DNA from: Flavobacteriales bacterium
GTDB lineage: Bacteria; Bacteroidota; Bacteroidia; Flavobacteriales_D; Crocinitomicaceae
Assembly (NCBI GenBank): GCA_947462255.1
Contig: CANHOA010000001.1
Location: forward strand, 62,001 to 126,000
Length of the DNA stretch: 64,000 bases
Direction: 5' to 3'
The position numbers and the translations under genes are program-made. Shown piece by piece: positions 1 to 64,000 of the stretch; the first letter of the stretch is position 1; every line of letters begins with the position of its first letter. The notes below the pieces were generated by a model. That model was given only the letters and a program-made list of their open reading frames with translations. It did no database searches and was not told where the DNA came from.

Positions 1-1857
1 TTTGTAACCGTGAAAGATTCCTATACCCGTCAGAATGGGACGAAAATGGACGTAAACTATATTGTAGAACCTTCATTTGAAAAAGATGCTCGCGCTATTT
101 TTGGAGAAACACCAGCCATGATTAAGTATTTTTCAGAACGTTTAGGGGTGGATTACCCTTGGGATAAGTATTCTCAAATCGTCGTTCGGGATTATGTTTC
201 AGGTGCAATGGAAAATACGGGTGCTGTCATTTTTGGCGATTACGTTTATAAAACGGAACGTGAATTATTAGATAATGACGATCAATCTACTATAGCACAT
301 GAATTGTTTCATCATTGGTTTGGCGATTTGGTTACCTGCGAATCATGGGCAAACCTACCCCTGAATGAATCCTTTGCTAATTATGCACAATACTTGTGGG
401 ATGAATATCGCTATGGGCTTGATGAAGCAGATTATCAAGCAGAGAGCGAAGCTAAAGGCTATTTCGAATCTGCTATGTATCAAGGGTATCATAATTTAAT
501 TTGGTTCGGACATGATGATAAAGAAGAAATGTTTGATGGTCATTCTTATAATAAAGGAGGGCGAATCTTACACATGCTCAGGTCTTATTTAGGCGATGAT
601 GCCTTTTTTAAGGGACTAAATAATTATTTAGTTTCAAATAAATATAAATCTGCCGAAGTTCATCACCTAAGGCTTGCCTTTGAAGAGGTTTCTGGAGAAG
701 ACTTAAATTGGTTTTTTGACCAATGGTTTTTATCCAAAGGACATGCGATTGTTCATACGAATCAAACAATCGATATGGAAAATAATACCGTAACACTCCA
801 TATTATGCAGAAACAGATAACACCTAATTTTCCTGTTTTTAGAATACCAGTAAAAATTGCCATTTGGGATGCTAATGGTAAAAGAACCGAAAAAATAATC
901 ATCGATAGTTTAGAGCAATCATTTACCTTTAAAATTAAAGGTGAACTGCAAAATATGTTGTTTGATGAAGATCAAATGCTTTTAGGTAAATATTATGAGG
1001 ATAAACCCATTAATCAATTTGTACACCAATACTATCATTCTGATAGATATAAAGCGCGATTAACCGCCTTAAATCGTGCCTCAAAAAGAAAAACAAGCGC
1101 AACTGATAAATTGATTTTTGATGCGATGAGTGATAAACATTGGGATATTAGAACGAAAGCCATAGAAGTATTTACCGCTGCGAATAAAACATTGACTAAT
1201 GATGCAATCAACACACTTAAAAATGTAGCGCTGAAAGATCCTAAATCAACCGTTCGTTCATCTGCGCTCAAAAACATAAGCGCCTCCGATAATACAATGC
1301 TAATTAACCTGTGTATAAACATCATCACCAATGACCAATCCTATAAAGTAATGTCAACAGCCTTAGAAAAACTGGTAAAACTTGATTCAAACGAAGGCCT
1401 AATTCAAGCAAGAAAATTGATTAAAATCAATAATCCAAAACTCACCATAAAAGCCGCTGATATTTTGGGGAATTATGGTACACGTGAAGATTATACATTT
1501 TTAGAGAACCTTAATTTAATTGATAAACCTAAGGGTGAAGATGAATTAAATGCGATGGTTTCCTATACCTTGTTTATTATTAGACAAGAAATTGATTTAC
1601 AAGAGAAATCATTAGCGGTCTATAGCTATTTAAATGATGTTGGTAATGAGTATACAAAAATGTGGTTGTCACGAGCTGTAAATTATACCATTGAAAACTA
1701 TACTGAAAAATCGAATAATCTTGAAAGTGAAATTGCTGAGGCTGAAATGGCTAAGAATACGCAACTTATGGTTGAAAAGAAAAAACTTAAGCAAAGATAT
1801 GACGATTTGATTACCAACTTAAGCCCTATGGTAGAGGTGGAAGAGGAAGGATATTAA
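1..1857 (+). CDS. M1 family zinc aminopeptidase (5' truncated by window edge)
   Basis: The reading frame is open from base 1, so the true start lies outside the window and the N-terminal domain is missing. The visible part has the M1 exopeptidase signature GAMEN (within SGAMENTG), the zinc motif HELFHHWFGD and, 18 residues after its second His, the third zinc ligand Glu in NESFANY. The second half is an alpha-helical, HEAT-like region, ending in a charged probable coiled coil. M1 enzymes remove N-terminal residues from peptides. The family assignment is firm; substrate preference and cell location cannot be judged because any signal peptide is cut off. No clear terminator follows. Confidence 0.93.
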   Translation, partial: FVTVKDSYTRQNGTKMDVNYIVEPSFEKDARAIFGETPAMIKYFSERLGVDYPWDKYSQIVVRDYVSGAMENTGAVIFGDYVYKTERELLDNDDQSTIAHELFHHWFGDLVTCESWANLPLNESFANYAQYLWDEYRYGLDEADYQAESEAKGYFESAMYQGYHNLIWFGHDDKEEMFDGHSYNKGGRILHMLRSYLGDDAFFKGLNNYLVSNKYKSAEVHHLRLAFEEVSGEDLNWFFDQWFLSKGHAIVHTNQTIDMENNTVTLHIMQKQITPNFPVFRIPVKIAIWDANGKRTEKIIIDSLEQSFTFKIKGELQNMLFDEDQMLLGKYYEDKPINQFVHQYYHSDRYKARLTALNRASKRKTSATDKLIFDAMSDKHWDIRTKAIEVFTAANKTLTNDAINTLKNVALKDPKSTVRSSALKNISASDNTMLINLCINIITNDQSYKVMSTALEKLVKLDSNEGLIQARKLIKINNPKLTIKAADILGNYGTREDYTFLENLNLIDKPKGEDELNAMVSYTLFIIRQEIDLQEKSLAVYSYLNDVGNEYTKMWLSRAVNYTIENYTEKSNNLESEIAEAEMAKNTQLMVEKKKLKQRYDDLITNLSPMVEVEEEGY

Positions 1858-1929
1858 TCCGATAAAAAACTTTACAAGCAAGGCAAAAAATAAAAATTAC
1901 CAAATTTTTTAAAAAAAAGAGTTAAATAA

Positions 1930-1959
1930 TTGATTGAAAGAAAATAATGATTAGTTTTG
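1930..1959 (+). promoter_or_regulatory. Promoter of the bcp-like gene
   Basis: A TTG at 1930-1932 is followed, after a 19-base spacer, by TAGTTTTG at 1952-1959. This fits the Bacteroidota -33/-7 pattern (TTG...TAnnTTTG). The start codon lies 39 bases downstream. Confidence 0.5.
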
Positions 1960-1973
1960 ATTAATTAAACGTC

Positions 1974-1989
1974 AATTAATCGATTAATT
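1974..1989. promoter_or_regulatory. Perfect AT-rich palindrome in bcp leader
   Basis: AATTAATCGATTAATT is a perfect 16-base palindrome lying 9 bases before the peroxiredoxin start codon and downstream of its predicted promoter. It could be an operator or a chance product of AT-rich DNA. No regulator is assigned. Confidence 0.3.
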
Positions 1990-1998
1990 TTTAAGCAA

Positions 1999-2457
1999 AT
2001 GATAGAAATCGGAAATCAAATACCTAAGGTAAATGGCCTAGATCAATTAGGAGAAACAATACAATTAGCAGACCATAAAGGAAAAAAAACAGTTATCTAT
2101 TTTTATCCGAAAGATGATACGCCTGGCTGTACGGCACAAGCTTGTAACATAAGAGATAATTACGAACTGCTGCTTGAAAATAATATACGGATAATCGGTG
2201 TAAGTGCAGATTCATCTAGTTCACATGCTAAATTTACAAAAAAATATGATTTGCCTTTCCCCTTAATTGCAGATACCGATAAAGAAATAATCAATGCTTT
2301 TGGAGTTTGGGGCGAAAAAAAATTCATGGGAAAAACCTACGACGGTATACACAGAACAACATTTTTAGCAAATGAAATAGGTGAAATTGTTTCAATCATT
2401 ACAAAACCAAACACCAAAGAACATAGCAAAGAAATTATAGAATTATTCAATAATTAA
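1999..2457 (+). CDS. bcp: Thiol peroxidase / bacterioferritin comigratory protein-type peroxiredoxin
   Basis: This 152-residue protein is the usual length of a BCP/PrxQ peroxiredoxin, which reduces hydrogen and organic peroxides in the cytoplasm using thioredoxin. The motif TPGCTAQAC places the peroxidatic Cys at residue 44 and the likely resolving Cys at 49, the spacing seen in E. coli Bcp. The AhpC/TSA fold is evident from the FYPKDDTPGCT strand-helix and the later FPLIADTDKEI stretch. It has its own predicted promoter and a palindromic leader, and recA follows on the same strand. The family call is firm. Confidence 0.95.
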   Translation: MIEIGNQIPKVNGLDQLGETIQLADHKGKKTVIYFYPKDDTPGCTAQACNIRDNYELLLENNIRIIGVSADSSSSHAKFTKKYDLPFPLIADTDKEIINAFGVWGEKKFMGKTYDGIHRTTFLANEIGEIVSIITKPNTKEHSKEIIELFNN

Positions 2458-2462
2458 ATAGC

Positions 2463-2479
2463 TCGTAAATAGTTTACGA
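2463..2479. promoter_or_regulatory. Inverted repeat upstream of recA promoter
   Basis: TCGTAAATAGTTTACGA has 7-base arms around a TAG centre. It ends 11 bases before the -7-like TACCTTTG of recA, so it covers the region where a -33 contact would lie. It is not followed by a T-run, so it does not look like a terminator for bcp. A repressor or activator site is possible but unproven. Confidence 0.35.
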
Positions 2480-2490
2480 CCTATGGCGAT

Positions 2491-2498
2491 TACCTTTG
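2491..2498 (+). promoter_or_regulatory. -7 element of recA promoter
   Basis: TACCTTTG matches TAnnTTTG and lies 31 bases before the recA start codon. No clear TTG/TTTG is present at the expected upstream distance; the inverted repeat at 2463-2479 occupies that place. Confidence 0.45.
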
Positions 2499-2529
2499 AC
2501 AAAAATTAAAAAACTAACTACTTAAAAAA

Positions 2530-3561
2530 ATGGCAAAAAAAGAAATAAATGAAGAAAAGCTTAAAGCGCTTCAATTAACAATGGAAAAATTAGATAAAGC
2601 ATACGGTAAAGGATCAGTTATGAAACTTGGAGATGCACCAGTAGAGAAAGTTGATGTAATACCTACGGGTTCATTAACCTTAGATTTAGCATTAGGCATA
2701 AATGGTTACCCAAAAGGCAGAGTGGTTGAAATTTATGGCCCTGAATCATCTGGAAAAACAACCTTAGCAATTCATGCAATAGCAGAAGTGCAAAAACAAG
2801 GAGGAATAGCTGCATTTATTGATGCAGAGCATGCATTCGATCAATTTTATGCTAAGAATCTAGGTGTAGACATCGCTAACTTGTTAATATCACAACCTGA
2901 TAATGGCGAACAAGCATTAGAAATTGCTGATAACCTAATCAGATCAGGTGCAATTGACCTTATTGTTATAGACTCTGTAGCGGCCTTAACACCTAAAGCA
3001 GAAATTGAAGGAGAAATGGGTGACTCACAAATGGGATTACAAGCAAGATTAATGTCCAAAGCACTTCGGAAATTAACAGGATCAATCAACAAGGCAGGAA
3101 CATGTTGTATTTTCATCAATCAGTTACGTGATAAAATAGGGGTTATGTTTGGAAATCCTGAAACGACTACAGGTGGAAATGCATTAAAATTCTATTCATC
3201 CATTAGATTAGACATAAGAAGATCAACACAATTAAAAGATGGTGAAGAAATTGTAGGTAATCGAGTAAAAGTTAAAGTCGTAAAAAACAAGGTTGCTCCG
3301 CCGTTTAGAAAAGCAGAGTTTGACATACTTTATGGAACAGGTATCTCCAAAATTGGAGAAATAATTGATCTAGGCGTTGAACTTAATGTTTTGAAGAAAA
3401 GCGGATCCTGGTTCTCCTATGGAGAAACTCGCTTAGGACAAGGTCGAGATTCAATTAAGTCGATTTTACTTGACAATCCAGAATTAGCTGAGGAACTAGA
3501 AGCGAAAATTAAAGCCCTGTTAGTAAAGGGTACACCTATTGAACTCGTCATCCAAGAATGA
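2530..3561 (+). CDS. recA: Recombinase RecA
   Basis: RecA forms filaments on single-stranded DNA and drives homologous recombination and repair. The 343-residue length is normal. The Walker A motif GPESSGKT sits at residues 70-77, and the conserved cores [30 protein letters not shown] and [11 protein letters not shown] are all present. The C-terminus is short and only moderately acidic. The gene is monocistronic between a probable promoter at 2491 and a terminator just past its stop. An inverted repeat overlaps the upstream promoter zone, which might relate to damage control, although no LexA gene is in view. Confidence 0.99.
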
Positions 3562-3574
3562 TTTAAATAAAAAT

Positions 3575-3603
3575 AAAAAACGGTTTGAAGCCGTTTTTTT
3601 TTT
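3575..3603 (+). terminator. Rho-independent terminator after recA
   Basis: A short GC stem (ACGG/CCGT extended by A-T pairs and one G-T pair) with a TGA-centred loop is followed by a run of about 11 T. It begins 14 bases after the recA stop codon. Confidence 0.8.
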
Positions 3604-3628
3604 GCTTTATTTTTTAAAAAATTAGTTA

Positions 3629-3636
3629 TATCTTTG
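3629..3636 (+). promoter_or_regulatory. -7 element before lipoprotein gene
   Basis: TATCTTTG matches TAnnTTTG and lies 15 bases before the chosen ATG at 3652. A TTTG at 3601-3604, inside the preceding terminator tail, is a possible -33 contact with a long 24-base spacer. Confidence 0.45.
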
Positions 3637-3651
3637 ATAAAAATAAAAATT

Positions 3652-4359
3652 ATGAAAAACACATACTTAATCCTAGCTATCGTTATGATAGCGTTAACTC
3701 TAGGCTCTTGCAAGAAAAAAGGATGCACTGATGCCTCAGCTTCAAATTACAATTCTATCGCAAAAAAAGACGATGGATCTTGTTTGTACAAACCTTATAT
3801 CACCTTGAATGGAGCACCTACAGTAACGATTAATGTTGGTGCTACTTACACCGATGCTGGAGCAACCGCTGTAAACAAAGATGGTTCTGCCGTAACTGTT
3901 ACAACAACTAATCAAGTTGACATAACAACAGTAGGCACCTATTTTGTAAATTACTCAGCTACCAATGCAAATGGTACAACAACAGCAAAAAGAACTGTTA
4001 ATGTAGTTATCGGTGCTGACAACTGGACTAGCCCTACATGGGTAGTGAGTTCAACCTGTGGAGCAACTGCTTTTCCATTAGCAACGGATCCTACCATTAT
4101 AACTGGAGCTACAGCAAATGCTATTGATATTGATAACTTCTTTAATTTGGCTGGAGGAACAGCCAGTGGAACCATTAATGGAGCAAGTGTAAGCATTCCA
4201 CTTCAAACAATCAATATTACTTTAGGTGATATTAATTTTTCAGGAAATGGCACTATGAATTCGACAGGAACGCAGATTCAAATTACCTATAACTATGACA
4301 ACACCACCCCGTTAATTGGCGGCCAAGGCACTTGCGTAGCAATCTATGATAAACAATAA
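3652..4359 (+). CDS. Surface lipoprotein with DUF5011/Ig-like domain
   Basis: The ATG at 3652 is preferred over an upstream in-frame TTG because it begins a clean lipoprotein signal, with a hydrophobic stretch and lipobox LGSC (lipidated Cys at residue 20). Residues 25-44 form a Cys-bracketed segment (GCTDASASNYN...DDGSC) that is common in Bacteroidota surface proteins. Next comes a DUF5011-type bacterial Ig-like domain (roughly residues 48-122, with TYTDAGATA and GTYFVNYSATN). The C-terminal 110 residues are rich in Thr, Asn and Gly and not recognised. The protein is probably displayed on the outer membrane. Its function is unknown. Confidence 0.8.
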   Translation: MKNTYLILAIVMIALTLGSCKKKGCTDASASNYNSIAKKDDGSCLYKPYITLNGAPTVTINVGATYTDAGATAVNKDGSAVTVTTTNQVDITTVGTYFVNYSATNANGTTTAKRTVNVVIGADNWTSPTWVVSSTCGATAFPLATDPTIITGATANAIDIDNFFNLAGGTASGTINGASVSIPLQTINITLGDINFSGNGTMNSTGTQIQITYNYDNTTPLIGGQGTCVAIYDKQ

Positions 4360-4380
4360 GTTTTAACGAAATATGAACAA

Positions 4381-4410
4381 AAAAGGCTAGCAGATCTGCT
4401 GGCCTTTTTT
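4381..4410 (+). terminator. Rho-independent terminator
   Basis: A 13-14 bp hairpin centred on CAGATCTG with outer arms AAAAGGC/GGCCTTTT ends in six T. It follows the lipoprotein gene by 21 bases and precedes the thioredoxin start by 11 bases. Confidence 0.85.
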
Positions 4411-4421
4411 ATGATAACAAA

Positions 4422-4709
4422 ATGGGTAAATTTCAAAAGATAATTGGTTCAAGCACCCCAACCCTCGTCGAGTTTTACGGCACATGGTGCATGCCTTGCA
4501 GAACCATGAATTCAATATTAGACGAATTAAGAAATCAACGAAAGGATACGCTAAGCGTTGTAAAAATAGATGTGGATAAAAACCTAGAAATTACAAATCA
4601 ATTCAAGATAAAAAGTGTCCCGACACTAATTTTATTTAAATCTGGGGAGATTGTCTGGCGGAAAAGCGGCATAATGAGTATCAAAGAAATTTTAGCGCTA
4701 GTGAATTAA
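4422..4709 (+). CDS. Thioredoxin
   Basis: This 95-residue single-domain thioredoxin-fold protein is slightly shorter than classical thioredoxin (about 105). The active site is WCMPC (Cys23 and Cys26) in place of the canonical WCGPC, so the redox potential may differ. The cis-Pro loop SVPTLILFKSGE is intact. There is no signal peptide, so it is cytoplasmic. A terminator directly upstream means either its own promoter overlaps that hairpin or it is reached by read-through. It ends flush with the convergent gene at 4710. Confidence 0.92.
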   Translation: MGKFQKIIGSSTPTLVEFYGTWCMPCRTMNSILDELRNQRKDTLSVVKIDVDKNLEITNQFKIKSVPTLILFKSGEIVWRKSGIMSIKEILALVN

Positions 4710-5114
4710 TTATTGTGCTAGCAAGCCCTTTTTTTCAAAAACTTCCATGTAGTTAAAATTGGAAAGGATAATAGATTCCGGCGGGAATAAAAATTGCTTG
4801 TCATGTAAGACTTCATCCACCCAGAAACTCACCCAATATTCATTGTAAAGACCAAAGACATCCGGCATAATCGCTTCAATTTTTGCCACTTCATTAGGAA
4901 GTAAAACCTCTAGACTATGCCTTAAAGTAGCCGTTTTTATTTTTTCTCCCGTACTTGGGTGTTCGCCAAATCCAGCACTAGTAATGATAACGCCTTCAAT
5001 AATTTCTTCTCTGCGATTCCATAGATAGACGTTATACTCAGCATTAATTTCATTATCGAGAAGTATGAGTACCTCAATACCTTCCACTTTTGGACCTAAA
5101 ATACCTTCTTTCAT
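4710..5114 (-). CDS. Conserved hypothetical protein of Bacteroidota
   Basis: A 134-residue soluble protein with no signal peptide or membrane segment. The composition and strand-rich pattern (EYNVYLWNRRE, LRHSLEVLLP, NEYWVSFWVDE, DKQFLFPPESI) resemble a conserved family often seen in Flavobacteriales genomes without an assigned role. It overlaps the upstream serine hydrolase gene by 4 bases (ATGA), so the two are translated from one message. I do not know its function. ApaG was considered and rejected because the characteristic ApaG Gly-rich and RHW segments are absent. Confidence 0.75.
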   Translation of the reverse strand: MKEGILGPKVEGIEVLILLDNEINAEYNVYLWNRREEIIEGVIITSAGFGEHPSTGEKIKTATLRHSLEVLLPNEVAKIEAIMPDVFGLYNEYWVSFWVDEVLHDKQFLFPPESIILSNFNYMEVFEKKGLLAQ

Positions 5115-6367
5115 CGCTTTTGGCTTTTTTGGTTTAACATCCTATTTACCATCTTTAAATAAACAAACAAATCTCGTGGGTGCCCAATTTGAGAAATAAT
5201 ATTCTTGTTAATCATTCCTGTTTTCGACAGAAAAACATCTACTGCTCTAACATCCCTATCGCGATCATTTCCGATACGCACAATTACAATCTTACGAGAA
5301 GGAATCGTAATGATTAACTGGCCTTTAAATCCTATACAATAATAAACCCATTCTGATCCGCTTTTGTAGGCCCAAAAATGCAAACCATAACGCTGATTCC
5401 GTATACCTTCCATCGTTGATAAATCCCCCCATTTCACAACCTCATTCATGTAAGCTTCACTTACGATTCGTTTTCCAGAAAAAGTTCCCTTGTTAACTAA
5501 CAAAGAACCAATACGAGCAAAGTCGCGAGCTGTAGCATAATAACAACAAAATGATTTTTCGTTGCCATTTTCTCGATCTAAACTCCAATATGCAGGGTTT
5601 TCTGCACCCAAGGGACCCCAAAGCTTTGATGCTGCATAATTTGATAAAGTAATCCCCGTAGCCTTTTCTAGCACATGGCCAAGTACCTGCGTATTGCCAC
5701 TTTGATAGATAAACGCTTTACCTGGATCCGTAACAAGACGTTGCCGCATCATTAAATCATATAAATCATCCGTATAGTATGCCTCAGCATTTTCCGATAA
5801 GGGATTGGATCCACTTTCATTCCATTCAAAACCGGAAGACATCGATAAAAGGTGCCTTAGTGTAATTGATTTCCGACCATACGTCTTAAATTCAGGAAGA
5901 TAATGCCAAACAGGCTCATCAAGATTTTTTATCTTTTTCTCTTCTAATGCAATACCAAGTAGTAAACTAACAATTGATTTTGACATTGAAAAGGAGTTTG
6001 ATACTTTGCCTATACTGTGCTCATCCCAATATTTCTCATAGATAATAGTATCATTTTGCAAGATGATAAAAGCCTTACTATCGAATTGCTGATGATATTC
6101 TTCTTCTGATTTAGAAAGGTTGATTGCATCGTTTCCGGTGTTTATAGCCCATGGAATTGGGGAGGGGCTTTGGCTAATATTACGCTTATGGAAATTTGGG
6201 AGATCATAAATTCCCGGAGAGGAACGTCCGTGGAGATACGTTTGAAATATGCCTTCATACAAATACGTTTTCCCTGAAAATAAAATAAATAAATTTACTA
6301 TTAGCAGGATATAAAAAAGAATAATGCCGGTTTTTTTCAGGATTAAGACAACTAACTTTTTCATCAT
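5111..6367 (-). CDS. Beta-lactamase-family serine hydrolase
   Basis: A 418-residue protein of the class C beta-lactamase/penicillin-binding-protein-like hydrolase family. An N-terminal membrane anchor or uncleaved signal (residues 4-31) places the catalytic domain in the periplasm. The SxxK nucleophile motif SMSK is at residues 127-130, and the second catalytic motif lies in YQSGN near residue 221. The RHLLSMSSGFEW stretch is typical of this family. Such proteins are usually esterases, peptidases or amidases rather than true beta-lactamases; the substrate is not predictable. Two adjacent ATGs are possible starts. It is 5 bases downstream of lipB. Confidence 0.88.
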   Translation of the reverse strand: MMKKLVVLILKKTGIILFYILLIVNLFILFSGKTYLYEGIFQTYLHGRSSPGIYDLPNFHKRNISQSPSPIPWAINTGNDAINLSKSEEEYHQQFDSKAFIILQNDTIIYEKYWDEHSIGKVSNSFSMSKSIVSLLLGIALEEKKIKNLDEPVWHYLPEFKTYGRKSITLRHLLSMSSGFEWNESGSNPLSENAEAYYTDDLYDLMMRQRLVTDPGKAFIYQSGNTQVLGHVLEKATGITLSNYAASKLWGPLGAENPAYWSLDRENGNEKSFCCYYATARDFARIGSLLVNKGTFSGKRIVSEAYMNEVVKWGDLSTMEGIRNQRYGLHFWAYKSGSEWVYYCIGFKGQLIITIPSRKIVIVRIGNDRDRDVRAVDVFLSKTGMINKNIISQIGHPRDLFVYLKMVNRMLNQKSQKR

Positions 6368-6372
6368 TTTGT

Positions 6373-7068
6373 TTAATAAGTAAATTCAAATAAGTTCGCC
6401 ATATTGACTAAAAGTTTATTCGATAATTCTTTCATATCAACCTCTTCGCCCAATTCATTTGCCATTGAAGTAACCGATTTATCACTAATCCCGCAAGGAA
6501 TTATATGATCAAAATACCGTAAGTCCGAGTTTACATTAAACCCCAAACCATGCATGGTTACCCATCTAGAGCTTTTAACACCCATCGCGCAAATTTTTCT
6601 AGCCTCAATAGATCCCACACCTAACCAAACACCCGTTTGTCCCTCCATTCGTTGTGCGATAATACCATATTCTTGCAAGGTAATAATTACAGCCTCTTCT
6701 AACAATCGCATGTACTTATGAATATCAGTAAAAAACTGTTCAAGGTCAAAAATCGGATATACAACCAATTGACCTGGACCATGATAGGTTATATCGCCGC
6801 CACGATTGATTTTATAAAATGAAACATCATTGTCCAGCAAACCTTTCTTATCAAGCAATAAATGATCTTCCTTCCCGCTTTTGCCTAGGGTATATACATT
6901 AGGATGTTCGCAAAACACCAAATGATTTTGTGGTAAGATATTCGTGGCTTCGTTTCTATTTTTAATCTTTAAATCAACTATTTCCTTGAATAAATTTTCT
7001 TGGTAATCCCAGGCTTGCTTATAGTCAATAAGTCCTAGTCGATGAATGATTACCTCACTTTTACCCAT
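6373..7068 (-). CDS. lipB: Octanoyltransferase LipB
   Basis: LipB moves the octanoyl group from acyl carrier protein to lipoyl domains, the first step in making protein-bound lipoate. The 231-residue protein has the family signature RGGDITYHGPGQ at residues 89-100, the catalytic Lys at 165 in GVKSSRWVTMHG and the acyl-accepting Cys at 192 in IIPCGISD. The start codon overlaps the stop of the upstream isomerase gene by one base (TAATG), pointing to coupled translation. The lipA synthase is not in the window. Confidence 0.97.
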   Translation of the reverse strand: MGKSEVIIHRLGLIDYKQAWDYQENLFKEIVDLKIKNRNEATNILPQNHLVFCEHPNVYTLGKSGKEDHLLLDKKGLLDNDVSFYKINRGGDITYHGPGQLVVYPIFDLEQFFTDIHKYMRLLEEAVIITLQEYGIIAQRMEGQTGVWLGVGSIEARKICAMGVKSSRWVTMHGLGFNVNSDLRYFDHIIPCGISDKSVTSMANELGEEVDMKELSNKLLVNMANLFEFTY

Positions 7069-8051
7069 TAAAACTGAGCTAGTTCGCCTTTCAAGTAATC
7101 AATTATTTCAATGTCCATAATGTCTACTTTATTAAGCTCACAAAGATAAAAAGATGCCCAATCCACAATATGAATAAAATACAAGGAGCGCTCAATTATG
7201 CTATCACCCTTTGCATCAATAACAAAAACACTTCCTGTTTTCTTTTGTATCGCGGCTAAGGAAATTTGAAAACGTTTGCTGTTGCGCGGATGCATATCCG
7301 TCGTGTTAAAGAAAACAGGAGCAAAGCGTTCATCTCCACCACCCCAGCCAACGAGCTCATTATGGTTCATTTCAGGAATAACATGATGCCAACCTAAATA
7401 CTTTGAATTTTCATTAAATTGCTGCCTAGCACGCACAATAACACCTTCATATTTTGTCTCCGCATAATACACCCCAACTTTATTAAATAAATAATCCGCC
7501 AACTTTCGACCGATTGCTTGAATAAAATCAATGTCCGCCACTAATGTATCTGCCCCTTTTGATATCGATGCTATGCAATTCGAAGAAATGAATCCTTGTT
7601 TCGCGAGGTAATTTAATAACTGAACCAATGAAAATGCCAAGGCGCTCCGTGGAGGATTTCCACCTGGTACAATAATACAATCATACGTATGTTGCACACA
7701 AAATGCTTGCAGATTTCCTCCGCTTGTAATACCAATAATATGACACCCTTTGGCATGAGCTTCATCAATAGCCATGGTCGTTTCTTCCGTATTTCCAGAA
7801 TACGAACAACCAATCACCAAGGTATTTTTATTGGCAAATGCAGGCAAGGTATATTCATTAACGCAGGTAATTGGAATCGAAATTTCGCCTTGCGTCCAAT
7901 TCTGAACAATCTTAGCACCAATGCCAGAGCCACCTAAACCACATATAATAATGTTTTTTATTTCAGTTGTTGGCTTAGTAAAATGATGCGCATTTCCAAT
8001 TTGGATAGCATCTTTAATGTTTTGTGGAAAGTCTTCTATTAACTTTTTCAT
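7068..8051 (-). CDS. Bifunctional phosphoglucose/phosphomannose isomerase
   Basis: A 327-residue SIS-domain isomerase of the archaeal/bacterial PGI/PMI type, interconverting glucose-6-P or mannose-6-P with fructose-6-P in the cytoplasm. Motifs are IIICGLGGSGIGAK (first SIS domain), CSYSGNTEETT (phosphosugar binding) and PEMNHNELVGW (catalytic Glu and His). The ATG at 8051 is chosen because the frame extension to 8144 would overlap the carboxylase gene and adds residues unlike the family N-terminus. The start lies 19 bases past the stop of the carboxyltransferase gene. It may feed glycolysis with sugars from the glycan locus, which is an inference. Confidence 0.93.
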   Translation of the reverse strand: MKKLIEDFPQNIKDAIQIGNAHHFTKPTTEIKNIIICGLGGSGIGAKIVQNWTQGEISIPITCVNEYTLPAFANKNTLVIGCSYSGNTEETTMAIDEAHAKGCHIIGITSGGNLQAFCVQHTYDCIIVPGGNPPRSALAFSLVQLLNYLAKQGFISSNCIASISKGADTLVADIDFIQAIGRKLADYLFNKVGVYYAETKYEGVIVRARQQFNENSKYLGWHHVIPEMNHNELVGWGGGDERFAPVFFNTTDMHPRNSKRFQISLAAIQKKTGSVFVIDAKGDSIIERSLYFIHIVDWASFYLCELNKVDIMDIEIIDYLKGELAQF

Positions 8052-8070
8052 AATTTTCGAGTGATTATTA

Positions 8071-9612
8071 TTAAAGCGGGATATTCCCGTGTTTTTTATA
8101 AGGCAAATTTTCCGCCTTCTTTTCAAGCATTTTAAAACCAGCAATCAGCTTACTTCTAGTTTCCTCTGGCAAGATAACCTCATCAATTATCCCTCGCTCT
8201 GCCGCCCGGTAGGGATTAGCAAATAATTCGGCATATTCTGCTTCCTTTTCCAACCATTTTTCTGATGGATTATCGGCGCTAGAAATCTCTTTTTTGAAAA
8301 TAATTTCAGCGGCTCCCTTTGCTCCCATTACAGCAATTTCAGCCGTTGGCCAGGCAAAATTTAAATCGGCACCTAAGGTTTTAGAATTCATTACACAGTA
8401 TGCACCGCCATACGCTTTTCGGGTAATCACAGTAATTCTGGGCACCGTTGCTTCCGCAAATGCGTAAAGCAATTTAGCACCGTGCGTAATAATTCCATTC
8501 CATTCCTGATCCGTGCCAGGAAGAAAACCGGGAACATCTTCAATAACCAATAAAGGGATATTAAATGAATCGCAAAAACGAACGAAGCGAGCGGCCTTTC
8601 TAGAAGCATCAATATCCAAAACTCCTGCCAATGAAGCAGGTTGATTTGCGACAATACCCAATGACTTTCCTTCCAAGCGACCAAATCCGACAACTATATT
8701 TTTGGCAAAATCAATATGCACCTCTCTAAAAGAAAGATCATCAATAATACAATCAATAATTTTTCTACAGTCATATGGCATATTTGCATTTTCTGGCAAA
8801 ATATCTTTTATATGATTTGTTTTAGCTGAAGTGAACTCAATAACACTAGGCACAGGAGCGGTTTCATAAGCATTTTGGGGAATGTAAGAAATTAAATCCC
8901 TTACTTTTTTCAAGCACTCAACATCATTAGAAGCGGTAAAGTGATTAACACCGGATTTTTCAGCATGTGTCTTTGCGCCACCCAAATCTTCGGAGCTAAC
9001 TTCTTCATGAGTTACTGTCTTAACGACATTTGGACCTGTAACAAACATATATGAAGTTTCCTCTACCATGAAAACGAAATCAGTAAGAGAAGGAGAATAA
9101 ACAGCACCACCAGCGCAAGGCCCCATAATAACAGAGATCTGAGGGATAACCCCCGATGCCCTTGTATTACGGAAGAAAATGTCGGCATATCCAGAGAGAG
9201 ATACCACACCTTCTTGAATTCTCGCCCCACCAGAATCATTGATACCAATAATTGGAGCACCATTCTTCATAGCCATGTCCATCAAGCGACAAATTTTTGC
9301 TGCATGCGTTTCAGACAACGAACCCCCAAGAACTGTAAAGTCCTGGGAAAACACATAAATTAATCGACCAAAAACAGTTCCATAACCAGTTATCACTCCA
9401 TCGCCAGGAACGCGTTGATTTTCAAGACCAAAGGTCGTAGCACGATGTTCCACTAAAGCGCCTAGTTCATGAAAAGAAGCTTCATCTAACAATAAGATAA
9501 TTCGCTCCCTTGCTGTTAATTTACCTTGTTGATGTTGTTTTTGAATTCGCTCCTCACCACCTCCTTGTGATAAAAGAGCACGCTTCTCTAATAATTGATT
9601 GATTTTTTTCAT
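8071..9612 (-). CDS. Acyl-CoA carboxylase carboxyltransferase beta subunit (propionyl/methylmalonyl type)
   Basis: A 513-residue carboxyltransferase related to PccB/MmdA, which transfers CO2 from biotin to propionyl-CoA (or decarboxylates methylmalonyl-CoA). The two crotonase-like halves are visible, with oxyanion-hole glycines in DSGGARIQEGV and MGPCAGGAVYSP in the first and GIITHGAKLLYAFAEA plus KAYGGAYCVM in the second. The ATG at 9612 is preferred to a TTG five codons upstream. The biotin carboxylase and biotin carrier subunits are not nearby, so they must be encoded elsewhere. A TAnnTTTG element sits 12 bases upstream of the start. Confidence 0.93.
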   Translation of the reverse strand: MKKINQLLEKRALLSQGGGEERIQKQHQQGKLTARERIILLLDEASFHELGALVEHRATTFGLENQRVPGDGVITGYGTVFGRLIYVFSQDFTVLGGSLSETHAAKICRLMDMAMKNGAPIIGINDSGGARIQEGVVSLSGYADIFFRNTRASGVIPQISVIMGPCAGGAVYSPSLTDFVFMVEETSYMFVTGPNVVKTVTHEEVSSEDLGGAKTHAEKSGVNHFTASNDVECLKKVRDLISYIPQNAYETAPVPSVIEFTSAKTNHIKDILPENANMPYDCRKIIDCIIDDLSFREVHIDFAKNIVVGFGRLEGKSLGIVANQPASLAGVLDIDASRKAARFVRFCDSFNIPLLVIEDVPGFLPGTDQEWNGIITHGAKLLYAFAEATVPRITVITRKAYGGAYCVMNSKTLGADLNFAWPTAEIAVMGAKGAAEIIFKKEISSADNPSEKWLEKEAEYAELFANPYRAAERGIIDEVILPEETRSKLIAGFKMLEKKAENLPYKKHGNIPL

Positions 9613-9624
9613 GGAATATCGGGT

Positions 9625-9632
9625 CAAAAATA
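9625..9632 (-). promoter_or_regulatory. -7 element of carboxylase operon
   Basis: Read on the minus strand this is TATTTTTG (TAnnTTTG), ending 12 bases before the ATG at 9612. A TTTG on the same strand at 9657-9660 gives a rather long 24-base spacer. Confidence 0.4.
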
Positions 9633-9681
9633 CTTTATTTTTTTGTCTAATTATACCAAAATGGTGTGGAATTGCATTTCT

Positions 9682-10260
9682 TTACTCTTTTTTTGTTACT
9701 GGCACAAATGCTGTCAAACCAATTCCAATGAGAAAAATAAAGACCACTAAAAACTCAGGAATAAGCGTAAAATTAATTATCCCCAAGAGTAATCCCAAAA
9801 TAGAAAGTAAGATTTGAGCTTGTTTAAGAACATGATTAATTTTGAAACGTTTGATATCTGAAGATTTTATTGCCTTATTATCTGTTTTTAGTTTAAGCCA
9901 TTCCGCAGCAAATAGTAAGGGTACTAAAATAAAGCCCTGTTGAATGCCCATGTCTTTATACATTATAAAATTGATGCTTTCATGATATAGATTAAATTGA
10001 GGGTTTAGCTGATAATTTATCAATAATATCATCAATATCTGAAAGAGAAAAAGCAGCATGCTTTTAGCGAAAATAATTGCTTTTTGGGGAAGAATTACTT
10101 GGGCGCTAACTAGCCGTGGAAGCAAGAAAACTTGTTTAGCGAACTGATCAATTAAAAAATATAGTGCAATAAAATAAAACCCCCAATCCCAAAAGAAAAA
10201 TCCAATCAAGGGTAAAGCAACATCTCCGATTAATACCGCTATTTTCTCTTGATGCCTCAA
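9682..10260 (-). CDS. Integral membrane protein of unknown function
   Basis: A 192-residue hydrophobic protein with about five predicted membrane segments (for example around residues 15-38, 64-86 and 145-185). No motif allows a functional call. It overlaps the upstream TPR lipoprotein gene by 4 bases (ATGA), so the two are probably one translationally coupled unit and may work together at the envelope. Confidence 0.75.
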   Translation of the reverse strand: MRHQEKIAVLIGDVALPLIGFFFWDWGFYFIALYFLIDQFAKQVFLLPRLVSAQVILPQKAIIFAKSMLLFLFQILMILLINYQLNPQFNLYHESINFIMYKDMGIQQGFILVPLLFAAEWLKLKTDNKAIKSSDIKRFKINHVLKQAQILLSILGLLLGIINFTLIPEFLVVFIFLIGIGLTAFVPVTKKE

Positions 10261-11258
10261 AGTTGTTTTTTTAACACTGCAACCCGTTCTTTTGTTAACT
10301 CAAAGTCAGGATTATACTTTAATACTTTAGCATAGGATAGTAAAGCATTTGAGATATCTTTTTTATCCTCGTATATAAGTCCCATATTATGATATGCTTC
10401 AATATGGCGAGGTTCAATATCAAGGGCCGCATTGTAAAAATACAGCGCACTATCTAGGTCTTTATCAATAAATTGCTTGATGTACCCCATTTGACAATTC
10501 GCTTCATAATACTTATTGTCGAGTTTTAGCATTTTTCGATAAATAAGAGTCGCTTCTTTTTCTTTTCCAAAAATTTGTTTCGAATAAGCCAATGAATACA
10601 AAACATCAGGATTCGAAGGTTGCAATTGAGCTGCTGTTGTATAATATTCAATGCAAATGGAGTTTTTTTGCGACTCATAGAGTGCACCCAACATAAGGTA
10701 GCCAGCGTAAAAAGAAGGGTCTTGTTGAACCGCTGTTTCATAAGAGGATATCGCTAATTTTATATTTCCCGTTATACGATAATTAGTTCCTTTCAATATA
10801 TAAGCATCTCGATATCTGGGGTTTATTTTTAGTGCTTGATTGATGTATTTAAACGAATTATCATAATCCTGGCGGAAACTGTAGGTGTTTGCCATTCCAA
10901 CGAGAGCCCTAACATTTTTAGGGTCTTTATCAATCAACTTTTTGAAATGATATTGTGCTTTTGAAACATCAGCATTTTGAATCGCAGGATTGTTACAAAT
11001 TGCATCTGCATATAACATTCTTGTATCAGTACGAGAACTGTCCAAGCGAAATGCTCTAGCTGCATCTGCTATAGCAATATCATATTTAAAGTTGTTCAAT
11101 GCCAGTTCACCGTGTTTAACCAAAAGATTAACGCTATCAGGATGCTTAAGTAATAAGCTATCCAAGGAAGCTCCTTTTTCACTGGGCAAAGCCTTTTTGT
11201 TTTCACATGAGCTCAACACAAAATAAAAAACAAGAACGAAACCTAAAAATACTTTCAT
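10257..11258 (-). CDS. TPR-repeat lipoprotein
   Basis: A 333-residue protein with an N-terminal lipoprotein signal (lipobox LSSC, Cys near residue 18) followed by about seven tetratricopeptide repeats, seen as repeated A-x-G/Y-x-x-x-x-F/Y patterns such as NPRYRDAYILKGTNYRITG and EPRHIEAYHNMGLIYEDK. TPR proteins act as scaffolds. It is likely anchored in the envelope, with the coupled membrane protein downstream as a candidate partner. A -7 element lies 5 bases from the start codon, suggesting a leaderless message. Confidence 0.9.
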   Translation of the reverse strand: MKVFLGFVLVFYFVLSSCENKKALPSEKGASLDSLLLKHPDSVNLLVKHGELALNNFKYDIAIADAARAFRLDSSRTDTRMLYADAICNNPAIQNADVSKAQYHFKKLIDKDPKNVRALVGMANTYSFRQDYDNSFKYINQALKINPRYRDAYILKGTNYRITGNIKLAISSYETAVQQDPSFYAGYLMLGALYESQKNSICIEYYTTAAQLQPSNPDVLYSLAYSKQIFGKEKEATLIYRKMLKLDNKYYEANCQMGYIKQFIDKDLDSALYFYNAALDIEPRHIEAYHNMGLIYEDKKDISNALLSYAKVLKYNPDFELTKERVAVLKKQL

Positions 11259-11263
11259 TAGAA

Positions 11264-11271
11264 CAAAGATA
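11264..11271 (-). promoter_or_regulatory. -7 element abutting TPR lipoprotein start
   Basis: On the minus strand this reads TATCTTTG (TAnnTTTG). Only 5 bases separate it from the ATG at 11258, so transcription would begin at or next to the start codon. No TTG is seen at the usual upstream distance. Confidence 0.45.
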
Positions 11272-11276
11272 AGTAT

Positions 11277-11306
11277 TTTGTGTTGTTTGATTAAAGCTTA
11301 CCTTTG
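11277..11306 (+). promoter_or_regulatory. Promoter of small CxxC membrane protein
   Basis: TTTG at 11277-11280 and TACCTTTG at 11299-11306 are separated by 18 bases, a full match to the Bacteroidota consensus. The ATG follows 16 bases later. It is divergent from, and only 5 bases away from, the -7 element of the TPR gene. Confidence 0.65.
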
Positions 11307-11322
11307 TAAATATTATAGGTTT

Positions 11323-11568
11323 ATGAAAAATAAATTTTTGTTTTTAGGCATAATCTTACTCTTTTTTGGCACGGAGCTATTCGGTCAGGGTTGTTCTCAA
11401 TGTAAATTAATGGCTGAACAAGGTTTAGAAATGGAAGAAACTGCTTTTGGAACGAATATAAATACCGGAATATTGTACCTAATGATCATTCCCTATTTAT
11501 TGATTTTGTTTCTTTTCCGGAAGCAACTTATCGGCTTGTTTAAAAGCTTAAGAAAATCTTCGAACTAA
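11323..11568 (+). CDS. Small secreted/membrane protein with CxxC motif
   Basis: An 81-residue protein. The ATG at 11323 gives a clean signal peptide (to about LFGQG), then CSQC, a short linker and a single C-terminal membrane helix (about residues 50-66) with a basic cytoplasmic tail. The CxxC could bind metal or be redox-active, but nothing else supports a function. It ends tail-to-tail, overlapping the convergent oxidoreductase gene by 4 bases. The strong promoter match upstream supports it being a real gene. Confidence 0.75.
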   Translation: MKNKFLFLGIILLFFGTELFGQGCSQCKLMAEQGLEMEETAFGTNINTGILYLMIIPYLLILFLFRKQLIGLFKSLRKSSN

Positions 11569-12593
11569 TTCCAAAAAACGGTTATTTTACCTGTTGATTT
11601 ACCGCTTTCTAAATAATTGTGTGCCGCTGAAATATCGGATACATGATATACTTTTCCTACCTGAGGCACTAATTTACCGCTCTCGAAAAGAGCCATAACC
11701 TCTTTCATACACGCTTCAATAACATGAGGTTTATTATCGGCTATTTTTAACATATTAACCCCTAAAATACTTTTTGATCGCATCATTAATGCAACAGGTA
11801 AGATGATGCCCATCTTGCGCAAAAACGATAGCTTTGAGAGAATTCCCCATCGACCCTTCAATAATTCAGCCCCACCAAAGAGGAACAAACGTCCTCCAGA
11901 ACCCAATAATCGCATGTCTTTTTTTACACTCGAACCACCCACTGCATTGAAACTAATGTCTAATCTTCGACCTTTTAAAATAGATTCAATTTCCACCTCA
12001 TATGGTTTTTTAGTATAATTTATTGTGAAATCGGCTCCTAAGCTTTTGGCCAATTCTTCTTTTTCATCGCTACTTACTTTCGCGATAACGATTGCGCCGG
12101 CTAGCTTTGATAATTGAATGAGTAATGAGCCAACTCCCCCTGCTGCAGCATGAATGAGAACGATGTCGTTTGTGCGAATAGTAGATATATAATCCGACAT
12201 ATAATAGGCGGTTACTGCTTGTGTGCTCAAAGCCATGGCAATCTCTGCTTTCGCATTGGGCAAGGGAATAATTGCGTTGAGCTTGGTAATCACTAATTTA
12301 GCATAGGCCCCAAAACGACTAAAAGCCAATACCCGTTGCCCAATAAGATGCTGGTGTTCCTTATTCCCAACATCAATGATTTTCCCCACTAATTCATACC
12401 CAATAACACAAGGCAACGGTGGCGCTTCTTTGTATAATCCTCTTCTAGCCATAACATCCGCATAATTTAACCCAAAAGCTTCTGAATCAATCAATACTTC
12501 ATCATGTTTTAATGCTGGCAGGGTGATTTCTTGGTTCGAAAAAGCGTGTGATGCAGCTCCTATTTTAGATAATACAATAGCATTTATTTTCAT
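11565..12593 (-). CDS. Zinc-type alcohol dehydrogenase / quinone oxidoreductase-like protein (MDR family)
   Basis: A 342-residue medium-chain dehydrogenase/reductase. The GroES-like N-terminal half contains GLNYADVMARRGLY and the NADP-binding half has VLIHAAAGGVGSLLIQLSKLAG. The zinc-ligand Cys residues of true alcohol dehydrogenases are missing, as in quinone oxidoreductases and VAT1-like proteins. It is likely a cytoplasmic NADPH-dependent reductase of quinones or enones. Its start overlaps the upstream gene's stop by 4 bases (ATGA). Confidence 0.9.
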   Translation of the reverse strand: MKINAIVLSKIGAASHAFSNQEITLPALKHDEVLIDSEAFGLNYADVMARRGLYKEAPPLPCVIGYELVGKIIDVGNKEHQHLIGQRVLAFSRFGAYAKLVITKLNAIIPLPNAKAEIAMALSTQAVTAYYMSDYISTIRTNDIVLIHAAAGGVGSLLIQLSKLAGAIVIAKVSSDEKEELAKSLGADFTINYTKKPYEVEIESILKGRRLDISFNAVGGSSVKKDMRLLGSGGRLFLFGGAELLKGRWGILSKLSFLRKMGIILPVALMMRSKSILGVNMLKIADNKPHVIEACMKEVMALFESGKLVPQVGKVYHVSDISAAHNYLESGKSTGKITVFWN

Positions 12594-13090
12594 TTTTTAA
12601 TTTTTGTATTATTTATTAGTACAAAACGTAAACTTATAAAAAGTGTGTTTGTCTCGAATGAAGCACTTTTTATTTTTAACAAAAACTGATACCCTGTTTG
12701 AACATGTACTTGCCATATTTTGTATCCTATCACTGGCGCGAATCCAACCTCTGTATTAGTAAAGTCCGTTCGTAAAAGAAGAGCCGCTCCATAAGTAAAA
12801 CCGATATTACTCGGTTTATACCAATATCCAACATCATAACCTAAGACATCATTAGTAAAATCATAATTGAATCCAAGGTTGAGCGCATGGGTTTTGGGCT
12901 TTCTTAATTGGTAATCTTTCCACTGCCGTTCTCCACCTAATTCGGCTATTATAAACTTCCCTTTTTGGACGCCGAAATAAGGTCCGTTTTTGATAATATT
13001 GATGTTTTTTCTCTCAAGAAAACCTTTATTTTGAGCCTGTATGCTTATTGACAGAAAGAATACAGCCACAATTAAATTAAATTTTAACAT
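12590..13090 (-). CDS. Secreted beta-barrel-like hypothetical protein
   Basis: A 166-residue protein with an N-terminal signal peptide (cleavage near SIQAQ). The mature part has alternating amphipathic strands rich in Tyr, Phe and Gly (HALNLGFNYDFT, FTYGAALLLRTDF, VHVQTGYQFLLKI), as expected for a small outer-membrane beta-barrel. It does not end in a classical C-terminal Phe. The function is unknown, and translational coupling to the downstream oxidoreductase may be only organisational. Confidence 0.7.
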   Translation of the reverse strand: MLKFNLIVAVFFLSISIQAQNKGFLERKNINIIKNGPYFGVQKGKFIIAELGGERQWKDYQLRKPKTHALNLGFNYDFTNDVLGYDVGYWYKPSNIGFTYGAALLLRTDFTNTEVGFAPVIGYKIWQVHVQTGYQFLLKIKSASFETNTLFISLRFVLINNTKIKK

Positions 13091-13213
13091 CTATTGATTT
13101 GGTTTTTTTTGAACTTAAAAAGTACTTTTCGAAATTAAGCAATAGATCTGACATAAATCCTTCTTATTTTTATTGCGATATTTACGCCCAAACGAACTAA
13201 AATAAATCGCTGT

Positions 13214-13663
13214 TTGAACCTTATTTCTCCATACAATGACACCTATTTTATGCGCAAAGCATTAATTGAGGCAGAACAGGCTTATTCGATTCAAGAGGTC
13301 CCTGTTGGTGCTGTTATCGTTTGTAACAACCAAATTATAGGTAAGGGTCACAATTTAACAGAAACATTAAACGATGTTACGGCGCATGCCGAAATGCAAG
13401 CTATCACTGCCGCAGCATCTTTTCTTGGGGCGAAATACTTGAAAGGTTGTACCCTATATGTTACACTAGAGCCATGTTCTATGTGTGCTGGCGCATTATA
13501 TTGGTCACAGATTGAAAAGGTTATCTTTGGTGCACGCGATGAAAAGAGGGGCTCATGTAAACATCAGCCATCACTCTTTCATCCAACAACATTAGTAACC
13601 AATGGTGTCCTTGAAACAGAGTGCTCAGAAATCATTAAACGATTCTTTCTTGACAAACGTTAA
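13214..13663 (+). CDS. tadA: tRNA-specific adenosine deaminase
   Basis: TadA deaminates adenosine-34 to inosine in tRNA-Arg. The zinc-deaminase motifs are present: HAE at residues 58-60 (catalytic Glu) and PCSMC (Cys88 and Cys91), plus the GARDEKRGS loop typical of TadA. The start at 13214 is a TTG. The next ATG at 13250 would remove the N-terminal helix (YNDTYFMRKALIEAE) that is conserved in the family, so a non-ATG start at or near 13214 is more likely. A free cytosine or guanine deaminase is a less likely alternative. Confidence 0.9.
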   Translation: MNLISPYNDTYFMRKALIEAEQAYSIQEVPVGAVIVCNNQIIGKGHNLTETLNDVTAHAEMQAITAAASFLGAKYLKGCTLYVTLEPCSMCAGALYWSQIEKVIFGARDEKRGSCKHQPSLFHPTTLVTNGVLETECSEIIKRFFLDKR

Positions 13664-13698
13664 GGATAAAATCCTTTTCTAAATTCATCTCGATTCTT

Positions 13699-13706
13699 TA
13701 TATTTG
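13699..13706 (+). promoter_or_regulatory. -7 element before RidA-family gene
   Basis: TATATTTG matches TAnnTTTG and ends 13 bases before the ATG at 13720. No clear TTG lies 17-22 bases upstream. A weak hairpin (AAGGAT/ATCCTT, 13662-13676) sits just before it and may end tadA transcripts. Confidence 0.4.
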
Positions 13707-13719
13707 CACAAATTAAGCA

Positions 13720-14157
13720 ATGTCAGATAAGCCAATTTCTATAACTAATGCCCCTAAACCAGTTGGGTTATATCCTCATGCAAGACGTGTCGGGAACCTA
13801 TTGTTTTTATCGGGGGTTGGACCTCGAGTAGCAGGCTCAGATGCATCAGACTCAGTAGTTCCTGGCTTAAAGTTAGATAAAAATGGGAATTTCATCGCAT
13901 TTGATTTTGAAGCACAGTGTCGAAGTGTCTTCGAAAATGTACGTATCATACTTGAATCTTCCGGGTCAAGCTGGGCAGAATTAATCGATGTAACTGTCTT
14001 TTTGGTTGACATGAAGCGTGACTTTCAATTATACAATCGACTTTATGCGGAGTACTTTAAAGATAATTTACCATGTCGAACTACCGTGGAAGTTAATTGC
14101 TTGCCGACACCCATAGCCATTGAATTAAAATGCATAGCCTCAATTAAAGAAATATGA
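13720..14157 (+). CDS. RidA (YjgF/YER057c) family deaminase-like protein
   Basis: A 145-residue RidA-superfamily protein. These trimeric cytoplasmic enzymes hydrolyse reactive enamines/imines or deaminate 2-aminomuconate. The catalytic Arg lies in LPCRTTVEVNCLP, and the N-terminal segment PKPVGLYPHARRVGNLLFLSG resembles the 2-aminomuconate deaminase branch more than classical RidA. The rest of the kynurenine or aminomuconate pathway is not in the window, so the exact substrate is open. It overlaps the next gene by 4 bases (ATGA). Confidence 0.88.
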   Translation: MSDKPISITNAPKPVGLYPHARRVGNLLFLSGVGPRVAGSDASDSVVPGLKLDKNGNFIAFDFEAQCRSVFENVRIILESSGSSWAELIDVTVFLVDMKRDFQLYNRLYAEYFKDNLPCRTTVEVNCLPTPIAIELKCIASIKEI

Positions 14158-14735
14158 TTGGATTTATTTTACGATGCCTAATCGCGCTAAGCGCTCTTAG
14201 CTTTAATACCTACCTTTTTGTCAGCGGATCTTGGGGCTGGGGGATTTCATTTATCGTAATTACAGCACTCATTGTCGCGTCGTTTTTTAGAAACGAAAAC
14301 ATGATTTTAGCCCTCAACCAAATGCGAGTTGGTAATCAAGATAAAGCAAAGAAATACATAAATCGTATTTCTGCCCCACAATTTTTGCCTCGAAAACAAC
14401 ATGCATATGTACTTTATCTTCAAGCTGTAATGAATGCCCAAGAGCTTGGATTTGCGAACAGTGAGGTCTTACTTCGGAAAGCCTTATTTCTTGGCTTAAG
14501 GACTGCTGAAGACAATGCTGTTGCAAGGATGCATTTATCAAGTATTTGTGCGCAAACAGGCAGAAAATCAGAGGCCGTTTCTTTACTAGCTGAAGCTAAG
14601 AAATTAGATAAGGCCGGTATGATGAAAGACCAAATAAAAATGATGCAACAACAATTGCAAATGGCACCATCGAAAAACCAAATGCGAATGGCCCAAATGA
14701 TGGGTGGACGAAAAAAAATGCCCAAAATGCGTTAA
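14154..14735 (+). CDS. Membrane-anchored TPR-like hypothetical protein
   Basis: A 193-residue protein with two N-terminal membrane helices (about residues 4-24 and 28-46). A soluble helical region follows with two or three TPR-like repeats (RVGNQDKAKKYINRI, GRKSEAVSLLAEAKKL). The C-terminal tail is unusually rich in Met, Gln and Lys. No known function is recognised. It is coupled to the RidA-family gene by an ATGA overlap, and the methyltransferase start follows 9 bases later, so the three form one operon. Confidence 0.75.
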   Translation: MIGFILRCLIALSALSFNTYLFVSGSWGWGISFIVITALIVASFFRNENMILALNQMRVGNQDKAKKYINRISAPQFLPRKQHAYVLYLQAVMNAQELGFANSEVLLRKALFLGLRTAEDNAVARMHLSSICAQTGRKSEAVSLLAEAKKLDKAGMMKDQIKMMQQQLQMAPSKNQMRMAQMMGGRKKMPKMR

Positions 14736-14744
14736 GCAAAACTC

Positions 14745-15620
14745 ATGGCTAAAAACAAACAGATTTCATCAACTTCATGGGAAGATTATGAATTAATGGA
14801 TGCCGGTGGTGGTAAAAAACTAGAACGCTGGGGTAAAATAATTACGATACGACCTGAAGTAAATGCCTATTTTCGAAGTGGTCTGCCCTTTGAAGAATGG
14901 AACAACATGGCTCATCTAGAATTTATTGTAAAAAAAGGGCAACAGGGAATTTGGAAAAATCTAAAAAAAGATGCGCCAAATACATGGAACCTCCACTATG
15001 AAAAACTTGCATTTGAATTAAAGCAAACTTCCTATAAACATCTTGGATTATTTCCAGAACAGAGAACCAATTGGGATTTTATAAAAAAGCACCTCCACCG
15101 AGATGATAAATTTTTAAACCTATTTGGATATTCTGGAGCAGCATCTTGCATGGCAAGGTATATAGGGGCCGATACCTATCACGTAGATTCGTCGAAAACA
15201 GCTCTTAATGCGGCAAAAGCAAATATGGAATTAAATAAGCTTTTAAATATTCGATGGGTTTTTGAAGATGCGGCAAAATTCTTAGCAAAGGAAGTTCAAC
15301 GCGGACATCAATTTCACGGGATTCAAATGGATCCTCCCGCTTGGGGAAATGGCGCTAAAGGAGAAAAATGGCGGTTAGAGGATCAAATCGATGACCTTAT
15401 GAGCAATGCTGCAAGAGCTCTAAGTCCAAACGGATTTCTTATTATGAATACCTATTCCCCTTCGGTTGATCTAGCATTAATTAATGATTTGAGCTCAATT
15501 TATTTTTCAGATAGAAAAAAAGAAGTCGTTGAACTTGTTATGAGTACAACGACTAAAAAAACGTTATCATTTGGAAATTTACTGCGTGTATTCCCGTCTA
15601 CTTCTGAAGAAAACCATTAG
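14745..15620 (+). CDS. Class I SAM-dependent methyltransferase, RlmI/RlmK-like catalytic domain
   Basis: A 291-residue methyltransferase of the COG1092 type. The SAM-binding motif I is LNLFGYSGAASCMARYIGAD, the ribose-binding acidic residue follows in HVDSSKTALNAA, and the catalytic motif is MDPPAWGNG. The N-terminal PUA domain of RlmI is absent and is replaced by a different N-terminal region. The likely substrate is rRNA cytosine or guanine, inferred only from the family. Its 3' end overlaps the convergent thioredoxin-like gene by 23 bases. Confidence 0.87.
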   Translation: MAKNKQISSTSWEDYELMDAGGGKKLERWGKIITIRPEVNAYFRSGLPFEEWNNMAHLEFIVKKGQQGIWKNLKKDAPNTWNLHYEKLAFELKQTSYKHLGLFPEQRTNWDFIKKHLHRDDKFLNLFGYSGAASCMARYIGADTYHVDSSKTALNAAKANMELNKLLNIRWVFEDAAKFLAKEVQRGHQFHGIQMDPPAWGNGAKGEKWRLEDQIDDLMSNAARALSPNGFLIMNTYSPSVDLALINDLSSIYFSDRKKEVVELVMSTTTKKTLSFGNLLRVFPSTSEENH

Positions 15621-16068
15621 CATTCTCTGTCCAAATACTAGGGCCGCCTGCCATATAGCCAGACTGACCTAAACGCACATAATCATACGCTTGAGATTCG
15701 TTTATTGTAGACTCGACAAACCAAACTGTAGGATAACCCCTTACTTCGTATTGGCGCGCTAGTAAATTATTTTGATTTTGAAGCGCAACGGACTGTTTGC
15801 TTTTATCTTTAGGAAAATCAACGTCAACTAAAATAACATTGTCATCTGCCCATTTTTTAAAGTCGGCTGTTAAAAAAACTTCTTTCTGAAGCCTTATACA
15901 CCAACCGCACCAATCGCTTCCTGTAAAAAACAACATAAGAGGCTTTTTTGTTTCTGTAGAAATTTTGGATGCTTCAGTTAAATCGGTATACCATGTTAAT
16001 TGTTCTTTTTGAGCAGATAGATTAGCAGAGAAAAGAACAATGAATAATAAAAAGAATGTGTTTTTCAT
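15598..16068 (-). CDS. Secreted thioredoxin-fold protein
   Basis: A 156-residue periplasmic thioredoxin-like protein (Thioredoxin_7 type). The ATG at 16068 is chosen because it starts a clean signal peptide ending near NLSAQ; a longer frame to 16113 lacks this. The active site WCGWC (Cys54 and Cys57) and the cis-Pro segment RGYPTVWFVES are intact. It probably reduces or isomerises disulfides in exported proteins. It overlaps the convergent methyltransferase gene at its 3' end. Confidence 0.88.
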   Translation of the reverse strand: MKNTFFLLFIVLFSANLSAQKEQLTWYTDLTEASKISTETKKPLMLFFTGSDWCGWCIRLQKEVFLTADFKKWADDNVILVDVDFPKDKSKQSVALQNQNNLLARQYEVRGYPTVWFVESTINESQAYDYVRLGQSGYMAGGPSIWTENANGFLQK

Positions 16069-16205
16069 ATAGACAATTTTAGTAAAGTTAATAATGCAAA
16101 ATCGATTTTGCAAATACCGTGCAAATTTTTCTCTTAAGGCTACTTAATATAACATTTTTAATGTCCTAATTATAAATGACTTATATTCGTACTAAATATA
16201 CTACT

Positions 16206-18656
16206 ATGAAACTAAGCATTACCTTCCTTCTATTCTTGTTCTTCTCGATGTCACTAATCGCACAAACACCAACTCAAACGATCCGTGGCAAAGTGGTTGA
16301 TAATGAATCGCAATCACCATTAGTCGGGGTTAAAGTTGAAGTTAAAATAGCAACTGGAGAACAATTCCGTGCTTTAAGCAACGTAGATGGCAATTTCGAA
16401 TTAGTAAATGTTCCAATTGGTAAACATCAAGTAACTGCCACATTTTCTATGTATGAGGCAAAAACAGTTACCGCTGAACTATCATCAGGAAAAGAATTAA
16501 TCTTAGCTATTGCGATGTCGGAGATGATTGCCAAACAAGGAGAAGTATCAATTGTTGGCAGACGAAAAGGCAGTGTCTTAAATGAGATGGCTATGTTATC
16601 TGCGCAACAATTTAGTGTCGAAGAAACAAATCGTTATCCCGGTTCCCGAATGGATCCTGCCCGTATGGCCTCGAATTTTGCAGGGGTGCAAGGTTCAGAT
16701 GACTCTAGAAACGACATAGTAATTCGAGGAAATTCCCCATTAGGAGTCGTTTGGAAAATGGAAGGTATTGATTTGCCAAATCCCTCTCACTTTGCGATTT
16801 CAGGAAGTACGGGTGGACCTGTTTCCATTATTAACAATAAGTTCTTAGGAAATTCAGACTTTTTTATGAGTGCCTTCCCGGCAGAATATGGGAATAGCAC
16901 TTCCGGTGTTTTTGATTTAAAAGTGAGAAATGGAAATGATAAACGCCATGAATTCACTGGCCAATTTGGTTTTTTAGGAACCGAAATGATGGCGGAAGGC
17001 CCATTGAACAAAAAAGGAAACGCAAGTTATCTTATTATGGGGAGGTATTCTACGCTTAGTCTTTTTCAAAAAATCGGAATACAAATTGGCACCGATGCTG
17101 TGCCTGTATATGGAGATGCCTCTTTCAAATTTAATTGGAAACTAAAAAATGGGGGGAACCTTGCTTTATTTGGCTTAGGGGGCGCTAGTAACATTGCAAT
17201 TGAAATCTCGAAACAAAAAGAATATACTAAAGAATTTTATGGAGAAGGTGATCGAGATCAATATTTTGGGACAGCCATGGGAATTGTTGGTCTTAATTTC
17301 AAGAAGTCCTTAAGTGAAAAAACATATATTACATCAACTATTGCGGTATCATATGAAAACCAGCACGCCGAACATAATTACCTAAAACGCAGTTTAGATA
17401 CGCTTTCAACAGGAGCAATTGAAATTAAAGTAGACACCTCCTATGCCTTAATGGCCTACACTTTTAATTTCAACAAATATTCTGGCTTCATAAGTATTAA
17501 TCATAAAATAACAAAGCAGCACCTGATTAAGGCAGGTATAAACGTTGATCTCATTACGATGCAACAATTGGATTCAGGACTAGTAGATATTGGCGTTCCC
17601 AACGTTTTTAAAAACCGGTGGGATTATAATGGCGCATGTGTATTAATTCAACCTTTTATACAATGGAAATGGCGTATTAGTGACAAAATGGATTTTACGG
17701 CCGGGGTTCACTCACAATACTTTAGTTTAAGCAATAGTTTAAGTATTGCAGAACCGAGGTTGGGCTGGAAATACAGAATGAATGGGAATCAATCCATCTT
17801 TGCTGGCGGAGGCATGCACAGCCAAATGCAACCTTTATACACCTATACATATAATAAATACGGCACGCAAGCTAAACCAATCTATCATAATAAAAACATG
17901 GATTTTATGCGTAGTTTACATACCGGGATAGGATATGAAAAATTCTTTAAAAAAGGGATAAGTATCCGGACCGAAGCCTATTATCAGTATCTCTATAATG
18001 TACCCGTAACGATTGCTCCTTCATCATTTTCGATGATCAATTTAGGCAGTTCCTTTTCACGTGTTTTCGCAGATTCTCTTGAAAATACAGGGACAGGAGT
18101 TAATTATGGTCTAGAATTGACCGTTCAAAAATATTTTGATAAAAACTTTTTCTTTTTGTTTTCAGGGACCTTGTATAATTCAGAGTATAAGGGAAGTGAC
18201 GGTGTCACACGCAACACCTCCTACAATGGGAATTATGTTGCCAATTTATTGGCTGGAAAAGAATTTAAATTGGGGAAAAACAATGTGGTCGGACTTGGCT
18301 TAAAAGTAACAAGGGCTGGTGGTAAAAAATATGGGTATGTTGATGTGGCTGCAACAAATCAAAATTACGATTTGACATTCCTGGATTCAGCATTCAACAC
18401 GCGACAATTTAGAGACTATTTTAGACTTGACTTGAAAATTAGTTGGCGTTTAAATACCGCGAAAATGACCCATGAAATTGGCTTAGATTTAGTGAATCTT
18501 TTAGGGACAAAGAATATACTTGGACTTACATACGCTCCTAGTTTAAATCCTGCGGAATCAAGTGCGCCAGGGTATCAGCCTACTGCTGAAAAGACACAAC
18601 TCGGATTCTTACCTATATTTTACTATAAGATTGATTTCCGGCAGCGAAATAACTAG
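16206..18656 (+). CDS. TonB-dependent outer-membrane receptor with carboxypeptidase-like regulatory domain
   Basis: An 816-residue receptor. The ATG at 16206 is chosen over one 10 codons upstream because it begins the signal peptide (cleavage near SLIAQ). Residues about 25-105 form a CarboxypepD_reg-like beta-sandwich (TIRGKVVDNESQSPLVGVKV), followed by a TonB plug (VVIRGNSPLGVVWKMEGIDL) and a 22-strand barrel-like region rich in aromatic residues. It has no SusD partner beside it, so it is more like a siderophore, metal or small-substrate receptor than a Sus glycan transporter. The substrate is unknown. It overlaps the convergent gene by 4 bases. Confidence 0.9.
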   Translation: MKLSITFLLFLFFSMSLIAQTPTQTIRGKVVDNESQSPLVGVKVEVKIATGEQFRALSNVDGNFELVNVPIGKHQVTATFSMYEAKTVTAELSSGKELILAIAMSEMIAKQGEVSIVGRRKGSVLNEMAMLSAQQFSVEETNRYPGSRMDPARMASNFAGVQGSDDSRNDIVIRGNSPLGVVWKMEGIDLPNPSHFAISGSTGGPVSIINNKFLGNSDFFMSAFPAEYGNSTSGVFDLKVRNGNDKRHEFTGQFGFLGTEMMAEGPLNKKGNASYLIMGRYSTLSLFQKIGIQIGTDAVPVYGDASFKFNWKLKNGGNLALFGLGGASNIAIEISKQKEYTKEFYGEGDRDQYFGTAMGIVGLNFKKSLSEKTYITSTIAVSYENQHAEHNYLKRSLDTLSTGAIEIKVDTSYALMAYTFNFNKYSGFISINHKITKQHLIKAGINVDLITMQQLDSGLVDIGVPNVFKNRWDYNGACVLIQPFIQWKWRISDKMDFTAGVHSQYFSLSNSLSIAEPRLGWKYRMNGNQSIFAGGGMHSQMQPLYTYTYNKYGTQAKPIYHNKNMDFMRSLHTGIGYEKFFKKGISIRTEAYYQYLYNVPVTIAPSSFSMINLGSSFSRVFADSLENTGTGVNYGLELTVQKYFDKNFFFLFSGTLYNSEYKGSDGVTRNTSYNGNYVANLLAGKEFKLGKNNVVGLGLKVTRAGGKKYGYVDVAATNQNYDLTFLDSAFNTRQFRDYFRLDLKISWRLNTAKMTHEIGLDLVNLLGTKNILGLTYAPSLNPAESSAPGYQPTAEKTQLGFLPIFYYKIDFRQRNN

Positions 18657-19531
18657 TTCCAGACAGGGCAATCACAGTCTTTTTTTGACTTTAGATACAC
18701 TATAACTCCTGCTGAAATAGTGGTATTAAATGCACCAAAAAAATGAGAAACTTTGTTTTTCGCTGCATTTTGGTGGGTATAAACCCCTATTTGATCTAAA
18801 AAAGCAGCAGAAAGATTGGGTTGCAAATAAAAATACTTAAAGAACTCAAAGCGCAAGCCAGCATTGGCATTCAAACCAAACCCAGACAAGCTGCTATTAC
18901 TTTCTTCAAAACCTCCGAAATTGAACGTAGAGTTGGTGTGTAAAACGCCTGCTCCAATGCCGTAAATAGCATTAACCACAAAATTTCGGCGCTTCGTTCT
19001 ATATAAATTTTGCATTAAATTTAATTCAATGCTCACAAAACTCATCCCCACATCAGAACCAAATTGAATCCGGGCAGAATCGAGGTTAATTAATTCATTT
19101 GTATATTGTCCAGATAAATTAGAAACGGTATCCATTTCTGAATTTACATAACCATTTAGAAAAACGGATTGCCCAGGCTTGATTCCATATTTAAGTCGAT
19201 CAATCCCAAGTGATAAATTAACGCCCCTGCGAATATTATAGCCGACACTAATATTATATTGATTTGAAAGTAGTTTACTAAAGTCTGGCATTGAAAAAGC
19301 GGGGGAATTTTGCCATAATGCAACATCATCTAGAGAAAAATCATAGCCCGAACCTGAAAATTTAAGGTTAGATTTAGAGTAAAAATTAGAGCCTAATCCG
19401 ATGGAAAAATTGAAGTTTCCTGCAAATGTTGAATTTTGAGCCTTCGCATTTTGAGCCTGCAAAAGCAAAGGAGAAAAGCAAGTGACTAATAGAATAGAAA
19501 TTCTAATTAATGAGAAATAATTTTTAGCCAT
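18653..19531 (-). CDS. Outer-membrane beta-barrel protein
   Basis: A 292-residue protein with an N-terminal signal peptide (cleavage near LLLQAQ). The mature part shows alternating strands with Gly and aromatic residues (FNFSIGLGSNFYS, YNISVGYNIRRGVNLSLGIDRL, FGLNANAGLRFEFFKYFYLQPNL), as in porin-like OMP_b-brl domains. No specific function can be inferred. Its start lies 25 bases inside the upstream lipoprotein gene, so both are probably co-translated. Confidence 0.8.
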   Translation of the reverse strand: MAKNYFSLIRISILLVTCFSPLLLQAQNAKAQNSTFAGNFNFSIGLGSNFYSKSNLKFSGSGYDFSLDDVALWQNSPAFSMPDFSKLLSNQYNISVGYNIRRGVNLSLGIDRLKYGIKPGQSVFLNGYVNSEMDTVSNLSGQYTNELINLDSARIQFGSDVGMSFVSIELNLMQNLYRTKRRNFVVNAIYGIGAGVLHTNSTFNFGGFEESNSSLSGFGLNANAGLRFEFFKYFYLQPNLSAAFLDQIGVYTHQNAAKNKVSHFFGAFNTTISAGVIVYLKSKKDCDCPVWN

Positions 19532-20193
19532 TCGTCTTGATTTAAAATTTGTTCTAAACGAAAATGTACTTTTTTGTTTAAACTATGCCATTCAACTAAA
19601 CCTATACCTTCTGCAAAATACGAAATTTGCTCCGCTTCAATCATGTTTTCTTTTTTGGTAAACGGATTTAAAAGTGTCTGACGTATTATATCATGAAATT
19701 CCAAACAGCTTGATTCCTCTTCCATGATTTCCTTTAACACATCCTGCCTCACAAGGTTACGCTTTAGCTCTTTCAAAAAAAGTGTAGAATCATTTATGCC
19801 TTGAAATTTAGTGGCGAACCAGGTTTGCTCTTCTTTATTCAGCGGAAATAATTTGGTTTTGTATAATTTTGCTTTTGTTTTTTCTTGCTTGAAATTAACG
19901 ACCATATGATCTTGTACATCCAATGAATCCACATTGTAATTTAGTGCTTCAAGTATCCTGCCATCTGAGGCATAGCGTTCAACAATGATGTGCTGGCCTT
20001 CCTGATCTTTAAGAGAATAAACCCTGTGGAACTCCTCCTCTAAACCATTGGCAACATCACGATAAAGGTAAATTTGAGGGCTTTCACTATACGGATAAAA
20101 ATAATTTGCTAATGGATGAGTGCTTTTAATTTGTTCATTAGACCCACATGAAAGTAACAGTATAACTACTAAAAATGATGTTAATAGCTTCAT
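19507..20193 (-). CDS. Lipoprotein of unknown function
   Basis: A 228-residue protein with a short signal and lipobox LLSC (Cys at residue 16). The remainder is mixed alpha/beta without a recognised domain. It is sandwiched by overlaps: 4 bases with the RluB-type gene upstream and 25 with the outer-membrane protein downstream. It may associate with that barrel as an accessory lipoprotein, which is inference from gene order only. Confidence 0.75.
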   Translation of the reverse strand: MKLLTSFLVVILLLSCGSNEQIKSTHPLANYFYPYSESPQIYLYRDVANGLEEEFHRVYSLKDQEGQHIIVERYASDGRILEALNYNVDSLDVQDHMVVNFKQEKTKAKLYKTKLFPLNKEEQTWFATKFQGINDSTLFLKELKRNLVRQDVLKEIMEEESSCLEFHDIIRQTLLNPFTKKENMIEAEQISYFAEGIGLVEWHSLNKKVHFRLEQILNQDEWLKIISH

Positions 20194-21092
20194 AAAGATT
20201 TAGACATTTTTAAGAAAGAGACTTCTTGTTCTGTTAAGTGCCGGTACATACCACGGGGCAAATCTTTCTTTGTTAGTGTAGAAAATTGAACGCGATCTAA
20301 TTTTATCACCTCATAACCAAGCGCTTCAAATAAGCGCCTTACAATTCTATTTTTTCCTGAATGTATTTCTACGCCAACTTCTTTAGACGACGCATCTGTA
20401 ACGAAAGAAACTTGGTCAACTTTAGATCGACCATCCTCTAAATCAACCCCTTTTAAAAGCTTGTCGAAATCTGCCTTATTAACGGATTTATTTAATTCAA
20501 CATGATATAATTTTTTGGACTGATACCTTGGATGCGTTAATTTTTTTGCCATATCGCCATCATTAGTAAACAATAGTAATCCTGTCGTTTCTCGGTCGAG
20601 TCGTCCGATTGGATAAATCCTTTCCTTACAAGCTTTACTCACTAAAGTCATCACTGTCTTGCGCCCTCGAGGATCATCCATAGTCGTTATAAATCCTTTT
20701 GGTTTATTTAATAGTACATAGCGTTTTTTCTCTGCATTAATGGTCTCACCATCATACTGCACAACATCTTCTGGTTTTATCTTATAGCCTAATTCCGTTA
20801 TGGTTACACCATTAATTGTTACTACTCCTGTAGCGATTAATACATCGGCTTCTCTTCTTGAACAAATTCCCGCATTTGCTAAAAATTTGTTTAATCGAAT
20901 TGCGTCCTCATTAAATGAAGGCAAGGGATCCCCTTTTTTAACCTTTATCTTATAATCTATGTATTTTCTTTTGTCCCTAGCCGATACTTCTTTTGTGTCC
21001 GATTTTTTTTCAGAAGTAGGTTTTGCCGTTGTTTTACGAGTTGGCTTCTCATTTCTTTTTACCCCTCGTTTGGAGGTTTTAGGTGTGTTCAT
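20190..21092 (-). CDS. rluB: 23S rRNA pseudouridine synthase, RluB/RsuA family
   Basis: A 300-residue enzyme converting specific rRNA uridines to pseudouridine. The S4 RNA-binding domain (IRLNKFLANAGICSRREAD) starts near residue 65, and the catalytic Asp is in GRLDRETTGLLLFTNDGD. A basic, Lys/Thr-rich and probably disordered extension of about 60 residues precedes the S4 domain, a common addition in Bacteroidota homologues. RluB, RluE, RluF and RsuA are hard to separate by eye; RluB-like is the best guess. It leads a three-gene overlapping operon. Confidence 0.9.
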   Translation of the reverse strand: MNTPKTSKRGVKRNEKPTRKTTAKPTSEKKSDTKEVSARDKRKYIDYKIKVKKGDPLPSFNEDAIRLNKFLANAGICSRREADVLIATGVVTINGVTITELGYKIKPEDVVQYDGETINAEKKRYVLLNKPKGFITTMDDPRGRKTVMTLVSKACKERIYPIGRLDRETTGLLLFTNDGDMAKKLTHPRYQSKKLYHVELNKSVNKADFDKLLKGVDLEDGRSKVDQVSFVTDASSKEVGVEIHSGKNRIVRRLFEALGYEVIKLDRVQFSTLTKKDLPRGMYRHLTEQEVSFLKMSKSL

Positions 21093-21108
21093 CGCGAGCA
21101 GATTTTCA

Positions 21109-21137
21109 CAAAGATACAGCTATTTAAGTCTTAAGCA
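21109..21137 (-). promoter_or_regulatory. Promoter of rluB operon
   Basis: On the minus strand a TTG at 21135-21137 and TATCTTTG at 21109-21116 are separated by 18 bases, a full consensus match. The ATG is 16 bases beyond the -7 element. The upstream part overlaps the 3' end of yraN. Confidence 0.6.
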
Positions 21138-21490
21138 ATAGGACTGAAAGCATCTTCAATATGAATTATTTTAGTGTGATACTGATTATGGACAATTGAT
21201 ACCACATCAAAACGAACGTCTATTTCGCGATCCTGAGATTGAACATAATAGTTGGCAACTTTAATGATTTGCCGCTGTTTATTTCTCGTTACAGCTTTCC
21301 ATGGCTCACCAATTTCGGCTGTTTGACGTGTCTTAACCTCAGCAATTATCAATGAATCATTTTTGCTTAACACAATGTCTATTTCGTACTTTTTAAAGCG
21401 AAAATTTCGCGCTTCAATTTTATATCCTTTATATACTAATAAACTACAGGCTGTTTCCTCACCCCATTGCCCCAACTCTTCATTTGTCAT
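21131..21490 (-). CDS. yraN: YraN / UPF0102 family nuclease-like protein
   Basis: A 119-residue cytoplasmic protein of the UPF0102 family, which has a restriction-endonuclease-like fold. The D...ExK core is visible in YEIDIVLSKND...LIIAEVKTRQ, and the N-terminal GQWGEETACSLLVYKGYKI segment is typical. The biological role is not settled; a nuclease in DNA processing is inferred from the fold. It lies between the type IX-secreted adhesin and rluB. Confidence 0.93.
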   Translation of the reverse strand: MTNEELGQWGEETACSLLVYKGYKIEARNFRFKKYEIDIVLSKNDSLIIAEVKTRQTAEIGEPWKAVTRNKQRQIIKVANYYVQSQDREIDVRFDVVSIVHNQYHTKIIHIEDAFSPIA

Positions 21491-21521
21491 AACTTCTTTT
21501 TATGAAGTTACGTTTTTTTTA

Positions 21522-23780
21522 CTACTTAAGCAAATGAATAAAGCCATGTCCTTCTAGCTCTTGGCCACCAATTCCAATGGCTGTAAATTTATAAAAATAA
21601 ATTCCATCGCTTACTGGCTTTCCATCTGAATCGCCATTCCAACTTGGGTTGTTATTAATTAAATCGTCACTAAACTCTTCAAACACAATATTTCCCCATC
21701 GATTAATAATAATAAGATTCAGTGAAGTAACATTTTTCCAAGTCAAAAAGAATTCATCATTTTTAGTATCCTCATTTGGTGTTAATACATTAGGTACACT
21801 TATTTCTGGGTAAGGATAAATACAATTTGATGGCACGTTAACATTCGCCAGTGGGTTATAATTGGTTGCTTCAGGGTCGTTGCAGTCGCACACATCAACC
21901 TGAATAACTAGTGTAAACGTATCTGAACAAAATTGACCTTGCGAGACCACCAAGGTGGCTGTGTAGCTTTCAGGAACAGGTGTAGTATACGTCATGTTTT
22001 GATTACTAGTGGTATTAGCATTAGCCGTTTGGCCATTGCCAAAATTCCAATTGTACATTGTGCCGTTTTGACTATTGTTGGTAAATTGAACCGTCAAAGG
22101 AGAACAACCGGAAACAGGAACTGTGGAAAAATTAGCAACAGGAGGGGCAATAATATCAACAAATGCACTGTCTGTCGTTGAACAAACCGCATCAGTTACG
22201 GTCACTTGATACCAACCACTCACGATATTTTGTATGGATTGAGTTGTTTGACCTGATGACCAGCTATACGTCACATTTCCATTGGTTCCTGACGTTTGAA
22301 CAGACAATGAACCACTGGGTACACACGAAGAATTTACCACAGTAATGTTGTCAATGGAGATTGTTTCTAACACAGTTACAGTAGCTGTATCGGTTTGAGT
22401 AAAATTACATTGGTCGGTCGCAGTTACTAAATACTGAGTGACACCATTTTGAGATACGGCAACATAAAATGAGTCTACAATCGAAACAGGACTCCCCGTT
22501 AATGTGGTCCAGACAAAATTATATGGCCCATAGCCCCCAGAGGCCGAAGCAGTTAGTAATACTGAGTCAGGGAAACATTGGACCAGAACATCCGATTCGA
22601 TGATGTTTATAATGGGCCCATCGCCAATGTAAATCGTACCCTGCGATATGATGGTATCACCGCAAGGATTGATGATGGATACCGTAATTGTTACCGATTC
22701 AAAGCCCTCATTCAAGCCGTCTTGTACGGGGGTTAAATTCAATATAACTGTATCTTGACCTGGTAAAAATACAATAGGATTGATCATGTTGTTATAGTCT
22801 ACCCCTTGAGTTGCCGTTCCATTAATCGTATAATTGATAATTAGAGTGTCGCCCATTTGGGTGTCTGGACGAGTAAAAATAAAGTCTGCATAGGTGCATC
22901 CCTCCACAATCGTTGTGTCTCCAGAAACTGTTGCCACGGCAACACTAACAGCAGAAGAGGAAAAAGATCCTGCTTCTAAGAAAACTCCTGAATCGTAGGC
23001 TTGATCTAAAACATTCGCAATGGCAAACTTAATGTGATACGTTTGGTTGCACTGAACAGATGCAGATGCTGTTAATTTAACCGTGGTCCCGTCGTACTGA
23101 ATGGCATCGCCATATGTATCTTGAGGGGATTCATTAAAGACGTAATATTGAGAATTGGTAACCGGATTTATATTGTTAATCGTAACAGGTATTCCACCCG
23201 GAATAACCGCAATGTTTGCCCCTCCGTTGGGATAGCCCGGAAAGTTAAAAGGCCCAGAAATACCTGGTCCCCACAAGAAAATACCAAAGGCATCATTGAA
23301 TGAAGAATTGTTTGGCGGAGCAAACTCAATATATTCATCCGAGCCAAAGAGATAATTAAAAATTAGGGTGTCACCAGCAGGGATAAAATCGAACTCTAAA
23401 AGAACGCCATTCGTAATAGTTCCATTAGCAATGGCATTTAAATCAGGGTCGAAGGACACAGATTGTGAGGCGCCAGGATTGGTTGAAGTCCCACTTGAAT
23501 TCGGCCCCATTGAACCCATGGCATCTCCGGTGGTTAGAACAAGGCCCGAAGTCATGGGAAAGGTACCGTTCACATTGGTAAAGTAACCGATATTACCGAA
23601 AGGTGTATTGGCCATTCCTGCCACACCATTGATGGTGATATTAGAGGCCGTAACACCAGATCCCAAAAGGACACTGTTAACCAATTGCTGAGGTGTTTGG
23701 GTACTCGTAACGTTAATGTTTTGAGAAAAAACGCTTGCGCAGACACTAAAAAATAGGGTAATTGTACAGACTAACTTCAT
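21522..23780 (-). CDS. Type IX-secreted adhesin with choice-of-anchor L, PKD and CHU_C domains
   Basis: A 752-residue exported protein. After a signal peptide (cleavage near VFSQN) comes a choice-of-anchor L domain (TSGLVLTTGDAMGSMGPNSS; FNYLFGSDEYIEFAPP). A Calx-beta-like segment, a 'SprB/Ig'-type region (GYGPYNFVWTT; VTYSWSSGQTTQSIQNI) and a PKD domain (LTVQFTNNSQNGTMYNWNFG) follow. Next is a Cys-bracketed NYNP segment (CNDPEATNYNP...NC), and the C-terminal domain is CHU_C/type B (PNVLTPNEDTKNDEF; NRWGNIVFEE). Type B domains mark T9SS cargo that is released or attached to the cell surface. It is probably an adhesin. Confidence 0.9.
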   Translation of the reverse strand: MKLVCTITLFFSVCASVFSQNINVTSTQTPQQLVNSVLLGSGVTASNITINGVAGMANTPFGNIGYFTNVNGTFPMTSGLVLTTGDAMGSMGPNSSGTSTNPGASQSVSFDPDLNAIANGTITNGVLLEFDFIPAGDTLIFNYLFGSDEYIEFAPPNNSSFNDAFGIFLWGPGISGPFNFPGYPNGGANIAVIPGGIPVTINNINPVTNSQYYVFNESPQDTYGDAIQYDGTTVKLTASASVQCNQTYHIKFAIANVLDQAYDSGVFLEAGSFSSSAVSVAVATVSGDTTIVEGCTYADFIFTRPDTQMGDTLIINYTINGTATQGVDYNNMINPIVFLPGQDTVILNLTPVQDGLNEGFESVTITVSIINPCGDTIISQGTIYIGDGPIINIIESDVLVQCFPDSVLLTASASGGYGPYNFVWTTLTGSPVSIVDSFYVAVSQNGVTQYLVTATDQCNFTQTDTATVTVLETISIDNITVVNSSCVPSGSLSVQTSGTNGNVTYSWSSGQTTQSIQNIVSGWYQVTVTDAVCSTTDSAFVDIIAPPVANFSTVPVSGCSPLTVQFTNNSQNGTMYNWNFGNGQTANANTTSNQNMTYTTPVPESYTATLVVSQGQFCSDTFTLVIQVDVCDCNDPEATNYNPLANVNVPSNCIYPYPEISVPNVLTPNEDTKNDEFFLTWKNVTSLNLIIINRWGNIVFEEFSDDLINNNPSWNGDSDGKPVSDGIYFYKFTAIGIGGQELEGHGFIHLLK

Positions 23781-23919
23781 TCGTTGACTTTTATTTAATA
23801 TAACTTTGTCGTTTAGACCTAAACTTTCTTATTTTAGTTGCATTTCAATCCAATTCATGCCAAACATTCATCAAAAATATAGTATTTTCGAAAGATAATT
23901 AAAAAATTAATCTTCACTG

Positions 23920-25311
23920 ATGTTAAACAGCCAAGCTTATATCCAAAAAAATCGGGAAAAATTCTTGTCGGAATTGCTTTCCTTACTCAAAATACCCTCT
24001 GTTTCCGCTGACCCTTCATTTACTAAAGATGTAAATGATTGTGCCGAAATTCTCGCCGAAAACCTTAGAGAAATTGGAGTGGAAAGAGTCGAAATTTGTC
24101 AAACTGCAGGATTCCCAATCGTGTATGGTGAAAAAATTATCGATGAGTCATTACCAACCGTATTAGTATATGGACATTATGATGTGCAACCAGCAGACCC
24201 GTTAGATTTATGGACATCTCCTCCTTTTGAACCTCAAATTAAACGAACAGAAATACATCCTGATGGTGCCATTTTTGCACGAGGTTCATGCGACGATAAA
24301 GGGCAAATGTTCATGCATGTAAAAGCGGTTGAAGCGATGTTGCAATCGGGAGAATTACCCTGTAACGTAAAATTTATGATTGAAGGAGAAGAAGAGGTTG
24401 GTAGCGTAAACTTAGGCGTTTTTATAAAACAAAATAAAGAGAAACTTAAAGCAGACATCATCCTTGTTTCAGATACAGGCATGTTGGCGAACGACGTTCC
24501 TTCTATTACCACTGGTCTTAGAGGACTAAGTTATGTTGAAGTAGAAGTGGTTGGGCCGAATCGCGATTTACATTCTGGATTGTATGGTGGCTGCGTTGCG
24601 AATCCAATAAATATCCTTTCAGAAATGATTGCGTCATTACACGATAAAGAAGGAAAAATAACGATTCCCGGTTTTTACGATTCAGTGATAAATCTTTCGG
24701 ATGAAGAAAGAGCAGAAATGGCGAAAGCGCCATTTTCTCATGCAGCATACTGCGCTGCACTTGAGATACAAGATACCTATGGCGAAGAAGGATACACAAC
24801 AATGGAGCGTGGCTCCATTCGTCCGACTTTAGATGTAAATGGTATTTGGGGTGGATATATTGGAGAAGGCGCAAAAACAGTGATTGCGTCCAAGGCCAAT
24901 GCTAAAATATCCATGCGTTTAGTTCCAAATCAAGCACCAGAAAAAATTACACAATTATTCACCGAACATTTTAATGCGCTTGCGCCTAAGGGGGTAAAAG
25001 TGAAAGTGACACCTCACCATGGAGGTGAATCTGCGGTAACCCCGATTGATTCAATCGGTTATAAAGCGGCCAGCCTGGCCTATGAAAAAACGTTTGGAAA
25101 AAAACCTATTCCTGTCAGAAGTGGGGGTAGCATTCCTATCGTTGCTATGTTCGAAAAAGAACTCGGCCTTAAAACGGTTCTGATGGGTTTTGGATTAGAC
25201 AGTGATGCTATTCATTCCCCGAACGAACATTTTGGACTGTTTAATTTTTATAAAGGCATTGAGACTATTCCTTATTTTTACCACTACTTCAAAACCTTAT
25301 GCAAGCCATAA
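23920..25311 (+). CDS. M20 family dipeptidase / metallopeptidase
   Basis: A 463-residue di-zinc peptidase of the M20 family (CNDP-like dipeptidase). Metal and catalytic motifs are YGHYDVQPADPLDLW (His and catalytic Asp), RGSCDDKGQ (bridging Asp), EGEEEVGS (general-base Glu pair), SDTGM, and the distal His in DAIHSPNEHFG. The dimerisation lid domain is present between about residues 200 and 330. There is no signal peptide, so it is cytoplasmic. It heads a tight plus-strand run with the LEA-2 lipoprotein and polA, overlapping the former by 13 bases. Confidence 0.94.
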   Translation: MLNSQAYIQKNREKFLSELLSLLKIPSVSADPSFTKDVNDCAEILAENLREIGVERVEICQTAGFPIVYGEKIIDESLPTVLVYGHYDVQPADPLDLWTSPPFEPQIKRTEIHPDGAIFARGSCDDKGQMFMHVKAVEAMLQSGELPCNVKFMIEGEEEVGSVNLGVFIKQNKEKLKADIILVSDTGMLANDVPSITTGLRGLSYVEVEVVGPNRDLHSGLYGGCVANPINILSEMIASLHDKEGKITIPGFYDSVINLSDEERAEMAKAPFSHAAYCAALEIQDTYGEEGYTTMERGSIRPTLDVNGIWGGYIGEGAKTVIASKANAKISMRLVPNQAPEKITQLFTEHFNALAPKGVKVKVTPHHGGESAVTPIDSIGYKAASLAYEKTFGKKPIPVRSGGSIPIVAMFEKELGLKTVLMGFGLDSDAIHSPNEHFGLFNFYKGIETIPYFYHYFKTLCKP

Positions 25312-25781
25312 AATTGATATTTATTTGGAGCATTATGCTGGTAGCGGTAAGTGCTTGTTCCGTCTTTGAAACACCCGAATTAGTTTCCTTCAAAGGGTAC
25401 AAATTAACTAAAATGGAAGGGAGTTCCCTTAACTTTCTGGTAAATGGAGTGATCTCTAATCCGAACTGGTATACCATCAAAGTGAAGAATTCAAGCCTTG
25501 ATGTACTTGTTGACAACAAGAAACTTGGCGAGATACAGCTAAACGATAAAGTAAAAATGAAAGGCAGGCGAGAAAATGATTTATCTGTTCCTCTCACCTT
25601 AGAATTAGAGCCAGGCGCCATGGTAAAAATGATGGGTTGGGCCATTCGAGATTCAGTAAACATTCAGTTCAAAGGTCCCGTTAAGGCAGGTGTTTTTTGT
25701 TTCTATAAAAAAATTCCGATTGATGTATCAAAGAGCGTTTCAACTAAAAATGGAATTAGAAATTTATTTAAAAACCCTTAA
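25299..25781 (+). CDS. LEA type 2 / WHy-domain lipoprotein
   Basis: A 160-residue protein with lipobox VSAC (Cys at about residue 20). The mature part matches the LEA-14/WHy immunoglobulin-like fold, with the NPNWYTIKVKNSSLDVLVDNKKLGE pattern seen as VNGVISNPNWYTIKVKN. These domains are linked to desiccation or envelope-stress tolerance, but the bacterial role is poorly defined. It overlaps the dipeptidase gene by 13 bases, and polA starts 2 bases after its stop, so it is part of a transcription unit with polA. Confidence 0.82.
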   Translation: MQAIKLIFIWSIMLVAVSACSVFETPELVSFKGYKLTKMEGSSLNFLVNGVISNPNWYTIKVKNSSLDVLVDNKKLGEIQLNDKVKMKGRRENDLSVPLTLELEPGAMVKMMGWAIRDSVNIQFKGPVKAGVFCFYKKIPIDVSKSVSTKNGIRNLFKNP

Positions 25782-25783
25782 CT

Positions 25784-28600
25784 ATGTTATCAGCACAAGC
25801 AGCGAAAAAACTATTCCTTTTAGATGCATATGCCTTAATCTACCGTGCCTATTTTGCGTTTGCTAAAAATCCGCGCAAAAATTCAAGAGGAGAGAATACC
25901 TCCGCAGCCTTTGGGTTTACAAATGTCTTAATTGACATCATCAAAACTGAAAAACCAACCCATATCGCCGTTGTTTTTGATCCCCCGGGAGGTTCAACCC
26001 ATCGCCAAGAACAATTTGAAGCATATAAAGCGCATAGAGAAGAAATGCCTGAAGACATTCGATCCATGATTATTCCGATAAAGCGAATCGTTGAAGCATT
26101 TAATATTCCACTTTTAGAAATTTCTGGGTACGAAGCTGATGATTTAATTGGCGCATTGGCTAAAATTGCCGAGACCAAGGGTTTTGTAACGTATATGATG
26201 ACCCCCGATAAAGATTATGCACAATTAGTAAGTGATAAAACATTCATATACAAGCCTGGAAGAGGGGGAAATCCACCCGAAATATTAGGCGTGAAAGAAG
26301 TCTGTGAGAAATTTGAAGTAGAGCGTCCCGAGCAAGTAATCGATATCTTAGGGTTATGGGGAGATGCCGCTGATAACATCCCTGGAATTCCTGGTATCGG
26401 TGAAAAAACATCGAAAATACTTATCGCTAAATATGGCTCAATAGAAAATCTGATTGCCAATGCGCACGAATTAAAAGGGAAACAACAGGAAAATGTTATC
26501 GAATTTGCAGAGCAAGGAATGGTATCAAAAATGCTGGCAACTATTATTACTGACATTGATGTTGAATTCGATGAAGATAAGCTTATCATGTGTGATGTTG
26601 ATACGGAAAAAGTAAAAAACATTTTTACCGAATTAGAATTTAGGAATTTAGCTAAACGAATACTTGGAGAGGACTTAGTGATACAAACGGATTTTGCACA
26701 TCCACAGAATGGAACAAATAATCAGCTTGATTTATTTGGCGTGCAAAGCATGATTGAGCCACAAGAGCCTGTTGAGACGGCCACTTACAAAACCATTGTT
26801 AGTGAGAAACCAAGCTATCATCTTATCAGCACACAGGAAGAACGCGATGAATTATTAGGGATTCTGCTTCAGCAAAAACAACTTTGTTTTGATACCGAAA
26901 CAACAGGTATTGATGCATTACATGCCGACCTAGTTGGTATATCCTTTTCATACAAAGCAAGAGAAGCTTTTTATGTTCCCGTTCCAAAAGACTATGAAGA
27001 GGCGAAAAAAGTCGTTCAATTTTTTGCGCCCTGCTTTGAAAACACCTTGATTGAAAAAATTGGACATAACATTAAATACGATTTAAAAATTTTAAATCGA
27101 TATGATGGAAAGGTCCTTGGACCAACCTTCGATACCATGATTGCCCATTATTTAATTAATCCAGAAGCTAGGCAAAGCATGGATTTCTTAGCTACCTACT
27201 ACCTAAACTATCAGCCTATTTCCATAGAAACGTTGCTTGGAAAAAAAGGCAAGGGACAAGGAAATATGGCAGACTTAAAGCCTGAGGAAATTACTGATTA
27301 TGCCTGTGAAGATGCCGATATTACTTTTCAGCTAAAACAATTGCTAGCGCCCGAAATCCAAAAGCCTCATTTGTTTGATCTATTCTATAAAATGGAAATG
27401 CCCTTAGTTGAAGTGCTTAAAGACATGGAATTTGAAGGAATTTCAATCGATGTGCCAGCGCTGAATAGTTATTCTAAAGAATTAGACCTTATTTTAATTG
27501 AGCTTGAAAAAGAAATTAAAAATGATGCTGGATTAGACTTTAATATCGATTCTCCAAAACAATTGGGCGAAGTGCTTTTTGAGCACTTAAAAATTTCAGC
27601 TAAAGCAAAAAAGACTAAAACTGGGCAATATGCTACGGGCGAAGATGTTTTACAAAAGCACGAAAAAGACCACCCCATTATCCCCAAAATATTAGAATAC
27701 CGTCAGCTTCGTAAATTAAAATCAACCTATGTTGACCCATTGCCTATGCTTTGTGATGCCGTAGATGGGCGCATACATACCAACTTTATGCAGACCGTTA
27801 CAGCTACGGGTAGATTAAGTTCGAACAATCCGAATCTTCAGAACATTCCTGTTCGTTCAGCAAAAGGACGAGAAATTAGGCGGGCATTTGTTGCAAGAGG
27901 TGCTGAATTTAAGCTCATGGCAGTAGATTATTCTCAAATAGAATTAAGAATTATTGCTGCTCTAAGTGAAGACGAAACAATGATTTCAGCTTTTAAAGAA
28001 GGACTCGACATTCATAGTGCAACCGCAGCGACCGTTTTTAAAATCCCCTTAACGGAGGTCACAAGAGATCAGCGTAGCGCAGCCAAAGCGGTAAATTTCG
28101 GGATAATTTATGGGCAATCCGCTTTTGGACTAGCACAAAACCTTTCCATTTCTAGAACAGAAGCCAAAACAATCATTGATAGTTATTTTGAGCAATTTAA
28201 AACGATTAAATCCTACATGGAAAAAGTGGTTTCAGACGCCCGGGAGCTAGGTTATGTTGAAACTATTATGAAGCGCAGAAGATATTTGCCAGACATTAAT
28301 TCTACCAATGCAATTGTCCGTGGATTTGCAGAACGAAATGCGGTTAATGCCCCAATACAAGGATCCGCTGCTGATATTATTAAACTAGCGATGATTGCTG
28401 TCCATAAGGCTATGAAATCTGAAAATTTGAAGTCTAAAATGATTCTTCAAGTGCACGATGAATTGGTTTTTGATGTACATGTGTCTGAAGAAATAATGAT
28501 GCAATTACTGGTTAAATCTGCGATGGAAAATGCTATTGACCTAATCGTTCCGATGGAAGTAGAATTGAAACTTGCACAAAATTGGCTGGAAGCCCATTAA
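25784..28600 (+). CDS. polA: DNA polymerase I
   Basis: A full-length 938-residue Pol I that fills gaps and removes Okazaki primers. The 5'-3' exonuclease domain occupies about residues 8-290 (LFLLDAYALIYRAYFAF; GYEADDLIGALA; DNIPGIPGIGEKT). The proofreading exonuclease is intact, with FDTETTG (Asp370 and Glu372), IGHNIKYDLKIL and YACEDADITFQL. The polymerase domain has NPNLQNIPVR, VDYSQIELR (motif A), RSAAKAVNFGIIYGQS (motif B) and QVHDELVFDV (motif C). It follows the LEA-2 lipoprotein by 2 bases. Confidence 0.98.
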   Translation: MLSAQAAKKLFLLDAYALIYRAYFAFAKNPRKNSRGENTSAAFGFTNVLIDIIKTEKPTHIAVVFDPPGGSTHRQEQFEAYKAHREEMPEDIRSMIIPIKRIVEAFNIPLLEISGYEADDLIGALAKIAETKGFVTYMMTPDKDYAQLVSDKTFIYKPGRGGNPPEILGVKEVCEKFEVERPEQVIDILGLWGDAADNIPGIPGIGEKTSKILIAKYGSIENLIANAHELKGKQQENVIEFAEQGMVSKMLATIITDIDVEFDEDKLIMCDVDTEKVKNIFTELEFRNLAKRILGEDLVIQTDFAHPQNGTNNQLDLFGVQSMIEPQEPVETATYKTIVSEKPSYHLISTQEERDELLGILLQQKQLCFDTETTGIDALHADLVGISFSYKAREAFYVPVPKDYEEAKKVVQFFAPCFENTLIEKIGHNIKYDLKILNRYDGKVLGPTFDTMIAHYLINPEARQSMDFLATYYLNYQPISIETLLGKKGKGQGNMADLKPEEITDYACEDADITFQLKQLLAPEIQKPHLFDLFYKMEMPLVEVLKDMEFEGISIDVPALNSYSKELDLILIELEKEIKNDAGLDFNIDSPKQLGEVLFEHLKISAKAKKTKTGQYATGEDVLQKHEKDHPIIPKILEYRQLRKLKSTYVDPLPMLCDAVDGRIHTNFMQTVTATGRLSSNNPNLQNIPVRSAKGREIRRAFVARGAEFKLMAVDYSQIELRIIAALSEDETMISAFKEGLDIHSATAATVFKIPLTEVTRDQRSAAKAVNFGIIYGQSAFGLAQNLSISRTEAKTIIDSYFEQFKTIKSYMEKVVSDARELGYVETIMKRRRYLPDINSTNAIVRGFAERNAVNAPIQGSAADIIKLAMIAVHKAMKSENLKSKMILQVHDELVFDVHVSEEIMMQLLVKSAMENAIDLIVPMEVELKLAQNWLEAH

Positions 28601-28609
28601 ACTCTTGCT

Positions 28610-29002
28610 ATGAAAAATATTGTTTTGTTTGCTTTTATTTCATTCTTGCTTTTTGCCTGTAATAAACCTGTTTATGATTATCGAAGTAAATATGTTGGGA
28701 CATATCAAGTAATTCAATATAATAAGAGCTGGATAAGTGGACAAGCATATTCCTATGACACGAGCTATTATGATATAAAAGTAGAACGTTCGGATGAAAT
28801 ATATTATGTGAATTTTATTTCTGATGGTGGGAAAACAAAATATCTTTTAGAAAAAGACGGGACGATACATTATAAAAGTCCTGATTGGCATTACCAAATT
28901 GAAGGGGGTTTTATTACAAAATCAAAATTTACGCTCAGTGGTGGTTATTTTGGCTTAGGGGGAGGAACTTCTTTTATAGCTAACGGGAATAAAACAAAAT
29001 GA
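28610..29002 (+). CDS. Small lipoprotein of unknown function
   Basis: A 130-residue protein with a lipoprotein signal (lipobox LFAC, Cys17). The mature region is strand-rich with many Tyr and Gly residues (YRSKYVGTYQVIQYN; SGGYFGLGGGTSF), a pattern like lipocalin-type or META-like small barrels, though no family is confidently recognised. It starts 9 bases after polA and precedes dxr. Confidence 0.7.
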   Translation: MKNIVLFAFISFLLFACNKPVYDYRSKYVGTYQVIQYNKSWISGQAYSYDTSYYDIKVERSDEIYYVNFISDGGKTKYLLEKDGTIHYKSPDWHYQIEGGFITKSKFTLSGGYFGLGGGTSFIANGNKTK

Positions 29003-29024
29003 TAGAAAAACACATTGAATTGGT

Positions 29025-29032
29025 TAATTTTG
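29025..29032 (+). promoter_or_regulatory. -7 element abutting dxr start
   Basis: TAATTTTG matches TAnnTTTG and is only 4 bases before the ATG at 29037, so a transcript from it would be leaderless. No TTG lies at the usual spacing upstream. Confidence 0.4.
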
Positions 29033-29036
29033 ACAA

Positions 29037-30200
29037 ATGAATAAGAAGAAGGGAATTGCCATACTGGGCTCCACAGGTTCCATTGGGACGCAAGCATTAG
29101 AGGTAATAGTTGCTTATCCAGACTATTTTGATTTACAAGTAATTACAGCCCATAAGAATGTAGACTTACTCATTGAGCAGGCCTTAAAATTTCGGCCAAA
29201 TTCCGTGGTTATTTCCGACGAAAATCAGTATAAGAAATTAAAAGATGCCTTGTGGAATGAAGAAATTCATGTCTATTGCGGAGAAGATGCCCTGTGCCAA
29301 GTAGTTGAATCCACAGAAGTAGACACTGTGTTGACTGCTTTAGTTGGTTATGCGGGTTTACGGCCTACCATTTCGGCAATTAATGCAAAGAAATCTATTG
29401 CTTTAGCCAATAAAGAAACCTTAGTAGTTGCAGGAGCGTTAATTACGGAATTGGCAAAAGAACGCGGCGTCAATATCTATCCTGTAGATTCTGAGCATTC
29501 GGCAATTTTTCAATGTTTGACTGGCGAATTTCATAATCCAATCGAAAAAATTTACTTGACGGCTTCAGGCGGACCATTTCGAGGATATTCTATCGATCAA
29601 CTTTCAAAAGTAACCTTAGAACAGGCCTTAAAACATCCGAATTGGTCGATGGGAGCAAAAATAACCATTGATTCTGCTACGCTTATGAACAAGGGCCTCG
29701 AGGTAATTGAAGCAAAATGGTTGTTCAACTTAAAAAGCGAACAAATCGATGTTATTGTTCATCCTCAATCTATTGTCCATTCTCTCGTTCAATTTGAAGA
29801 CGGTAGCATGAAAGCACAGATGGGCTTGCCTGATATGAAATTGGCTATCCAATATGCCCTCACCTATCCTGCCCGATTAAAAACTAATTTCCCACGCTTT
29901 AATTTCATGGATTATCCTTCTTTAACATTTGAACAAGCAGATAGAAAAGTGTTTAAAAATCTAGATCTCGCTTATCGAGTAATGGACATGCAAGGGACTG
30001 CAGCCTGTGCACTAAACGCAGCAAATGAAGTTGCTGTTGCGGCATTTTTAGAAAATAAAATTTCGTTTTTAGCTATTTCCGAGTTAAATGAACACGTTGT
30101 GGAGGAAATGACAAATATTCTCTCTCCAAAATACGATGATTTTGTTGCAATTGACCTTGCTGCAAGAGAAATCACCCTTCAAAAAATTTCAACCCTATGA
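29037..30200 (+). CDS. dxr: 1-deoxy-D-xylulose 5-phosphate reductoisomerase
   Basis: DXR (IspC) makes 2-C-methylerythritol 4-phosphate in the MEP isoprenoid pathway. The 387-residue protein has the NADPH-binding AILGSTGSIGTQALEV at the N-terminus, the metal-binding DSEHSAIFQC, the flexible-loop ASGGPF and HPNWSMGAKITIDSATLMNKGLE. dxs, the preceding pathway step, lies in the same window at 44711-46669, but the two are unlinked transcriptionally. Its 3' end overlaps the next lipoprotein gene by 4 bases. Confidence 0.97.
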   Translation: MNKKKGIAILGSTGSIGTQALEVIVAYPDYFDLQVITAHKNVDLLIEQALKFRPNSVVISDENQYKKLKDALWNEEIHVYCGEDALCQVVESTEVDTVLTALVGYAGLRPTISAINAKKSIALANKETLVVAGALITELAKERGVNIYPVDSEHSAIFQCLTGEFHNPIEKIYLTASGGPFRGYSIDQLSKVTLEQALKHPNWSMGAKITIDSATLMNKGLEVIEAKWLFNLKSEQIDVIVHPQSIVHSLVQFEDGSMKAQMGLPDMKLAIQYALTYPARLKTNFPRFNFMDYPSLTFEQADRKVFKNLDLAYRVMDMQGTAACALNAANEVAVAAFLENKISFLAISELNEHVVEEMTNILSPKYDDFVAIDLAAREITLQKISTL

Positions 30201-30709
30201 AATGGGTGTATTTCAGTTTAATCTTTTTATTCGGGAATTTTATTAGCGCTTGTCAAGCGACTCATATTCATCTGCATGGCACTATTCATAAACCCTATTG
30301 CGGCGGTGCGCGGCCTACAGAAGAACAAGCTCAAGGGATAACTATTGCTGCTTCCAAAATGGTGTTTTCAGTTTTTGAACAACTAGGTGCTGAGCAAAAA
30401 TTTATTAAAAACATAAGCCTAGATGAGAGTGGGGATTATAATGGCGAATTAAAGGAAGGACAATATTACCTTAAGCGCATCGAAAAGACATGGGAAATAC
30501 CAGCAATCAATGCACATTATTTAGTTTTCGATACACTCTTTTATCGTCCTAAGGGTGAAAAAGCTATTACTCAATGGCGAACAGAAGCAGATGCCACATT
30601 TGATACTAAAAAAGGTACTATGAAACTCGAAGTAAACATTCCCTTAACTGAAAAGTGTTTTGTAGGTTTAAATCCCTGTATAGAATACATCGGACCTAAA
30701 CCCCACTAG
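30197..30709 (+). CDS. Lipoprotein of unknown function
   Basis: A 170-residue exported protein. The N-terminal hydrophobic segment ends in ISAC, a probable lipobox. The mature start, HLHGTIHKPYCGGARPTEEQA, resembles carboxypeptidase-regulatory-like or 'YCGGARP' proteins of Bacteroidota with no known role. A later Cys pair (KCFVGLNPC) may form a disulfide. It is coupled to dxr by a 4-base overlap and meets the convergent gene at 30696 with a 14-base overlap. Confidence 0.7.
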   Translation: MKWVYFSLIFLFGNFISACQATHIHLHGTIHKPYCGGARPTEEQAQGITIAASKMVFSVFEQLGAEQKFIKNISLDESGDYNGELKEGQYYLKRIEKTWEIPAINAHYLVFDTLFYRPKGEKAITQWRTEADATFDTKKGTMKLEVNIPLTEKCFVGLNPCIEYIGPKPH

Positions 30710-31076
30710 TATATTGGGGATTATCTTCCGATTCCGAATAATATTTATTGGCGATAAAATAATCTATCATCGCTTCTTTAATCAAATGTTGTTGTTCACG
30801 GTCGCTTATCGCAGGAATCGCTTTTAACACCTTAAAATGCGGCCAATTTTCTTGGTCACGTCCTTCAAATTGGTAATAGCCATATGGTTCTAAAAGCGTA
30901 CAAATCGCAATATGTAGTAGATCTGTTTTCTCCGCTTTTGTATAGTTTTTATGCCCTTGACCTAATTCATTCACCCCAATTAAAAATAAAATCGCCTGTA
31001 CATCCATGCCTCCACCAAAAGTCAGCTCAAGATGAGTTTTTAAGGCATTAAAGCGTAATTCAATATCAAAATCCAT
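30696..31076 (-). CDS. Conserved hypothetical cytoplasmic protein
   Basis: A 126-residue acidic, alpha-helical protein with no signal or membrane segment. The ATG at 31076 is preferred over a TTG at 31091, which lies upstream of the -7 element. Stretches such as FLIGVNELGQGHKNYTKAEKTDLLHIA and YYQFEGRDQENWPHF look conserved-family-like, but I cannot attach a function. A TAnnTTTG element ends 4 bases before the start, suggesting a leaderless message. Confidence 0.7.
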   Translation of the reverse strand: MDFDIELRFNALKTHLELTFGGGMDVQAILFLIGVNELGQGHKNYTKAEKTDLLHIAICTLLEPYGYYQFEGRDQENWPHFKVLKAIPAISDREQQHLIKEAMIDYFIANKYYSESEDNPQYTSGV

Positions 31077-31080
31077 GGAG

Positions 31081-31088
31081 CAAAAGTA
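31081..31088 (-). promoter_or_regulatory. -7 element abutting hypothetical gene
   Basis: TACTTTTG on the minus strand, 4 bases from the ATG at 31076. It excludes the upstream TTG as the real start if used. Confidence 0.4.
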
Positions 31089-31149
31089 CAAAAGATATAA
31101 GGATCATAAAGGAAACATTTAGGATATTACTAATTCCAATCTTTCCTAA

Positions 31150-31398
31150 TTATTCAAAGCCATTTAGCTTTTCACTTACAATTCGGTCAAGGTACAATTT
31201 TTCGACCTTGGCTCTAGCCCATGGCATGCGTCTTAAAAATTTTAAACTAGATTTTACACTAGGCTCGTGACTAAAACAATTAATAGGAATAAAATAGGCG
31301 AGTTTTTCCCAGCCAAATTTTTCATGAAGTTCTGTGAGCATTCTCTCGAGTGTTATCCCATGCAAAGGGTTATTCGATTGGTCTTGTGGTGTAGGCAT
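31150..31398 (-). CDS. VF530-family putative DNA-binding protein (DUF2132)
   Basis: An 82-residue protein with the VF530 signature [22 protein letters not shown] and [23 protein letters not shown]. This helical fold has been called DNA-binding from structure, with no proven role. The ATG at 31398 begins the family-typical N-terminus; the frame also offers a TTG six codons earlier, which is less likely. It stands alone between two converging or co-directional units. Confidence 0.85.
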
Positions 31399-31463
31399 CC
31401 TTATATATACTGACAAGATAAATAAAATATTTAATTAATTGAACGACCCATTTTATAGATAAA

Positions 31464-31492
31464 AAAAAAGGGGCGAATTTTTCGCCCCTTTT
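31464..31492 (-). terminator. Rho-independent terminator of the secreted repeat protein gene
   Basis: A perfect stem AAAAGGGGCGAA/TTCGCCCCTTTT with a 3-base loop lies 18 bases past the stop of the minus-strand gene at 31510. Read on the minus strand it ends in a run of nine T. It marks the downstream end of the glycan locus. Confidence 0.88.
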
Positions 31493-31509
31493 ACTAAGTA
31501 TTGATAACC

Positions 31510-32952
31510 TTAATTCCTAATTATTCTGATTGTTTGTTTCTCTCCTTTCAAAGTGAAGTTTAAGAAATAAATACCAGCTCTTAGGCTCTCTATATTGATG
31601 CTACTTTCATTGCCTTTTAATGCAATTACAGTTTCACCCATAATATTTGTAATGTTATTCAAGATTGCTGATGAATTAGATTCAACAGCAAGGGTTCCAT
31701 TAGATGGATTTGGATAAACCGATACCGCTTGGTTGGAGATATCTTCGATACCAGCAGGACAAGCAGAACAAGAATTATAACATACAACCCCTAAGTCAGC
31801 TATTCCAGCAACAGTATAAGAACGATTCGTAAATCCTCCATTTGTTACTGTGCAAGGTTCACCACCAACAAATTGCTCTTGACCATTCCAACCATCTAGG
31901 GTGAACTTATATTCAATTGCACCATTTGGTAATGGAAGAGTAACCTCCCAAATTCCATCCATATTTGCATCCGTCATTGGATTACACGCTCCACACCAAC
32001 CATTAAACGTACCATTTATGAAAACACCTGTGAAAGGTAAACCAACATAATCAGCCATGTCTACTTTGAAAGTAACATTGCTAGCACAAGCCGTACAACT
32101 ATTATAACAAACTGTTCCTAAAACAGCATCGCCAGTAACAGTGTACGAACGATTTGTAAATCCTCCATTAGTAACAGTACATGTCTCACCGCCAACAAAT
32201 TGTTCCTGACCATTCCATCCATCAAGTGTAAACTTGTACTCAATAGCACCAGCACCAATTGGAACTGTGGTCTCCCAAACGCCATCCATATTTGCATCTG
32301 ACATTGGGTTTGATGTACCATTCCAACCGTTGAATGTGCCGTTTACAAAAACACCTGTATAAGCAGGGCCTGTATACTGGCTCATATCTACTTTAAATGT
32401 GATATTTGGTGTTGGAGGATTAATAACTACCGTTTTTTGATAAACAAACTGCCACCATCCTGGACCAAAATTAATTTGAGCTGTCATTGTATTTCCTCCG
32501 TTAGAAAAAGCCACATTATACGTAATAGTGGAAACAGCTCCTGCTGGACTAGTGAGCTCACCTGCGTTGTGTACTTTAGCCAATCCTATGTGAGCACCTA
32601 AACCATTAACAGTTAGTGTACCTAAGGCTGCATCAAAAGTATAGCTTGCTACACCACCCGCATGAGGAGCGACAGGTGTGCCACATCCTTCAGGAGCACC
32701 TTGCCAAGCTTCCAACCAAGTACTTCCGTCCATGTAATGTGTCATAGCACCTCCTGGTGCAAATTTAATAGAGTCGTCGAACAAACAAGCTCTGGTTGTA
32801 ACATCGCCTAAAGAACTTGAAAACCAAGTTAGATTGTTCAATGCTGGGCCAACAGCTAAAGATCCTGCTTGACCTGCTAATTTCCATGTTCCCTCAATTT
32901 GGGCAGATACACCTAAAATTGGGAATGCTAAAAGAAGTAATAGTTTTTTCAT
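31510..32952 (-). CDS. Type IX-secreted protein with two glycan-binding-like repeats
   Basis: A 480-residue exported protein at the downstream end of the glycan locus. After the signal peptide (to about residue 17) is a domain of about 155 residues (GTWKLAGQAGSLAVGP start, WWQFVYQ end) often seen beside laminarin genes. Then come two 107-residue repeats (183-289 and 292-398), each with FKVDM, NGTFNGW, IEYKFTLDGWNGQEQFVGG and Cys pairs; this fold resembles starch-binding or glycogen-binding (CBM20/48-like) domains. The C-terminus is a type A T9SS sorting domain (SVYPNPSNGTLAVES). It is probably a surface or released glucan-binding protein. It has its own promoter region. Confidence 0.85.
   Translation of the reverse strand: MKKLLLLLAFPILGVSAQIEGTWKLAGQAGSLAVGPALNNLTWFSSSLGDVTTRACLFDDSIKFAPGGAMTHYMDGSTWLEAWQGAPEGCGTPVAPHAGGVASYTFDAALGTLTVNGLGAHIGLAKVHNAGELTSPAGAVSTITYNVAFSNGGNTMTAQINFGPGWWQFVYQKTVVINPPTPNITFKVDMSQYTGPAYTGVFVNGTFNGWNGTSNPMSDANMDGVWETTVPIGAGAIEYKFTLDGWNGQEQFVGGETCTVTNGGFTNRSYTVTGDAVLGTVCYNSCTACASNVTFKVDMADYVGLPFTGVFINGTFNGWCGACNPMTDANMDGIWEVTLPLPNGAIEYKFTLDGWNGQEQFVGGEPCTVTNGGFTNRSYTVAGIADLGVVCYNSCSACPAGIEDISNQAVSVYPNPSNGTLAVESNSSAILNNITNIMGETVIALKGNESSINIESLRAGIYFLNFTLKGEKQTIRIIRN
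31759..32079 (-). repeat. Second copy of internal 107-residue repeat
   Basis: Encodes residues 292-398 of the secreted protein. Protein identity to the first copy is high, including identical stretches around KFTLDGWNGQEQFVGGE and TVTNGGFTNRSYTV. It has an extra Cys pair (CGAC) absent from copy one. Confidence 0.85.
32086..32406 (-). repeat. First copy of internal 107-residue repeat
   Basis: Encodes residues 183-289 of the secreted protein. The two copies sit in tandem with a two-residue linker, indicating an internal duplication. Synonymous differences between the copies are visible, so it is not brand new. Confidence 0.85.
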
Positions 32953-33008
32953 AATAAAATAATTTAAGTTAAACTGAATAACAATATAAATTTAATATAG
33001 TTCAAAGA

Positions 33009-33032
33009 CAAATATAGTAAGAAATACAATAA
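33009..33032 (-). promoter_or_regulatory. Promoter and putative operator of the secreted repeat protein
   Basis: The -7 element TATATTTG (minus strand, 33009-33016) lies 56 bases before the start codon. It overlaps an imperfect inverted repeat at 33012-33032 whose intact half is TTATTGT (minus strand). The other half matches 5 of 7 positions with the same 7-base spacing found before susC and the sugar transporter. Confidence 0.45.
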
Positions 33033-33068
33033 GTGGTTATTTTTTTATTTTAATTGACTAAAAAACTA

Positions 33069-35405
33069 TTAATCAGTCAATAAGAATTTAAAATCAAGAG
33101 ACTGATTACCAATCGTAATGGTGTAATCTCCTTGTTCAAACATATCCATTCCTCTCTGATCAGCAAATTTTAGATCTTCGGGGTAAAGATAAAAAACAAG
33201 CTCTTTTCGCTCATTTGCTTGAAGCGTAACTTTCGAAAAACGTTTTAGACTTTTACCGGTAGGTACAAAGCTTGCATATTGGTCACTAAGATACAATTGT
33301 ACCACCTCATCTGTTTTCTGATCACTATCATTTTGGATAAAAACGGATACCCTAAGGCTATCATTTTTATGCATCGTGGAATTGTTAACAGTAAGCTTAG
33401 AGTAAGTAACTTTTGAATACGATAAGCCAAATCCAAAATCCCATTCTGGATCATATGCATCGAAAGGGCCATTCTTTGATCGGTCTACACTTCTCGGATG
33501 GTCATAAAATTCGATTACGCCATCATATTTTGGATACGTGTAAGGTAGTTTGCCGCTGAAATTTGCCTTGCCATACATCAAATTAATTAAAGCCTCTGCG
33601 CCATAATCTCCTGGGAGATAACATTGAATAATAGCCGAAGCGCTATCAACAATATCATGAATAATTCTCGGTCTACCTTCTAAAAGAACAAGTACAACCT
33701 TTTTATTTTTTGCATAAGCAAGCTTTGCGAGTTCACGCTGTTGCGGATCTAAATTTAAGCTATGAATATCCCCCGGTTTTTCCGTAGCGGGAAGCTCGCC
33801 TAAACAAAGAACAAGAACATCTGCTTGATCTAGCATTGAGTTATATTCTTTTAAGTCGGTAAAAACTGTTTTCTCAAATCCATTTTCATCAAGAGCAAGC
33901 GAAGCACCAGCAGCATATAAACAGTTTTCTTTGCCTAATTTTTGTTCAAACGCTTCTCTAATTGTTAAGCAGCCCTTTGTATTGTATTGTTTATCGACTC
34001 CTTGCCAAGTATGCGTCCAAGCCCCATTTAGAAAAATTAAATTATCCGCTGTAGGGCCAGCAATCATTACTTTTTGTTTTGTGTTTAAAGGAAGTATCCC
34101 TTGATTATTTTTCAATAAGGTTATTGATTCTGTAGCCGCTTGTTTAGCGATATTCTTAAATTTGGTTGATCCGAAATCTGGATACATCGAGAACGTTGGA
34201 ATTGGATTTTTAAAAAGATCCAGTTTTATTTTAACGCGTAAAATTCTTCGTACTGCATCATCTAATCTCTCCACCGTAATTTTCCCAGCTTTTACCGCTT
34301 CCATCATGAGTTTACAATATTCCTGATACTGAGGGCTGAGTGGCACCATGCTCATATCAACACCTGCATTAAACGATTGAATATACGCATCAGCAAGTGA
34401 CGGAGCTGTTCTATGCACCGTATGAAGCATAATAAAATCTTCCCAATCGGAGACGGCAAAGCCTTGAAATCCCCAATCTTGTTTTAATGTTTTGGTGATT
34501 AAATCATAATTCATGTGACCTGGAATACCATTCACTACACCACTATTAATCATCACCGTTAGGGCACCGGCATCTACTGCTTTTTTAAACGATGGCAAGT
34601 ACAATTCCGTCATGTATTTTTGAGGAATCCAGGCAGGAGTTCGATCTCTGCCACTTGTAGTTGCAGAATAACCGACAAAATGTTTCATGCAGGCTGCAAC
34701 GTGAAAAGCATCTATTCCGCCATTCCCTTGGTAACCAGTCACTATTGCTGCACCCATTTGTGAGGCTAAATAAGGGTCCTCGCCAAGCGTTTCAAATGTT
34801 CTCGACCATAATGGTTGACGTGCTAAATCCAAAACGGGCGAAAAATTCCAAGGAATCCCTGAAGCGCGCAATTCATAGGCTGTTATTTCACCAAAACTAC
34901 TCGCTAATGTTGGGTTCCACGTTGCAGCCAATCCTATTTCTTGAGGAAATAAAGTGCCTCCTATCGTGTAGTTTACTCCGTGAATAGCATCTACACCATA
35001 AATAATCGGAGCTTTCGAAAGGCCCTGCTGATAATTTCGATGAATAGACTTCAGAATACCTTCCCATTCAGTAAGACTTAAGGTATGGCTGCCGACATTT
35101 AATACAGAGCCTACTTTATACTCATCAATGGCCTCTTTTAATTTTTCTTCATCAATCTCTGCCACTGCTCTTGCTGACCCATCGGGCATTGTTTTCAGTA
35201 AGACATCAAGTGTAATTTGACAGGTCTGACCAACCTTTTCCGCTAAGCTCATCTTAGCAATCACACTATTAATTTCTTGTTCTTGTTCAACAGAAAGTAT
35301 CAAAGATGCTTGTTGATTAGATACAGGTGCGACAACTGCAGTAACACTTTTGCACGATGACAAAACACATAAACTCGCCACTAAAATGAACGAAATAACT
35401 TTCAT
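33069..35405 (-). CDS. GH3 family beta-glucosidase lipoprotein
   Basis: A 778-residue glycoside hydrolase family 3 enzyme. The ATG at 35405 starts a lipoprotein signal with lipobox LSSC (Cys at about residue 18). The nucleophile Asp is in GFAVSDWEDF (about residue 320), and substrate-binding KHFVGYSATTSGRDR lies before it. The alpha/beta sandwich domain (LVLCLGELPATEKPG) and a C-terminal fibronectin-III-like domain are present. GH3 enzymes release glucose from beta-linked oligosaccharides, which fits completion of laminarin breakdown in the periplasm after SusCD uptake. The gap to the GH16 gene is 36 bases, so one operon is likely. Confidence 0.94.
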   Translation of the reverse strand: MKVISFILVASLCVLSSCKSVTAVVAPVSNQQASLILSVEQEQEINSVIAKMSLAEKVGQTCQITLDVLLKTMPDGSARAVAEIDEEKLKEAIDEYKVGSVLNVGSHTLSLTEWEGILKSIHRNYQQGLSKAPIIYGVDAIHGVNYTIGGTLFPQEIGLAATWNPTLASSFGEITAYELRASGIPWNFSPVLDLARQPLWSRTFETLGEDPYLASQMGAAIVTGYQGNGGIDAFHVAACMKHFVGYSATTSGRDRTPAWIPQKYMTELYLPSFKKAVDAGALTVMINSGVVNGIPGHMNYDLITKTLKQDWGFQGFAVSDWEDFIMLHTVHRTAPSLADAYIQSFNAGVDMSMVPLSPQYQEYCKLMMEAVKAGKITVERLDDAVRRILRVKIKLDLFKNPIPTFSMYPDFGSTKFKNIAKQAATESITLLKNNQGILPLNTKQKVMIAGPTADNLIFLNGAWTHTWQGVDKQYNTKGCLTIREAFEQKLGKENCLYAAGASLALDENGFEKTVFTDLKEYNSMLDQADVLVLCLGELPATEKPGDIHSLNLDPQQRELAKLAYAKNKKVVLVLLEGRPRIIHDIVDSASAIIQCYLPGDYGAEALINLMYGKANFSGKLPYTYPKYDGVIEFYDHPRSVDRSKNGPFDAYDPEWDFGFGLSYSKVTYSKLTVNNSTMHKNDSLRVSVFIQNDSDQKTDEVVQLYLSDQYASFVPTGKSLKRFSKVTLQANERKELVFYLYPEDLKFADQRGMDMFEQGDYTITIGNQSLDFKFLLTD

Positions 35406-35441
35406 ACAATACAACTTACTATTTGATTTGATTTTCAATTC

Positions 35442-36530
35442 TTATTGAAAAACTCTTACATAATCCACGTACATAGATTGAGGCAAGACCGTAGTGCCAT
35501 CGGGATTTCCTGCGAAATTTCCGCCAACAGCCACGTTAAAAATTAAAAAGAATTTTTCCTGAAATTCGCTAAGTTCTGCAGGTGTTGTACTAACAGACTT
35601 AAATTCCACATTGTCCAAAAGCCAGTGAATCCCCGCTTGATCCCAAACAATTGAAAAGACATGAAATTCATCGGCAAATTTTCCGCTCGTTAAGGTTTTT
35701 GTACCCCCATATTGTGCATGAACGCCATTATCTTGCCAATGTACGGTTCCATATGTAGTTCTATCATTAGCCCCAGCGCCTCCCTTCATTTCCATGATAT
35801 CAATTTCACCACAAGCTGGCCAACCAGCAGAGGTGATATTATCCCCCAACATCCACAAAGCCGGCCACATCCCTTGACCGTATGGAAGGGCTGCGCGAAT
35901 ATCAACTCGACCGTATTTCCAAGATTTTAAGCCTTGGGTTTTAATTCTTGATGAAGTATACGCCTGTCCATTGAACTGTTCTTGTTTCGCCGTAATCTCT
36001 AATACCCCATTGGCAACGATCGCATTCTGATCAGTATAATATTGCAACTCATTATTCCCCCAACCCCACGAACCAGTGCCAATATCATAGGTCCAATCAC
36101 TAGACAAACTCGACCCATTAAATTCATCTTGCCAAACTAATGTATAATTTGGATACGTTAGCGGACTTGTATAACCCGAAGAAGGCTGACCGCCTTGACC
36201 ATTAGAGACAGTCACTTGCACTAAATCCGTTTTTGATATGTAATCAGCATAAGTAGCGTGAGCCTTAGTTTTAATGGTATATGTCCCCGACACTGTAAAT
36301 ACGTGTGTAGCGGTACCTGCTTGAGATTCCACCACTGTTGAATCATTCCCATGGTAAAATGTTACGGTATAAAAATTTGCGTTTTCAGCCTGGGCCGCTA
36401 CGTTTACTGTACCATTAGAAAAAGTGATGGTTGTAACAAGGTTGTTGGGTAAGGTAACGACAGGTAAAACGGGTTTTTTACACGCTGTAATTCCTGCAAA
36501 GAAAATAATCATTAAGTAATTAATATTCAT
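35442..36530 (-). CDS. GH16 family beta-glucanase (laminarinase-like) lipoprotein
   Basis: A 362-residue lipoprotein; the ATG at 36530 begins the signal with lipobox ITAC. A short PKD-like domain (about residues 30-110) precedes the GH16 domain. The catalytic signature is GEIDIMEM, with the ExDxxE residues Glu242, Asp244 and Glu247. WGWGNNELQYYTD and MWPALWMLGD are typical of endo-beta-1,3-glucanases. It probably sits on the outer surface, cutting laminarin for SusCD. Related agarases and porphyranases share the fold, but these motifs favour laminarinase. It starts 14 bases after the PKD lipoprotein gene. Confidence 0.92.
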   Translation of the reverse strand: MNINYLMIIFFAGITACKKPVLPVVTLPNNLVTTITFSNGTVNVAAQAENANFYTVTFYHGNDSTVVESQAGTATHVFTVSGTYTIKTKAHATYADYISKTDLVQVTVSNGQGGQPSSGYTSPLTYPNYTLVWQDEFNGSSLSSDWTYDIGTGSWGWGNNELQYYTDQNAIVANGVLEITAKQEQFNGQAYTSSRIKTQGLKSWKYGRVDIRAALPYGQGMWPALWMLGDNITSAGWPACGEIDIMEMKGGAGANDRTTYGTVHWQDNGVHAQYGGTKTLTSGKFADEFHVFSIVWDQAGIHWLLDNVEFKSVSTTPAELSEFQEKFFLIFNVAVGGNFAGNPDGTTVLPQSMYVDYVRVFQ

Positions 36531-36544
36531 CTTTTTAAAGTTAG

Positions 36545-37396
36545 TTATTCTGTTTTTAATTTCAAGTACCACTTCAAACCACCAGCATGGTGTCCATACT
36601 GTAGTTGCATGGTTGAATCAGTTAAATCTAATATTCGGTATGTTAATACCCCCGTGTAGAATCCTAAAAAGGATCCATTTGAAACGGTAATAGTAGGTGA
36701 GGTGCCTTCAGTTAAGAGCCAAGTTTTATCTAATTGATCTCCATACGGGGCAGTAAAATCGCCTAGGTTTTGAAAAGACCCTGGAAAGCTAGCGGACAAG
36801 GAGTTGTGCACATAAACGTCACCATTGGTAATCATATCAAACTTAAATCCGTTCAAAGTAAAAATATATTTGTCGTTGTAAAGTCCTGCCCCTGCTTTAT
36901 CCAAAGGACCTGCCGCCCACCACTCAGGAACAGTTCCTAAGGCACTTTCTGGGTCTGGCCCTACGCCCATATGCCCTGTTTGGGTAGAATCAATTACCCA
37001 CGTTTTAAATCCAGGACCAGTTGCACCCCCTGTTAACTTGGTAAATATTGGGTTGTTAAGGAGAGATAAATCTGTTTGAGCGATAACAACATCTTGAGTA
37101 GTGCTTCGGCTTCCACCTTTATTAAAGACGGTGAGCTTTATAGTATACGTTCCAGCGTATGGATAAGAGGCTACTGCTGTTGCTCCTTGCGCTTTTACCC
37201 CGTTTCCAAAATCCCACAAACATTGGTAATTCTGGCTGGTGGCCGTTAAATTAAGAACATTCGCACTTGTTGAAGAAACGCTATACGTAAACGATGCCTC
37301 AGCCAAAGTAGGTGGATTTCCTAATTGTGGATTATCTTTTTTACACCCAATAATGAGCAGAGAGATACTTGCTATTAAAAAAAGAGTCTTTTTCAT
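36545..37396 (-). CDS. PKD-domain lipoprotein of the glycan locus (SusE/F-position)
   Basis: A 283-residue lipoprotein; the ATG at 37396 begins the signal with lipobox IIGC. A PKD domain (CLWDFGNGVKAQGATAVASYPYAGTYTIKLTVFN) covers about residues 35-100. A domain of about 170 residues follows, containing TWVIDSTQTGHMGVGP and a Trp-rich C-terminus (GGLKWYLKLK). Proteins of this build sit next to SusD in laminarin loci and are thought to bind glycan at the cell surface, filling the role of SusE/SusF. The start is 10 bases past the susD stop. Confidence 0.82.
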   Translation of the reverse strand: MKKTLFLIASISLLIIGCKKDNPQLGNPPTLAEASFTYSVSSTSANVLNLTATSQNYQCLWDFGNGVKAQGATAVASYPYAGTYTIKLTVFNKGGSRSTTQDVVIAQTDLSLLNNPIFTKLTGGATGPGFKTWVIDSTQTGHMGVGPDPESALGTVPEWWAAGPLDKAGAGLYNDKYIFTLNGFKFDMITNGDVYVHNSLSASFPGSFQNLGDFTAPYGDQLDKTWLLTEGTSPTITVSNGSFLGFYTGVLTYRILDLTDSTMQLQYGHHAGGLKWYLKLKTE

Positions 37397-37406
37397 ATAT
37401 ATTAGT

Positions 37407-38867
37407 TTAATATCCATTATTTTGAGGCCAATTTCCGCCTGCTAAATCTATTTCCACTTGAGGTATAGGAAAAACCTCATGCTTTCCTACTACAAAACCA
37501 TTAATAAAATCGGCGGCTTTTCCTGTTCTAACTAAGTCAAAAAAGCGATGTCCCTCGCCAGATAATTCATAACGTCGTTCTCTGTAAATGACATCAAGGG
37601 AATTTACAGGAATGGGTTGAACACCAACTCGAAGACGTACTTGAGTAACTAAGGACTGTGCTGTGGCGGTATTTCCACTCTGATAATGCGCTTCAGCTGC
37701 CATTAAAAGCACATCTGCATAACGAATTACTCGATAATTTACAGGACTGGTTAAGTCGTTATCAGGCAAGCCTATTTCACCTTGTCTTTTGATGTATTTA
37801 TTATTGTAATAACCGCTATGCCCGCCAGCGCCTATAGCATAAGAAATCGATGATGGGTTTGGCTGTGTCGCTATAAAAGCATCAATATCTAAAATTGTCG
37901 CCCCTCTGCGAAGATCAAGTGAAGAAAAAGCATCATAAAGCTCTTGCGTTGGGAGATTATAACTATTTCCATCACCATAAACTGGTCCATTATATTGTCG
38001 TATGCCTTGAAAACCAACCGCTGCATTTCCTTCTAAACAAATGTAGCAGCCATAAGAACCTCCTTCTAAACCAGAGTATTGAACATCGAAGACCGTTTCA
38101 CTATTATTTTCATTACTAGCAGAAAATAATTGATTGTAATCAGGAATAAGGCTGTACATCCCCATGGCGATTACTTCATCAAAAGTTGACGCTGCTTGCG
38201 CAAATTTGTTTTGATATAAATAAGCCTTCCCTAAAAATGCTAATGCAGCTCCTTTTGTAGCGCGACCTTTTTGACTTGCAACCGGATTTAATATAGATGC
38301 CGCATATGTAAAGTCCTCTTCTATTTGAGCATAAACTTCTGCTTTCGGTGTTCTTGGCAATTGCATTGCCTCTTCGATACCAATTCTTTTATCAATAATA
38401 AGCGGAATGTCACCGAAAAACTTTACCAGTTCGAAATAATAATACGCCCGCAAAAATCTAGCTTCAGCAATAATATGCTCTTTTCCTTGAAAGTCTATTT
38501 TATCTTTATTCTCTAAAATATAATTTGCGCGGGTGATTCCAGCGTAATTCCATCTGAGTACATTTCGCAACTCATTGTTCACACCACCATGAGTCATGTC
38601 ATCAATTTGATGTAATCCTTGAGAGTCATTTACACTTTCTCCCCCAGCTATTGAATTATCAGAAGCTATTTCCCCAATCCAAAATGACATAAACGAACCC
38701 TGAAGTAAATCATATGCCCCAGTTAAAGCGCGTTCATAATCCTCCTTTGTTTCAAAAAAGTTTTCGACATCCTGAGTATAGGGAGGATCTATGTTAAGGA
38801 ATTTATCGCAACCTGCAGATAAAAACACAATAAATACACTAAAAATAACCTGTTTAAATCGCTTCAT
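37407..38867 (-). CDS. susD: SusD/RagB-family glycan-binding lipoprotein
   Basis: A 486-residue SusD homologue that captures oligosaccharide as the lid of the SusC channel. It has lipobox LSAGC near residue 20, followed by the typical FLNIDPPYTQDVENFFETKEDYERALTGAYDLL pattern (seen as ENFFETKEDYERALTGAY) and TPR-like helices. The SusD C-terminal motif RYADVLLMAAEAHYQSG and YRERRYELSGEGHRFFDLVRTG are intact. It starts 3 bases after susC's stop, which is characteristic of SusCD pairs. Confidence 0.96.
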   Translation of the reverse strand: MKRFKQVIFSVFIVFLSAGCDKFLNIDPPYTQDVENFFETKEDYERALTGAYDLLQGSFMSFWIGEIASDNSIAGGESVNDSQGLHQIDDMTHGGVNNELRNVLRWNYAGITRANYILENKDKIDFQGKEHIIAEARFLRAYYYFELVKFFGDIPLIIDKRIGIEEAMQLPRTPKAEVYAQIEEDFTYAASILNPVASQKGRATKGAALAFLGKAYLYQNKFAQAASTFDEVIAMGMYSLIPDYNQLFSASNENNSETVFDVQYSGLEGGSYGCYICLEGNAAVGFQGIRQYNGPVYGDGNSYNLPTQELYDAFSSLDLRRGATILDIDAFIATQPNPSSISYAIGAGGHSGYYNNKYIKRQGEIGLPDNDLTSPVNYRVIRYADVLLMAAEAHYQSGNTATAQSLVTQVRLRVGVQPIPVNSLDVIYRERRYELSGEGHRFFDLVRTGKAADFINGFVVGKHEVFPIPQVEIDLAGGNWPQNNGY

Positions 38868-38870
38868 GTC

Positions 38871-41800
38871 TTAAAATTTAAGTTGAACACCTACCATATA
38901 TGTTTTTGCTTGCGGATAAAATCCGTAATCTACTCCAGCTGCTAAAACTCCTGGAGAACCAATGTCTGGATCAAAACCTTGATACTTGGTTAAGGTAAAT
39001 AAATTGTTTACAGCTGTATAAATTCGGAAAGAATCTATTTTCAATCGCTTTAATTTTTGAGAAGGAACTGTGTAGCCCAATTGAATGTTTTTTAAACGAG
39101 CAAAGGAACCATCTTCAACAAAATAAGAAGAAAAAACATTATTTCTAGTCTGACCAGTAGTTACTCTTGGGTGCTCATTGGTCGATCCTGGTCCTGTCCA
39201 ACGATCTACCACATAACCTAACTGGTTGGCATAAGGTTGTTGGCGTTCGTAGTTTCTAATAATTTCCTGTCCGATAGCCGCATAAAGGCTTCCTGAGAGA
39301 TCAAACCCTTTGTATTTCAAATTAAATGCAAAACCCATGGTAAAGTCAGGAATTGGCGAACCCAAATACGTTTTATCTAAATCGCCATTAAAATTTACCA
39401 CACCATCACCATTTTGATCAACGAAGATTAAATCCCCTGGCTGAGCGCCATCCTGAACAACCGCTGCATTATCAATTTCATCTTGCGTTTGAAAAATTCC
39501 TGCCGTTTCGTAACCGAAAAAATAGCCGATTTCATATCCTGTTTGAAACCTTGTGGCTACATCTCCTCCTACGCTAAATTGCGCACCTGGAATATAATCA
39601 ACTCCTTCTGGAACTGCAGTAACTTTATTTGAAATTGTCGTGAAGTTTATGTTTAAATCAGCCGTGAATGGTTTTTTGCGCTGCGTTTTGTAAGCCAATT
39701 CCAATTCAACTCCCTTATTAGATACATTTCCAGCATTTATTATTGGCGGATATCCACCTGGGCCATAGGAGCCTAAAACCGCCGTTACTTCGGGCTGAAA
39801 GAGTAAATCGAAGGTGTTCTTGATGAAGTAATTTGTCGTAAAGTCTAATTTATTCCAAAATGTCATATCTGCACCAATGTTAAACTGTCTTGTTGTTTCC
39901 CATTTCAAATCTGGATTTGAGGGTCTTCCAATTGCAACGCCGGGCGTAATTACATCATTAAAAACATATACACCTTCTCCGTTTAACAATCCACGGTAAG
40001 CAAAGTTCGGAATCTGATCATTTCCTGATACACCAAAACTAGCCCTAAACTTTAAAAAGTTAATCCACTTAATGTTATAAAACTTTTCCTCCGATAGTAG
40101 CCATCCACCCGAAAAAGTTGGAAAAAAACCATAACGGCTATTCGGACCAAATTTACTAGACCCATCGCGTCTTAAAATAGTTGAGAAAAGGTATTTGGAG
40201 TCATAAGCGTATTCCAAGCGCATAAAGGAAGAAATCAAACGCTCTTTGAATTCCCACGAACCAACATTATTTAAAAAACCACCCTGTGCCGTATTCGCTG
40301 AAATATCGGCATAATCTAAAGAGTTATTCGGAATTCCGAAGCCAGTTCCATTAAGTGATTCGCCTTTCCGTTGAAAAATGGAAACACCTGCAGTTCCCTT
40401 AAAAGTATGGAGCTCTTGGAACGTTTTTTCATAATTTAAGAAACTTTCATAGCTTAAATCCAAATAGCTTGATCGTTCTTCGTAAACCGCTGCGCCACGC
40501 TCAATAAACACACTATCTGCAATCTCAACCGTTGGCGATTCCAGCGCTTCATTAATCGCTGTATTGGCATATTTTCCGTCACCATACCAAACCAAGGGTG
40601 AGAATACTTTTGAATTAATGATGGAATAATTATAATTGAATCGATTAGTAAAAGAAAGGTTTTCATTAATAGCATAAACAAACTCTTCTTTCCCAACGAA
40701 TTTTACAGCAGTTCCCCAGTTATATTGATTTTTAATTTGAGCAATTGGGTTAATAATATCGCTCACTTCTTCAAGATAAGAAAATTGACCATTAGGGGTA
40801 TAAACCGGCTCGTTTGGAAAAGCATTTATTGTATTGTACAAAACCGAACCAATACCATTTTCAGGCAAGGTATTCCTTGAATCATTGGAAAAAAGAAGCA
40901 CCGAATTTAACTTTAACTTTGCCGACATATCGGTACTAAAATTAAGTCGAGCATTGTATCTAGAAAAATGTGACTTAGAACCACCAACGATTCCATCTTG
41001 AGTAAAATAGCCTAAACCAATAGAATACTTGGTATTTAATGTACCACCGCTTAAACTTAAATTATGGCTTTGAACAGGTGAGGTAGTAAAAACGGAATCT
41101 TGCCATGGCGTGCCAATTCCAATATTTGTGTTGGCAAAAGGCATTGCTTGTCCGCCCATTGCGAACATTTCATTTTTTATTACCGCATATTCTTGAGCGG
41201 TCAGTAAATCAAGCTTTCGTGCGGTCTGTTGAATCCCGTAATACGCATTGTATTCAAATTTTGGCTTGGAATTCATGCTGCCATTTTTTGTTTCAACGAT
41301 AATAACACCATTCGCAGCGCGAACCCCATAAATTCCTGCAGTCGCATCTTTCAATACATTCACCGACTTTATATCAGATGGATTTAAAGCATTTAAGCCC
41401 TCTGAGTCATAAACAATCCCATCAACCAAGATCAAGGGATCATTATCGCCGAAAGTAGAGATTCCGCGTATTCTAATATTTGCAGAACCACCGGGCGAAC
41501 CAGAGTTTGTAGAAACATTTACTCCTGCAACTTGACCTTGTAAGGCTTGGTCAACTCGCGATATGTTTAGCTTTTCAATGTTCTCTCCTCCTACTTTTGT
41601 GCTGGCTCCAGTTAACTCTTTACTTTTAGTAGAACCATAACCAACCACTACCACTTCCTCAACATCTTTGGTAATGAAGTTAGACATAACAACATCGACA
41701 ATCTTTCTTCCACTAACCGGTATTTCCGTTTTCGCATAGCCCGAAAACGAAAAAATTAAAACTGCCTTGGCCGTATCGATTAGTGTAATGCTGTAATTCC

Positions 41801-41969
41801 CCTTAATATCGGTTACCACACCATTTTTTTTGCCTTTCTCAACAACTGTAACAAAAGGAATTTGCTCGTTTTGTTCATTAAGAACTACGCCAGAAACCGT
41901 AGTGCTTTGAGAAAAAGCATAGCTTCCAGAGAGAAACAATACAAAGGTAAGTAGTATATGTTTAATCAT
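38871..41969 (-). CDS. susC: SusC/RagA-family TonB-linked outer-membrane transporter
   Basis: A 1032-residue SusC homologue. The ATG at 41969 begins the signal peptide (cleavage near YAFSQS), seven codons inside the longest frame. It has an N-terminal CarboxypepD_reg-like domain (VSGVVLNEQNEQIPFVTV), a TonB-box-like EEVVVVGYGS, the plug signature IRGISTFGDNDPLILVDGIV and the C-terminal barrel. SusC imports oligosaccharides with energy from TonB-ExbBD, which is encoded at 61395 onward. The promoter region carries an inverted repeat shared with the transporter gene. Confidence 0.96.
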   Translation of the reverse strand: MIKHILLTFVLFLSGSYAFSQSTTVSGVVLNEQNEQIPFVTVVEKGKKNGVVTDIKGNYSITLIDTAKAVLIFSFSGYAKTEIPVSGRKIVDVVMSNFITKDVEEVVVVGYGSTKSKELTGASTKVGGENIEKLNISRVDQALQGQVAGVNVSTNSGSPGGSANIRIRGISTFGDNDPLILVDGIVYDSEGLNALNPSDIKSVNVLKDATAGIYGVRAANGVIIVETKNGSMNSKPKFEYNAYYGIQQTARKLDLLTAQEYAVIKNEMFAMGGQAMPFANTNIGIGTPWQDSVFTTSPVQSHNLSLSGGTLNTKYSIGLGYFTQDGIVGGSKSHFSRYNARLNFSTDMSAKLKLNSVLLFSNDSRNTLPENGIGSVLYNTINAFPNEPVYTPNGQFSYLEEVSDIINPIAQIKNQYNWGTAVKFVGKEEFVYAINENLSFTNRFNYNYSIINSKVFSPLVWYGDGKYANTAINEALESPTVEIADSVFIERGAAVYEERSSYLDLSYESFLNYEKTFQELHTFKGTAGVSIFQRKGESLNGTGFGIPNNSLDYADISANTAQGGFLNNVGSWEFKERLISSFMRLEYAYDSKYLFSTILRRDGSSKFGPNSRYGFFPTFSGGWLLSEEKFYNIKWINFLKFRASFGVSGNDQIPNFAYRGLLNGEGVYVFNDVITPGVAIGRPSNPDLKWETTRQFNIGADMTFWNKLDFTTNYFIKNTFDLLFQPEVTAVLGSYGPGGYPPIINAGNVSNKGVELELAYKTQRKKPFTADLNINFTTISNKVTAVPEGVDYIPGAQFSVGGDVATRFQTGYEIGYFFGYETAGIFQTQDEIDNAAVVQDGAQPGDLIFVDQNGDGVVNFNGDLDKTYLGSPIPDFTMGFAFNLKYKGFDLSGSLYAAIGQEIIRNYERQQPYANQLGYVVDRWTGPGSTNEHPRVTTGQTRNNVFSSYFVEDGSFARLKNIQLGYTVPSQKLKRLKIDSFRIYTAVNNLFTLTKYQGFDPDIGSPGVLAAGVDYGFYPQAKTYMVGVQLKF

Positions 41970-41987
41970 ATGATAAAGTTTAGTTAG

Positions 41988-41995
41988 CAAATATA
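41988..41995 (-). promoter_or_regulatory. -7 element of susC promoter
   Basis: TATATTTG on the minus strand, 18 bases before the ATG at 41969. The nearest TTG upstream (42023-42025) is too far for a usual spacer and is part of an inverted repeat, suggesting activator-dependent use. Confidence 0.5.
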
Positions 41996-42007
41996 CTAAA
42001 AATATAA

Positions 42008-42028
42008 TTATTGTAAAAAGGACAATAA
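42008..42028. promoter_or_regulatory. Inverted repeat (putative operator) upstream of susC
   Basis: TTATTGT-N7-ACAATAA, a perfect 7-7-7 inverted repeat ending 12 bases upstream of the susC -7 element. Near-identical elements lie before the MFS transporter (44591-44611) and the secreted repeat protein (33012-33032). It is probably bound by the locus regulator. Confidence 0.5.
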
Positions 42029-42052
42029 GTTTTAATTAAAAGTTAAATACGC

Positions 42053-42748
42053 CTACATTTTAAACTGATAATCACTAGTTTCAACCTTCGTTTTATATTC
42101 TTCTTTGGCAAAGGAAAATAGTTTTGCTGGGCGGTGCTTTACCATTTTTTGTTTCTCATCATGCGCTAGAAGCGGAACATGCTTTATTTTTTTTCTAAAA
42201 TTCGCTTTATCCAAAGGCTGATTATACGCATATTCATAGAGTTGCTGGAATTCGTTTAAGGTAAACCGATCCGGCAACATGTCGAAACAGATGGGTTCCA
42301 CGCGCAATTTTTGCTTAAGCAGTTCAATTGTTGTGGACATAATCAAGTTGTGATCAAATGCCAAAACTGGAATATTATGAATTGGAACCCAAGAAATTTC
42401 ATCTGCCCATGAAGATGCTTTTGCATTAAAATCCTCTATTCGAACCATTGCAAAATAAGAAACGGTGACAACTCGACCTTGAGGGTGGCGCTTAGGGTGG
42501 CCAAATGATTGTGCTTGATGCAAACCAACATCGGATAAACCAGTAAGGTCTTTTAAAATCCTGTTTGCAGCTTCGTCAAGATCCTCATCAGGATAAACCA
42601 AGTCTCCAGGTATAGCCCAAAAATTATTATACGGTTCCATTGCCCGTTTTATAAGTAACGCTTTTATCTGTCCTTGAGAATAACCAAATAACATGCAATC
42701 AACAGAAAAAGCGGAGGTAAAAAATTCGCTAAAATTTATACGGTACAT
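42053..42748 (-). CDS. NrtR/AraR-type transcriptional regulator with degenerate Nudix domain
   Basis: A 231-residue protein with an N-terminal Nudix fold (about residues 10-145) and a C-terminal NrtR-type winged helix (about 155-215; FTLNEFQQLYEYAYNQPLDKANFRKK). The Nudix box GDLVYPDEDLDEAANRILKD has lost the REUxEE catalytic glutamates (RILKDL instead), so it is unlikely to hydrolyse nucleotides. In Bacteroidota such proteins act as sugar-sensing regulators (the AraR type). It is co-directional with the sugar transporter gene, 14 bases after its stop, and adjacent to susC, so it is the likely regulator of this locus. Confidence 0.88.
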   Translation of the reverse strand: MYRINFSEFFTSAFSVDCMLFGYSQGQIKALLIKRAMEPYNNFWAIPGDLVYPDEDLDEAANRILKDLTGLSDVGLHQAQSFGHPKRHPQGRVVTVSYFAMVRIEDFNAKASSWADEISWVPIHNIPVLAFDHNLIMSTTIELLKQKLRVEPICFDMLPDRFTLNEFQQLYEYAYNQPLDKANFRKKIKHVPLLAHDEKQKMVKHRPAKLFSFAKEEYKTKVETSDYQFKM

Positions 42749-42762
42749 AGTGAAATATTTAA

Positions 42763-44574
42763 TTAATGTCCACTTGATGAAATTGAAAAATCAGTCAACC
42801 CTTGTTTCTTAAGGGTTCGTTCAACCAAAATAGCAAATAGTGCTAAATATGCAAAACAAATAACAGGAATAAAATAGGATGCTTGAATTCCAATTAAGTC
42901 AGCTAACTTACCTTGAATTGGGGGGATTATACCTCCCCCTAAAATCATCATTATTAAAAAGGCTGAGCCTTGAGATGTATATTTTCCTAATCCAGCAATG
43001 GATAGAGTAAATATACAAGGCCAAAGAATTGAACAAAACAATCCACCACTTAAAAAGGCAAAAACAGCAATGTTTCCTGTTGAAAATATACCTATCAGCA
43101 TTGCAAAGGCACCTAAAACTCCAAATACAAGAAGTGATTTTGCTGGTTTATCGCCAACAAAATAGAATGCAATTATCTGTATTATCACACAAATTATATA
43201 ATAATAAAGTTGACTAACATCATACTTAGCAATTGTATTGGTAAGTAAAATAACACCAAACGCTATTAATGGAATAAGGAATGTTAGTAGTTTTTTTGTC
43301 GTTGATTTAAAATTAAATGCACTTATAGCACCTGCCCATCTTCCAATCATTAAGCTACCCCAATACATGGAAATATATGGTGCGATTTCAGATGATTTTT
43401 TTCCTCCAAATTGAGCTTGTTTTAATAGTTCACCCAAATTTGATCCAATTGCAACCTCAACTCCAACATAAATAAAAATAGCAAGCATACCCAAAACTAA
43501 CTGAGGATAGCGCATCGCTCCCCACCCATCAGGATTACTGCTTGCCGCGATATTTGTAAATAATAAACTGCCAATTACTACGGCGAGCGCAATAAACAAC
43601 CACATCATTCTTGTTTTTTCTAGCGGTTGCTTTAGGTTTTTTATCTTAAGTTGAATTGATTTAGAATTGGTTTGACTTATGCTAATTTTACGATTAGTGT
43701 CCTTAAACAGTAGGCTGTCAACTTGTTGAGATTTTTCAGTAGGTGCAATAATAATATTTAATGAATCAACTCGAGCGTTAATTGCCCCTAATTTATTTTC
43801 ATATTGCACGATTTGTTTTGCTTCTTTTGAACTATAGCTTGAAAAAACAGGCGTGAAAATTACGATTAACAAACCTGTCATTATCAATAAACTTCTCAAA
43901 GCTTTTTTTGAGGGCTCAAATTTTTCATCAATTACTCCACTCGGAACTGCCTTAGAAAGTCCAAAAATAGCAGCCGCTGCGATGAATAAGATTCCAACAA
44001 CAGCATATAGAATGATCACTTTTATTAAATCTAATTGTTCAATCATTTCATCTGTAACCGCTGCAGAAGAGCCAAATAGTGCAAATGCTACAATGAGAGG
44101 CCCAATCATAGTTCCAAAAGAATTAACTCCACCTCCTAAGTTCACTCTTGTAGAACCTGTCGCTGGATCTCCTAATGAAATTGCAAAAGGATTGGCAGCA
44201 GTCTGCTGCAAAGAAAAGCCCAAAGCAACTATAAACAAGCCAATAAGCATACCCGAAAATGTATTTCCATATACTGCAAATATCATAGCGGTTGCGCCTA
44301 AAGCGGAAAATAATAATCCAAAAACAATACTTTTTTTATACCCCCATTTTCCAACAAAATCTTTTCCTGAAATAGAGCCCAGAATAAATAAAAATAAAGC
44401 CCCTAAATAATAGGCGCCATAGAAGGCAAAGTCTACCAATTGACTTTGAAATTGATCTAAATGAAAATAACTTTTGCAAAAAGGGATAAAAACACTATTT
44501 CCTGCAGCTATAAATCCCCAAAAAAAGAAAACGATTGTAAGTGTGCCTAACGCACTAAAATTTGTTTTTTTCAC
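42763..44574 (-). CDS. Sugar MFS transporter, FucP-like with internal insert
   Basis: A 603-residue inner-membrane sugar:proton symporter of the FucP/glucose-galactose type ([49 protein letters not shown]). It starts with GTG at 44574. The family is usually 400-450 residues; here the link between TM6 and TM7 carries two extra membrane helices (about 227-246 and 324-343) flanking a hydrophilic stretch of about 75 residues, which should face the periplasm. It probably imports glucose released by the GH3 enzyme. The regulator gene follows 14 bases later. Confidence 0.9.
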
Positions 44575-44590
44575 CCTTATTAATTTTAAA

Positions 44591-44611
44591 TAATTGTCGA
44601 AAATACAATAA
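44591..44611 (-). promoter_or_regulatory. Putative operator over the sugar-transporter promoter
   Basis: Plus-strand TAATTGT-N7-ACAATAA differs at one base from the susC element. Its 7-base spacer and the first base after it (44598-44605) read TATTTTCG on the minus strand, a near-match to TAnnTTTG. The candidate -7 element is therefore enclosed by the repeat, 23 bases before the GTG start, as expected for a repressor site. Confidence 0.45.
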
Positions 44612-44710
44612 TTAAAATTGCTCCGCTCTTTTTAAAAATAAATTTTGATAAAAAACCGCTTTTCAAAACTAACTATAAGCAGTCAAAATCTAGTGTAGGA
44701 AAAGGTAAGA

Positions 44711-46669
44711 TTAACCCGCTTGAATAAATGACGAAGTAGACGAATGCGTAATGCTAACTAGTTTCTCGATGGTTTTTATAATTGCCGCTACATCAAATCC
44801 ACATTCATCCCACAATTCTTCTTGAGTACCATGATGAATATATTCATCTGGAATACCAAGTCTCACAACTTCTGATTGATACTTTTGGTCGACCATAAAT
44901 TCAATGATTGCTGAACCGAAACCACCCATGATGCAGCCATCTTCTATAGTTATGATTTTTTTAAACTTACTAAAAATCTCATGTAGCAACATTTCATCCA
45001 AAGGCTTTACAAAACGCATGTCGTAATGAGCAATAGAAATACCAGAATCGCTCATTTTAGCTATTGCTTCTTGAGCAAAATTTCCTGGGTGCCCAATAGA
45101 AAGTATGGCAATATCTTCACCATTTGTGATTTTTCTACCTTTCCCAGTTTTAATTTCTTTGAAGGGCGTTTTCCAATCCAACATCACACCATTTCCTCTA
45201 GGATAGCGAATAGTGAATGGGCCTTTATCCTCTAGTTGAGCAGAGAACATTAAATTTCTTAATTCTTCCTCGTTCATGGGGGCTGAAACTACCATATTTG
45301 GAATACAACGCATATAAGCCAAATCATATGCCCCATGATGAGTAGCTCCATCTGCTCCAACTAATCCACCTCGGTCTAAGCAAAAAATAACATTAAGATT
45401 TTGAAGTGCAACATCATGAATTACCTGGTCATAGGCCCGTTGCATGAATGATGAATAGATATTGCAAAAAGGAACAAGACCTTGAGTTGCCATTCCAGCA
45501 CTAAATGTTACTGCGTGTTGTTCAGCTATACCAACATCAAAACTTCTTTCTGGCATGGCTTTCATCATAATATTTAATGACGAGCCCGATGGCATAGCGG
45601 GCGTTACGCCAACTATTTTTTTATTTTTTTCCGCTAGTTCGACAATCGTATGGCCAAAAACATCCTGATATTTAGGTGCTTGTGGTGACTTTGGGATTAT
45701 TTTAACAATTTCACCTGTTTCTTTATTAAATATTCCAGGAGCGTGCCATTTAGTTGGATCGCCCTCTTCCGAAAACTTGTATCCTGCACCTTTTCTAGTT
45801 ATACAATGTAATATTTTTGGGCCTGGGATATCTTTTAAATCTTCTAGTACTTTTACTAAACTCGTTACATCATGGCCGTCAACTGGGCCAAAATACCGAA
45901 AATTTAAGGCTTCAAACAAGTTACTTTGTTTTAAAAGACTTCCTTTTAATGCATTAGAAACTTTAGAAGCAATAGATTGTGCATCAGGGCCAAAAGCTGA
46001 AATTTTACCTAATAATTTCCATACCTCATCTTTAACTTTATTGTACGTATGAGATGTAGTAATATCAGTTAGGTATTCTTTTAACGCGCCAACATTCGGG
46101 TCAATTGACATGCAATTGTCATTCAATATCACTAATAAATTTGCGTCTTTTTCAAAACCCGCATGATTCATTCCTTCAAATGCTAATCCCGCAGTCATAG
46201 CGCCATCTCCAATTACAGCAATGTGCTGCATTTCCTTTAAACCTTGTATTCTATTAGCCACAGCCATTCCTAAGGCTGCAGAAATGGAGGTAGAAGAATG
46301 CCCAACACCAAAAGTATCATACTCACTCTCTGATCTTTTGGGAAATCCAGAAATCCCCCCTTTTAGTCGATTGGTATGAAAGTTTTCTCTTCGGCCAGTT
46401 AATATTTTATGCCCATAAGCTTGATGACCTACATCCCAAACCAACTGATCCTCGGGTGTATTAAAAACATAGTGTAAGGCAACAGATAACTCCACAACGC
46501 CAAGACTAGCGCCAAAATGACTGTTGCCTATTTCAGAAATAACATCAACAATATATTGCCTTAATTCATCAGAAACTTGAATAAGGTCATCTGATTTAAA
46601 AAGTTTTCTAAGGTCGTCAGGGTTTTTAATTTGACTTAAAAATGGCCCAGGGATATGTTTATTACTCAT
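44711..46669 (-). CDS. dxs: 1-deoxy-D-xylulose-5-phosphate synthase
   Basis: DXS condenses pyruvate and glyceraldehyde-3-P with thiamine diphosphate, starting the MEP isoprenoid pathway. The 652-residue length is normal. Motifs are DVGHQAYGHKILTGRR, the ThDP/Mg site GDGAMTAGLAFEGMNHAG...LNDN, the Glu-containing GIAEQHAVTFSAGMA and LDRGGLVGADGATHHGAYDL. It has a good promoter immediately upstream and is divergent from cyoE. Its product also feeds the isoprenoid tail used by CyoE for heme O, a loose functional link. Confidence 0.98.
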   Translation of the reverse strand: MSNKHIPGPFLSQIKNPDDLRKLFKSDDLIQVSDELRQYIVDVISEIGNSHFGASLGVVELSVALHYVFNTPEDQLVWDVGHQAYGHKILTGRRENFHTNRLKGGISGFPKRSESEYDTFGVGHSSTSISAALGMAVANRIQGLKEMQHIAVIGDGAMTAGLAFEGMNHAGFEKDANLLVILNDNCMSIDPNVGALKEYLTDITTSHTYNKVKDEVWKLLGKISAFGPDAQSIASKVSNALKGSLLKQSNLFEALNFRYFGPVDGHDVTSLVKVLEDLKDIPGPKILHCITRKGAGYKFSEEGDPTKWHAPGIFNKETGEIVKIIPKSPQAPKYQDVFGHTIVELAEKNKKIVGVTPAMPSGSSLNIMMKAMPERSFDVGIAEQHAVTFSAGMATQGLVPFCNIYSSFMQRAYDQVIHDVALQNLNVIFCLDRGGLVGADGATHHGAYDLAYMRCIPNMVVSAPMNEEELRNLMFSAQLEDKGPFTIRYPRGNGVMLDWKTPFKEIKTGKGRKITNGEDIAILSIGHPGNFAQEAIAKMSDSGISIAHYDMRFVKPLDEMLLHEIFSKFKKIITIEDGCIMGGFGSAIIEFMVDQKYQSEVVRLGIPDEYIHHGTQEELWDECGFDVAAIIKTIEKLVSITHSSTSSFIQAG

Positions 46670-46679
46670 TGTTGAATAC

Positions 46680-46712
46680 CAAAATTAATCTTTTTTATAA
46701 TCACTAAACAAA
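46680..46712 (-). promoter_or_regulatory. Promoter of dxs
   Basis: On the minus strand TTTG at 46709-46712 and TAATTTTG at 46680-46687 are 21 bases apart. The ATG at 46669 follows after 10 bases, giving a very short leader. Confidence 0.55.
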
Positions 46713-46779
46713 GATTAATGCGCTTTGTTTGATTTTTTTTTTAAATAACCTTAATTGAAAAATTTGGATCAAAAATAAC

Positions 46780-46787
46780 TAATTTTG
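46780..46787 (+). promoter_or_regulatory. -7 element abutting cyoE start
   Basis: TAATTTTG on the plus strand, 6 bases before the ATG at 46794; TTG at 46755-46757 is a possible -33 contact (22-base spacer). An in-frame TTG at 46785 lies inside the element and so is unlikely to be the start. Confidence 0.5.
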
Positions 46788-46793
46788 TCGCCA

Positions 46794-47663
46794 ATGGAAG
46801 AATTACTACCGAAGCCCTCAATCTTAAAAATTTATTTAGTCTTTACCAAATTTAGACTTTCATTTTTGGTTATAGTCTCTGCGCTTTCAGGCTATTTATT
46901 TGTAGGTGGTAAAAATGGAATGGAAATATTATTCTTAATGCTCGGCGGAACTCTTGTAACAGCGGCATCAAACGGCGCAAATCAACTATGGGAATGCGAA
47001 ATTGACAAGAAAATGTTGCGGACCTCAAAGCGACCATTGCCTATGGGTTGGATGAGTAAAAAGGAAGCCTTCATAATATGTTGTGTGTCTCTAATTGTTG
47101 GAGAATTTTTCCTAATGAATATTAATGTAAAAAGTGCTCTGCTCGGACTTGGCGCTTTTTTAATCTATGTTTTTATTTACACTCCGATGAAGCAAAAAAC
47201 TTCATGGGCGGTTTTTATTGGAGCAATACCTGGTGCTGTACCCCCATTCTTAGGCGCTATTGCTGCAACAAATGAATTTGGTTTTGTGCCGGGGCTTCTT
47301 TTCTTTATCCAATTTACCTGGCAATTCCCTCACTTTTGGGCAATTGCATGGGTATTGCATGAAGATTATCAAAAAGCAGGATTCTTTCTATTGCCGTCAA
47401 GTACTGGCAAGACTAAAAACTCCGCTTTTCAAATTGCCGCTTATTCGTTAGCACTAATTCCCTTTAGTTTAGCGCCTTGGTACTATAATTTAACTGGAAA
47501 CACAACATTAATTGTGGCCAGTGCACTAGGAGCTGCATTTTTCTTCTTAGCCTATCGTCTATTTCATAGTTGCAATGATTCAGACGCACGTAAACTTATG
47601 TTCGCATCGTTTGTTTATTTACCAATCATTCAGTTCACTTATGTTTTTGATAAGTTATTATAA
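46794..47663 (+). CDS. cyoE: Protoheme IX farnesyltransferase (heme O synthase)
   Basis: A 289-residue polytopic UbiA-family prenyltransferase that attaches a farnesyl group to heme b for the terminal oxidase. The prenyl-diphosphate site is NQLWECEIDKKMLRTSKRPLP, with Glu in place of the first Asp as is common in Bacteroidota; the second acidic region is VLHEDYQKAGF. About eight or nine membrane helices are visible. It leads a cytochrome oxidase cluster; the subunit III gene follows 18 bases later. Confidence 0.95.
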   Translation: MEELLPKPSILKIYLVFTKFRLSFLVIVSALSGYLFVGGKNGMEILFLMLGGTLVTAASNGANQLWECEIDKKMLRTSKRPLPMGWMSKKEAFIICCVSLIVGEFFLMNINVKSALLGLGAFLIYVFIYTPMKQKTSWAVFIGAIPGAVPPFLGAIAATNEFGFVPGLLFFIQFTWQFPHFWAIAWVLHEDYQKAGFFLLPSSTGKTKNSAFQIAAYSLALIPFSLAPWYYNLTGNTTLIVASALGAAFFFLAYRLFHSCNDSDARKLMFASFVYLPIIQFTYVFDKLL

Positions 47664-47681
47664 AATTTAAATTAATTAGTC

Positions 47682-48731
47682 ATGGATTATTCAAAAGAAT
47701 TGCGGCCAGAAGTGCGAAAAAAAATGAAATTGAACTTGGTCTATATTATAGCGTTTAGTGTAACGATGTTGTTTGCTGGGTTAACTTCGGCTTACATCGT
47801 AAGTATGGGAGCGGGGTTTTGGCTTAAATTTTCATTGCCTAAGGCTTTTTACTGGAGCACCTTATCTATTGGCTTGAGCAGTGTAAGTTTTATTATTTCT
47901 GTAATGGCTGTCAAAAAAAATAAAGCTGTTCTTCAGAAATATGCTATTTTAACTACGCTGTTTTTTGGAGTACTATTTATTGTTTTTCAATTTCGCGGGT
48001 TCAATAAATTAATTGAAAGAGGGATTCATCCAGCGAGAAACTATATTATGGTTACAGATGGTCGCTATGGAGACTATTTTGAAATCAAGTACAAAGGAGA
48101 ATTTATTGAAGTCGATGGTAACGATTACAAAATAAAGGGGCGAATAATGAGTGACAATGAATTTGAGGCGCTTCAGGACTTTACAAAACAATTTATTAAT
48201 CCTTCCCAAAAAAAGGCACTCTATGTTACGGAAAATTTAGATTTCGAAGTATATTTAAATGATAATCCCCTCTTATTAAAATCGAATCATTTTTATCTTA
48301 ATGACAGCATTCAAATGCAGCATGTAGACGAAATTCGTTTAGGTGATTTAGCGATTAATATTAGGGACAAAAGAGGTGATTTTTTTGCCCGCGGCACCTA
48401 TGGTAAGGACTTTACGATCTATTTTAAGGGTAAGGCCCTTGGTTATAAGAATAGGCAATTAGTGTACAAAAACCGAGTTTTGTCGCCTTCCTTGCAAATA
48501 AAAGCGGCAGAAGCGGCTGATGCAGCAAGTTCATATTTATTTATCCTTACTTTCTTGCACGTACTGCATGTTATTGTGACCCTTGGCTTCTTAATTGCTG
48601 TTGTAATCAATTCATTATTAAATAGATATACATCCGAAAACTATCTACCTGTATTGACGACAGGTGTTTTTTGGCATTATTTAGGTTTTTTGTGGCTTTA
48701 TCTATTGCTATTTTTAGTTTTTATTCACTAA
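47682..48731 (+). CDS. Heme-copper oxidase subunit III-like protein with large internal insert
   Basis: A 349-residue protein. The ends match the first of the two subunit III genes found in flavobacteria: VTMLFAGLTSAYIVS and LSIGLSSVSFIIS at the N-terminus; FLHVLHVIVTLGFL, GVFWHYLGFLWLYLL at the C-terminus. Such proteins are usually about 195 residues. Here residues about 113-280, between membrane helices 3 and 4, form a hydrophilic beta-rich insert (DGRYGDYFEIKYKGEFIEVDG). It should face the periplasm. The reading frame is continuous, so this is not a frameshift artefact. It is part of the oxidase cluster. Confidence 0.87.
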   Translation: MDYSKELRPEVRKKMKLNLVYIIAFSVTMLFAGLTSAYIVSMGAGFWLKFSLPKAFYWSTLSIGLSSVSFIISVMAVKKNKAVLQKYAILTTLFFGVLFIVFQFRGFNKLIERGIHPARNYIMVTDGRYGDYFEIKYKGEFIEVDGNDYKIKGRIMSDNEFEALQDFTKQFINPSQKKALYVTENLDFEVYLNDNPLLLKSNHFYLNDSIQMQHVDEIRLGDLAINIRDKRGDFFARGTYGKDFTIYFKGKALGYKNRQLVYKNRVLSPSLQIKAAEAADAASSYLFILTFLHVLHVIVTLGFLIAVVINSLLNRYTSENYLPVLTTGVFWHYLGFLWLYLLLFLVFIH

Positions 48732-48752
48732 ATTTGCTGAAAAAATTTGGCA

Positions 48753-49946
48753 ATGGATGAACATTCAATAGAACTTGATTCGAAAACACTTTGGGGAGGA
48801 AAAGAGTCCCCATTTTCGACCAGTTATGGAAAATTAATGATGTGGTTTTTCTTGGTCTCTGATGCATTAACTTTTACCGGATTACTCATTGCTTATGGCT
48901 ATACACGTCATGCCGCCCAAGCTGCGTGGCCTATTGGAGAAGAAACATTTAATTCCATGCCTTTCTTAGGGCACGGTTATCCATTGTTATATGTTGCACT
49001 GATGACATTTATTTTAATTGTGTCTTCAGTAACTATGGTGTTAGCAGTTGAAGCGGGACATCGAATGGACAAGGCAGGTGTAACAAAATGGATGATTGCT
49101 ACCATAATTGGTGGGTTCTTTTTCGTTGGTTCACAGGCGTGGGAATGGAGCCATTTTATTCATGGTTCAGAATTTGGAAAAATAGAGTTGACAGATGGAT
49201 CTCAAGCAATTGTGAGGGGACATTTTGGCGAAATAGAAAACTTTACAGTATTGCAGGGCGGAACACACTTCAAGGCAAATCAAGTTATTAAGACAGATTT
49301 ATTACATCAGTTTCAGCATGCTGCTGAGACAGGTGGGTTGTATAGAAGTGAAGAAATGGTCAACAACCTACGAGAACAAAAGAATATAATTGCTAGCTTA
49401 AAAATGGATACGGCTGGCATTGAGGGGTCTGCACTGAAAGTTACTGCATTAAGAGCCAATTTGATTTCCCTTAAGAAACAATTAGAGGTAATTAAATCAA
49501 AACCTGTAACAAGTGGCGTAATTGTTTTGCATGATGGCTCAATCGCTAAAATTAATAAAGAAAGTGACGAGCATATGATGTTAATCACTAAGAAATCTGG
49601 GAGCAAATATGTGGTAGGCAAAGCTCCAATAGAAGGGAAGAATGCAGCAGACATGTATTATGAGTCCTTGCAGGAAGGCGTTCCGAATAAAGTGGTATAT
49701 GGTGCTAATTTGAAGCAAAATGAATATGGCCCTCAGCAATATGGTCAATTTTTCTTTTTTATTACTGGTTTTCATGGCTTTCACGTTTTCTCTGGAGTTG
49801 TCATTAATATCATTATTTGCATAGGTGTTGTTATGGGAACCTACCACAAAAGAGGTCATTACGAAATGGTTGAAAAAACAGGATTGTATTGGCATTTTGT
49901 TGATTTAGTTTGGGTTTTTGTTTTTACTTTTTTCTATCTACTTTAA
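48753..49946 (+). CDS. Cytochrome c oxidase subunit III
   Basis: A 397-residue subunit III; the ATG at 48753 is preferred to a TTG two codons earlier. Core motifs are TLWGGKESPFSTSYGKLMMWFFL, MTFILIVSSVTMVLAVEAGHRM, GSQAWEW, ITGFHGFHVFSGV and GLYWHFVDLVWVFVF (given in part as YWHFVDLVWVFVF). An insert of about 185 residues (139-325) lies between helices, with a probable coiled coil near 220-250. Inserts in this second subunit III are usual in Bacteroidota, though this one is at the long end. It supports the aa3/cbb-type heme-copper oxidase. Confidence 0.93.
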   Translation: MDEHSIELDSKTLWGGKESPFSTSYGKLMMWFFLVSDALTFTGLLIAYGYTRHAAQAAWPIGEETFNSMPFLGHGYPLLYVALMTFILIVSSVTMVLAVEAGHRMDKAGVTKWMIATIIGGFFFVGSQAWEWSHFIHGSEFGKIELTDGSQAIVRGHFGEIENFTVLQGGTHFKANQVIKTDLLHQFQHAAETGGLYRSEEMVNNLREQKNIIASLKMDTAGIEGSALKVTALRANLISLKKQLEVIKSKPVTSGVIVLHDGSIAKINKESDEHMMLITKKSGSKYVVGKAPIEGKNAADMYYESLQEGVPNKVVYGANLKQNEYGPQQYGQFFFFITGFHGFHVFSGVVINIIICIGVVMGTYHKRGHYEMVEKTGLYWHFVDLVWVFVFTFFYLL

Positions 49947-49955
49947 AATTATTTT

Positions 49956-50324
49956 ATGTTAAGAGACGATCTAATAGAATACTCACTTCACACTCATCAT
50001 TCTGAAGAGCACGGTAAAAAAATCCGAAAAAAAATATTCTTTGTAACAATCTTGCTAACGGCTATTACTGTTGGGGAGGTGATTTTAGGGGCTTTTATCC
50101 ATCAAAGCTCAAGCTTATGGCCACTCGTTAAATGGACTTTCGTAGCATTAACACTTTTAAAAGCTGGATATATCGTTATGGTATTCATGCATTTGGGGGA
50201 TGAGAAAAAATGGATGAGAAATGTAATTTTAATTCCTTATTTTATATTTGTTGCTTATCTAATATTTATCGCTATTTGGGAAGCATTGGAAGTAGGAAGT
50301 GCTATTGCCACATATGGTAATTAA
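49956..50324 (+). CDS. Cytochrome c oxidase subunit IV (CyoD-like)
   Basis: A 122-residue protein with three membrane helices, typical of the prokaryotic subunit IV family. Recognisable features are KIRKKIFFVTILLTAITVGEVILG, HQSSSLWPLVKWTFVALTLLKAGYIVMVFMHLGDEKK (the YIVMVFMHLGDE motif is characteristic). It stabilises the oxidase complex. It starts 9 bases after subunit III and ends 2 bases before the first SCO-like gene. Confidence 0.92.
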   Translation: MLRDDLIEYSLHTHHSEEHGKKIRKKIFFVTILLTAITVGEVILGAFIHQSSSLWPLVKWTFVALTLLKAGYIVMVFMHLGDEKKWMRNVILIPYFIFVAYLIFIAIWEALEVGSAIATYGN

Positions 50325-50326
50325 AT

Positions 50327-51001
50327 ATGTCTCAAAAAACAAATAAGCCTAAAAAGAAAGCAATTCTGGCGTTGATTCTTGTTTTTACCCCTGCTATCAT
50401 TTTAGTGTTTTTTTCTTCAATTGGCTGTGAACATAAATTTCAAAAGCTAGATGATTTTGGGGCTGTCAAGCCATTTACATTCATTGATGCGGAAAATAAT
50501 ACTAGAAATTCTTCTGAGTTTAAAAATGATATTGTTTTAATAACGACCATTCAAAATGATTGTCCTAATGCGTGTGCGATTTCACTTTGGCACTTAAATC
50601 AGTTGATTTATCAACATGTTCGAAAAAATGCTCATAAACAAATGAAGCAGGTTCGTATCATTTCCTTTTTAACGGATGGAAAAGGCGAGCCTCTTAAAAA
50701 CCTCAATGAAATAAAATTAGCTTTAAATGACCTTGCCGAAGGATATGACCCAAACCTTTGGATTCTAGCGAATGGAAATGCCCGCGAGATTTATAATATT
50801 TCTAATAACGGGCAGACACTTTTACAAAAAGGAGACAAGTATTTTGGAGGGGAAGCTTTCCAAGAATTAATGCTCTTAATCGATAAAACCGGACATCTAA
50901 GGATGGTTTTACCCGGCAATGAAGAGGGCTTGATCAGAAGGATGAAAGAAAATATTGCTCTGCTCCAAAAAGAATACGACAAATTAAAGAGTCAAAAATG
51001 A
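50327..51001 (+). CDS. SCO1/SenC-like protein lacking the conserved His
   Basis: A 224-residue membrane-anchored thioredoxin-fold protein (N-terminal helix about 12-30). The CxxxC copper/redox motif is NDCPNACA (Cys79 and Cys83). The third SCO ligand, a His expected in the GGxxHxxxxxLIDxxG region, is absent: the segment reads GGEAFQELMLLIDKTG. It may act as a thiol reductase rather than a copper carrier. It overlaps the next SCO gene by 4 bases (ATGA). Confidence 0.85.
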   Translation: MSQKTNKPKKKAILALILVFTPAIILVFFSSIGCEHKFQKLDDFGAVKPFTFIDAENNTRNSSEFKNDIVLITTIQNDCPNACAISLWHLNQLIYQHVRKNAHKQMKQVRIISFLTDGKGEPLKNLNEIKLALNDLAEGYDPNLWILANGNAREIYNISNNGQTLLQKGDKYFGGEAFQELMLLIDKTGHLRMVLPGNEEGLIRRMKENIALLQKEYDKLKSQK

Positions 51002-51669
51002 CACGATTAATTCTTTTAGTAATTACTTTGTCTTATTTGTTAGTTTCTTGCCTTGAAAACAAGCCCTTGCCACTTCCAAAACTAGGTAATTTTGATGTAA
51101 TCTACCATACTAAAAATGGCAAAGTATCAACTGACACCATCTACCCCAAAATACCTGTCTTTCATTATTTAAATGAAGATTCCGTTTTAGTATCAAATAA
51201 AGATTTCAATAATAAGGTTTGGATTGTGGAATTTTTCTTTGCGAAATGTCCAACGATATGCCCTGTAATGAATAATCAATTAAAAAAACTGGTGAATGAG
51301 ACCGAAAAATTAAAAAGTCATATTCAAGTGATATCATTCACAATCGACCCAAAAAATGATGGCCCTACTCAATTAAAAGAATATAAAATACGGAATAAGA
51401 TTACTGCAAAAAATTGGGTGTTCTTAACCGGTAATGAAGCTCAAACACATACACTAGGGATTAAAAACTTTTTAACCTTTGCCGGAAAAGATGAAGATGC
51501 CGCAGGCGGGTATGCACATTCTGGTTCATTTACCCTAGTTGATAAATCGGGATATGTTCGAGGTGTATATGCGGTTACTAATTACGATTTAACCGTCAAT
51601 AAGACAGAATACCAGCGCTTAGTAAATGATGTAAGAAACTTACTTAAATATGAATACCATGTCAACTAA
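50998..51669 (+). CDS. SCO family copper-delivery protein
   Basis: A 223-residue lipoprotein (lipobox VSC, Cys18) of the SCO1/SenC family, delivering copper to the CuA site of cytochrome oxidase. Copper ligands are CPTIC (Cys84 and Cys88) and His174 in GYAHSGSFTLVDKSG, all intact. It is the functional-looking member of the tandem SCO pair. Its 3' end overlaps the DUF420 gene by about 20 bases. Confidence 0.93.
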   Translation: MTRLILLVITLSYLLVSCLENKPLPLPKLGNFDVIYHTKNGKVSTDTIYPKIPVFHYLNEDSVLVSNKDFNNKVWIVEFFFAKCPTICPVMNNQLKKLVNETEKLKSHIQVISFTIDPKNDGPTQLKEYKIRNKITAKNWVFLTGNEAQTHTLGIKNFLTFAGKDEDAAGGYAHSGSFTLVDKSGYVRGVYAVTNYDLTVNKTEYQRLVNDVRNLLKYEYHVN

Positions 51670-52177
51670 TGAATTAAAATCTTCGAAATACAGAAAATTG
51701 GTAATTGCCTTGTCTATTATTATTCCCATAGCCGTTGCAGCGCTTTTTGGAATTAAAATACCAGGTATAGACTTGTCTTTTTTGCCGCCATTTTATGCTG
51801 GAATAAATGGATTAACTGCCGTGCTATTAATTCTAGCTTTAATTTTTATAAAAAATGGTCAACGAAAAAAACATCAAATAACCATACAAATCTGCATGGC
51901 ACTTTCAATTGTCTTTCTATTAAGCTACATTGCCTACCATATTACATCCGACACTACTGAATACAAGGGAAATCTTAGTGTAGTGTATTATTCCATTTTG
52001 ATCTCCCATATTTTACTTAGTGTAGCAGTTATTCCAATTGTTCTATTTGCGTATTTATTTGCATGGGAAGGTGATTTTGTTAAACACAAGAAATGGACAC
52101 GATTTGCTTTTCCGATTTGGCTATATGTAGCCATTACGGGAGTAATAGTATATTGGATGATTTCTCCTTTTTACTAG
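51650..52177 (+). CDS. DUF420 family membrane protein
   Basis: A 175-residue protein with four or five membrane helices and conserved His residues in IAYHITSD and SHILLSV, as in DUF420 proteins that sit in oxidase clusters and may help assembly. Two in-frame ATGs (51650 and 51659) are possible; both overlap the SCO gene. It ends the plus-strand oxidase cluster, overlapping the convergent OmpA-family gene by 4 bases. Confidence 0.88.
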   Translation: MNTMSTNELKSSKYRKLVIALSIIIPIAVAALFGIKIPGIDLSFLPPFYAGINGLTAVLLILALIFIKNGQRKKHQITIQICMALSIVFLLSYIAYHITSDTTEYKGNLSVVYYSILISHILLSVAVIPIVLFAYLFAWEGDFVKHKKWTRFAFPIWLYVAITGVIVYWMISPFY

Positions 52178-53319
52178 TTTACTTTGATTTCAACTCGTCT
52201 ATTAGCTTCTCGCTGAATATCATCGATAGGAGATTCGAATAAAGGTTTCGAATTCCCAAATCCTACAGCTTTTAATCGCTTGGCATCAATTCCTTTAGTT
52301 ATTAAATATTTCATGATTTTTTCAGCTCTTTTTTTCGAAAGTCGATAAGCGCTTAATGAATTTTTACCCTCCTCATTTACATGGCCTTGTATTTCAATAG
52401 AAATCGTGGGATTTAACAACAGAAAGTCTTTTAGGCGCTTAAGCTTTGGCAATGCTTCGTCTGCAATAACAGCCAAGCCCCCAACGAAATTTATGTCCTC
52501 AAGCTTTGCTATAGCACCACTAGTAATGGGGGTTAAACAAATTGTGTCGTGAGAACTTTTATTGCCTACTATTTTATGTTCTAGTAAATCCTTTGAAAAG
52601 TAACCTTGTGCATCAATTCGAAGCGTTGCTTTTATGTTTTTTGTGTTATTTAGGCGTAAATCGCTAGCGCGATAGGAACCATCTAAATTCCCTGTTGATG
52701 AAATATAAATTCTAGCGATGACGGGTTTTTTTGATTTCTCATCTACTATATGCAGTGCGTAAACTGCTTGGTCATATCTGCTCACCAAGTTTAAGTTAAG
52801 CGAGTCCTCTACTGGTACTCCTTGTAAATCAGTTGGTTCAAACTGTAAAATAAATTCCAAGGGGTCAATACTGCCTTTGATGGTATTAAAAGCAATATAG
52901 TAAGTGCTTTGAGCCTTAAGTAAAACCGGATTTAAACGATTAGTTGTAAGTTTTGAACTTCGAAAATCACATAAAATTAAGCCTGCACTTTTTTCTCTGA
53001 TTTCTGTGCAAGGAGATGAAGTTGCACATTCAAAAACAAAAATTGATAATGAATCCGGAGCGTTTTTAATAACAAATTCTAGATTTCCATATGAATTTGG
53101 TAGGAGGCTTGTCCAAATGTAATTGTTAGATATATTGGGCATGTTGCAATAGCCAAACAAATTGTTGGCATCTATATTTTTTTTACCCAAAAAATTTAAG
53201 GAATAGGAAACGTTTTCATTAACTAAGGCGCTGCCTTCACAACTTGAAATGTTATTTCGCTGCCCAAGCGAAATAAAACTAAAAAATAAAAAAACAACCG
53301 TTATTTTAATTGACCACAT
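52174..53319 (-). CDS. OmpA-family peptidoglycan-binding outer-membrane protein
   Basis: A 381-residue exported protein with an N-terminal signal peptide (cleavage near SLGQR). The C-terminal 110 residues are an OmpA domain (IEIQGHVNEEGKNSLSAYRLSKKRAE; YLITKGIDAKRLKAVGFG; REANRRVEIKV) that binds peptidoglycan. The N-terminal half has Cys residues and resembles a carbohydrate or pro-protein-convertase-like beta-sandwich, but no clear family emerges. It starts 16 bases after the DUF4403 lipoprotein gene. Confidence 0.88.
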   Translation of the reverse strand: MWSIKITVVFLFFSFISLGQRNNISSCEGSALVNENVSYSLNFLGKKNIDANNLFGYCNMPNISNNYIWTSLLPNSYGNLEFVIKNAPDSLSIFVFECATSSPCTEIREKSAGLILCDFRSSKLTTNRLNPVLLKAQSTYYIAFNTIKGSIDPLEFILQFEPTDLQGVPVEDSLNLNLVSRYDQAVYALHIVDEKSKKPVIARIYISSTGNLDGSYRASDLRLNNTKNIKATLRIDAQGYFSKDLLEHKIVGNKSSHDTICLTPITSGAIAKLEDINFVGGLAVIADEALPKLKRLKDFLLLNPTISIEIQGHVNEEGKNSLSAYRLSKKRAEKIMKYLITKGIDAKRLKAVGFGNSKPLFESPIDDIQREANRRVEIKVN

Positions 53320-53335
53320 GCGGTCATCAAACGCA

Positions 53336-54718
53336 TTAATTCAATTTAAGTTTCAATTCTCCTGCGATACCTGTTCTAATAATTAAATGATTGTCGCTCA
53401 AATGAATGCTCTTCACTCTCATTGAATTAATTACCCCTTCCATTTCCACACCATCAGTTATTGTTCCATTTAACTGGGTGCTGATTACTTGCTTTGCATC
53501 GTTAAGCATGGGGCGCAAATCATAACTTGCCGCCTTTTTAATTTCATTAATTATTTTATCATTAAATAGCCATTTTGCCGTCTTAAGCAAAGCACTTTTT
53601 GTTTTTAATTCAAATTCAATGTCAGTTACCGAAACAGTCTGGGTCATTTCGTCAAGCGTAGGTTTACCAAGTAAAAAAACAACACCCTTCTTTGCTCCGT
53701 CAAAAGTTACAGCAAAAATCATTGTGCTGTCTGACGTTCCTGTTATTAAAATATTTTTAAGGATTATTTTCTTTCGTTTAAACATGAACTCCTTATCTTT
53801 TAAGGAGGTGTTAATGATGGACGTTAACGAGTCGTAAGAAGCATCAATGTCGACAACCATTTCTAATCCATTCGATTTAGTAAATGGGATCATTTCTGGC
53901 AAGATGCTCACTGGGAGTGTTAGGTTTTCTGTTACAACCATTGGGGAAACACCCAAATTCAAATCTATATCCACTTTGTTTTGGGAAAAATTTAACTTCC
54001 CAAGCGACATTGCTTTTGGCTGAAGATATAAAAACCCATAGCTTTCAATTGGAATTGGTTGTTGAAGTTCCTTCCAAACGTCGACCAATGAAGATCGAAT
54101 ATCTACTAATTCAATTTGTTTATCAATTTCCTTTTCTAGGGCTACTAATTGCCCTTTAACCTGCTTTTTAACTTCTGCTGTTGCATCATAATTAAAGACC
54201 GTGATTTTACATGGGTCAAGCATGTCAAATTTATTTAATTGAGTAACGGCATTAAATTTATAATTAGAGCTTATATTAATTTTAGTTGAGTACTCAACTT
54301 TTACCCTTCGCATGGGGTCATCGATACCACAACTTGTATAAATACGAGGCACGGCACAACTACCCTTTTCATCAAATAAGTAGTGACATTTTGGACAATA
54401 ATTTATCTTTAAGTCAAATCTACCATCAACAGCATAGTGAAGCACATCTTTTTTAAACGTAAAAACAATTGGCTCTCTAAAAAAACGGTAGGAAAAACTA
54501 GTTCCTTCGCACTGCTGCTCTTCTCCTGAAAAAGATGTCGGCAAGCTTTTTTCTACCTCTTTTAAATAAGGACTTAAATTTATCTGTATAGGTATAGTTA
54601 TGGAGGAAACTTGCGCGTTAAGGGCCGGAGGTGGAATTATTTTTGTAATCGGCACAGCAACTTCAATTGTTTTACAAGCAACTAAAAATACCGGTAAAAG
54701 GAGTAAAAAAAATCTCAT
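53336..54718 (-). CDS. DUF4403 family lipoprotein
   Basis: A 460-residue lipoprotein (lipobox LVAC, Cys15). The overall pattern (SSITIPIQINLSPYLKEVEKSLP; VFTFKKDVLHYAVDGRFDLKI; GFLYLQPKAMSLGKLNF) matches DUF4403, predicted to contain tandem lipid-binding TULIP-like or BPI-like folds in Gram-negative envelopes. The role is unknown; envelope lipid handling is an inference from fold predictions in the literature. It lies between icd and the OmpA-family gene. Confidence 0.82.
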   Translation of the reverse strand: MRFFLLLLPVFLVACKTIEVAVPITKIIPPPALNAQVSSITIPIQINLSPYLKEVEKSLPTSFSGEEQQCEGTSFSYRFFREPIVFTFKKDVLHYAVDGRFDLKINYCPKCHYLFDEKGSCAVPRIYTSCGIDDPMRRVKVEYSTKINISSNYKFNAVTQLNKFDMLDPCKITVFNYDATAEVKKQVKGQLVALEKEIDKQIELVDIRSSLVDVWKELQQPIPIESYGFLYLQPKAMSLGKLNFSQNKVDIDLNLGVSPMVVTENLTLPVSILPEMIPFTKSNGLEMVVDIDASYDSLTSIINTSLKDKEFMFKRKKIILKNILITGTSDSTMIFAVTFDGAKKGVVFLLGKPTLDEMTQTVSVTDIEFELKTKSALLKTAKWLFNDKIINEIKKAASYDLRPMLNDAKQVISTQLNGTITDGVEMEGVINSMRVKSIHLSDNHLIIRTGIAGELKLKLN

Positions 54719-54759
54719 CGATTCAAAATTTAATGCGAAACCAAGCGCTTGTATTCCAA

Positions 54760-55989
54760 TTAGTTCATTTTATTTTGCAAGGCTTTGTCTAGGGCGTCCA
54801 AAAACTCTTCGGTATACACATAGTGCTGCCCATGATTTAATTTGTTCCCATGAATACAAACGGCTAAATCCTTCGTCATTATGCCCGATTCTACTGTATC
54901 GATGCATACTTGCTCTAAATCATTACAAAAATTAATTAATGCTTGATTATTGTCTAGCTTTCCTCTAAAAGCCAAGCCTCTTGTCCAAGCAAATATTGAT
55001 GCTATTGGATTAGTTGATGTCTTTTTTCCGGCTTGATGATCGCGATAATGCCTAGTTACTGTTCCATGTGCCGCTTCTGACTCCATAATTTCGCCGTCTG
55101 GGGTAATTAAAACAGATGTCATTAAGCCCAAGGATCCAAAACCTTGTGCTACTGTATCGGATTGAACATCTCCATCGTAATTTTTACATGCCCAAACAAA
55201 ATTTCCATTCCATTTTAATGCCGAAGCCACCATGTCGTCAATTAGTCGATGTTCGTAGCTTATACCTGCAGCAATAAATTTTTCCTTAAATTCTGCTTGG
55301 TAAATTTCCTCAAATATATCCTTGAACCTGCCATCGTATTTCTTTAAAATCGTATTTTTTGTCGACAAATAAAGGGGCCATTTTTTAGAAAGTGCCATAT
55401 TGAAACAGCTGTGTGCAAATCCTCGAATTGATTCATCTGTATTATACATTGCCATTCCAACTCCATCACCCTGAAAATTATAAACATCAAAGGTTTGAAC
55501 CTCTTCGCCGTTTTCAGGAGTGAAAGTCATCGTTAGCTTCCCCTTTCCTTTAAAGACAGCGTCGGTTGCCTTATACTGATCACCAAAAGCATGCCTGCCA
55601 ACAATTATTGGTGCGGTCCAGTTGCTCACTAAGCGTGGAACATTTTGCATGACAATGGGCTCTCTAAAAACAGTTCCGTCTAATATATTACGAATAGTTC
55701 CATTTGGAGATTTCCACATGGATTTTAAATTAAATTCTATAACCCTGTTTTCGTCAGGGGTAATGGTTGCGCATTTTATACCAACCTTGTATTTTTTTAT
55801 TGCTTCAGCTGCGTCAATTGTAATTTGATCCGAGGTTTCATCACGCTTTTCAATACCTAAATCATAATATTTTATATCAATATCTAGATAAGGAAGGATC
55901 AGTTTGTCTTTAATAAATTTCCAAATTATTCTGGTCATTTCGTCCCCGTCTAACTCGACTACGGGATTGGCTACTTTAATTTTTGACAT
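54760..55989 (-). CDS. icd: NADP-dependent isocitrate dehydrogenase (eukaryotic-like homodimeric type)
   Basis: A 409-residue TCA-cycle enzyme converting isocitrate to 2-oxoglutarate, producing NADPH. It matches the IDH subfamily shared with eukaryotes: [19 protein letters not shown] at the N-terminus, [20 protein letters not shown] for isocitrate, and [32 protein letters not shown] (given as [15 protein letters not shown]) for NADP and metal. It is adjacent to fumC on the same strand, separated by 75 bases. Confidence 0.97.
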
Positions 55990-56064
55990 TTTTTATATAA
56001 ATTTAGTGAAGTAAAATTAAGCAAATAAATAGGATAGAATTGATATTTTTTCCTTAGTTGATGG

Positions 56065-57462
56065 TTAATTATGGTCTCCAATCATTTTCGAAGGGTCAAC
56101 CAAGAAATCGTATTCTTCCGAAGTCACATAACCCAAAAGAATTGCAGCTTCTTTCAGCGTTGTTTCATTTTTATGAGCATATTTTGCTATTTCCGCTGCT
56201 TTATAGTACCCAATTTTCGGATTAAGGGCCGTTACCAACATAAGCGAATTGTCCAAATGTTTTTTAAGAACGGGTAAATTAGCTTGAATACCTACAGCGC
56301 AATTATCGGCAAAGGAAACACAAGCATCGCCTAGTAATCTTGCTGATTCTAGGACGTTGGATGCAATAACGGGTTTAAAAACATTCAATTCGAAATGGCC
56401 GTTTGAACCTGCAATAGAAACCGTCATGTCATTACCCATTACTTGAGCGCAAACCATCGTTAAGGCTTCTGGTTGAGTTGGATTTACTTTTCCTGGCATA
56501 ATAGATGAACCTGGCTCATTATCTGGAATGATAAGTTCTCCAATACCACAACGAGGTCCAGAAGATAGCATCCGGATATCATTTCCAATTTTCATCAAAG
56601 AGACTGCCGATCTTTTAAGGGCGCCAGACAGTTCAACCATTGCGTCATGGGCCGCCAATGCTTCAAATTTATTTTTAGCGGTTATAAAGGGAAAGCCTGT
56701 GAAATCAGCAATTTTCTTCGCTACTAATCGATCGTAGCCTTTTGGTGTGTTTAGGCCGGTTCCAACAGCTGTTCCGCCTAATGCCAATTCTGTTATCGCT
56801 TCCAATGCATTTTGAATCGCGCGCATTGAGTTATCTAGTTGGGCAACATAAGCACTAAACTCTTGGCCCAAAGTAAGTGGAGTAGCATCCATAAAATGAG
56901 TTCTCCCCGTTTTTACGATAGCCTTAAACTCAACAGACTTAGCGTGAAGAACCTCTCTGAGATGAAGTAGGGCTGGCAAAGTACATTCCTTTGTTATTTT
57001 GTAAGCTGCGATATGCATGGCCGTAGGAAAGGTATCGTTGGACGACTGAGATTTATTCACATCATCATTTGGACTTAATATTTTTTCTACATCTTGTAAT
57101 TTGCCACCATTTAATTCATGTCCTCTATTGGCTATTACTTCATTGCAATTCATATTGGATTGGGTGCCAGAACCTGTTTGCCAAATAACCAATGGGAATT
57201 CTTGATCGTGCATCCCCGTTAATATTTCGTCACAAACGGCAGAAATTAGTTCCCGTTTTTCAATAGATAAAACCCCTAATTCAAAATTTGCGTGAGCAGC
57301 TGCTTTTTTCAAAAAAGCAAAGGCGTGAATTATCTCGATTGGCATGGATGCTTCCTTTCCAATTTTAAAATTATTTCTAGAACGCTCTGTTTGGGCTCCC
57401 CAATAACGAGATGAAGGGACTTTTACTTCTCCCATTGTATCTTTTTCAATTCTAAATTCCAT
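56065..57462 (-). CDS. fumC: Class II fumarate hydratase
   Basis: A 465-residue, iron-free fumarase of the TCA cycle. The family signature [16 protein letters not shown] is intact, and [36 protein letters not shown] and [19 protein letters not shown] are all present. Aspartase shares the fold, but these sequences and the absence of an aspartase-like C-terminus favour fumarase. It precedes icd in the same direction, so two TCA genes may be co-expressed. Confidence 0.96.
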
Positions 57463-57466
57463 ATTA

Positions 57467-57498
57467 TTGGTTTTATTAAATTATAATTTTTAATTTTG
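57467..57498 (+). promoter_or_regulatory. Promoter of 53-residue membrane protein
   Basis: TTG at 57467-57469 and TAATTTTG at 57491-57498 are 21 bases apart. The mini-gene starts 30 bases further on. The promoter lies only 4 bases from the fumC start codon on the other strand. Confidence 0.5.
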
Positions 57499-57528
57499 CA
57501 TTGTTAATTAATACAAAAATAATAGAAG

Positions 57529-57690
57529 ATGAGCAGTTTTGGTATCGTATTGTTTCTTTTAATTTTCGGAATGGCATTTTGGATGCTTATTTATCTTATG
57601 GGTTTTATTCTTCCATTCTGGATTACCTTAGGTATATTTGAGCAACTGAAACCTAAACGTGTTTTTGAAGATAAGGAAATAAAAGAGTAA
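57529..57690 (+). CDS. 53-residue membrane mini-protein
   Basis: A small intact frame (ATG to TAA) encoding 53 residues: a long hydrophobic region (residues 4-36, MSSFGIVLFLLIFGM...) with aromatic residues, enough for one long or two short membrane helices, then a charged tail (EQLKPKRVFEDKEIKE). An AGAAG before the ATG could be a weak ribosome site. It is flanked by a consensus promoter and a strong terminator, the best argument that it is real. The function is unknown. Confidence 0.6.
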   Translation: MSSFGIVLFLLIFGMAFWMLIYLMGFILPFWITLGIFEQLKPKRVFEDKEIKE

Positions 57691-57711
57691 TGTCTTTTTT
57701 CATAATAGTGT

Positions 57712-57740
57712 AAAGCCCGTCGAAAAAACGGGCTTTTTTT
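57712..57740 (+). terminator. Rho-independent terminator of the mini-gene
   Basis: A perfect 9-bp stem AAAGCCCGT/ACGGGCTTT with a 7-base loop and a T-run, 21 bases after the mini-gene stop codon. Confidence 0.88.
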
Positions 57741-57793
57741 ATGTGCTATTTTTTGTTTAATCAACCAGCATTTAAAACCTTTCCTCCAGGCTC

Positions 57794-58348
57794 TTATTTT
57801 TTTAGAATTCCATTTTGAGGGATTTCAAAAGGTAACTCGCAATCTTTATCAGGTTTCAAAGTCACACGGCGGCGTTTCTTAACGCTAAATTTTTGCATAC
57901 ACGCCACAACGCCTTGGCTTTCTACGCCCAAAATATAAGCGCCATATCTTTTGCTTTTAGTGGAATCCATTTGCACCAAAACAATAAGCTCTTCATGGGT
58001 TTTAGTGGCATTGATGTATTCGCTAGTCAATTTTACCGCTTCTCGGATTTGGCGGTGACTCTTTTCAACTTTATCTGTTGCTGTAAAGAAAGCCCCTAGC
58101 CAATCGTCTTCTTTTAGCTTCCCGCTTTGTTTGGATTCAAACCTTGCATTCATATTTTTGATTGAGTCCATTCCTAAATTCTCTACAAGATCTCCACCGA
58201 CATAGACCACCTTAAACCCCCAGCTATTTGCGGTTTCTATGATGGCATTGTTCCTTTCATATGAAAAAGGCCTACCTGTCATATAATAGGTTTGTGCAAC
58301 TAGCCAACCGTGAAGGCAAAAAATAAACAGGGCAAAAATGCGCTTCAT
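57794..58348 (-). CDS. Small secreted protein of unknown function
   Basis: A 184-residue exported protein; the ATG at 58348 begins a signal peptide (cleavage near WLVAQ). The mature part is mixed alpha/beta and basic at the end (SVKKRRRVTLKP), with two Cys residues. No family is recognised. Its start overlaps the stop of the metalloprotease gene by one base (TGATG), so it is translationally coupled and could be a partner, inhibitor or chaperone of that protease. That link is inference from coupling only. Confidence 0.75.
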   Translation of the reverse strand: MKRIFALFIFCLHGWLVAQTYYMTGRPFSYERNNAIIETANSWGFKVVYVGGDLVENLGMDSIKNMNARFESKQSGKLKEDDWLGAFFTATDKVEKSHRQIREAVKLTSEYINATKTHEELIVLVQMDSTKSKRYGAYILGVESQGVVACMQKFSVKKRRRVTLKPDKDCELPFEIPQNGILKK

Positions 58349-61155
58349 CAATACTTTAAGAATTTATACAAGGATGGTCCATTGGCGCTGTTGGCCACCA
58401 CCAAATAAAGCCCACTGGCATATTGAGATAAATCAAATGTGCAGGAATTGATTCCACTTACAACTTGGCTACTCAAGGCTTTGCCCGAGACATCCATCAA
58501 ATAGACAGTTTGTATAGCATGCCCCGCCCATGTCAAATGAACCGCATCCCCAGCTGGGTTCGGCGATAATACGACCATAAGGTCATGCTCGGAAAGTCCC
58601 GATTGATCTACCGTTATGCATTGTGACGTGTCTGAACATCCATTTAAGGTCACAACAACCGCATAGGTTCCGCTTGCAGCGCTCGTGGTGAAACTTTGGG
58701 AGACAGCGCCAGGTACTGGTAGATTAGTAGCACAGTCAATCCATTGGTAATCTACGTTGTTTTGTTGGGCTGTCAAGGTAATGTCGTTTTGAGAAATGAG
58801 ATTGGAAGGTGTGGATAGTACTGTCAAATTTTGATTTACCTCATCGGCACATTGCCCAAGATCAGGAGTAAATAAGTAAGGCGTGGCTCCAATAATAGCA
58901 GTAGAAGCCGGGGGCGACCATGTGCCTGATATACCATTGGTTGAGGTATTAGGAAACTGAATATCCGTTCCTTGGCACACATTTTCAAATGCCTCGAATA
59001 GAGGGGTCACCGTGGGCTCAACTGCCAAAGAAATAGATGTGTTGACCGCACAATTGTTTGGGGCAGAAGTAAAGTTATAAGTGGTCGTTCCAGCTACAGT
59101 TAAATTCAATGGTGGAGACCAAGTGCCTGGAATACCGTTGTCAGATTGAATGGGCAAAGAAAAACTTGAGTCATTTTGACAGGCATTACTAAGACCAGAA
59201 AACAAAGGAGTCACTGTGCTTCCACAGGTAATGGTGAAATTGTTATTAGAAATATCGAAAAAGGTTTCTGCTGATGAGATTACCATAACGCGCGCTGTGG
59301 TAGTGGACACATTCGGACACACAATAACCTCCGAACCATCGTTGGCAGTAATGCTATTCAAGACAAATGGATAACTTAAGCCGCCATTGACTGACAACAG
59401 TATTCTGACATCAGAACAATTTATGGGGGTAACATCGGTATTGGCAACAGACCACGTAACGGTTTGATTACTTCCACCCACCCATGAAATACCGGTAACG
59501 GAAGGATAATTTACTATAAAAGGACCGGCAGCGGCATTGGTAGTCACGGTGACATCCACATAATCATTACAAGAACCAACGCCATGGTTGTCCTTAACAG
59601 TTAATCTAAAATCCATCACTCTGGCTACCGATGGAAGACTTTCCCAAGTAAATGGACCATTAGTTGCCAAAGCCGACAGGCGCGGAAAATAACGTGAAGA
59701 ATCTAGAGATGGATCAAAACTGCGAAAACTAGGTCCGCCTGTGGCAGTAGCAACAGGAGGCTGTGTTGAGGCCTCATTATCCATTTGTTCCCAAAGAAAA
59801 GTAAGCACGTCTCCTTCTGGATCTATCGCATGTCCAGTGAGTATAAATGGTGTTGATATAGGGACGATGATATTTCCCCCAGTTGATGTAATCGTTGGAG
59901 GCGTATTGTTCAAAGGAGTTATGACCTCGCACTGATGACCATTGCTTAAAATCTCAGCACTAATTTCACCTAAGTTATAGCCGTGAAAATAATCGTCACT
60001 ATTGTTCTGAACATTGGGCGCACAAATACCAGCATACCCCATAATCGTACTGGCACTACCTGGTTCTCGGCGAGCAGCACTCACGCTATTGCAATTGTTA
60101 TTTTGCGTGTGGTTTCCTCCAAATTGATGCCCCATTTCGTGTGCCACATAGTCGATGTCAAAAGGATCTCCAATTGGAGCCCCACTTCCGGTTACGCCTC
60201 TCGCTTTTTGCCCACCTGCACAAACCACGCCCAAGCCAGCAAGGCCACCACTATTGGTTCCAAAAACATGACCTATATCGTAATTGGCACTTCCAATAAT
60301 ATTGTCAATGGTTGTTTGGTTTTGGGTGATCATGGAGCCGGGAGTTCCATTGGTAAAAGGATCTGTAGCTGCAACAGTATAAATTAAATTATTGTTGTTA
60401 GGAACAATGACCATGGTAATGGCAATATCTTTCTCATACACACCATTCACGCGGTTCATGGTCGTCACTTGAGCGGCCGCAGCAAGTACTACTGTACCTC
60501 CATGGAAAATCGTGTATTCAGCTGTGGCTGAAAGTGCCAAGCGATAGGTTCGAAGATCGCAAGTTCCAAACATACTTTTCTCAGTATTAATTGGCTTAGA
60601 CTCTATTTCACCTTGAACATCACAAAACAATTTTTTATCGGTCAGGAAATCTTTCTTGGTATAAACCATATAGTATTGATTGTTGCCCTCAAACATGGGG
60701 TCGATAAAAACAGTGCTTTGCCCCGGCACAAATATCATAGCGTGCAAGCCTGTTGGAGTAATATCCCATTTGCCATATGCACCAGATCCATCTTTGGCAT
60801 AAGCATCCAAACTTATGATTTGTGGAAACTTGGCATTGTACAAAGGGTGCATGGTTTGGTTTCGCTTAGCTGTAAAAGTATGGAGGGTCCCATCAGGAAA
60901 AGGGAATTGAATTTCCGCAATAAATCCACTAATTCGGCCTTCTCTATAAGTAATCCCTTCTAATTCGGATTGCAATGAAGAAACATCTAATTGAAAAATT
61001 TTATGTCTAACCGCTTGAATCTTTGAGGGACCAAGTGAAGTATTGGCCTCAATATCCGAAATGCGCCAATCCAAGAAAATTGACTTTAAATTTTGAGCTG
61101 TTAATGGAAATACGCTAATTATTAAAATAAAGATAGAAAGGTGTAAACGTGCCAT
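58348..61155 (-). CDS. Type IX-secreted reprolysin-like zinc metalloprotease
   Basis: A 935-residue exported protease. After the signal peptide (to about residue 21) and a propeptide of about 180 residues, the metzincin zinc motif HEMGHQFGGNH (residues 339-349) and the Met-turn STIMGYAGIC (about 369-376) define an M12B-like catalytic domain. Ig/cadherin-like segments follow, including two repeats sharing VTPLF and GTWSPP. The C-terminus is a type A T9SS sorting domain (VVLSPNPAGDAVHLTW; YASGLYLVVANS). It is predicted to be released or surface-bound. It is coupled to a small secreted gene downstream. Confidence 0.92.
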   Translation of the reverse strand: MARLHLSIFILIISVFPLTAQNLKSIFLDWRISDIEANTSLGPSKIQAVRHKIFQLDVSSLQSELEGITYREGRISGFIAEIQFPFPDGTLHTFTAKRNQTMHPLYNAKFPQIISLDAYAKDGSGAYGKWDITPTGLHAMIFVPGQSTVFIDPMFEGNNQYYMVYTKKDFLTDKKLFCDVQGEIESKPINTEKSMFGTCDLRTYRLALSATAEYTIFHGGTVVLAAAAQVTTMNRVNGVYEKDIAITMVIVPNNNNLIYTVAATDPFTNGTPGSMITQNQTTIDNIIGSANYDIGHVFGTNSGGLAGLGVVCAGGQKARGVTGSGAPIGDPFDIDYVAHEMGHQFGGNHTQNNNCNSVSAARREPGSASTIMGYAGICAPNVQNNSDDYFHGYNLGEISAEILSNGHQCEVITPLNNTPPTITSTGGNIIVPISTPFILTGHAIDPEGDVLTFLWEQMDNEASTQPPVATATGGPSFRSFDPSLDSSRYFPRLSALATNGPFTWESLPSVARVMDFRLTVKDNHGVGSCNDYVDVTVTTNAAAGPFIVNYPSVTGISWVGGSNQTVTWSVANTDVTPINCSDVRILLSVNGGLSYPFVLNSITANDGSEVIVCPNVSTTTARVMVISSAETFFDISNNNFTITCGSTVTPLFSGLSNACQNDSSFSLPIQSDNGIPGTWSPPLNLTVAGTTTYNFTSAPNNCAVNTSISLAVEPTVTPLFEAFENVCQGTDIQFPNTSTNGISGTWSPPASTAIIGATPYLFTPDLGQCADEVNQNLTVLSTPSNLISQNDITLTAQQNNVDYQWIDCATNLPVPGAVSQSFTTSAASGTYAVVVTLNGCSDTSQCITVDQSGLSEHDLMVVLSPNPAGDAVHLTWAGHAIQTVYLMDVSGKALSSQVVSGINSCTFDLSQYASGLYLVVANSANGPSLYKFLKY

Positions 61156-61319
61156 ACTGAAAAGTTTTTGTAAATATAATAATTAGCTATATTTATTATT
61201 TAAAAGTGGAAAAACTAACAGTTATAACCTGAAAAAAATATTATTTTAAAGAACAATCATTTTTAGCGATGCTTTTACTTGATTAAGACCAATGCTAAGA
61301 AAAAATTAAATGTTCGAAA

Positions 61320-61355
61320 AGTATTTTTGAATTCTTAAAAAAAATACTAAGTTTG
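61320..61355 (+). promoter_or_regulatory. Promoter of exbB operon with embedded inverted repeat
   Basis: TTTG at 61326-61329 and TAAGTTTG at 61348-61355 are 18 bases apart, a full consensus match. A 9-base inverted repeat, AGTATTTTT (61320-61328) and AAAAATACT (61340-61348), covers the -33 element and touches the -7 element. It is well placed for a repressor. The rest of the gap 61156-61394 shows nothing else recognisable. Confidence 0.55.
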
Positions 61356-61394
61356 TCAAGAAAAATAAAAATTAGATAATCAAAAATTAAAATT

Positions 61395-62228
61395 ATGACT
61401 ACAGAAACAGCTAATTCAAAATCAAAACCAAAATCAAATAAAACTTCGGCGGGCTTCACATCATTAATGTCCGTATTAGCAATCGTTATTTCTCTCGTTG
61501 CTGGTGTTTTAATCTATAAATTTATTTTTGGTGATCCTGGAAACTTTGTTGATGGTGATACTAATGGAGAGCCTTTAGACGGTAGTTTACTTGCCACTAT
61601 TTATAAGGGAGGTGTTATTGTTCCAATTTTAGTAGCTGTTAACTTAATCATTATAATATTTTCAGTTGAGCGCTTTATTACCTTGTCAATGGCTGCTGGT
61701 CGTGGGAAAACAAATTCCTTCGTAAATAAAATTAAATCCTTGCTATCTTCAAAGGATATTCTAAGCGCTAAAGCAGAATGTGACAAGCAAAGAGGGTCTT
61801 TAGCTAATGTTGTTCGTGCTGGTTTAGAAAAATATGATGCAATGAATGCTGAAACCAGCATGACAAAAGAACAAAAGGTAGAGTCTTTGAAAAAAGAATT
61901 AGAAGAAGCTACATCCTTAGAATTACCTATGCTTTCAAAGAACTTAGTTGTCATATCTACCTGTGCTTCCATCGCAACTTTAATTGGATTAATTGGAACC
62001 GTTATGGGGATGATTCGATCCTTTGCAGCTATGTCTCAAGGTGCGCCCGATACTGCTCAACTTGCAACAGGTATCTCTGAAGCACTTATAAACACATTCT
62101 TTGGTATTGCTGGTTCAACGATTGCTATTATCATGTACAATTTCTTTTCAACGAAAATTGACTCCATGACCTACAGTATCGATGAAGCGAGTTTTACTAT
62201 TGTACAAGATTTTTCTGCCTCTAAATAA
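61395..62228 (+). CDS. exbB: MotA/TolQ/ExbB proton channel family protein
   Basis: A 277-residue inner-membrane protein. It has a hydrophobic N-terminal helix (about 16-38), a second helix (about 72-92) and the characteristic paired helices near the C-terminus (LVVISTCASIATLIGLIGTV; LINTFFGIAGSTIAIIMYNF). With ExbD and TonB it converts proton-motive force into energy for outer-membrane receptors. TolQ is the main alternative, but the TonB gene downstream supports ExbB. It leads a four-gene operon with spacings of 33, 9 and 1 bases. Confidence 0.93.
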   Translation: MTTETANSKSKPKSNKTSAGFTSLMSVLAIVISLVAGVLIYKFIFGDPGNFVDGDTNGEPLDGSLLATIYKGGVIVPILVAVNLIIIIFSVERFITLSMAAGRGKTNSFVNKIKSLLSSKDILSAKAECDKQRGSLANVVRAGLEKYDAMNAETSMTKEQKVESLKKELEEATSLELPMLSKNLVVISTCASIATLIGLIGTVMGMIRSFAAMSQGAPDTAQLATGISEALINTFFGIAGSTIAIIMYNFFSTKIDSMTYSIDEASFTIVQDFSASK

Positions 62229-62261
62229 GGCTTATAATTTTGCTAATTAATTTTATTACAA

Positions 62262-62927
62262 ATGCCTAAAATAAAAGCCCCTAAAGGAAGCCCGAGCATC
62301 GATATGACGCCTATGGTCGACTTGGCATTTCTCTTAGTTACGTTTTTCATGCTTTCTGCTTCTTTTAGATCGAGTGAGCCAGTAGATGTTGATATCCCTA
62401 CCAGTATAAGTGATAAAATCATTCCTGAAAATGTTCTGCTAATCACTATTGATCCAGGGGGAAGAGTATTCTTTAATATGTCGGATCCTGAAGCAAGAAG
62501 AGAACTTTTAACAAACATGGCTGGGAAATATCAAATCGGTTTTAATGAAGAGCAAATCAAACGCTTTACGTTTATGTCAAGCTTTGGATGTACCATGAAA
62601 GAATTACCAGGTTATATTGATATGGAACCAAATGCACGGAAACAATTTAATACACCCGGTATACCATATACTGATTCTACCGCTAATCAATTAAAAGATT
62701 GGATTAATTATGGTAATCGCGCAGCTTTAAATTCAGGAAAAACAGCCTTTGTAGAAGCAGAAAACCAAGGGAAAAACCCAGATGCAAATGATTACAAACC
62801 AAAATTTATTTTGCGTGTAGATAGTAAGACGCTGTACGTTCATGCAGCTAAAGTAATTGATGTGTTTAGGGATTTAAAATTAAATAATTTAAATTTCGTC
62901 ACCTCCATGGAGTTGGCTCCAATATAA
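62262..62927 (+). CDS. exbD: ExbD/TolR family protein (first copy)
   Basis: A 221-residue protein with one membrane helix (about 20-38) bearing the conserved Asp in PSIDMTPMVDLAFLLVTFFML, the proton-relay residue. ExbD is usually about 140 residues; here the periplasmic domain is extended by an extra segment of about 75 residues in the middle (CTMKELPGYIDMEPNARKQ region). The family call is firm. The second copy follows 9 bases later. Confidence 0.93.
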   Translation: MPKIKAPKGSPSIDMTPMVDLAFLLVTFFMLSASFRSSEPVDVDIPTSISDKIIPENVLLITIDPGGRVFFNMSDPEARRELLTNMAGKYQIGFNEEQIKRFTFMSSFGCTMKELPGYIDMEPNARKQFNTPGIPYTDSTANQLKDWINYGNRAALNSGKTAFVEAENQGKNPDANDYKPKFILRVDSKTLYVHAAKVIDVFRDLKLNNLNFVTSMELAPI

Positions 62928-62936
62928 AATACTAGT

Positions 62937-63575
62937 ATGTCAGAAATAGCAGAAGGTGGTGGCAATGACCAACACAAAGGAAAAAAAAGAGCTAAGAAAA
63001 GCTCCACGCGTGTCGATATGACGCCCATGGTGGATTTAGCATTCCTACTATTGACTTTTTTCGTTCTTACAGCAACCTTTAGCAAGCCAAAAGTAATGAG
63101 CTTGGTTTATCCGGCAAAAATAGATCCCAAGGATCCTCCCGCTGAGCGGCCCAAAATTAACAACGCAATTACCTTCTTACTCTCTGAGGATAAGATTTAT
63201 TACTATACTGGGCAGTTTTATCCAGAAAGCAGCCCTGGACCTAATGGACCTACTCAGTTAGAGGAAACCGATTTTGGCACGAAAGGTGTAAGAAAGCTTC
63301 TAGCCACCAAAAATGAATATGTGCTGAGCGAAAAAAAAATATATCGTGAAAAACTTGACAAAGAACAGATAGCAGACAGTACCTATTTACGTCATATTTC
63401 AGAAGCAAAAAAAAATAAAAAAGCGTTAAAAGTGTTAATAAAAACTGACGATAAAGCAACATGTAAAAATTTCATCGATTTGGTCGATGAATTAAAAATT
63501 GCGGAAATAGGCGTCATTGCTCCAGTTGAATTAATGCCTTCGGAATTTTCCTTGATCAAATCTAAAATTAAGTAA
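62937..63575 (+). CDS. exbD: ExbD/TolR family protein (second copy)
   Basis: A 212-residue paralogue of the preceding gene. The membrane helix carries VDMTPMVDLAFLLLTFFVL with the conserved Asp. The N-terminus is longer and basic (HKGKKRAKKSS), and the periplasmic part is again larger than in standard ExbD, with a Lys-rich segment (EAKKNKKALKVLIKT). Two ExbD-like proteins beside one ExbB are a common arrangement in Bacteroidota. The TonB start follows one base after its stop. Confidence 0.93.
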   Translation: MSEIAEGGGNDQHKGKKRAKKSSTRVDMTPMVDLAFLLLTFFVLTATFSKPKVMSLVYPAKIDPKDPPAERPKINNAITFLLSEDKIYYYTGQFYPESSPGPNGPTQLEETDFGTKGVRKLLATKNEYVLSEKKIYREKLDKEQIADSTYLRHISEAKKNKKALKVLIKTDDKATCKNFIDLVDELKIAEIGVIAPVELMPSEFSLIKSKIK

Positions 63576-63576
63576 A

Positions 63577-64000
63577 ATGAGTGCCATTATTTATATTATC
63601 CTTCTTGTGTTAATCGTCACTCTTTACGATTATGTTTCTTCTAAATCTTGGGAACAAGTATCATCCACACAACGGAATGACCTTGTTTTCGCAAATAGGA
63701 ATAAATCATATGGGGCTTATTCATTAAGAAATGAATACGATAAAAGAATGATGATTATTACATTTTCCTTGCTATTACTGATTAGCCTTTTGTTCGTTGC
63801 TTGGCGTATTTACAAAAGCATTCCCGAAGTTATTCCCCCAGCTCCTCCAGTAGACACAACCCAAATGACTATTCCAGCGCCTCCAGTAGATGATGTACCA
63901 CCACCACCACCGGAAGACATTCCGCCTCCAGTTGAAGAAACTGTAGCGTTCATGCCTCCAATAGTCGTGGATATTCCTGTTGAAGATGAAATACCGATTC
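63577..64000 (+). CDS. tonB: TonB-like energy transducer (3' truncated by window edge)
   Basis: The frame runs from the ATG at 63577 through the window end, so 141 residues are visible and the C-terminal TonB domain is missing. An unusual hydrophobic N-terminus (about residues 3-17) precedes the Bacteroidota TonB signature FANRNKSYGAYSLRNEYDKR. A second membrane helix (about 59-75) follows, then a Pro-rich spacer (VPPPPPEDIPPP) that spans the periplasm. Position directly after the ExbBD genes confirms the role: transmitting energy to TonB-dependent receptors. Confidence 0.88.
   Translation, partial: MSAIIYIILLVLIVTLYDYVSSKSWEQVSSTQRNDLVFANRNKSYGAYSLRNEYDKRMMIITFSLLLLISLLFVAWRIYKSIPEVIPPAPPVDTTQMTIPAPPVDDVPPPPPEDIPPPVEETVAFMPPIVVDIPVEDEIPI

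Follow-up and report, generated by a model that had tools for sequence, protein, structure and literature searches.

The closest described relatives of the regulator studied here belong to the NrtR family. SoNrtR of Shewanella oneidensis (PDB 3gz5, 3gz6, and 3gz8) is an ADP-ribose-responsive repressor of NAD genes. BtAraR of Bacteroides thetaiotaomicron (BT0354; PDB 5bs6, 5dd4, 5ddg, and 5deq) is responsive to L-arabinose; according to the part of its published description available to us (PMC4666351), Arg34, Arg86, and His131 hold the arabinose, the sugar is a negative effector, and in the crystal operator, GTGT-TACTTTT-ACAC, Arg180 intercalates at the TG step (Table 2 of that paper). A third member, BtXylR (BT0791), is predicted for xylose in the accessible portion of PMC3878776 and also represents a sugar-linked branch within the Bacteroidota.

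We analyzed a 64,000-nucleotide stretch of a Crocinitomicaceae genome, referred to below as the window (assembly of 2.67 Mb in 42 contigs, given as 95% complete), in which a regulator of this kind lies within a predicted beta-glucan locus. Our main reading, to which we assign a probability of roughly three in four, is that the protein is a dimeric NrtR/AraR-type repressor that controls a laminarin regulon, extended in sister genera to laminarin and glucose genes, and that a glucose-type sugar releases it. The predicted beta-1,3-glucan switch would be a small cytoplasmic one-component regulator, a class other than the hybrid two-component systems (HTCS) that the accessible part of PMC7157763 describes for gut Bacteroides. 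Nudix-type sugar regulators such as AraR and XylR are already known; a beta-glucan-tied branch that has a distinct operator and an altered DNA-reading residue, or any Nudix regulator of a beta-glucan locus, was not found described in the open-licence literature searched, which consisted mostly of titles and the beginnings of abstracts, without supplements, and is no proof of absence.

The Regulator and Its Degenerate Nudix Box

The regulator reading frame (Table 1) is exact in strand and at both ends, and its orthologues align from the identical start. Its three Pfam scores all exceed their own cut-offs (NrtR_WHD, 66.9 bits; NUDIX, 40.6 bits; AraR_C, 38.1 bits). AlphaFold2, given a 29-sequence alignment, produced a two-domain fold with a mean pLDDT of 86.7 (residues 1–10 below 50), and the nearest solved structure to this model is BtAraR (Foldseek E 5.8e-24; TM 0.82–0.85 for the 5bs6 chains; phmmer 3.3e-48), followed by SoNrtR. 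The first-pass annotation of this DNA, made from its letters alone, had proposed an NrtR-type winged helix behind a Nudix domain and had suggested structure prediction as a check; profile and model agree with it on both the helix and the broad NrtR/AraR-type class. As in the NrtR family at large, a Nudix-fold N-terminal domain precedes the NrtR winged helix, the Nudix signature is impaired, and a palindromic operator is found in silico at the regulator's own predicted regulon.

The Nudix box reads D49-LVYPD-E55-DLDEAAN-R63-I64-L65-K66-D67-L68-T69-G70, which departs from the catalytic signature G-x5-E-x7-R-E-U-x-E-E-x-G-U. Two of the three glutamates of the active R-E-U-x-E-E motif are replaced by hydrophobic residues (I64 and L68) and the third by aspartate, so that the loss of the metal-binding glutamates, first noticed as RILKDL in place of REUxEE, is upheld. 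The accompanying statement that the glycine frame is kept holds for the last glycine (G70 in the window's regulator, not kept across all orthologues) and not for the first, whose position is D49, an aspartate in 42 of 42 aligned orthologue rows. These residues support an NrtR/AraR-type regulator rather than an active hydrolase. It is scarcely credible that the protein is still a catalytic Nudix hydrolase with an incidental winged helix: the upstream E55 and R63 of the box are retained, but isoleucine and leucine occupy the E64 and E68 positions, all five NAD-linked Bacteroidota rows of the alignment retain R-E-x-x-E-E, and the recognition helix is highly conserved among orthologues and has a matching candidate operator.

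Table 1. Features of the regulator locus, with window positions unless another contig or locus is named
Feature	Position	Strand	Remarks
NrtR/AraR-type regulator, 231 aa	42053..42748	-	Degenerate Nudix domain (~1-150) and winged helix (~152-223)
MFS sugar transporter, GluP/FucP-like	42763..44574	-	TIGR01272 167 bits, under cut-off 202.55
SusC-type TonB-dependent transporter	38871..41969	-	ATG at 41969; ORF list begins at upstream TTG 41990
SusD-type protein	37407..38867	-	Closest solved structure 6gcz
PKD-domain protein, perhaps a surface glycan-binding lipoprotein	36545..37417	-	Lipoprotein inferred from N-terminus
GH16 endo-1,3-beta-glucanase (laminarinase) candidate	35442..36572	-	Profile and solved-structure match
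GH3 beta-glucosidase candidate	33069..35438	-	Profile and solved-structure match
Secreted protein, two CBM48-like modules and type 9 secretion tail	31510..32952	-	Profile search
Operator candidate 1	42008..42028	.	TTATTGTCCTTTTTACAATAA as read on the minus strand; 0 mismatches; precedes susC
Candidate -7 promoter element	41988..41995	-	TATATTTG (TAnnTTTG), 12 bp downstream of operator candidate 1
Operator candidate 2	44591..44611	.	1 mismatch; end 16 bp before transporter start codon
Operator candidate 3	33012..33032	.	2 mismatches; right half overlaps -7 box
Second Nudix regulator group, members	L073:9654-10400 (window's genome C10:65674-66351)		Also L226-L231, L243, L252, L255-L257, L259

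A Predicted Beta-Glucan Locus

The locus is encoded wholly on the minus strand; its genes run transporter, regulator, susC, susD, PKD protein, GH16, GH3, and CBM48 protein. The window's GH16 is closest to the GH16 endo-1,3-beta-glucanase 4crq and to laminarinases, its GH3 is closest to BoGH3B, and the SusD of 6gcz is known to bind branched laminarin, as stated in the part of PMC11351036 available. The substrate is likely laminarin or another beta-1,3-glucan, to judge from these gene products. No NAD gene was recognized in the window locus, and no xylose gene is among its genes. CBM48-like modules are of a type usually tied to alpha-glucans; the protein that carries two of them here sits within the predicted beta-glucan regulon, and among solved structures it had no sequence match at E 0.001.

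The transporter is 95% identical to the copy in locus L034 (7856–9715) and 48% identical to that in L033 (10101–11519). The regulators show the opposite pattern, L033's being closer to the window's (92%) than L034's (81%), which suggests that the transporter has a history different from its neighbors', with gene replacement inside the locus.

The regulator's position beside laminarin-type genes, noted in the first-pass annotation, proved to be conserved. GH3 and/or GH16 homologues are present in 38 of 40 orthologue loci examined (L033–L072, chosen for contig extent and spread out of 99 orthologue genomes) and are absent beside the regulator only in L045 and L059; the genome of L045 does carry, on a different contig (L190), a CBM48/GH16 pair with a site. 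Orthologous susC is present in 22 of the 40. The regulator usually follows the transporter in the window's genus and mostly follows GH3 in other genera. In L042 and L047, a regulator of this branch is followed by CBM48/GH16 homologues, and no susC/susD homologues were detected in the stretch. One genome (G099) carries two such regulators in opposite orientation within a single locus (L065:1510-2211 and 4839-5531), 57% and 67% identical to the window's.

Distribution and Phylogeny

The regulator has a match at E 1e-5 or better in 159 of the 240 genomes of its family, and an orthologue proper (at least 55% identity, counted from the match table, with G079, G199, and G223 counted from fragments only) in 99. 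Across a phylum sample of 392 Bacteroidota genomes, for which completeness of at least 90% was requested, 122 match at 1e-20. The best match outside the family is only 48% identical, in keeping with the suggestion that this class of regulator is uncommon for such loci.

We placed the regulator in a maximum-likelihood tree of 67 rows (IQ-TREE), none of them a proven hydrolase. Labels were assigned from neighboring genes, and AGLU, ARA, SUS, NAD, and XYL need three changes each and are not clean. The 16 laminarin-linked rows form one branch (100/100), nested in a larger group (95/92) that also contains the rows with alpha-glucan or glycolysis neighbors (GH13, GH65, pfkA, gap, and a BadF-type kinase, named partly by Pfam and partly by eye). 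Which rows are sister to the laminarin branch is unsure (89/79). Arabinose-linked rows with BtAraR, xylose-linked rows, and NAD-linked rows all fall outside. The tree separates the regulator from NAD-type NrtR and from AraR proper, to which the first-pass annotation had compared it: by this placement it is neither, and represents a branch inside the glucan-linked clade. The gene context agrees, since the orthologue loci show glucan genes rather than NAD biosynthesis genes and the regulator clusters with neither arabinose nor xylose genes.

A second group of Nudix regulators lies beside alpha-glucan or glycolysis genes across the Bacteroidota, mostly with GTGT-N7-ACAC sites, and perhaps regulates alpha-glucan or glucose use (members in Table 1). 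Tandem pairs of Nudix regulators also occur (L233, L235, L264–L272), most beside susC/susD, with serine or proline at the intercalating-arginine position; a search of these loci yielded no operator common to them.

A Conserved Palindrome at the Locus Promoters

A 21-bp palindrome, TTATTGT-N7-ACAATAA, precedes susC, the transporter gene, and, in degenerate form, the CBM48 gene. The susC copy (operator candidate 1) is the sole exact match in the window's genome. The element downstream of it fits TAnnTTTG, which, with TAnnTTT[G/A], we take to be the −7 promoter box consensus, so operator candidate 1 would cover the −33 region. No −7 box was recognized near operator candidate 2. Operator candidate 3 is weak when taken by itself; a near-identical copy recurs upstream of orthologous CBM48 genes. 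At up to two mismatches, the window contains four hits against 1.44 expected, a number matched by 1 of 100 shuffles; the two-mismatch hit at 41285–41305, inside susC, is taken as chance. In the whole genome, eight places match at up to one mismatch, four of them inside ORFs, and two-mismatch sites mean nothing alone (58 versus 80 for the reversed control).

An inverted-repeat search across orthologous loci returned ATTGT-N7-ACAAT in 21 of 24 susC upstream regions, where the best dyad in five shuffles reached 4. The same dyad occurs in 12 of 24 transporter, 10 of 39 GH3, and 6 of 23 CBM48 upstream regions; slightly commoner dyads exist for the transporter (AATTA-N3-TAATT, 14 of 24) and GH3 (GAATT-N8-AATTC, 11 of 39), and the CBM48 figure is barely above shuffles (5). 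At up to two mismatches, the 21-bp palindrome precedes 22 of 24 susC, 22 of 24 transporter, 20 of 23 CBM48, and 12 of 39 GH3 genes, counts that come from nonindependent orthologous promoters and from the same loci in which the motif was discovered. It is rare before GH16 (2 of 37) and Nudix genes (1 of 45 regions, three of them belonging to distant Nudix genes), as expected inside operons. We accordingly set aside a site before the regulator gene itself, which seems to lie downstream of the transporter or GH3 in a shared operon.

The geometry of these promoters bears on the sign of regulation. A TAnnTTT[G/A] box lies 12–14 bp below the palindrome at 17 of 22 susC promoters, with four at 6 bp and one without; at 9 of 20 CBM48 promoters the −7 box overlaps the right half of the palindrome; and at the transporter (−7 box recognized in 0 of 22) we infer that the operator lies over the promoter. 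The susC arrangement, with the palindrome upstream of the −7 box, would also be open to an activator that sits on the palindrome and, with sugar bound, switches the genes on. The CBM48 overlap and the closeness of the transporter site to its start codon should instead block polymerase, and the sugar acts negatively on BtAraR (PMC4666351, in the part available), all of which make activation unlikely. We consider with good confidence that binding represses.

The Palindrome across Genomes and Away from the Regulator

The exact palindrome is present in 71 of 99 family genomes with the regulator and in 13 of 141 without it (Fisher p 3e-24, uncorrected for kinship). A reversed control gave 21 hits over the family against 134, in 3 of the 99 and 16 of the 141 genomes, respectively. 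The window's genus has 77 exact palindromes in 86 genomes, against 3 for the control. The 28 regulator genomes that lack an exact site may reflect degenerate sites and incomplete bins.

Within the genus, we followed 11 off-locus sites among those listed, plus two later. Four of the 11 precede CBM48 genes beside GH16 or GH3 (L188, L189, L190, and L192), two, from genomes in which no orthologue was detected, lie before the transporter (L193 and L194), and both later sites also precede the transporter. One site (L191) is intergenic and unexplained. Four exact palindromes (L184–L187) of related genomes lie inside one gene, which looks homologous by its N-terminus, and were rejected as chance shared by descent.

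A further 45 sites were compared: 31 in genomes with the regulator (29 in other genera and two in the genus, a few of them at contig ends or close to the regulator) and 14 in genomes without it, these being all such sites outside the genus. Twenty-nine of the 31 are non-coding, versus 6 of the 14, whose other eight lie inside ORFs. Targets were named from BLAST, Pfam, and NCBIfam searches of representative proteins or from N-termini in common. On this basis, 25 of the 31 (including L313, where the site lies within a small, doubtful ORF) adjoin a glucanase or glycosidase, sugar-transporter, zwf, gap, or recurrent secreted-protein gene; for the remaining six the target is none, coding, or unrelated. 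Glucose-6-phosphate dehydrogenase (zwf) adjoins four sites (L299, L303, L314, and L316), GAPDH (gap) three (L309, L311, and L312), sodium:solute symporters three (L295, L308, and L320), MFS transporters six (three divergent from a glycosidase), a glycosidase-like protein family seven, the recurrent secreted family five, and GH16 one, some sites adjoining two target kinds. Among the 14 sites without the regulator, the gene that follows is a sugar porter in one case, a PDH E1 gene in another, and a secreted protein in a third. Both sites of genome G115, which is 82% complete, precede genes of target kinds, and its genus-mate G116 has the regulator.

A one-mismatch operator candidate in the window's own genome (L095:1501-1521; C15:48181-48201) lies 16 bp ahead of a gene whose secreted product carries a type 9 secretion tail. 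That protein belongs to the recurrent secreted family; it is 63% identical to L294's over 189 residues, and homologues stand behind exact sites in L292, L294, L298, and L309.

All the zwf, gap, and symporter sites lie in genera outside the window's, and there the regulon appears to have expanded to include glucose metabolism. These exact sites in sister genera, before zwf, gap, and transporters of the sodium:solute or MFS type, together with the alpha-glucan and glycolysis links of the closest clade, would also suit a protein that mainly regulates glucose use or glycolysis in general and gained the laminarin locus as one of its targets, rather than a laminarin switch. We regard that account as possible but doubtful, for of the 13 sites followed among those listed in the window's genus, eight lie before CBM48 or transporter genes and none before zwf or gap, and the regulator gene stands beside GH3/GH16 in nearly all orthologue loci.

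AT-rich palindromes are common as operators, and the palindrome might belong to another regulator, with the Nudix gene a passenger; two genomes of the genus (G176 and G235) indeed have the exact site before the transporter and no detected orthologue. Against this very unlikely alternative stand the co-occurrence of site and gene across 240 genomes, the match of spacing and core to the AraR operator, and the GTGT version found at paralogue loci, described below. We conclude that the regulator very probably binds TTATTGT-N7-ACAATAA.

A Changed Half-Site and a Changed Reading Residue

The palindrome shares its spacing and the TGT/ACA core with the BtAraR operator GTGT-N7-ACAC. Of the AraR DNA contacts Lys179, Arg180, Asn181, Lys184, Lys204, and Arg205, four are kept in the regulator, whereas the intercalating Arg180 is replaced by Ala182 and Lys204 by His205. 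In the 40 laminarin loci, all with Ala182, TTGT sites occur in 38 (2.1 expected) and GTGT in one, so the branch departs from the GTGT-type operator of AraR. The window's genome also encodes a paralogue, 47% identical and beside GH13, GH65, and transporter genes, that keeps the intercalating arginine; GTGT-N7-ACAC is present in its intergenic region and in 15 of 16 paralogue loci.

We extended the comparison to 40 loci picked from the phylum sample, scanning nearby non-coding DNA with expectations from base composition. Arginine is kept in 37 of them, with GTGT-N7-ACAC in 25 (0.8 expected) and TTGT in two (2.4 expected). When Arg-keeping relatives are pooled, GTGT sites occur in 40 of 53 loci. 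The three loci with serine or proline had neither GTGT nor TTGT sites, and for the Ser/Pro-type relatives no clear common palindrome emerged from a set of 15 loci that included three of Arg type; the residue-to-operator rule is therefore based on just two states. Because the laminarin loci are kin, moreover, the Ala182/TTGT association counts as one evolutionary change, and K189, P192, N202, and K204 likewise set the branch apart. The Arg-to-Ala replacement is the leading candidate, from these alignments, for the cause of the TTGT specificity.

The Ligand Pocket

The regulator's R35, R87, and H133 are the equivalents of the arabinose-holding Arg34, Arg86, and His131 and are invariant in 42 of 42 rows. 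They are kept in NAD-linked relatives too, and so are neither diagnostic nor proof of a sugar ligand. The position of BtAraR pocket Gly48 is aspartate (D49) in all 42 laminarin rows; Asp, Asn, and Tyr in 13, 12, and 4 of 29 alpha-glucan-linked rows; and always glycine in arabinose (6), xylose (3), and NAD (5) rows.

A nucleotide-like ligand (ADP-ribose, NAD, or a nucleotide sugar) would make the locus follow cofactor or energy status, and a nucleotide-sugar metabolite was among the ligands first proposed. The top NCBIfam model, NF050029 (145 bits, against a cut-off of 400), describes an ADP-ribose-responsive repressor, and SoNrtR is a structural match. SoNrtR Arg98, however, which contacts ADP-ribose, is Gln90 here, glutamine in 38 of 42 rows and arginine in five of five NAD-linked rows; this disfavors a nucleotide sugar. 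NAD-linked rows also branch outside the sugar-linked clade, and the locus has no recognized NAD gene. We therefore judge this class of ligand improbable. SoNrtR Lys76 corresponds to Leu68, a position that does not discriminate, since NAD-linked rows have glutamate there.

A free sugar is the likelier ligand, as far as residues can tell, and it probably acts as the inducer. The exported-looking GH3, the GluP-like transporter, and the zwf, gap, and sugar-transporter sites of sister genera point to glucose or a near derivative. The off-locus targets raised our estimate for free D-glucose from a little short of even to slightly better than even. Glucose would arise from maltose too, and the resulting cross-induction needs explaining.

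Discussion

Our favored reading, a sugar-released repressor, can be put as a sequence of steps. The sugar-free dimer would sit on the palindromes at the susC, transporter–regulator operon, and CBM48 promoters and block transcription. Laminarin would be cut by GH16 and imported via SusCD, the exported GH3 would trim the products to glucose, and the MFS transporter would carry glucose into the cytoplasm. There, glucose would bind the dead Nudix pocket (R35, D49, R87, F131, and H133) and turn the winged helices out of register, as L-arabinose does in BtAraR, releasing the genes. The alternatives weighed above overlap one another and parts of this reading, and their probabilities need not sum to one. 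Our account is strongest for the operator and for how it is associated with the regulator, and weakest for the ligand.

We also offer an evolutionary reading that we hold to be evenly poised. The laminarin branch would derive from a glucan-sensing ancestor that lost the intercalating arginine and moved to TTGT-N7-ACAA, staying separate from the GTGT-using alpha-glucan-linked paralogue in the same cell; it would then have taken over zwf, gap, and transporters in sister genera, with the pocket Asp/Asn as a glucose contact. On the same terms, many Bacteroidota NrtR-type regulators would share the GTGT-N7-ACAC operator and the intercalating arginine, whatever they sense.

These findings may be relevant in several ways. 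First, they provide concrete candidate operators, a predicted inducer, and a predicted regulon that reaches glucose metabolism in sister genera. Second, they point to one residue as the candidate determinant of a new DNA specificity. Third, they suggest that a single operator rule may cover many Nudix regulators of the Bacteroidota, those of arabinose, alpha-glucan, and NAD genes as well as the laminarin branch. Finally, putative operators for the laminarin-gene switch become readable from genomes.

Compared with BtAraR (PMC4666351, in the part available), the regulator has the same domain order and fold, ~35% identity, a degenerate Nudix box, the Arg/Arg/His contacts, a 21-bp palindromic site with a 7-bp spacer (here a candidate), and control over Sus-type loci (here predicted). 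It differs in Ala182 for Arg180, His205 for Lys204, a TTGT rather than GTGT half-site, Asp49 for Gly48, a link to beta-glucan rather than arabinose genes, and a separate tree branch. With SoNrtR it shares the two-domain architecture, whereas Gln90 replaces Arg98, linkage to NAD genes is absent, and identity is 26–28% in Foldseek alignments. Xylose-linked relatives in our tree set form another clade with glycine at the Asp49 position (3 of 3). Finally, the locus shares with the beta-1,3-glucan loci of gut Bacteroides, as the accessible part of PMC7157763 presents them, the set of GH16, GH3, SusCD, and glycan-binding protein, and differs from them in its predicted cytoplasmic one-component regulator in place of a periplasmic HTCS sensor.
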